IMG/VR virus record: IMGVR_UViG_3300018059_000041
Coordinates: 1 to 22,677 of that record
Origin: a virus
Length of the DNA stretch: 22,677 bases
Direction: 5' to 3' (one strand)
Of this stretch, positions 1 through 22,677 are shown in pieces; the first letter of the stretch is position 1; every line of letters starts with the position of its first letter. The notes under the pieces are model-generated. The model was not told the DNA's origin and did not search any database. It saw only the letters and a program-made list of their open reading frames with translations. Made by a program: the position numbers and the translations under genes.

Positions 1-2
1 GC

Positions 3-404
3 CAAAAGATAGCAACCCATATCGTGAAGATCGGCGTCATCCATGGCGATCCGGTATTCAGTAACATCTTTTTATGTGACAACCAGTTGATCAAATTTAT
101 CGACATGCGCGGCCGGGTCGGGGATGTGCTGACCATATTCGGCGACGTGTTCTATGATTATGCCAAGATCTACCAATCCCTGTGGGGATATGATTTCGTC
201 CTGGTGGGCCGGGAGATCAACAGGACCTACTTGGCGGACCTGCGGGAGAATTTCGAGTCCTGCTTCCTGGAAATGTATTCCCCGGAACGGCTCGAGATGT
301 TGAAATACCTGACGGCCGGCCTGCTCTTCTCCCTGATCCCGCTCCACTCCGACCATAGGAAGCATGTCAAATATTTCGAGTTGATCAAGGATATTCTGCC
401 ATGA
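3..404 (+). CDS. APH/kinase-fold phosphotransferase-like protein, 5' truncated by window edge
   Basis: This is the C-terminal part of a protein whose frame stays open to the left edge, so its true start lies outside the window (a GTG at 24 is not a convincing start). The visible motifs are VIHGDPVFSNIFL followed after about 10 residues by IKFIDMRGR. This is the catalytic-loop HGDxxxxN plus metal-binding D arrangement of the aminoglycoside phosphotransferase/choline kinase fold. In polysaccharide loci, proteins with this fold phosphorylate small hydroxylated substrates such as sugars or choline. The substrate here is unknown. It overlaps the next gene by four bases (ATGA), which suggests translational coupling within a glycan-modification operon. 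The fold assignment is fairly safe; the reaction is inferred. Confidence 0.6.
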   Translation, partial: QKIATHIVKIGVIHGDPVFSNIFLCDNQLIKFIDMRGRVGDVLTIFGDVFYDYAKIYQSLWGYDFVLVGREINRTYLADLRENFESCFLEMYSPERLEMLKYLTAGLLFSLIPLHSDHRKHVKYFELIKDILP

Positions 405-1264
405 TGTACCGGCCGATCAATGATAAACATCCTGCCCAGGCAGAATGGTACGAGTCGTATTTTGAGATCAATCCGGAGACGTGTCTGAACGTAGGATACG
501 CGGCCGAATGTAAATTCGAGACCGACGTATATGTCATCTGTTTCAACAATCTATTCCTGGCGGAGTACAAGATCGCGACCCTCTGCCGGTTCTTTGCCTC
601 CCCGGTCAATATCATCATTGTCGATAATAATAACTGGCTGAACCTGGAGGTGTCCGAGGCGCTCAGAAATTTATGCGAGCGCGAGGGCGCGACTTATCTC
701 AAGGCGCCGGATAACTATTACCAGATCAAGGAATATTTCGACCCGTCGATGAAGCTGGGCACGACGATGAATTGGCTATATGTGCAATGCGTCATGAAAC
801 GGAAGCCAAAATACTTTGGTTTCCTGGACCACGATTGTTTTTTGATCAGGGACTTCGATATCCGGCCTCATCTGGACCGGCTTGGAATGTACGGGGAGGT
901 CGTCGAGAGCAAAAAGGATTCGGCCTGGGGCTTGCATGTGCCGGCTCTGTTTTTCAAGCGTGATTTTGTCGGGGACCGGCTGATGGATTTCCGCGCGTCC
1001 TATCCTCATGAACTGGACACCGGCGGAGCGAACTATGATGTGCTCTATAAGGAGTATGACCGGGAGAAGTACCGGCTGCCGATGGTGACTCCCCGCTTCG
1101 ACCGTGAGGATGTCAACCGCAAAGACTCCGTCCAGCATTATTCGATCCTGGACCATGTATGGTTTCATATCTGCGCAACGTCTCACGACCAATTGGTCGG
1201 GGACGGGAAATACAAACTGGCATACAGCAAGGGCTATCTTGACTCGAGGCTGCAACATGGATAA
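401..1264 (+). CDS. GT-A type glycosyltransferase-like protein
   Basis: A 287-residue protein, probably a nucleotide-sugar-dependent glycosyltransferase of the GT-A fold. Near residue 43 a beta strand (DVYVICFNN) starts a Rossmann-like half. It is followed by IIIVDNNN (about 71-78) and by the acidic metal-binding motif FLDHDCFLI (about 141-149), which fits the DxD that holds Mn-UDP-sugar. No membrane segment is evident, so it should be cytoplasmic. The start overlaps the stop of the preceding gene, and its own end overlaps the start of the methyltransferase gene by 8 bases. It therefore belongs to the same sugar-modification operon. Donor and acceptor cannot be read from the sequence. Confidence 0.6.
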   Translation: MMYRPINDKHPAQAEWYESYFEINPETCLNVGYAAECKFETDVYVICFNNLFLAEYKIATLCRFFASPVNIIIVDNNNWLNLEVSEALRNLCEREGATYLKAPDNYYQIKEYFDPSMKLGTTMNWLYVQCVMKRKPKYFGFLDHDCFLIRDFDIRPHLDRLGMYGEVVESKKDSAWGLHVPALFFKRDFVGDRLMDFRASYPHELDTGGANYDVLYKEYDREKYRLPMVTPRFDREDVNRKDSVQHYSILDHVWFHICATSHDQLVGDGKYKLAYSKGYLDSRLQHG

Positions 1265-1910
1265 TTACAAATCCTGGCTCGACAACGAGTACAGGGAATG
1301 GATCAAGGCGCTGCAAGGATCCACCGTCCATAATTTCAAGGACCATCCGATGGTCGCGCGTATGCTCGGCGAGATCGCCTGGCCGCTGCCCGCGCCGTCG
1401 AATGTCGATCTCGACCTCCTGGTGCGCATCGACAACATCGGGCGAAGCGAGTCATCGAAGATCTCCGGCACGGCCCTGCGGATGATTCACTGCGCGCAGA
1501 TCGTGCTCGAACGAAATCCAAGTTCCATTGTGGAGATCGGCGGCGGTGTGGGTCAGTTCTACGCCACACTGCGAGCGCTTGGTTATGAAGGCAGATACTA
1601 TATTTTTGATCTGGAAGAGGTCAAGGAATTCCAAGCCGCCTATCTGTTAGAGGTGGAAACGCAGACGGGATTGTCCCTGCCGTATTTCCAGTACCCAGCG
1701 TCCTACGACTTCTGCGTCTCCTTTTATGCGCTGGGTGAATTCGACGACGACACCAAAGCCTGGTACATCGAGCATGTCGTTCGAAAATGCCCGCATGGCT
1801 TTGTGATCTGGAACCCACACAGTGGAGCGAGTGACGTGATCGATTTCCCTTGCACGGTGATCGACGAGTATCCTCTGCTGTCTCCTGGAAATAAGCAATT
1901 GGAATGGTAA
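1257..1910 (+). CDS. Putative sugar O-methyltransferase (SAM-dependent)
   Basis: The frame is open from further upstream. The ATG at 1257 is chosen because a GAGG lies 7 bases before it and it overlaps the preceding stop by only 8 bases. The 217-residue protein has a glycine-rich SAM-binding motif I, IVEIGGGVGQ (about 91-100), followed by an acidic residue after the next strand in YYIFDLEEV (about 115-122). This layout resembles the putative sugar O-methyltransferase family found in polysaccharide clusters. It is expected to methylate a sugar hydroxyl, a common way to cap a glycan. The neighbours (two glycosyltransferase genes and a second methyltransferase domain) agree with that role. The precise target is inferred, not shown. 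Confidence 0.6.
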   Translation: MDNYKSWLDNEYREWIKALQGSTVHNFKDHPMVARMLGEIAWPLPAPSNVDLDLLVRIDNIGRSESSKISGTALRMIHCAQIVLERNPSSIVEIGGGVGQFYATLRALGYEGRYYIFDLEEVKEFQAAYLLEVETQTGLSLPYFQYPASYDFCVSFYALGEFDDDTKAWYIEHVVRKCPHGFVIWNPHSGASDVIDFPCTVIDEYPLLSPGNKQLEW

Positions 1911-1914
1911 TACT

Positions 1915-2019
1915 ATGAATAAAAAACTTTCTTGGTCTGATATTTGGCCTGCGCTCCTTTCTGCCGCCATTACCTTATTTATTCTATGGTTACTTAAAAT
2001 CCATGGAGTTATTTGGTAA
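1915..2019 (+). CDS. Small single-pass membrane peptide (34 aa), tentative
   Basis: A 34-codon ORF starts 5 bases after the methyltransferase stop and ends one base before the chosen start of the next gene. It fills an otherwise empty gap. The peptide has a charged start (MNKKLSW) and one long hydrophobic stretch (residues 13-27, ALLSAAITLFILWLL), so it would be a one-span membrane protein. No strong ribosome binding site is visible, and translation may be coupled to the upstream gene. It could be a membrane anchor for the glycosylation proteins, or a chance ORF. Function unknown. Confidence 0.35.
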   Translation: MNKKLSWSDIWPALLSAAITLFILWLLKIHGVIW

Positions 2020-2020
2020 T

Positions 2021-4120
2021 ATGATCATATCTCATTCAACCTTGGGTAAGAACGGACGACTCGGCAACCAACTCTTTCAACTCGCCTCGACGATGGGGCT
2101 GGCAGAAACGCATGGCGCACGCGTCGTCTTCCCTGTGTGGGAATACGAGCAATACTTCGAGACACCCATCCCGCACGGTGACATGCAGACCCAGGTCGTC
2201 GAGGAGCGTTTCTTCCATCACCATGACTGGGACATCCCCGGCGATTGCGATCTGCTGGGTTATCTCCAGTCCGAAAAGTATTTCGGCACTCAGCGATTGA
2301 AGCTCAAGCCATCTTTCGTTCAGGAATGCAAAGCTGCTTTTGACATCTTCCAGCGCGAGACGATCTGCATCCAGGTCCGGCGCGGGGATTATGTCGGCAA
2401 CCCTGGCTATTATCAGCTCTCCCCCACTTTCTATCTGGATGCGCTGGTTTCTCACTTCCCCAAATGGCAGGACTACAACCTGCTGATCACCTCCGACGAT
2501 ATTGAATATTGCAGGACGACGTTCGAGGGCCTGCCGAACGCCTACTTTTCCAGCGCCAATAGTGACATCCAGGACCTGGCCCTGGCATCCGCCTGTGATC
2601 ATTTCATTATCTCGAACAGCTCCTTCGGTTGGTGGTGCGCCTGGCTCGGAGAGAAGCCGCACTCGAAGATCATCCACAGCGGTCATATGTATGCCGGCAA
2701 ACTGGCACGCAAGGAGATCAAAGATTATCGCCCCGCGCGCTGGACGGAATACAAGAAGGAATCGTACAAGATCCCTTTGAAGGATCTAACGTTCACCATC
2801 CCACTCTTCTATGACCACGAGCACCGCAAAGAGAATCTCGGTCTTAGCCTCTATATGCTCCAATCCGCCATCGGTGCAAACTATATCTTTTGCGAACAGG
2901 GCGGGAGGCATTTTGAGTACACCAGCCAGTGGGGCACGTACATGACCATCGACTCGGATGTCTTCCACCGAACGAAGATGCTGAATGATATGGCAATGGC
3001 ATCTGAGACGCCATTCATTGCCAATTGGGATTGCGATGTGATCGTCCCAGCTGCGCAGATCTTGGCAGCTGTGGAAGCGTTGCGATCGGGCGCCGACATG
3101 GTCTTCCCCTACGATGGACGCTTCGCCCGCATGAATCGCACGGAGTGGTGGCCACGGATCCAGGGCGCGCGGGATATCGGCGGCGTGCGGGACACACCCT
3201 TCAAAGGCCGCACCCCTGACCATAACAGTGTAGGGGGCGCGGTGATATGGAACAAGGATTCGTTCGTGGATGCCGGCATGGAGAACGAGAACTTCATTAG
3301 CTTTGGTCCCGAGGACTGCGAGCGACACGATCGCGCGAAAACGTTAGGGTTGGATATCCGCCGTGTGAGAGGGACCCTTTTCCACATGAACCATTTCGTC
3401 GGGCCAAATTCCACACCCAGCAATCCCTATTTCGCACACAATACCGAGCAGATCGAGAAGATCCGCAAGATGGACCGCCGCCAGCTCAGGGACTATATCG
3501 ACACCTGGCCCTGGCGGCACCAATACACAGCACGTTATTACGGCCAGATCAGCGAAGGCAGCATCGCATCGGCCCGAGTGGTGATGCGCGCCCTGGATTT
3601 CGAACCCCAGTCGATCATCGATATAGGCTGCGGCGTGGGCGAGTGGAACAACGGTCACCCAGACTACGTCGGCGTGGATTACCGTGTGCGACTTGAAGAT
3701 CTGCTGATCGCGCCGGCACGCTTCATCGAGTGTGATCTCAACCGGGAGTTTCTGAGTTTGGATCGGAAGTTCGACCTGTGCCTGTGCCTGGAAGTCGCCG
3801 AGCACCTGAAGCCGTCTCGCGCGGAAGGGCTGGTCCAGATGCTTTGCAGCCTGTCGGACCGAGTCTTGTTCTCCGCTGCCATTCCCCACCAGGGCGGGAA
3901 CGGACACGTCCATGAAGCCTGGCAAAGCTATTGGGCGGTGTTGTTTAAGCAGAATGGCTTCGGCGCAGCAAAATATCAGCCGAACATTCGAGACTGCGAA
4001 GATGTGGAATTGTGGTACCGGCAGAATATTGTTTTGTATGAGCGCGGTGCGAAGGGACGTGTGAAAGACTTCGTGTTGCCGGCCTACTATTTGCAGATCG
4101 TGGAGGCGTTACGACGGTAA
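2021..4120 (+). CDS. Three-domain protein: GT11 fucosyltransferase, GT-A galactosyltransferase-like, SAM methyltransferase
   Basis: Numbered from the ATG at 2021 (699 aa); an in-frame ATG at 2003 would add six residues but lacks a ribosome binding site. Domain 1, about 1-250, is GT11-like (alpha-1,2-fucosyltransferase): GRLGNQLFQLA near 12, CIQVRRGDY (donor-binding HxRRxD-type motif) near 116, and SNSSFGWW near 198. Domain 2, about 255-500, has a DxD-like NWDCDVIV near 335 and SFGPEDCERHDR near 427, resembling the GWGxEDDD region of beta-1,4-galactosyltransferase-type enzymes. Domain 3, about 501-699, has SAM motif I SIIDIGCGVGEW near 531 and DLCLCLEVAEHL near 585. One chain could therefore add two sugars and a methyl group to a glycan. 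It is followed 4 bases later by the terminase small subunit. Confidence 0.7.
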   Translation: MIISHSTLGKNGRLGNQLFQLASTMGLAETHGARVVFPVWEYEQYFETPIPHGDMQTQVVEERFFHHHDWDIPGDCDLLGYLQSEKYFGTQRLKLKPSFVQECKAAFDIFQRETICIQVRRGDYVGNPGYYQLSPTFYLDALVSHFPKWQDYNLLITSDDIEYCRTTFEGLPNAYFSSANSDIQDLALASACDHFIISNSSFGWWCAWLGEKPHSKIIHSGHMYAGKLARKEIKDYRPARWTEYKKESYKIPLKDLTFTIPLFYDHEHRKENLGLSLYMLQSAIGANYIFCEQGGRHFEYTSQWGTYMTIDSDVFHRTKMLNDMAMASETPFIANWDCDVIVPAAQILAAVEALRSGADMVFPYDGRFARMNRTEWWPRIQGARDIGGVRDTPFKGRTPDHNSVGGAVIWNKDSFVDAGMENENFISFGPEDCERHDRAKTLGLDIRRVRGTLFHMNHFVGPNSTPSNPYFAHNTEQIEKIRKMDRRQLRDYIDTWPWRHQYTARYYGQISEGSIASARVVMRALDFEPQSIIDIGCGVGEWNNGHPDYVGVDYRVRLEDLLIAPARFIECDLNREFLSLDRKFDLCLCLEVAEHLKPSRAEGLVQMLCSLSDRVLFSAAIPHQGGNGHVHEAWQSYWAVLFKQNGFGAAKYQPNIRDCEDVELWYRQNIVLYERGAKGRVKDFVLPAYYLQIVEALRR

Positions 4121-4124
4121 CGGC

Positions 4125-4694
4125 ATGGCAAATAAGAAACGCCTGAGTGAGAAGCATAAGAAATTCATCGAGGAGTATTTGATCTCCTGGAATGCGACCG
4201 CTGCTTACCGCGCTACTTATCCGAAAGCGACATATGATTCTGCCGGCGTATTAGGCTCCAAATTGTTAGGAAATATTAGGATTCAGGAAGAGATCTCAGA
4301 GCGCCTCGAGACACGGGTAATGGGAGCTAATGAAGTGCTGGCCCGTCTGGCGGACCAGGCGCGCGGAAGCCATTATCCATTCATTCGCATTAATCCAGAC
4401 GGCTTCATCGAATTTGATTTTTCCGACCCTGAAGCATCACGCCATCTTCATTTAATCAAGAAGATCAAGACAAAGCGACAACGGCAGATCACTGCCGAGA
4501 AGAAAGACAAAGCCTCGGAGACATGGGAGCATGAATGGGTCGAAGTGGAACTTCACGATCCACAACGCGCGCTGGAGCTAATCGGCAGGCATCACTCTCT
4601 TTTCATCGATCGCGACGACGGCGGCAAGCCGATCCACCCGGTCGTGAATGTATACATCCCCAAAAACGACAGGGACAAGCATGGCAATGGTTGA
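4125..4694 (+). CDS. terS: Terminase small subunit
   Basis: A 189-residue protein of the Terminase_2 type. The first 60 residues carry the usual helix-turn-helix region (LSEKHKKFIEEYLISWNATA, then AYRATYPKA and LLGNIRIQEEI). In known phages TerS recognises the packaging site and delivers DNA to the large subunit. The middle and C-terminal part, rich in charged residues, would form the oligomerisation and TerL-contact segments. It starts 4 bases after the glycan-modification gene and overlaps the large subunit gene by 14 bases, a typical terminase pair. The annotation is secure by motif and by position. Confidence 0.9.
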   Translation: MANKKRLSEKHKKFIEEYLISWNATAAYRATYPKATYDSAGVLGSKLLGNIRIQEEISERLETRVMGANEVLARLADQARGSHYPFIRINPDGFIEFDFSDPEASRHLHLIKKIKTKRQRQITAEKKDKASETWEHEWVEVELHDPQRALELIGRHHSLFIDRDDGGKPIHPVVNVYIPKNDRDKHGNG

Positions 4695-6090
4695 TACTCC
4701 CGACATCATCACGATCAAGCCTCAGCCCAGGCAGGAAACCTTCCTGGCTTCCTCGGCGGATATCGCCATCTATGGTGGCGCGGCCGGTGGTGGCAAGACC
4801 TGGTCGCTGCTGCTCGAACCGCTCCGGCATATCGGGAACAAGGATTTCGGGGCGGTTATCTTCCGTCGGACGATCCCGGAGATCACCAAGGAAGGCGGCC
4901 TGTGGGATGAAGCCGGCAACATCTATCCGCTGCTGAACGGCCGCGAAAACAAGAACGAGCACTTCTATCAATTCCCTGCCGGAGCGAAGATCACGTTCGC
5001 TCACCTGCAGTACGACACCAGTCTGCGTGACTGGCGCGGTGCACAGATCGCTTTGATCGAATTCGATCAGCTGGAAACGTTCACCGAGAAACAGTTCTTT
5101 TACATGTTGTCGCGCAACCGTTCCACGTCTGGCATCCAGCCATATGTGCGCGCGTCTTGCAACCCGGAGCCGGGCTGGCTGGCCAACTTCCTCCGCTGGT
5201 GGATCGATAAGGAAGGTTATGCCATCCTGGAGCACAGCGGACAGATCCGCTGGATGGTTCGGGAGAACGATATCACCTACTGGTCCGATTCGCGCGAGGA
5301 GCTGGAGGACGAGCATCCCAACAGCTCAGCCAAAAGTGTGACCTTCGTCGTCTCGACCGTCTACGACAACGAGATCCTGCTGGAGAAGGATCCCACCTAC
5401 CTGGCCAACCTGCAGGCGTTGTCGTATGTGGACCGTGAACGGTTGCTCGGCGATCGGCATCGCGGCGGCAACTGGAAGATCGTCCCTGCTGCCGGCAAGA
5501 TCTTCAATAAATCCTGGTTCGAGGTCGTCGATGCCGCTCCGGCTGGCATGATCGTCGTCCGCTTCTGGGACCTGGCAGGGACCGAGAAGAAGTTGAAAAA
5601 ACCAGACCCCGACTTTACAGCTTCTGTGAAGATGGGGAAAAAGGGACCCGTGTATTACATCCTGGACTGTACGGCTGATCAGATCGATCCGGCCAAGACA
5701 GACCAGGAGATGAAGAATACCGCGTCGCAGGATGGTCGCAGCGTGGCTCAGCGATGGGAGCAGGAAGGCGGTGCCAGCGGGAAGCGCGACAACGTCCATA
5801 TCGCCAGCAACCTGGCCGGCTTCGACGGCGTGGGTATCCGGCCGCAGGGTGACAAGATCACCCGCGCCAAAGCCCTGGCCGCGCAATCGCTAGCCGGCAA
5901 TGTCAAGCTCCTGCGTGGATCCTGGAACGAGATGTGGCTTAATCACATGCATGGCCAGCCGGACCTTCCGCATGACGATGTGATGGACGCCTCGAGTGGC
6001 GCATTCAATGAGCTCGTTACGATGGAAACGGACTGGTCCGACGCCGACAGTCTTGGCCACGTTGAAGGCTATAAAAATAAATGGGAGTGA
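4681..6090 (+). CDS. terL: Terminase large subunit (ATPase and nuclease)
   Basis: A 469-residue packaging motor. The N-terminal ATPase has an adenine-binding PQPRQETFL (about 14-22), Walker A GGAAGGGKT (about 32-40) and a Walker B-like strand IALIEFDQLE (about 123-132). The C-terminal RNase H-fold nuclease shows acidic residues in RFWDLAGT (near 297), DPDFTASV (near 309) and HDDVMDAS (near 431). The frame is open from 4648, but the ATG at 4681 follows a purine-rich AGGGACA segment and fits the TerS overlap. Its role is ATP-driven DNA translocation into the prohead and cutting of the concatemer. Confidence 0.93.
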   Translation: MAMVDTPDIITIKPQPRQETFLASSADIAIYGGAAGGGKTWSLLLEPLRHIGNKDFGAVIFRRTIPEITKEGGLWDEAGNIYPLLNGRENKNEHFYQFPAGAKITFAHLQYDTSLRDWRGAQIALIEFDQLETFTEKQFFYMLSRNRSTSGIQPYVRASCNPEPGWLANFLRWWIDKEGYAILEHSGQIRWMVRENDITYWSDSREELEDEHPNSSAKSVTFVVSTVYDNEILLEKDPTYLANLQALSYVDRERLLGDRHRGGNWKIVPAAGKIFNKSWFEVVDAAPAGMIVVRFWDLAGTEKKLKKPDPDFTASVKMGKKGPVYYILDCTADQIDPAKTDQEMKNTASQDGRSVAQRWEQEGGASGKRDNVHIASNLAGFDGVGIRPQGDKITRAKALAAQSLAGNVKLLRGSWNEMWLNHMHGQPDLPHDDVMDASSGAFNELVTMETDWSDADSLGHVEGYKNKWE

Positions 6091-6302
6091 ACAGATTTAC
6101 CACCCAACCCTACCCCGCGTACTTCATCGGCTCGAGGATCATCCTCTCCGGCGTGATGACCATCTTTTATTTTGGACGCCTGATCGCCCTGGTTAACGAG
6201 GCCGGGGACATCGTCTGGCGGGATCATGCCTTCCCGAAATTTTTAGTCGAATATTTGATCGAATTCCCACCACCGGACGAAAGGACTATGAGATGGAACT
6301 GA
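6081..6302 (+). CDS. Small hypothetical protein with hydrophobic segment
   Basis: A 73-residue ORF that starts inside the last codons of terL and overlaps the following ORF by 10 bases, as in a tightly coupled phage operon. Residues about 14-38 (YFIGSRIILSGVMTIFYFGR, then LIALV) are hydrophobic enough for one membrane span or a buried helix-strand. The C-terminal half is mixed polar. There is no good Shine-Dalgarno site, only GAAGG about 12 bases upstream. I recognise no family. It may be a real small phage protein. Confidence 0.5.
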   Translation: MGVNRFTTQPYPAYFIGSRIILSGVMTIFYFGRLIALVNEAGDIVWRDHAFPKFLVEYLIEFPPPDERTMRWN

Positions 6303-6574
6303 TACATAAGATTCATTTGCTGTGGTTTTCCTTGAGAGCATCCTGGGAGATGCGAGAGATTGATCCATGCCCGCCATGCCCTGGTTGCCATCATAAGCAT
6401 CGAGCATCCGCGTGTGTATGTGGCTGCCAGAACAAATCCTGGCGAGAATATCCGCAGCCCGATATGCGATTGCACTGGGTGCTTCGCAGGCTATGGTTCT
6501 GGTTCTATGATCTGTCTTCTATAATAGACAAGGTTATACAGGAGGCTTCCAATGCCCACAACAACCAAAAGTAA
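6293..6574 (+). CDS. Small Cys/His-rich hypothetical protein
   Basis: A 93-residue ORF with a fair ribosome binding site (AAAGGA, 8 bases upstream). It overlaps its upstream neighbour by 10 bases and the portal gene by 23. Its middle has CPPCPGCHHKH followed by CVCGC. This six-Cys, multi-His cluster (about residues 26-46) looks like a zinc-binding knuckle. The rest is rich in Trp, Arg and Leu. No family is recognised. The overlap with the portal start, which has its own strong ribosome binding site, is longer than usual and lowers confidence somewhat. Confidence 0.5.
   Translation: MELIHKIHLLWFSLRASWEMREIDPCPPCPGCHHKHRASACVCGCQNKSWREYPQPDMRLHWVLRRLWFWFYDLSSIIDKVIQEASNAHNNQK
6520..6525 (+). 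promoter_or_regulatory. Possible -10 box (TATAAT) ahead of portal gene
   Basis: A perfect TATAAT lies about 27 bases before the portal ATG and just ahead of its AGGAGG. The segment about 17 bases upstream (TTCTGG) is a poor -35, so this is only a candidate promoter. It may not be used, because the upstream operon could read through. Confidence 0.25.
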
Positions 6575-8099
6575 ATCCAACGGCGGCGCGCCAAAAGAGC
6601 AGACCCAGGTCCGTATCCTCCTCAATAATGCCGAGGAGAAAGGCACCAGCGGACTGAAGCAATGGGGAGGCTTTATCACCGCGGCGTATAACGCCGCTCT
6701 CTACTGGCCCACCGTCCAGCCACTCTACTCGCGCATCCGGACCTCCATGCCGGAGATGGTGATGGTCCGACGCGCCTACTCCTCCTGGGTCCGCAACATG
6801 CAACCGATCGTCGACCTGCCCGAAAAGCCCACGGACGACGACAAACGCTACCAGGACTTCATCTATTCCGACTTCGACAACATGGAGGGCGGCAGCACGA
6901 AGCTCCTGGACACCATGGTCAACCACGTCCCCTTCTACGGCTGGGGCTGGTGGGAGGCAGTCCCGGCCCTGAGGGATTCTGCCTGGGTCCCTCCGCCGTT
7001 CGTGGACCAGCAGGGAAAGCTTTGGCCAGACGAATGGCGATCCGAGCAGGACGATGGTCTGATTGGCATGCGTCGTCTCGCCTGGCGGGACACCTCAACC
7101 TTCTTTGGCTGGAAATTCGATGGCACCAAGAAGATGATCGGGATGACGCAGCAGGACTTCCCCAGCCGCGCCGTGACCCTGAGTAAGAAAGATTCCCTGC
7201 ACCTGACCTTCGGCGATCCGAACAACCCGGAAGGCTCCAGCCCCCTCGAGTCAGTCTGGCGCCTGGAGCGCATCAAGTACGGACTGGAGGTGATCCAGGG
7301 CATCGGCTTCGAGCACGCCGCCGGGCACGCCAAGTTCAAGCGGACCGAGCAGGGCACGCTCTCGACGGAGGACAAGAACAACGTGGCGACCGCCGCCAAG
7401 AACCTCTTGAGCGCGCAGGAGGGTAACTATATGTTCCTGCCCTTTGGGGTGGATGGCGAGGTGATCGACATCCCGTTCCAGGCCGCGGGCTCGCTGCTGG
7501 AGGCGATCAAGCATTACTCCATCCTGTCTCTGTCGGTCTACATGATGCAGACGATCATCCTCAACACCCTGACCGATACCGGCGCGCGGGCAGCAGCCAC
7601 GGACAGTACCCAGCTGGCGGTTTTCTCCTTCAATTCCATGATGGACGGCTTTGCCAACCAGTACGACGACCAGATCGGCAGACGGCTGTGGGAGTGGAAC
7701 AAGGCTTCCTTTCCAAAAGTCACGAAGCGCCCGAACATCCGCTTCAGCCACGTGGAGAACAATATCGACCTGGGCGCACTGGGCACGTTCCTGAGCCAGA
7801 TCAACGGGATCATCCCACTCTCGCTGGATGATTACAAGGCGTTCCGCGTGAGGAGCGGCTTCCTGGCGGAGAACAACCCGGAACCCGGCGACGTGGAGGA
7901 AGCGCGCTCCCTGGACGATGCTGGAAAGGAAGAAGAGCCGGTCCCGCCTACACCTGAAGAGCAACTGTTTAAGCAAAAGGTCAAAATCGGTGGCTTGAGA
8001 CCCTCAGATGAATTCGCCTTCCCGGACATGTCGGATCAGGAATTCGATATGATGAGCCTGCGGGAAGCGAACCGGGTCATGAGGGAGTACGGAGAGTAG
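6552..8099 (+). CDS. Portal protein (DUF935/Mu gp29-like)
   Basis: A 515-residue protein placed directly after terminase and before a gpF-like protein, which is the invariant portal position. The start has an ideal ribosome binding site (AGGAGG at 6540-6545). The sequence fits the DUF935-type portals: an N-terminal region with paired short helices, FYGWGWWEAVPAL near 129, then the extended middle with SKKDSLHLTFGDP and GSSPLESVWRLERIKYGLE (clip/stem region). The acidic, proline-rich C-terminal tail (EEEPVPPTPEEQ) is typical of the disordered end. The portal forms the dodecameric ring through which DNA enters and leaves and which nucleates head assembly. Assignment rests on context and overall pattern; the exact family is less sure. 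Confidence 0.8.
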   Translation: MPTTTKSKSNGGAPKEQTQVRILLNNAEEKGTSGLKQWGGFITAAYNAALYWPTVQPLYSRIRTSMPEMVMVRRAYSSWVRNMQPIVDLPEKPTDDDKRYQDFIYSDFDNMEGGSTKLLDTMVNHVPFYGWGWWEAVPALRDSAWVPPPFVDQQGKLWPDEWRSEQDDGLIGMRRLAWRDTSTFFGWKFDGTKKMIGMTQQDFPSRAVTLSKKDSLHLTFGDPNNPEGSSPLESVWRLERIKYGLEVIQGIGFEHAAGHAKFKRTEQGTLSTEDKNNVATAAKNLLSAQEGNYMFLPFGVDGEVIDIPFQAAGSLLEAIKHYSILSLSVYMMQTIILNTLTDTGARAAATDSTQLAVFSFNSMMDGFANQYDDQIGRRLWEWNKASFPKVTKRPNIRFSHVENNIDLGALGTFLSQINGIIPLSLDDYKAFRVRSGFLAENNPEPGDVEEARSLDDAGKEEEPVPPTPEEQLFKQKVKIGGLRPSDEFAFPDMSDQEFDMMSLREANRVMREYGE

Positions 8100-8144
8100 C
8101 CCATTGGTAGGTAAGCGGCTTTGTCGATTGGAGAAAGGAGAAAT

Positions 8145-8354
8145 ATGTCGAAGGTAATCTCAATCCCTGCCGATGTTTGGGATAAGCAAATTGTCTCACG
8201 CCAAGAAGTGTGGCTTGATTTTATGGTTTGCATTGAAGATGTGACATTTGAAACTGAAGACGCATTGAAAGCGGAAATAAATAGGCTTTGTGAAAAGCAT
8301 AATGTCAGCGGTGTCATATACCATGAACACCGCCCAACAAAGCGTAAAAGGTAA
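8145..8354 (+). CDS. Small hypothetical protein (69 aa)
   Basis: The ATG at 8145 is preceded by GAAAGGAGAAAT, a strong Shine-Dalgarno site. The 69-residue product has the look of a compact mixed alpha/beta protein, with an Asp/Glu-rich middle (IEDVTFETEDALKAEI) and a basic end (HRPTKRKR). Base composition is AT-richer than in the portal gene, like the later accessory block. It ends 7 bases before the next start. No family is recognised. Confidence 0.6.
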   Translation: MSKVISIPADVWDKQIVSRQEVWLDFMVCIEDVTFETEDALKAEINRLCEKHNVSGVIYHEHRPTKRKR

Positions 8355-8361
8355 TTTTCCT

Positions 8362-9123
8362 ATGGTTCTTCCTTTCACCCGCGGCACCGCCGTCTCCACA
8401 CTCTTCCTGCGAGATCCAGACACTGCCCTGATGCTGGATCTCTGGGACCGCTACTCCGGCGCGCCAGGACTCCTCAATGCGACGCCCGTGGCCAGCCAGC
8501 GACGCTTCGGCTATGTCTATGACCCGGAGACGGAACGATACGCCAACGTGACCACCGGGCGCATCGTAACAGACCCGCAGTTACGCCGCTACGTGAGCAA
8601 CATCTCCAACCAGGCGAACCTGCGGATGAAGAAAAATACCCAGCAGCTGATCGCCGGTGTGATCCTCTTAGCCGCCTGGTACGAGGAGATGCGCTCCCTG
8701 ATCTCCGCCCTCTACCGCACGATCTTCCTGTTGTCGATCGGCGGCTTTCTCTTCGAAGACGACACCGCGCGCGCGCTCTTCTATTTGTTGACCCTGCCTC
8801 AATTCACCAGGCTCGACAACTTCGAACGCCAGCTCGAGACGGGTGCGCAATCGCTGGACGGGAGAGCCATGAATCGTGCGGGGCTGTACGGGCTGTACGG
8901 GAACGGACTCTGGCAGAATGTCGGGCTTGAGAGAGCGAAGAAAAAGGGATTTACGGAGGCACGCCGGATCCTGGGCCCGACCGAGACGCATTGCCATGAC
9001 GAATCGGATCGCCCTGGCTGCTGGGAATTATGGAAGAAAGGCTATATGCCGATCAGCGAGATGATTCCCATCGGCGACGCGGCGTGTTACAGCAACTGCC
9101 GATGTCATATTAGATACAGATGA
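8362..9123 (+). CDS. Minor head / head morphogenesis protein (Mu gpF/SPP1 gp7-like)
   Basis: The 253-residue protein begins at the ATG 8362, which follows the previous stop and an AAAGG. In-frame ATGs lie further upstream inside the previous gene. The C-terminus has the signature of gpF-like minor head proteins: a GPTETHCHDE loop, a CW doublet, then an YSNCRCHIRYR ending. This resembles the D..C..C...G....H.NCRC pattern of that family. The middle (about 95-180) is helical and partly hydrophobic. Such proteins sit at the portal inside the prohead and are thought to be ejected with DNA or to help connector assembly. Its position right after the portal supports the call. Confidence 0.75.
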   Translation: MVLPFTRGTAVSTLFLRDPDTALMLDLWDRYSGAPGLLNATPVASQRRFGYVYDPETERYANVTTGRIVTDPQLRRYVSNISNQANLRMKKNTQQLIAGVILLAAWYEEMRSLISALYRTIFLLSIGGFLFEDDTARALFYLLTLPQFTRLDNFERQLETGAQSLDGRAMNRAGLYGLYGNGLWQNVGLERAKKKGFTEARRILGPTETHCHDESDRPGCWELWKKGYMPISEMIPIGDAACYSNCRCHIRYR

Positions 9124-9140
9124 AACACATGAGGTGAGAT

Positions 9141-9194
9141 ATGAATAAAATAAAGTTTCGATTGCGGAGGCGGATATGCCTAATCCAATTATGA
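9141..9194 (+). CDS. 17-residue basic leader-like ORF
   Basis: A GAGGTGA ribosome binding site sits exactly where expected before this ATG. The ORF encodes only MNKIKFRLRRRICLIQL and stops inside the next gene, whose own GGAGG site lies within it. It may serve as a translational coupler for the carbohydrate-binding gene, or be the decayed start of an older gene. No function can be assigned. Confidence 0.3.
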   Translation: MNKIKFRLRRRICLIQL

Positions 9195-10231
9195 CGCGGA
9201 AATTGACGGGAATGGGTTTTTTCAATTCAGCAGGCGTGCCGGGTATTACCCTGCCGTACACCTTCACGCCTCCTGTATCGGGTGCGTGGCCGTCTCCGTG
9301 GGTGGCTCCTACGTGGAGCGGGAAGGTAAATGTCCCGACATTAGGAGCAGAACTGTTTACCGACCCAGGGTTGGAAGGGACGTACACAGATGGGCTTGTC
9401 GCGCAGCTTGCCAAGTCTGGAAGTCCAACATTGGCACAATCGGCAGACGTTCACGGCGGCAACAAAGCACAAGAATTTACAGGGGTTACATCAAACAATG
9501 CGTTGTATAAAATTGTTGTACCAATAGCTAATAGATTCTATCAATTCTCATTCTGGACAAAGCGCACAGCGGGGAACAATAGCACCAATATTCCACAGCT
9601 CAGCGGTGGTGGCGGTTTTATTGCGTCCACTTCTTTTAGTGATCGAATCACATACGCGGAATACACGCAAAGAACAATCACAAAATTTATAAACAGTACC
9701 GCTAACCTTTTTGCTTATTTAGCTTATGACATAGGTATAAGTGGATTTGACACTATACTTTATGATGATTTAAGTCTTAGCTTTATTGATACACCAAGCA
9801 TGTTTGCAACAGTAGATGCAGGTGATGTTGCTGTAACTGCTAAAGCAAGATGGGATTGGACAAAGCGAAATGGTCTGTCTGGTGTAATCTCAAAAGCTGA
9901 TGTGGGGTTGAATAATTTTTTAGTCGCCTACTACTTTCCGATACATCAAGACTATACCTATTGTGTTCTCGATCAATGGGTCAATGGCGTTCCAACAAAC
10001 CTAATCGCTGCATGGTCTAACGCAGGCAGTCCGGGTTCAGGAAACACGCCTGCTGCCACGGAGTGGTTGGAAATTCGTGTTGATGAAACTAATACATTTG
10101 CTCAATTGTTCCATAATAATACGCAGGTCGGCACAAATAAAAATATAGATGCTGCACTTTTACCTAACACTAGAGTTGGTACTTTTTCCTCCGGAGGTGA
10201 TAGCCAACTGGCAGAATTTTTTTGTGGCTAA
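9176..10231 (+). CDS. Virion-type carbohydrate-binding protein (jelly-roll plus LamG-like)
   Basis: A 351-residue, beta-rich protein with a strong start (GGAGGCGGATATG). Residues about 60-205 look like a CBM4/9- or CBM6-type jelly roll (ELFTDPGLEGTYTDG, FYQFSFWTKR, then ILYDDLSLSF). Residues about 210-350 look like a concanavalin/LamG-type sandwich (ARWDWTKRNGLSG, EWLEIRVDET, then AQLFHNNTQVG). Such modules are typical of tail fibres, spikes and adhesion proteins that bind surface sugars. The frame stops right after LAEFFCG, one codon past a run of seven T. A +1 shift there would join it to the deacetylase ORF, so this may be the front half of one gene. AT-rich relative to the head genes. Confidence 0.55.
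   Translation: MPNPIMTRKLTGMGFFNSAGVPGITLPYTFTPPVSGAWPSPWVAPTWSGKVNVPTLGAELFTDPGLEGTYTDGLVAQLAKSGSPTLAQSADVHGGNKAQEFTGVTSNNALYKIVVPIANRFYQFSFWTKRTAGNNSTNIPQLSGGGGFIASTSFSDRITYAEYTQRTITKFINSTANLFAYLAYDIGISGFDTILYDDLSLSFIDTPSMFATVDAGDVAVTAKARWDWTKRNGLSGVISKADVGLNNFLVAYYFPIHQDYTYCVLDQWVNGVPTNLIAAWSNAGSPGSGNTPAATEWLEIRVDETNTFAQLFHNNTQVGTNKNIDAALLPNTRVGTFSSGGDSQLAEFFCG
10217..10223 (+). other. T7 homopolymer at junction of two likely joined ORFs
   Basis: Seven T residues in a row lie where the carbohydrate-binding frame ends and the deacetylase frame continues one base over (+1). In the second frame the peptide reads NFFVANSNLNPG, a natural end for a sugar-binding beta-sandwich. This could be a sequencing or assembly indel, a natural mutation, or less likely a recoding site. 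Confidence 0.5.
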
Positions 10232-10979
10232 TAGCAACTTGAACCCCGGATTAATAACCTTGCCTGTACAAATGGATCAAGATCAAGCAAGCGCAATTGC
10301 GATAGGTTTTGACGATGCCTTTGCATCCGTATATACAGAGGCTTATCCGCTGATGAAGGCGCGCGGATTGCGTGGAACGATTTACGTACCCACATTTTAT
10401 ATAGGTCAGGCAGGTTATATGACTGTTGAGCAATTGCAGGAGATGTATGCTGATGGATGGGATATATCCAGTCACGGAAAAACAGCGACACCGCTGGCGG
10501 GTCTGACCTATGAGCAACAGTTGGTAGAGATAAACGATGCGATGGATGCCTTAGATGGGTGGGGCTTTACTCGTTCGTCTCGGTACGTTGCTTATTCTGG
10601 AGGGTCATACGACTCCAATACATTATTAGTAATGGCAGCAACAGGACAATTGACGGGCAGAACGGTAGCAACAAACCGCATCAACGAATACCCAATCACT
10701 GCACCATATCTTTTGTATAACTGGGCTGTATTTGGCTCATCGGTTTCTTTGGCGGCAATGAAAGTGCATTTTGATAACATCCGCGCTGGCAATTTCACGT
10801 CCATCATTTATGGACACAAACTGGCAGCGACCGCAGAGGACAATAACACGTGGGCAATTGCAGATTTTCAAGTGGCGATGGATTATTTGATTACCCTGCC
10901 AATTGTCTGCCTGACTATAAGCGAGTTGCACACGCTAAATACTGCCACTGTGAGCCACAAGCATAGGATGGATTGGTAA
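10224..10979 (+). CDS. Polysaccharide deacetylase-like (CE4/NodB fold), possibly C-terminal half of the preceding protein
   Basis: The frame is open from 10149; GTG 10224 is used only because it is the first usable codon after the upstream gene's T-run. The protein has the NodB order: IAIGFDDAF (motif 1, TFDDG-like), GWDISSHGKT (motif 2), RYVAYSGGSYD (motif 3), SIIYGHKLA (late His motif) and a final strand CLTISELHTL. CE4 enzymes remove N- or O-acetyl groups from peptidoglycan or surface polysaccharide. On a virion this would modify the receptor glycan. In motif 2 the second metal-binding His is replaced (SHGKTAT rather than SHxxTH), so activity is uncertain. No good Shine-Dalgarno site precedes it, which supports fusion with the upstream ORF. 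Confidence 0.6.
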   Translation: MANSNLNPGLITLPVQMDQDQASAIAIGFDDAFASVYTEAYPLMKARGLRGTIYVPTFYIGQAGYMTVEQLQEMYADGWDISSHGKTATPLAGLTYEQQLVEINDAMDALDGWGFTRSSRYVAYSGGSYDSNTLLVMAATGQLTGRTVATNRINEYPITAPYLLYNWAVFGSSVSLAAMKVHFDNIRAGNFTSIIYGHKLAATAEDNNTWAIADFQVAMDYLITLPIVCLTISELHTLNTATVSHKHRMDW

Positions 10980-10993
10980 ATAGAATGAACATT
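10978..10993 (+). repeat. 16-bp direct repeat, left copy
   Basis: AAATAGAATGAACATT begins in the deacetylase stop codon. An identical copy is at 11731-11746, and the flanking ATTA two bases later also matches. The pair brackets the small basic protein and the adenine methyltransferase. Confidence 0.6.
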
Positions 10994-11019
10994 TGATTAC
11001 CACGGATGGAAATCAAATG
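10990..11019 (+). other. 9-bp inverted repeat (stem-loop) between deacetylase and 11033 gene
   Basis: CATTTGATT (10990-10998) pairs with AATCAAATG (11011-11019) around a 12-base loop. There is no T-run after it, so it is not a clear intrinsic terminator. It overlaps the left direct repeat and lies just before the next start, so it could be an operator or a weak terminator. Confidence 0.35.
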
Positions 11020-11032
11020 ATAAAATAGAGAT

Positions 11033-11227
11033 ATGAAAACAAAACTTTCAAACACACACGGCGGTAGACGCAAGGGAGCAGGACGCAAGGCGACCCCTGA
11101 ACCCGTATTTGAAAAGCGATTCCGAGCAACCGAGGAAGAGCAAAAGGAATTCATGTCTCTATTGACTGGCGACGCGAGGCAGGATTTCATTCTCATACTT
11201 GAAGCATTGAAAGGCAAGCAATCATGA
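11033..11227 (+). CDS. Small basic protein (64 aa), possible DNA-binding
   Basis: Encodes 64 residues with a very basic N-terminal GGRRKGAGRK segment (about 10-19), followed by a charged helical part (FRATEEEQKEFMSLL). The GRRKGAGRK motif recurs in small phage proteins and resembles an AT-hook-like or nucleic-acid-binding tail. The ribosome binding site is weak. It overlaps the methyltransferase gene by ATGA, so the two are probably co-translated and may work together at DNA. Function is not established. Confidence 0.5.
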   Translation: MKTKLSNTHGGRRKGAGRKATPEPVFEKRFRATEEEQKEFMSLLTGDARQDFILILEALKGKQS

Positions 11228-11736
11228 ACGGTATGGGCAGTCATCAATCCCATAAGATGATTAAGGATGAATGGCTTACTCCGCCTGAAATCATAAAGGT
11301 TTTGGGAGAGTTCGACCTTGATCCTTGTGCGCCTGCTGTTCGTCCGTGGGATATGGCAAAGGAACACATTTGCCTGCCTGATAACGGACTAACGCACGAA
11401 TGGCACGGGCGCGTGTGGCTCAATCCACCTTATGGATCACACACGGGCGCGTGGTTATCTCGCCTTGCAGAGCATGGCAACGGAGTTGCCTTGATATTTG
11501 CAAGGACAGAAACGGCGGACTGGTTTAAGTGGATATGGTCAAAGGCAACCGCTGTTCTATTTATTGAAGGGCGGTTGTATTTCCACCACGTAAACGGGAA
11601 ATGTGCCAAGCACAACAGCGGCGCGCCGTCTGCCTTGATTGCCTACGGTAGAGATAATGCACAGGCTTTACTCAAAAGCGGCATAAAGGGCAAACTTGTT
11701 TTCCTAGATAAAAACGTTCTAGTCGAGTTTAAATAG
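11224..11736 (+). CDS. Phage N6-adenine DNA methyltransferase (Dam family)
   Basis: The 170-residue protein matches the phage Dam family (DNA_N6_AMT type). Features are DEWLTPPEI near 15, FDLDPCAPAVRPW near 29, HGRVWLNPPYGS near 61 (catalytic NPPY for adenine N6 methylation), then ALIFARTETADWF and the C-terminal FLDKNVLVEF. It would methylate phage DNA, probably to escape host restriction or to influence packaging and expression. No partner nuclease is nearby except the HNH gene on the other strand. The length is usual for the family. It overlaps the small basic protein gene by 4 bases. Confidence 0.88.
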   Translation: MNGMGSHQSHKMIKDEWLTPPEIIKVLGEFDLDPCAPAVRPWDMAKEHICLPDNGLTHEWHGRVWLNPPYGSHTGAWLSRLAEHGNGVALIFARTETADWFKWIWSKATAVLFIEGRLYFHHVNGKCAKHNSGAPSALIAYGRDNAQALLKSGIKGKLVFLDKNVLVEFK

Positions 11737-11746
11737 AATGAACATT
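11731..11746 (+). repeat. 16-bp direct repeat, right copy
   Basis: Identical to 10978-10993 and again overlapping a stop codon region, here the methyltransferase TAG. The two copies enclose about 740 bases and exactly two genes. Confidence 0.6.
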
Positions 11747-11751
11747 CAATT

Positions 11752-11835
11752 ATGACCGCCCTTGATATGCTTCTGCTGTCCGTTTTGTTGGTTACTGTTG
11801 TATTGTGTGGACTATTAGTGCTGGTGATTGGATAA
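11752..11835 (+). CDS. 27-residue hydrophobic peptide, tentative
   Basis: An ORF of 27 codons right after the right repeat encodes MTALDM followed by an almost unbroken hydrophobic stretch of about 20 residues (LLLSVLLVTVVLCGLLVLVI). This would be a single membrane span with no soluble domain. The ribosome binding site is poor. It could be a small holin-like or regulatory membrane peptide, but nothing beyond hydrophobicity supports this. Confidence 0.3.
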   Translation: MTALDMLLLSVLLVTVVLCGLLVLVIG

Positions 11836-11849
11836 TCGAAAGGACTTTG

Positions 11850-11948
11850 ATGATGGCATCTCGTAGAGTTTACAACAAGGTTTTCTCCCCTGAGATCTGG
11901 GAGATGGTCAATCCCCAGAACAAAGAGCTGCTGGATGATGCTAGCTGA
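11850..11948 (+). pseudogene. Integrase-like N-terminal fragment (tyrosine recombinase), truncated
   Basis: A 32-residue ORF with an AAAGGA site. RVYNKVFSPEIWEMVNPQNK then ELLDD resembles the start of core-binding regions of phage tyrosine recombinases, in which NKELLxDF leads into the SAM-like domain. The resemblance ends at ELLDDAS and the frame stops. The last 8 bases overlap the tail of the leftward HNH gene. The likely reading is a recombinase gene cut off by insertion of the leftward cassette or by deletion. No catalytic R/HxxR/Y part is found nearby. The family call rests on a short match from memory. Confidence 0.35.
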
Positions 11949-12417
11949 ATTTTTTGTGACAAATCCGACATACAGGGATAACGTCCAGCCAATTCTCTTT
12001 GGCGTAGCCTTTGTGGTGGTGATATTCCTGTGCCGGCCTACCGCACTCAACGCACTTCAGGGTTTTGATGTGAGGCAACTTCTTGTATTTAACGGCAAGG
12101 CGCACGGCAACGCGGGCATGATACTTTTCAGGACACTTTTTATTATATTTCTCTTGAGAGGCGTATACTTTGTTGCGATTGGTTTTAACCCACTCACTCA
12201 TGTAACTAGGATTGTTCTCCCGAAATTTTTTAGTTGCCTTGGCTTTTGTTTTACGTCGCTTTTCCGCGTTATCCCTAGCCCACCGGTTATTCTGAGCGTC
12301 CCTGCAAACTTTACACTTGCCTTCGCGGCCGTCCTTTGTGAACTTGCTTTCGTAGAACTCGCCGAGTGGCTTTTCTACGTCACACTCCTTGCACAGCTTC
12401 TTGATCTCATCACTCAT
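11941..12417 (-). CDS. HNH homing-type endonuclease with N-terminal zinc ribbon
   Basis: A leftward 158-residue protein with a perfect Shine-Dalgarno (GGAGGTGAG) just before its ATG at 12417. The N-terminal CKEC (9-12) and CKVC (35-38) make a zinc ribbon. The long basic middle (about 45-110) suits DNA binding. The C-terminus has CVEC (122-125), YHHHKGY (132-138) and VCRICHKK (149-156), the HNH catalytic/zinc site. Free-standing HNH genes of this kind are selfish elements common in phages. It is the last gene of a leftward operon opposite to the head genes, and it abuts a truncated integrase-like fragment, consistent with insertion. Confidence 0.85.
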   Translation of the reverse strand: MSDEIKKLCKECDVEKPLGEFYESKFTKDGREGKCKVCRDAQNNRWARDNAEKRRKTKAKATKKFRENNPSYMSEWVKTNRNKVYASQEKYNKKCPEKYHARVAVRLAVKYKKLPHIKTLKCVECGRPAQEYHHHKGYAKENWLDVIPVCRICHKKFS

Positions 12418-12420
12418 CTC

Positions 12421-12507
12421 TCACCTCCGCGCGGCGGTAGCCGTTACTATAGTAACGGCTACCAATTCTTGCCAAGACTCGTCCCAGTGGTAAGTGGGGC
12501 CAGCCAT
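12421..12507 (-). CDS. 28-residue ORF spanning a perfect palindrome, tentative
   Basis: On the minus strand an ATG 3 bases after the stop of the 135-residue protein opens a 28-codon ORF (MAGPTYHWDESWQELVAVTI, then VTATAARR). Its stop codon lies inside the HNH ribosome binding site (AGGTGA), a classic coupling layout. A 28-bp palindrome occupies its second half and encodes the VAVTIVTAT-like repeat. The ORF may exist for coupling, or the palindrome may be the functional object. Confidence 0.35.
   Translation of the reverse strand: MAGPTYHWDESWQELVAVTIVTATAARR
12436..12463. repeat. Perfect 28-bp palindrome
   Basis: Each half reads GGTAGCCGTTACTA and its exact reverse complement, with no spacer. 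RNA from either strand could form a stem of 12 pairs with a four-base loop, but no U-run follows on either side, so it is not a standard terminator. It could be a dimeric protein operator, a recombination or cleavage site, or a translational control hairpin before the HNH gene. Confidence 0.8.
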
Positions 12508-12510
12508 CGA

Positions 12511-12918
12511 TTACAGGCCGAAGAAAGTACGCGCGGTCAGGCGAATGGCGACGGCGATCAGTTCCACCGCGCAAAGCCAGGAGCGGGTCATTGTGCGGAA
12601 CATCAGCGCGCGGTGAGAGCTAAAGAAACGGAAGAAGTCGCCGGTGTATATCTTGGCGTTATTGGCCTGCTCGCTCGCAATCTTCCACGCGGTTACAACT
12701 TCATCGGCGAGAGTAGGGCCGATCAGAAATTGAATATCAAGAACAGCTTCAAGCAAAAAGTTTCTTCCGGGGAAATTGCGTGCATTGGAAAACGCCAGCG
12801 CGGTATTGACTTGCCATTCAACAGTGCGGCGCTTCCACGGCGTCTTGCTAATGATCCGCAACGCTCTATGCAGTCTGGCATCCAAATTATCATCGGTAGG
12901 GTTTTGAGAATCAAACAT
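12511..12918 (-). CDS. Hypothetical 135-residue protein, leftward
   Basis: Starts at 12918 with AAGGAG 8 bases upstream and ends 3 bases before the 28-residue ORF, as the second gene of the leftward cassette. The sequence is mostly helical. It has a charged N-terminus (DDNLDARLHRALRII), Arg/Trp-rich middle (TPWKRRTVEWQVN) and an aromatic and basic C-terminal third (GDFFRFFSSHRALMFRTM). I recognise no domain. Its place between a ribbon-helix-helix regulator and an HNH gene suggests an accessory or defence-type role, but that is only inference. Confidence 0.6.
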   Translation of the reverse strand: MFDSQNPTDDNLDARLHRALRIISKTPWKRRTVEWQVNTALAFSNARNFPGRNFLLEAVLDIQFLIGPTLADEVVTAWKIASEQANNAKIYTGDFFRFFSSHRALMFRTMTRSWLCAVELIAVAIRLTARTFFGL

Positions 12919-12951
12919 GGCGATACTCCTTTATTAGTTGCACCGCCATGC

Positions 12952-12957
12952 TATAAT
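12952..12957 (+). promoter_or_regulatory. Isolated TATAAT on the plus strand, candidate promoter
   Basis: A perfect TATAAT lies in the 126-base gap between the two leftward genes, pointing rightward. No recognisable -35 stands 16-18 bases upstream. A transcript from here would contain the 12998-13031 hairpin and run antisense to the regulator gene. Confidence 0.2.
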
Positions 12958-12997
12958 TTAAACAGCATTCGCGGTGGTAGGTTCACTGCGGATGTCA

Positions 12998-13031
12998 GGG
13001 CTGAGAGTGTGTCTCACCACGCTCTCAGCCC
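12998..13031. other. 10-bp stem-loop between leftward genes
   Basis: GGGCTGAGAG (12998-13007) pairs with CTCTCAGCCC (13022-13031) around a 14-base loop. It follows the stop of the ribbon-helix-helix gene on the minus strand. With no U-run on either side it is only a possible attenuator, processing site or Rho-dependent end. The rest of this 126-base gap holds nothing else I can name. Confidence 0.45.
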
Positions 13032-13044
13032 GTCTTATAAACGA

Positions 13045-13248
13045 TTATGGGGCTTTGGGTTTCTTAGTTACCTCCTTGACTGCTGGCTTGACTTCATACT
13101 GCGCCTCAAGAGCGTTCTTCAGATAAAACTCAAAAGCGCGCAGCATTTCACTGTTCAACGAACGGCGATTGTTCTGCGCGCTTTTGGTAATCGCATCATG
13201 AAGATGCGTCTCTTCATCTGTGAACCGAATGGTGATTCTTGTAACCAT
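13045..13248 (-). CDS. Ribbon-helix-helix (Arc/CopG-like) transcription regulator
   Basis: A leftward 67-residue protein with a classic RHH core: strand TRITIRFTDEE (about 3-13), first helix ETHLHDAITKSAQNN, the NRRSLNSEMLRAFEFYL second helix, and a basic Lys-rich tail. RHH proteins dimerise and place the paired strand in the DNA major groove, often at tandem half-sites. It is the first gene of the leftward cassette and has its own promoter with two direct half-sites between -35 and -10, so it probably represses itself. It could also be an antitoxin-like partner of the downstream 135-residue protein, though they are 126 bases apart. Confidence 0.8.
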   Translation of the reverse strand: MVTRITIRFTDEETHLHDAITKSAQNNRRSLNSEMLRAFEFYLKNALEAQYEVKPAVKEVTKKPKAP

Positions 13249-13254
13249 AGCGCA

Positions 13255-13283
13255 ATAGTATCACCATCGTGTCACTACGTCAA
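13255..13283 (-). promoter_or_regulatory. Promoter of the leftward cassette
   Basis: On the minus strand TTGACG (13283-13278) is followed after exactly 17 bases by TACTAT (13260-13255). The expected start of transcription falls at or next to the ATG at 13248, so the mRNA would be leaderless. Good match to a sigma70-type promoter. Confidence 0.65.
13258..13275. promoter_or_regulatory. Tandem GTRTCAC half-sites, likely RHH operator
   Basis: GTATCAC (13258-13264) and GTGTCAC (13269-13275) are direct repeats 11 bp apart, about one helical turn, and lie between the -35 and -10 of the regulator's promoter, partly over the -10. This spacing suits two RHH dimers binding side by side. Confidence 0.5.
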
Positions 13284-13335
13284 GGCGGTTTCATGAAACT
13301 CAATTTCTTTTTACACAATCTCCTATAGGTGAATT

Positions 13336-13545
13336 ATGGACAACACGAGCCAACCCAACAAGCCTGTGACCGATCTATCTGACCGCGTGGTGCAACTGGC
13401 GCGCATGATCGAGCGGTTGCCGCCTGGCAACTATGAGATCTCGCTTAAGAAGCAGGAGCTGAGTGTGCAGCCTTGGAATGTGGAGATCGTGCGTACCGAA
13501 AAGATATCCAGCGCCAACCTATCCAAAGGAGCAACTCCGGAGTGA
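13336..13545 (+). CDS. Small hypothetical phage protein (69 aa)
   Basis: First rightward gene after the leftward cassette, with AGGTG 7 bases before the ATG. The 69-residue protein has a helical middle (LSDRVVQLARMIERLPPGNY) and then a beta-like segment (EISLKKQELSVQPWNVEIVR). No family is recognised. It overlaps the next gene's Shine-Dalgarno site, so the two are coupled. It returns to the GC-richer style of the head genes. Confidence 0.6.
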   Translation: MDNTSQPNKPVTDLSDRVVQLARMIERLPPGNYEISLKKQELSVQPWNVEIVRTEKISSANLSKGATPE

Positions 13546-13547
13546 TC

Positions 13548-13745
13548 ATGTGGTGGGATGTCACACAACTATCCAAGAAGGAAGTGCATGTGTATCCATC
13601 CGAGGAGGCGCATGAACACATTCTGGATGCGGAGCTCTGCAACTGTCTTCCGGACGTGAAAGAGGCGGCCGGAAACCGGATGGTCGTGCACCGCAAGATC
13701 CATAATGAACCGATCGTGGTACTCGATGCCGACGGGGTCAAATGA
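13548..13745 (+). CDS. Small hypothetical protein with CxC and His motifs (65 aa)
   Basis: The frame is open from upstream; ATG 13548 is chosen because CCGGAG is 5-8 bases before it. The sequence has EEAHEHILDAELCNCLPDV and then NRMVVHRKIH. This resembles small proteins in many tailed phages where a His precedes a CxC-P cluster and a VVHxxxD ending, possibly a metal-binding fold of unknown role. Function is not known. Confidence 0.55.
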   Translation: MWWDVTQLSKKEVHVYPSEEAHEHILDAELCNCLPDVKEAAGNRMVVHRKIHNEPIVVLDADGVK

Positions 13746-13837
13746 CTTCCTGCCCAAATGGGTATGTTCCTGATTCCAGCCCTCTGTGCTAAGATTTCAA
13801 CGATCAACTGAATCGTTCCCGATCCTTGCGAAAGCTG

Positions 13838-13871
13838 GCCCGGACTCCCTTCATGGAGTTCGGGCTTTTTT
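13838..13871 (+). terminator. Rho-independent terminator
   Basis: GCCCGGACTCC (13838-13848) pairs with GGAGTTCGGGC (13855-13865) over 11 pairs (one G-U), with a 6-base loop, and is followed directly by six T. It ends transcription from the left before the protease region. A second 6-bp stem (13799-13804 with 13812-13817) lies just upstream. Otherwise the 142-base gap holds no gene. Confidence 0.88.
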
Positions 13872-13887
13872 GTTTCCTGGAGCCTGT

Positions 13888-14337
13888 ATGCCTTATATGC
13901 TCGTCCACCATAAAGAAGAAGGAAAGGTCTGTGTTCACAAACAGAACGCAGATAAAGCCGCGGGGGAGATGATGCACTGCTACACGGGCCAGGACGCCGA
14001 GAATAAAGCCAAGGAATACATGAAGACGCTGTATGCCCATTCCAACGACATGTCAGTGATGAACAGGGTACTCCAATTCTTGGGCCTTCATCTTTCGTCC
14101 GAGCCTGAGGATGGCGAACGCTGGGTCACGATCAATGGTCAACGGGTGTTGATCGATGAAAAAAGCGGCGAAGTCAAACAGGGAAACAAAAAAGCCGTTG
14201 GATGGAAAGATCCGCACGAAGAATTCAAATTCGTCCAGCGCCGCCTGGCGGCCGGCAACCTGAAGCGAGGGGAAAAAAGAATGCTCGAGCGCCGCTCGGA
14301 ACGTCTCGCCAAACAGGTCCTTGGAGTGAAGGATTGA
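13888..14337 (+). CDS. Hypothetical head-region protein (149 aa)
   Basis: The frame opens at 13786, but the terminator lies inside that part, so the ATG at 13888 with GGAG 7 bases upstream is the likely start. The N-terminus (MPYMLVHHKEEGKVCVHKQN) looks like a small beta unit that includes C and H. The middle holds ERWVTINGQRVLIDEKSGEV, a short beta hairpin seen in phage structural proteins. The C-terminal third is a long basic helix (FKFVQRRLAAGNLKRGEKR). It lies directly ahead of the protease-scaffold gene (3-base gap). Function unknown. Confidence 0.6.
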   Translation: MPYMLVHHKEEGKVCVHKQNADKAAGEMMHCYTGQDAENKAKEYMKTLYAHSNDMSVMNRVLQFLGLHLSSEPEDGERWVTINGQRVLIDEKSGEVKQGNKKAVGWKDPHEEFKFVQRRLAAGNLKRGEKRMLERRSERLAKQVLGVKD

Positions 14338-14340
14338 GCT

Positions 14341-15798
14341 ATGCCCATACCTATGTCTCTCGACACTCAAATTGATACGGTGGTGGCGTGCCGCGACTGC
14401 ATCAAAAGCTGCGAAGCCTGTATCCAGCAGTGCCAGGATTGCCCCAATCGTGACGCCGTTCACGACTCCTGTGTCGAGTCTTGCCAGAAGTGTATTACCG
14501 CCTGCACGCAGACGATTTCGGATATCGGGCAAGGCGATGAGTATGAGGTTGTGCAATCCTGCCGCGAGTGCTCCCGCTTGTGCATGGAATGCGTGGAGAT
14601 GCTCGAGCTCTGTGCGGAAACCTGCGAGATGTGTAAGCCCACCTGTGAGACCTGCTCGGAATCGTGCGGTGTTTGTTCTGAAATGTGTAACCAGAATACA
14701 GGCGAGATGCCTGTGACTGGACCGGTCAATTACCTGCAATCGGATTTCTCGTTCACCGAGCTGGCCGCCTCCCATAAAGCGATCGACGGCATGGCTGCCA
14801 ATGACGAAGACCCATACATCAGCATGCGCGGGGAAGAGGTCTACATCCGGAGCAACGAGCTCGCGGCCTACCTCGAGAACACCCTGGCCGTGATCGAGAG
14901 CACGAAGACCGAGTCGGGCGAGATCGTGGGCCTGCCCATTGACCTCGAGGGTCACAATCATAAGGGCGGCGCCGGCTGGATCGTCGGGCTGGAACTGGAC
15001 ATCGCGCGCAAGGTCGTCCGCTTCCTGGTCAACTGGACCGAAAAAGGGATCGAGCTCATTAAGGGGAATCTGAGCCGCTTCTTCTCCCCCTCCGTGGATA
15101 CGGAGAACAAAATTATCTTAGGTGGCTCGCTGACCAATTGGCCAGCGTCAAGAAATGCGAAGGGGCAAATCCTACTGCGCCCCGTCGAGTTATCACAATC
15201 CATAAAGGAGATCGATATGGAAAAAACGCTGTTGGAAATGCTTGCCGATCTTCCCGGCAAGGTAGCCGAGGCGGTCCGCGGTGGGAAAGAAGAGAAACTC
15301 CCTCCCACGCCGCCCACTACCGATTTGGAAACCGAGATCAGTCCGCAGCCCAAGGAACTCTTGCGGACCCCGGAAGGGATCGAGGAGTTGGGCAAGCAAG
15401 CGCAAGAGCTTGCCAAGGGCGCGATCCATCTGGAAAAACGCAAGATGCACACCGTTCAGTTCGCATCCCAATTGGCGGGCGGCACGGCGGAACATCCTGT
15501 CGGGCTAAAAGTCCGCCCGAACGAGATCGTTGCACTCCTGCTCTCCCTGCCCGAGCCGCAAGCCCTGGCGGTCGAGAAGATCCTGGCAGGCGCCTTGGAT
15601 GGAGCGGTCAACTTCTCCATGCGCGGTCTGGATGGGTCTGGCTTCATCCAAAAGCCCGAACTGCCCAAAGAGGTCAAGGGCTATCTCAAGACCTGGGTGG
15701 ACGCCGGAAAACCTATAGGTGAGTTCTTCCAGATCAACCTGGAACTCGGCAATCCCGAGGACTACAACCTCACCGAATTCACCAGGAAGGAGTCGTAA
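14341..15798 (+). CDS. Head maturation protease-scaffold (Mu gpI-like) fused to N-terminal Csp/DUF326-like Cys-rich domain
   Basis: A 485-residue protein. Residues 17-116 hold 22 Cys in CxxC, CxxxC and CxxCxxxC spacings on predicted helices, as in Csp/DUF326 four-helix copper-binding proteins. No Cys occurs after residue 116. From about 130 to 285 comes a Mu gpI-like prohead protease: GEIVGLPIDLEGHNHKGG, AGWIVGLELD, NWTEKGIELIKGNLSRFFSP and LGGSLTNWPA. From 293 to the end it is scaffold-like: an acidic, helical, proline-bearing linker then a compact C-terminal part. An in-frame ATG at 15217 (residue 293) with AAAGGAG 6 bases upstream should make the scaffold alone. The protease normally cleaves scaffold and itself from the prohead; the Cys-rich head is not a usual part of the family. 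Confidence 0.82.
   Translation: MPIPMSLDTQIDTVVACRDCIKSCEACIQQCQDCPNRDAVHDSCVESCQKCITACTQTISDIGQGDEYEVVQSCRECSRLCMECVEMLELCAETCEMCKPTCETCSESCGVCSEMCNQNTGEMPVTGPVNYLQSDFSFTELAASHKAIDGMAANDEDPYISMRGEEVYIRSNELAAYLENTLAVIESTKTESGEIVGLPIDLEGHNHKGGAGWIVGLELDIARKVVRFLVNWTEKGIELIKGNLSRFFSPSVDTENKIILGGSLTNWPASRNAKGQILLRPVELSQSIKEIDMEKTLLEMLADLPGKVAEAVRGGKEEKLPPTPPTTDLETEISPQPKELLRTPEGIEELGKQAQELAKGAIHLEKRKMHTVQFASQLAGGTAEHPVGLKVRPNEIVALLLSLPEPQALAVEKILAGALDGAVNFSMRGLDGSGFIQKPELPKEVKGYLKTWVDAGKPIGEFFQINLELGNPEDYNLTEFTRKES
15217..15798 (+). CDS. Scaffold from internal in-frame start (Z-like)
   Basis: Within the protease gene and in the same frame, the ATG at 15217 has an AAAGGAG site (15204-15210) better than that of many stand-alone genes here. 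The product would be 193 residues: EKTLLEMLADLPGKVAEAV, then a Pro/Glu-rich linker and an alpha-helical end. In Mu the scaffold Z is made from an internal start of gene I, and lambda does the same with C and Nu3. The arrangement here fits that scheme. This entry overlaps the full-length gene by design. Confidence 0.6.
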   Translation: MEKTLLEMLADLPGKVAEAVRGGKEEKLPPTPPTTDLETEISPQPKELLRTPEGIEELGKQAQELAKGAIHLEKRKMHTVQFASQLAGGTAEHPVGLKVRPNEIVALLLSLPEPQALAVEKILAGALDGAVNFSMRGLDGSGFIQKPELPKEVKGYLKTWVDAGKPIGEFFQINLELGNPEDYNLTEFTRKES

Positions 15799-15800
15799 TC

Positions 15801-16256
15801 ATGGCTGATCTTACTGCAAATGCCCCTCTGCGCTTCAAGGGAACACCCGTTTCCGAGCGCTGGTACCTGGATACCTCGACCGCTCAAACGATCTATCGCG
15901 GGCAGCCGATGATCATTGACCAGAACGTGGACGCAGACAAAGCGCGCGGCTACGTGGATGCGACCGTGGTGGCTCCGGACGATGTGATCCTCGGCATTGC
16001 GGCCGAGGGCAAGACCGTCGTCGCGAGTGCCGCAGAGACGACCGAGATCGAAGTGTACGTTGCCCCGACCTGGGTCGGGTTCAAATCGACCGCGTTCGAT
16101 AATTCCGACCTCGGCAAGCCTGTGTACATGTCCGACTCAGGCACGCTCGCCGATACCGTCTATGCGGACAACCCGGAGATCGGCATCCTTCGCAAGATCG
16201 AGGATGGGTACTGCTATGTCGAGCTCACCACGCCGAAGATCCCGACGCGGGCATAA
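15801..16256 (+). CDS. Head decoration/cement protein (DUF2190-like)
   Basis: A 151-residue, beta-rich, soluble protein between the scaffold and the capsid genes, the usual place for a cement or decoration protein. A GGAG site is 11 bases upstream of the ATG. The pattern AQTIYRGQPMIID, DVILGIAAEGK and LGKPVYMSDSGTL resembles small capsid-stabilising DUF2190-type proteins with repeating short strands and G-V-A motifs. It would bind the outside of the expanded shell. The call is by context and general pattern; no catalytic residues are expected. Confidence 0.65.
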   Translation: MADLTANAPLRFKGTPVSERWYLDTSTAQTIYRGQPMIIDQNVDADKARGYVDATVVAPDDVILGIAAEGKTVVASAAETTEIEVYVAPTWVGFKSTAFDNSDLGKPVYMSDSGTLADTVYADNPEIGILRKIEDGYCYVELTTPKIPTRA

Positions 16257-16268
16257 GGAGATGACGAA

Positions 16269-17168
16269 ATGACCATAAGTGGCGAAATCCCTACCCTATT
16301 GAAAATGGCCGCACAGACTGGGTTTTTGACCAGTGCGCAGCCGCCCGTCCCTCTCTATGCCCCGATCGCCTCGACCTATGATATGCCGGCCAATGCGATC
16401 GACCTGGTGGATATCGGTGGCGCCCCCATGCCAACTCAAACCAAAGGCCAACCCAATATCCAGGGCTTTATCGAAAAGACCCTGCCGGTCAAGCCGCTCG
16501 ACTGGGACATCGAGGTCACGATCTCGTACAATGCCGTGCGGGATGACAAGACCGGGCAGTTGGAAAAGCGTGCCCGTGGCGCCGGTGACAATTTCCAACG
16601 CCACATCGCCCAGCAATGCTTCCAGGCCCTGAATGATGGCGATGCCGTCACGAACTTCGGCGCCTGCTACGACGGGTTATCGTTTTTCAACGATGCCCAT
16701 GTCGACAAAGGGGGCGCCTACCAGACCGTCCAGGACAACCTGGATGCGCTCACCCTCAACACGACCAATTTCCCGACCGTGTATACCAAGGCGCAGAAAA
16801 CACGCGACGATCAGGGTGTGTTCACACAATACAACTACGACCTCCTGGTCGTAGCGCCTGACCTGGCGAACGCTGCCTGGCAGATCACGACCATTAGAGG
16901 TGGAAGTGAGACCCCGGCAAATGCCAATCAATATGCGGGAATTGTGAAGCATACCGTGGCACCCCAGCTGGACGCGACTGCCGCTATTCTGGTGGCTTCG
17001 AACGAGAATGTAAAGCCGATCATCGTGGTCATGCGCGAGAAGCCCAATCTGCAGGCGGCCTGGTTCGATCCCCATGGACCGGACGGTGGTACCTATTTCT
17101 TCAAGTTCCATGCTGCTTACAACCATGTCTATGGTGAGTGGCGCACGGCGTATATGATCAACACATAG
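16269..17168 (+). CDS. Major capsid protein (Mu gpT-like)
   Basis: A 299-residue protein with a TAAGGAG site before its ATG. It has features of Mu gpT-like HK97-fold capsids: an N-terminal arm, the MPTQTKGQPNIQGFIEKTLP region, an E-loop-like charged stretch with YNAVRDDKTGQLEKRARGAG, GACYDGLSFFNDAHVDKGG (close to the DGxxFFxxxHP of the family), DLLVVAPDLANAAWQI, and a final aromatic strand YFFKFHAAYNHVYGEWR. It should form the icosahedral shell after the protease acts on the prohead. A terminator follows, so it ends a transcription unit. Confidence 0.85.
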   Translation: MTISGEIPTLLKMAAQTGFLTSAQPPVPLYAPIASTYDMPANAIDLVDIGGAPMPTQTKGQPNIQGFIEKTLPVKPLDWDIEVTISYNAVRDDKTGQLEKRARGAGDNFQRHIAQQCFQALNDGDAVTNFGACYDGLSFFNDAHVDKGGAYQTVQDNLDALTLNTTNFPTVYTKAQKTRDDQGVFTQYNYDLLVVAPDLANAAWQITTIRGGSETPANANQYAGIVKHTVAPQLDATAAILVASNENVKPIIVVMREKPNLQAAWFDPHGPDGGTYFFKFHAAYNHVYGEWRTAYMINT

Positions 17169-17200
17169 GAATTTGATCCCTGAAAGCCTAGATCTGAAAA

Positions 17201-17233
17201 GGCGGGTACGCTTTGCAGCCGCCCGCCTTTTTT
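17201..17233 (+). terminator. Rho-independent terminator after capsid gene
   Basis: AGGCGGG (17201-17207) pairs with CCCGCCT (17222-17228) around a 14-base loop, followed by a run of six T. It sits between the capsid stop and the next gene, and may reduce transcription of the tail genes relative to capsid. Confidence 0.8.
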
Positions 17234-17247
17234 ACTTGAGGTGACAA

Positions 17248-17616
17248 ATGTTGGCACGAGTAAAACAAGATTATTTAGCCGGCTCCGTGGCTGCCTTCTC
17301 GGGCCGTGAATACGTGCGCAGCGAATGGCGCGAGGTCCCTGCCGGGTTCGAGAAACAGGCGGAGACTCATCCCTTCTTGGATACACAGCCGTCGACGAAG
17401 GAGATCCGCGCGGGAAGCTCCGGCAAGCCCGGACTTGGAACACCGACGCCCGAGGAACCCACCGTTACCGCAGTAACGGAAGAGTCCCCAGCCGTTGAGC
17501 TGCCCACAGAGGAACCCGCATCGGCCGCGGACGAATCCGTTGTTCTTGATGCACCGGCTGAGCCTGAGGAAGAACCCAAGACTTCACGCCGGCGCAAGCG
17601 CGCGGCGGAGGACTGA
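17248..17616 (+). CDS. Small acidic, disordered head-region protein (122 aa)
   Basis: Starts with GAGGTGA 6 bases before the ATG, right after the terminator. Residues 1-45 could fold (LARVKQDYLAGSVAAFSGRE). The rest is Pro/Glu/Thr-rich and low in complexity (TPTPEEPTVTAVTEESPA and onward), ending in a basic KTSRRRKRAAED. Such proteins occur near the head-tail joint in many phages, but the role is unclear. The segment 17462-17479 also contains an inverted CCGTTAC-N4-GTAACGG, similar to the core of the palindrome at 12436. Confidence 0.55.
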   Translation: MLARVKQDYLAGSVAAFSGREYVRSEWREVPAGFEKQAETHPFLDTQPSTKEIRAGSSGKPGLGTPTPEEPTVTAVTEESPAVELPTEEPASAADESVVLDAPAEPEEEPKTSRRRKRAAED

Positions 17617-17619
17617 CCC

Positions 17620-17976
17620 ATGATCGCCGGACCCTTCACAGCCACCATTCCCGCGGGCGGGACCGGGGTCGTATTAGAAACGGCCCCCATCGAAGGAATA
17701 GTCCTGGAAATCGGACTGAAGCCTACCTTTGATGGCGGCTCGTCGATGGATATCGCGATCGCCACGAAAGGCACATCGTCTCTCACTAAAACCCTCCTGA
17801 CCCTGTCGAACTTCGACACCGCTCTGTGGTACCCGGTGCGCCAGGCGTTGGTCGGTTTAGATGGAGCTGCCTTGTCGGGTCAGTACAATGCTGTCTCGGT
17901 CAGTGATCCGCTGGTGGTCACGGTCACCGGTGGTGGTGCGGGAGATCAGTTGGATGTCTGGCTGGAGCTGCTATGA
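17620..17976 (+). CDS. Hypothetical beta-sandwich-like virion protein (118 aa)
   Basis: A 118-residue protein starting 4 bases after the previous stop, with a GGAGG site. It is mostly short beta strands with Gly/Thr/Val-rich loops (PFTATIPAGGTGVVLET and SDPLVVTVTGGGAGDQLDVW). The final strand reads DVWLELL. Small proteins of this kind at the head-tail junction are often minor structural or stopper proteins. It overlaps the next gene by ATGA. No family can be named. Confidence 0.55.
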   Translation: MIAGPFTATIPAGGTGVVLETAPIEGIVLEIGLKPTFDGGSSMDIAIATKGTSSLTKTLLTLSNFDTALWYPVRQALVGLDGAALSGQYNAVSVSDPLVVTVTGGGAGDQLDVWLELL

Positions 17977-18485
17977 CCACTGGCGCGAATTCATACGGTT
18001 CTGCAGCCGGTGTGGCATCCTACGTCCCGCGTTATGCCAATAATTCGGCAACGTTCGATGAAACAACCACGCGTCCCAAGCTGTCACAGGTAGAGTCGTT
18101 CATCAATCAGATCTCAAGTCTCGTGAATGCGATCCTGGCGAGTAACGGCTTTCATATCCCCGTCTCACAGACCGATGTGGTCTCCGCGATCACGATCTTT
18201 GTCGAACAGGAAGTCGCAGCCATCTCCGAAGGGATCAACGGCAGCGGCCGCTTTGGCCCCACCACCAAGACGCCGAGCGAGTCCCGTTTCAAGATCATCA
18301 TGGATGACATCAACGCCTTTATTTTGGAGCACGCGGACGGCTTTGCCAACCTGGGCGCGGAACGCGACCAGCCGACCGGTGTGGAGATCCTGACGCGCGG
18401 CGTGGACGCGGCCGGCAAGACCTCCTTCCCCATCTTCCAGCGTGAGGCGTTTGGCAATGTGTTCGAGAATTGGACCGATCAATGA
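17973..18485 (+). CDS. Head-tail connector/adaptor-like protein (gp6-like)
   Basis: A 170-residue, mostly helical protein coupled at both ends (ATGA overlaps). PKLSQVESFINQISSLVNAI (about 35-54), then FVEQEVAAISEGI and FKIIMDDINAFILEHA, match the helical pattern of head-tail adaptors that dock under the portal. The context is right: after capsid, before gp10-like and terminator-like genes. It would extend the portal channel and help fasten the tail. The family call is from pattern and position only. Confidence 0.6.
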   Translation: MTTGANSYGSAAGVASYVPRYANNSATFDETTTRPKLSQVESFINQISSLVNAILASNGFHIPVSQTDVVSAITIFVEQEVAAISEGINGSGRFGPTTKTPSESRFKIIMDDINAFILEHADGFANLGAERDQPTGVEILTRGVDAAGKTSFPIFQREAFGNVFENWTDQ

Positions 18486-19021
18486 TCACGATCGAACTGT
18501 CCACCCGCCCGGAGATCCGTAACCTCGGCCGAGTCGTCCACGACTCCTTTGACCAGCTGGCCCGGGAAGCACGCCCCCTGGTGCGGATGCTCGGCAGCAA
18601 GTACGTGGCTTACGCCCGGGAAGAGGCCCCCAAACGCTCGGGGCGCTTTGCCGAGTCCATCTCCTTCGAGGAATTTACCGACGGGCAGTCCTTCGGCTTT
18701 GCCGGCGTGAGCGCCAAGCCGATCGGGCATTTCATTATCCTTGGCACCAAGCCTCACAAGATCGCCCCGCGGCACGCGAATGCCTTGTATTTCTTCTGGA
18801 CAAAAGTCGGCGTTTATACCGTCGTGCCTAAGGGTGGAGGCTTCAAGACCCACATGGCTGGCGGAAAGCTCTGGATCGGCAAAGGATTTGTCCAGCATCC
18901 TGGCACCAGGCCCAACCCCTTCCCGCTTCGGGCACTGGCCCGGCTGAAGGCCGATCTCGAGCATGTGCTCGAGGCCCTGGGTGAGCGCTGGATCCAGATC
19001 ATCGAACGAGGTGGACGATGA
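18482..19021 (+). CDS. HK97 gp10-like tail completion protein
   Basis: A 179-residue protein whose ATG at 18482 overlaps the previous stop; a start 12 bases earlier is possible. It shows the gp10-like pattern: APKRSGRFAESISFEE (about 46-61), an AGVSAKPIGHFIILGTKPHKI segment (about 75-95), a His/Gly-rich loop, and GTRPNPFPLRAL near the C-terminus (the PxxPFxxPAL-type motif of the family). It is thought to finish the head-tail interface or the top of the tail tube. It overlaps the next gene by ATGA. Confidence 0.75.
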   Translation: MITIELSTRPEIRNLGRVVHDSFDQLAREARPLVRMLGSKYVAYAREEAPKRSGRFAESISFEEFTDGQSFGFAGVSAKPIGHFIILGTKPHKIAPRHANALYFFWTKVGVYTVVPKGGGFKTHMAGGKLWIGKGFVQHPGTRPNPFPLRALARLKADLEHVLEALGERWIQIIERGGR

Positions 19022-19473
19022 GTGAAGCCACACTGCAGGCCGACCTGCAGAGAGAATTTCTCACTCTGTCCTCGCTCTTCAGCCTGGGCGATGTGACGAT
19101 CAACGACTGGAACGTCCTGGACGGGCCGTCCGAGAATGCACCCTACATCATTATCGAGAACAGCGATGATTTCGCGATCGCCACGATCCAGACCAGCCCC
19201 AGCCGGCTCTGGATGATCCCCATCACGCTGTTCGTCCGCTTTCTGGACTGGAGTACGAGCGAGGTCGCCTTTGCTGCCGCCCGGCAGCCGGTCCTGGACC
19301 ACCTGGTGGCCAGGGCGTATGCAGCTGCCAGCGGCAACCTGAACTTTGGCCTTCGATCGATCCGATCCGGCAGCCCGGTCGGCTATGTCTATGACCGTTA
19401 TGTGCAGGAGGAGGCAGAGAGTCTTCCTGTCTTCCTTTCCCAGCGGATCGTTCTTGAGATCGCAGAAAAATAA
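19018..19473 (+). CDS. Tail terminator-like protein
   Basis: A 151-residue alpha/beta protein with an N-terminal helix (LQADLQREFLTLSSLF), a central sheet with the WMIPITLFVRFLDW strand, a long helix (EVAFAAARQPVLDHLVARAY), and an ending (FLSQRIVLEIAEK) like the strand that caps tail tubes. This is the fold order of lambda gpU-like terminators. Position before the tube protein also fits. The terminator would set tail length and join head to tail. No single motif proves it. Confidence 0.55.
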   Translation: MSEATLQADLQREFLTLSSLFSLGDVTINDWNVLDGPSENAPYIIIENSDDFAIATIQTSPSRLWMIPITLFVRFLDWSTSEVAFAAARQPVLDHLVARAYAAASGNLNFGLRSIRSGSPVGYVYDRYVQEEAESLPVFLSQRIVLEIAEK

Positions 19474-19485
19474 AGGAGCAATAGC

Positions 19486-20304
19486 ATGGCAAATAAACCT
19501 TTTGTTGGATTTGGAGTGCGTCGCGGGCGGATCTATGACCTGGATACCTATGGTCATCCAGCGGCTACATCGACCGATCCATATATCGGCTTGAATCTCT
19601 ATGGCATTCGAGCCTTCAACCTGACCGACCCGCCCGCCCGGGTGATCTCGCACTTTGACGGCGATAAGATCTCCCAGCAGCAGACCTTTCCGCCCACTGA
19701 CGCCTCCTCCGGCTCGATCACCATCGACGGCTCAGATATGGACCTCAGCGCGCTGGTGGGTAGTGTCATCAAGCGCACGATCGCCGGCATTGAGATCCTG
19801 CCGTCCATGACCGACCAGCGCGGCAACGAACCCCTGGTCGGGATCCTGGTCTATCAGGCCGCGAAGGATTCCAGCGGCAACATCGGCTGGCACACCCGTA
19901 TCATTCCCCGCACGACCGCCATCAAGCAGGACGGATCACTGGGAGAGAACAACTACGAGACGACCTACAACCTCGCGCCGAGTGCCTCCGATTCGCATCT
20001 GTGGGGCGAGGTCATGACGGACCTGGCGGAGGGCACGCAGCACGCCGGCTGGATCGAAGGGTTCTCCTCCAACCCGGCGATGGTCACCGCCTGGAAGACA
20101 GACGGCGTGGAGACGGATTTCGCTTTTGAATCCAGTCACCTGGCGACGGATACGTCCTATAGCGTCTTCCGGGCCATTGCCGGCGTGATCACGCCCATTA
20201 CATCCGGGCTGACGAAGCTCACCACGATGCTGGATTTTGACTACGCCGTCCCGTCGGGTCATATCCTGATGGCGATCCATCAATTCCCGCAGGCGAATGC
20301 GTAA
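19486..20304 (+). CDS. Major tail (tube) protein
   Basis: A 272-residue, beta-rich protein with a strong AAAGGAG site. It has the look of a siphovirus tail tube protein. Features are a series of strands and loops with TIDGSDMDLSALVGSVIKRT, many Asp/Gly turns, and a C-terminal sandwich-like end (VETDFAFESSHLA and onward) that could be an Ig-type domain on the tube's outside. Directly followed by chaperone genes and the tape measure, as is standard. Hexameric rings of this protein stack to form the tube that carries the DNA. No sheath gene follows. Confidence 0.75.
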   Translation: MANKPFVGFGVRRGRIYDLDTYGHPAATSTDPYIGLNLYGIRAFNLTDPPARVISHFDGDKISQQQTFPPTDASSGSITIDGSDMDLSALVGSVIKRTIAGIEILPSMTDQRGNEPLVGILVYQAAKDSSGNIGWHTRIIPRTTAIKQDGSLGENNYETTYNLAPSASDSHLWGEVMTDLAEGTQHAGWIEGFSSNPAMVTAWKTDGVETDFAFESSHLATDTSYSVFRAIAGVITPITSGLTKLTTMLDFDYAVPSGHILMAIHQFPQANA

Positions 20305-20308
20305 GACC

Positions 20309-20662
20309 ATGAGCGATACGAATAAGCCCGGGAAAGTGAAGGTGGGCGGCAGGTCCCTGACGGTTTTCGAGGCCGGGTTTGTCCAGGGCCTGCAGCGTTC
20401 GATCCGGATCGCGGACGCCGGCCGGGAACGGCCGAAGTATTACGAGAAATACAACCTGAGCGAAGATGTCGTGCGCTATGTGCATCAGCTGCTCTACCCT
20501 TCGCTCATCAGCTGCACGCAGGGGGCTCTTCCTACGGAGGAGGAGTTCTTGAATCTCAAGGACAAGGAAGTCAATGAATGGATTGCGAAGGCGCAGGAGC
20601 GGAATGAGGACTGGTTCTCGCTGAACGGCAGCGCTGCAAAGGAGGCCGAAAAAAAAGGGTAG
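20309..20662 (+). CDS. Tail assembly chaperone G
   Basis: 117 residues from the ATG at 20309; an ATG at 20297 would overlap the tube gene's stop and add four residues. It has a small beta front (KVKVGGRSLTVFEAGF), then helices, and a short charged end (AAKEAEKKG). The frame ends right after eight A and GGG, a -1 slippery stretch, while the next ORF continues in the -1 frame with no stop. This is the lambda G/GT layout: free G and the frameshifted GT chaperone the tape measure and tube before assembly. It is cytoplasmic and not part of the finished virion. Confidence 0.75.
   Translation: MSDTNKPGKVKVGGRSLTVFEAGFVQGLQRSIRIADAGRERPKYYEKYNLSEDVVRYVHQLLYPSLISCTQGALPTEEEFLNLKDKEVNEWIAKAQERNEDWFSLNGSAAKEAEKKG
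20650..20656 (+). promoter_or_regulatory. Programmed -1 frameshift site (A AAA AAA)
   Basis: In the G frame the codons are GAA AAA AAA GGG TAG. Slipping back one base on A AAA AAA lets translation proceed as AGG GTA GCG into the downstream frame, which is open until 20964. An inverted repeat ACGACC (20681-20686) / GGTCGT (20700-20705) downstream could help pausing. Confidence 0.75.
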
Positions 20663-20688
20663 CGGGCGTCTTTCGTCTCTACGACCGG

Positions 20689-20964
20689 ATGCAGTCCCTG
20701 GTCGTGGAGGAAAATAAGACGCCGGATACATCCCTCCCGGATCCGTCTGCAGTGGGGTTCTCCGCCAGCGAGATGGACTGGGGGTACGAATTATGGCTGC
20801 GCTGGCGTGCCTTGGGCAAACCGCCGCAGGTGTCTGTACTGATGAAGGAGATTTCAGAGGGGTACGGGGGTGTCATTAGCATGCTGTTGGAAATGGAATC
20901 TCTCTATGCAAAGACGAAACAGCAAGTAGAAGAAAAACTTCCAAAAACACATGGGAACCGTTAA
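20689..20964 (+). CDS. Tail assembly chaperone T extension (made as GT by -1 frameshift)
   Basis: The frame is open from the slip site at 20650-20656; the ATG at 20689 is merely the first Met in it and has no Shine-Dalgarno site. The frameshifted GT protein would have about 218 residues. The T part has a disordered start (ENKTPDTSLPDPS), a MDWGYELWLRWRALG helix and a final charged helix (AKTKQQVEEKLPKTHG). In lambda the T part binds the tube protein while G binds the tape measure. Its last 14 bases overlap the tape measure start, so GT translation may be coupled to tape measure synthesis. Confidence 0.7.
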   Translation: MQSLVVEENKTPDTSLPDPSAVGFSASEMDWGYELWLRWRALGKPPQVSVLMKEISEGYGGVISMLLEMESLYAKTKQQVEEKLPKTHGNR

Positions 20965-22677
20965 TCAAGATTTCCTCCTACGCTTTATTCTGGACCAGTC
21001 TTCACAGCAAAAGACGAAGGCAGGTGTTGACGCGCTTACTGGCGACCTGGGAGACGTGGACAAGATCGTCCGCGCCGCGACCAAGGATTTCGAGCAACTC
21101 GAAAAGCAGATCAACGACACCACCACTTCCAGGGAATTCGACGTTCTCGAGAAGAAACTCAAGGAAGTGGATAGCCAGGTCAAGGACATCACCAACTCCT
21201 ACCGGACCCAGGCACGCGTGGCTCGAGCTGAAGCGGCTGCGATCGTCGACGGGTACGAGAAGGCGCGTGTCGCACGGATCCGTGCCTTCGGGGACCGGCT
21301 GGGCGGTGTCTCCCGGACGGGACTGGCGGTTGGCGGCGCTCTCCTGGGAGGTGCATTTGCCGAATCCAATCGGTTTGCCAAAGAGGCGGAGGACACTGGC
21401 AAGGCCACGCGAGCAACCCGGGAATGGACGGCAGCCACGAAGGAACTGGCCGAAGCACGCACCAAGGTCGACACGGTGCTGCTTCGCGAGACCCTCCCGC
21501 TTCTGAAGCAGGCGGCCGAGATCGCCAGCCAGGCGGCCGACTTCATCGAGCAGAACCCGGTCGTCATTCGTGCGGCACTGGAAACCGGCAAGATCATCGC
21601 AGGCCTCAGCATCCTGGGGATCCTGGCATCCAAGGGCATCGCCCTGTATGCCGATGTGAAGTCTGTGCTGCTGGGCAGCCAGGAATTGGCGGCCGCCAAG
21701 CTGCAGGACACTGCCGCGAACAAACAGCTGATCGCAGCGCGGATCCAGGCCGGCGTAGGAGGCGTGCCGACAACGGGTGGAGCTGCACCAGCGGCCGGAG
21801 TCGGGTCGAGCGTGCTGGGTGCCGCTGGATTGCTGACCGGCGGCGTTGCGGTATCGGCCTTGATCTCGAAGTCTGTTTCTGACAATATCACCAAGTTGGG
21901 TGTGGAAATCACCAAGCTCACCAAGAGTGCACCCGCTGGAGCGACGGTCATCGCTACTCTGACCACGGCCCTCACGCCCTTGTTACCCATCCTGCCAGGG
22001 ATCCAAAGTCTCAAAGCCAACCTCCCGCAGATCGGAGAGATCTTGGCCAAGCTTGGACTGCAATCGAAGAAAACCGCTGACGATCTCAACCAGACCCTTC
22101 AAGCTAACACCGGACTTGCCGGCTCTGCACACGAATCCGAGATCGTCTCTGCCTTCGAGAAATGGAAAGCCGACGATGCACGCATCGTGCAGGAGGCGGC
22201 CGACCAGCGCGTGAAGATCGTGGCCGATGCCGAGAAGCGCGTTACGGCCGAAACGGCGAAGTTCGGCAAACAAGTCTCGACGATCAATGATAAAGCCCGC
22301 GACCGCGAACAATCCCTGATCACCGGTTTCAACCGCGAGAATACCCAGTCGTTCATCGACTACCAGGAGGAGCGCGCCAAGGTCCTGAAGGATGCGAACC
22401 AGGAAGTCCAACGCATCGAGGAAGATCACCAGGAACGGCTGCGCAAGATGGTGATGGAGCATGATGATCGCGTCGAAGACCTGACCGCGTCGCGCGACGC
22501 GCTGGGCCTGGCTAAGGAACAGCGCCGGTTCAACCGCGAAGAGGCCGAGGAGAATCGGGGCACGCGCCTGGAGATCGCCCGGCGTCGGCAGGATATCGCT
22601 GACCGTCTGCAGGAGCTCGATGCCCAATACCAGGCCGAGAAGGCGCAGCGCCTGGTGCAGTTCCAGCAGGCGTTGGC
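20951..22677 (+). CDS. Tail tape measure protein, 3' truncated by window edge
   Basis: The frame opens at ATG 20951 (MGTVNQDFLLRFILDQSS) and runs to the right edge without a stop, 575 codons and counting. Residues about 30-110 are coiled coil (FEQLEKQINDTTTSREF and onward). Two hydrophobic stretches lie near 115-140 (GLAVGGALLGGAFAE) and 200-230 (IIAGLSILGILASKGIAL), with more Ala/Gly-rich segments near 275-310. The distal part (about 390-575) is a long charged coiled coil (QEERAKVLKDANQEVQRIEE and onward). This is the pattern of a tape measure that sets tail length. There is no Shine-Dalgarno site, so start is likely coupled to the GT gene. Confidence 0.85.
   Translation, partial: MGTVNQDFLLRFILDQSSQQKTKAGVDALTGDLGDVDKIVRAATKDFEQLEKQINDTTTSREFDVLEKKLKEVDSQVKDITNSYRTQARVARAEAAAIVDGYEKARVARIRAFGDRLGGVSRTGLAVGGALLGGAFAESNRFAKEAEDTGKATRATREWTAATKELAEARTKVDTVLLRETLPLLKQAAEIASQAADFIEQNPVVIRAALETGKIIAGLSILGILASKGIALYADVKSVLLGSQELAAAKLQDTAANKQLIAARIQAGVGGVPTTGGAAPAAGVGSSVLGAAGLLTGGVAVSALISKSVSDNITKLGVEITKLTKSAPAGATVIATLTTALTPLLPILPGIQSLKANLPQIGEILAKLGLQSKKTADDLNQTLQANTGLAGSAHESEIVSAFEKWKADDARIVQEAADQRVKIVADAEKRVTAETAKFGKQVSTINDKARDREQSLITGFNRENTQSFIDYQEERAKVLKDANQEVQRIEEDHQERLRKMVMEHDDRVEDLTASRDALGLAKEQRRFNREEAEENRGTRLEIARRRQDIADRLQELDAQYQAEKAQRLVQFQQAL

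Follow-up and report, generated by a model that had tools for sequence, protein, structure and literature searches.

In phage Mu, the I and Z genes are nested, and free scaffold is made in excess. In phage T4, diverse internal proteins are taken into the head by a short, N-terminal capsid-targeting sequence that is removed by a protease (PMC3012670; PMC7411985). Among the copper storage proteins, Csp3 is established to form tetramers of four-helix bundles, and the thiols of the apo-protein are resistant to oxidation (PMC5171941). The His motif of classical Csp3 proteins is missing from a described Csp3 subgroup and from the non-classical RkCsp3 (PMC10155185). Metal handling in phage heads is almost unexplored.

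Here we report on a 22,677-nucleotide stretch of DNA from a metagenomic bacterial virus (the whole of which is called the window) that carries a gene for a head maturation protease-scaffold preceded by a Cys-rich domain. Both parts are known. The original prediction had noted that no described head protease is known to carry such a domain, and this agrees with our searches: no example was found in the collections and literature searched, within which the fusion is new. Literature matches that appeared to join DUF326 with phages proved to be a false lead, as the matched string in those examined was really DUF3263 or DUF3269. The fusion suggests that a metal sponge may be packaged in the particles of this virus.

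A protease-scaffold gene with a Cys-rich start

The gene is a single open reading frame (ORF) of 485 aa on the plus strand (14341-15798) whose frame is uninterrupted. Its coordinates, frame and length are exactly as first described, as is the confinement of all 22 Cys to residues 17-116, with none beyond residue 116. These Cys are located at positions 17, 20, 24, 27, 31, 34, 44, 48, 51, 55, 74, 77, 81, 84, 91, 95, 98, 102, 105, 109, 112 and 116, such that 18 of the 21 gaps between them have a spacing of 3 or 4 residues, compared to 15 for the best of 200,000 random placements. Nine CxxxC motifs are present. The GC fractions at the three codon positions (0.49/0.47/0.68) are comparable in order to those of the protease (0.61/0.39/0.75), and therefore the Cys-rich region is read as coding DNA. 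A Shine-Dalgarno-like AAGGA (14329..14333, plus strand) is located 7 nucleotides before the ATG at 14341. The Cys-rich domain itself, with its predicted helices, comprises residues 1-121 (14341..14703, plus strand), and is followed by a stretch modelled with low confidence (residues 122-144; 14704..14772, plus strand) that is probably a flexible linker.

Beyond this junction is a putative Mu I-like head maturation protease domain (14746..15195, plus strand) with a predicted beta fold at residues 147-265. Residues 135-485 match the phrog_328 head maturation protease family (E 0.0004), and the Pfam profile PF10123 (Mu-like_Pro) matches the ORF with an E value of 0.0017 and 18.4 bits, which is below the cut-off of 25.2 bits. 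Other relatives also score below this cut-off, the best reaching 24.4 bits. Residues D201 (14941), H205 (14953) and S249 (15085) are invariant in the 19 aligned members and are the candidates for catalytic residues. Among the structure matches to viral proteins are a capsid maturation protease and a Mu-like I protein, with low whole-chain TM values and large rmsd. Together with the gene neighborhood, these matches and the invariant residues bear out the initial assignment of this region as a Mu gpI-like protease and scaffold.

The scaffold-like tail (15217..15798, plus strand) consists of a disordered stretch followed by helices at residues 344-480, and terminates with the conserved sequence ..DYNLTEF. 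At its beginning is an internal ribosome site, AAGGAG (15205-15210), followed by an ATG at 15217, which together (15205..15219, plus strand) provide a nested start for a predicted free scaffold. Of 22 aligned members, including the window, 17 have a start with a Shine-Dalgarno-like site at this position or a few codons away, and in most relatives the AAGGAG and ATG within the protease frame sit at the position of a KEIDM sequence. The internal start goes beyond the original prediction and, by comparison with Mu I/Z, would be expected to yield an excess of free scaffold.

The gene resides in a canonical head module, which begins with the small and large terminase subunits, continues with portal, a phrog_24776 protein and an inserted block, and then comprises the protease-scaffold, a decoration-like protein and the major head protein. 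The decoration-like virion structural protein (15801..16256, plus strand; phrog_1731) is encoded by the next gene, and is followed by the Mu-like gpT major head protein (16269..17168, plus strand; PF10124, phrog_371). Directly 5′ of the terminase genes is a 705-aa ORF (2003-4120) with family-11 glycosyltransferase (fucosyltransferase type), galactosyltransferase-like and methyltransferase domains, and the adjacent ORFs at 24-1910 have a sugar-related look with no Pfam match. These ORFs may represent phage-borne glycan genes or the edge of a prophage.

The protease N-terminus as a variable slot

Protease-based scans of viral contigs, combined with ORF inspection, yielded ~40 distinct relatives, none of which carries a Cys domain at the protease N-terminus. 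Protease relatives were not confirmed in any of the scanned bacterial genomes, and a seven-Cys DNA pattern searched for in viral contigs recovered low-complexity or antisense frames, with no Csp-like protein among the matches listed. The fusion is known from one contig only. The original prediction had named, as evidence against itself, homologues that lack the Cys-rich region together with a frame break at the junction, and the first half of this pair is what the relatives present.

In the relatives, the N-terminal position is either empty or occupied by a CVHK, beta, ChaB-like or other module. By this comparison, the protease family has at its N-terminus a slot for interchangeable modules. 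The ChaB-like module of one relative (L240) gives a weak Pfam ChaB match (E 0.016), and those of L247 and L250 are alike by eye. In L018 and L242, a beta domain is located between protease and scaffold. The ChaB-like and beta modules (the latter with the pattern VxxxYxVxxx...YKVxY) shift between the protease N-terminus and the protease-scaffold junction among these five phages.

In the closest relatives, the protease ORF opens with the CVHK module, which is followed by the beta domain; the CVHK module is located inside the protease ORF in L002, L003, L007 and L011. The beta domain is missing in the window, and the CVHK module is encoded by a separate upstream ORF (MPYMLVHHKEEGKVCVHK...; 13888..14337, plus strand) that begins with an ATG at 13888 and ends with a TGA at 14335-14337. 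This ORF, which also was not part of the first description, shares its frame with the protease ORF, and its counterpart in the relatives is the N-terminal part of their one long ORF. Readthrough of the TGA at 14335 would restore that long ORF, but this is not the preferred interpretation, given the good ribosome site and the ATG directly after the stop.

DNA homology to the closest relative (L002) ends at 9125 and restarts at 14746, at the first protease codons. The intervening block (9126..14745, plus strand) has no DNA homology to L002 and spans 5.6 kb, compared to ~1.45 kb in that phage. Because the homology restarts at 14746, the Csp-like domain constitutes the right end of the replaced block. 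A chimeric assembly is unlikely, since both flanks match the same phage type and the position of the CVHK module is unchanged. Within the block, a lower-GC portion (9176-13300) carries genes for a polysaccharide deacetylase (10149-10979) and a Dam-type methylase (11224-11736), as well as an HNH-like/DUF968 gene on the minus strand (11941-12417).

This arrangement bears directly on the strongest rival to a functional interpretation, which is that recombination, in the course of module exchange, accidentally joined to the protease, in frame, a phage or host csp gene bearing its own ribosome site and start, and that the added domain is tolerated because the N-terminal slot is permissive and is removed by autoproteolysis without any role in the head. 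Because the domain ends at the recombination junction at 14746, exactly where the homology to L002 resumes at the protease start, the fusion could be a recent accident of this kind. The csp-like segment also has its own AAGGA and ATG directly after the upstream stop codon. Moreover, with one contig carrying the fusion and none of the ~40 relatives doing so, selection for the fusion is without support from conservation, and the existence of a single known copy makes the accident a serious rival. However, no break interrupts the 121-residue frame, the 22 Cys are in register and the coding composition is preserved. In addition, other phages repeatedly place folded modules in the slot, which points to designed tolerance and not to decay. 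On balance, we consider a purely accidental fusion to be unlikely, albeit deserving of serious attention.

The predicted fold of the Cys-rich domain best matches Csp3

Profile searches with the Cys-rich domain give scores that are at most suggestive of a Csp assignment. The DUF326 (PF03860) and Csp1 (TIGR04401) profiles match the ORF with 16.4 and 14.6 bits, respectively, which are below their cut-offs of 20.4 and 100. A Csp3 HMM built for this analysis scores the domain at 19.8 bits, compared to 6.8 ± 5.6 bits for shuffled sequences in which the Cys were held fixed, and 10 of 300 such shuffles equal or exceed the real domain. The reversed domain sequence scores 25.4 bits. Since reversed and some shuffled sequences score as the real domain does, the HMM signal mostly reflects the heptad pattern of Cys residues. 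In the profile comparison proposed with the original prediction, the established DUF326 and Csp profiles thus remained below threshold, and the Csp3 HMM placed the domain only modestly above its Cys-fixed shuffles.

Structure prediction provides stronger evidence than sequence for this assignment. An AlphaFold2 model was generated for the full-length protein from an alignment in which homologous rows were essentially absent for residues 1-121. An automatic alignment of the domain with two Csp-like sequences (L146 and L147) misplaced helices and was left out of modelling. In the model, residues 1-121 form four helices (7-32, 39-64, 67-94 and 99-120), with pLDDT blocks in this region mostly >75. 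The first eleven PDB matches of the modelled bundle identified with Foldseek are all Streptomyces Csp3 proteins (E 1.2e-3 to 5.3e-3, probability 1.00, TMt 0.78-0.89), with rmsd values mostly of 1.6-2.1 Å and one of 3.3 Å. Next in rank are the Csp3 proteins of Methylosinus and Bacillus, and then Csp1. Full-length matches are weak (E 0.4-10) and mostly carry the annotation of four-helix bundle copper-binding proteins. When the domain was modelled alone from its single sequence, four helices were again obtained, with looser packing and weak, non-confident Csp matches, and therefore the claim of a Csp fold depends on one model.

A helix-wise alignment with bacterial Csp3 proteins reveals 15 invariant Cys columns, with all four helices and their Cys in register, and the spacing of the 22 Cys suggests that they face the core of the bundle. 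The helix 3-loop-helix 4 His motif of classical Csp3 proteins is absent from the domain, and the only His among residues 1-128 is H41, in the loop between helices 1 and 2. By its modelled fold, the domain is best matched by Csp3, and the structural comparison supports the original proposal of a Csp-type four-helix bundle.

The same data can be read another way, as a zinc or Fe-S helical bundle, or another metal- or thiol-binding protein without Csp ancestry, that converged on a heptad Cys pattern. The scores of the reversed and shuffled sequences and the sub-threshold profiles would fit such a protein. However, the number and lengths of the helices and the register of the Cys fit Csp3, and the Cys spacing differs from that of zinc ribbons or 4Fe-4S ferredoxins. 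Convergence of this type strikes us as quite unlikely.

Standalone Csp-like proteins in huge phages

Standalone Csp-like proteins are encoded on three large phage contigs: LR745206, a 635-kb phage (L019; 4917-5303), a 242-kb contig (L259; 4001-4438) and a 100-kb contig (L146; 4974-5414). The Csp3 HMM scores those of L019 and L146 at 57 and 63 bits, respectively. All three start with MK[YH]LK.FFE, as part of a shared N-terminal tag MK[YH]LK.F(F/N/E)E, and the corresponding DNA pattern occurs 35, 18 and 7 times in the genomes of L019, L259 and L146, compared to 0 for a reversed-pattern control. Translated starts bearing the tag (18 from LR745206 and two from the 100-kb contig) follow the form MK[YHN][LI]K.F, often succeeded by x-E, which resembles a T4-type cleavage motif. 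By analogy with the T4 capsid-targeting sequence, the tag is a candidate capsid-targeting or other sorting signal. Two further sequences, L020 (an Acinetobacter ‘phage’ DUF326 protein) and L147, were set aside, being ordinary Csp3 genes whose contigs carry a phage label.

Discussion

The best explanation for these observations, to which we assign a probability of about one in two, is that the Csp3-like bundle is a thiol-rich metal-binding domain of the Cu(I) type that is taken into the prohead by the protease-scaffold, either as cargo or as a pro-domain. The gene would encode a three-part head protein in which a Csp3-like bundle of 22 Cys is followed by a Mu I-like serine protease and then by a scaffold tail. 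In the most likely scenario, the tail would bring full-length molecules into the prohead, alongside an excess of free scaffold generated from the internal start. We infer that the bundle travels with them and binds a thiophilic metal, most plausibly Cu(I), and that the flexible linker formed by residues 122-144 is a place where the protease could free the bundle during maturation. The bundle might then buffer copper or another soft metal in the maturing head or, alternatively, a retained bundle might enter the next cell with the DNA.

Two further roles for the domain appear improbable. A tetrameric bundle of the Csp3 type could bring protease molecules together in the core of the prohead, metal binding being secondary, as is compatible with the established Csp3 tetramers (PMC5171941) and with fusion to an assembly protein through a predicted flexible linker, but the relatives assemble without the domain. 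It is no more probable that the protease is turned on or off when the thiols are loaded with metal or oxidized, despite the location of the bundle directly N-terminal to the protease and the general sensitivity that thiols might be expected to have to metals and redox state, because ~40 relatives use this protease in the absence of the domain, some of them with unrelated modules in the slot, the linker is predicted to be disordered and apo-Csp3 thiols resist oxidation (PMC5171941). The original prediction had offered three possible roles, namely a gate on the protease, a cargo that is cleaved off and kept in the capsid, and a means of bringing metal into the infected cell; of these, the gate is the less likely.

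If the bundle truly enters the prohead, then a maturation protease would serve as the carrier for a metal-storage domain, and virions would be directly testable for Cu(I). Because huge phages encode tagged, standalone copper-storage-like proteins and the protease N-terminus is a slot for modules that interchange, the question can be tested in more than one phage group. A broader and doubtful proposal is that copper-storage-type metal sponges reach phage heads by two or more routes, one being fusion to the protease-scaffold and the other a shared short tag. The thiol-rich metal buffer that virions would then carry, or inject, would shield the particle or counter stress from copper or other metals in the next host.

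Comparison with known systems

Like the Mu I protein (PF10123, phrog_328), the product of this gene combines a protease with a scaffold tail, and the two share an internal start, a place in the head module and the invariant His and Ser. The phage gene described here differs by the addition of the N-terminal Csp-like domain and by forming its own protease subfamily, whose Pfam scores are sub-threshold.

The bundle shares with Csp3 (DUF326/PF03860) a four-helix architecture of ~118 residues, CxxxC motifs and the lack of a signal peptide (PMC5171941; PMC10155185). Characterized examples have 16-19 core Cys, whereas the phage domain has 22, and its connection between helices 2 and 3 is longer. The lone H41 in the helix 1-2 loop is somewhat similar to the situation in RkCsp3. 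Known Csp3 proteins are cytosolic and standalone, whereas the phage bundle is fused to a head protease.

With the internal proteins of T4 and the Csp proteins of L019, L146 and L259, the latter being of the same fold class as the bundle in the window, the shared idea is that diverse proteins would enter the head by means of a targeting element. Those proteins are free and carry a short tag, whereas the bundle described here is fused to the protease-scaffold.
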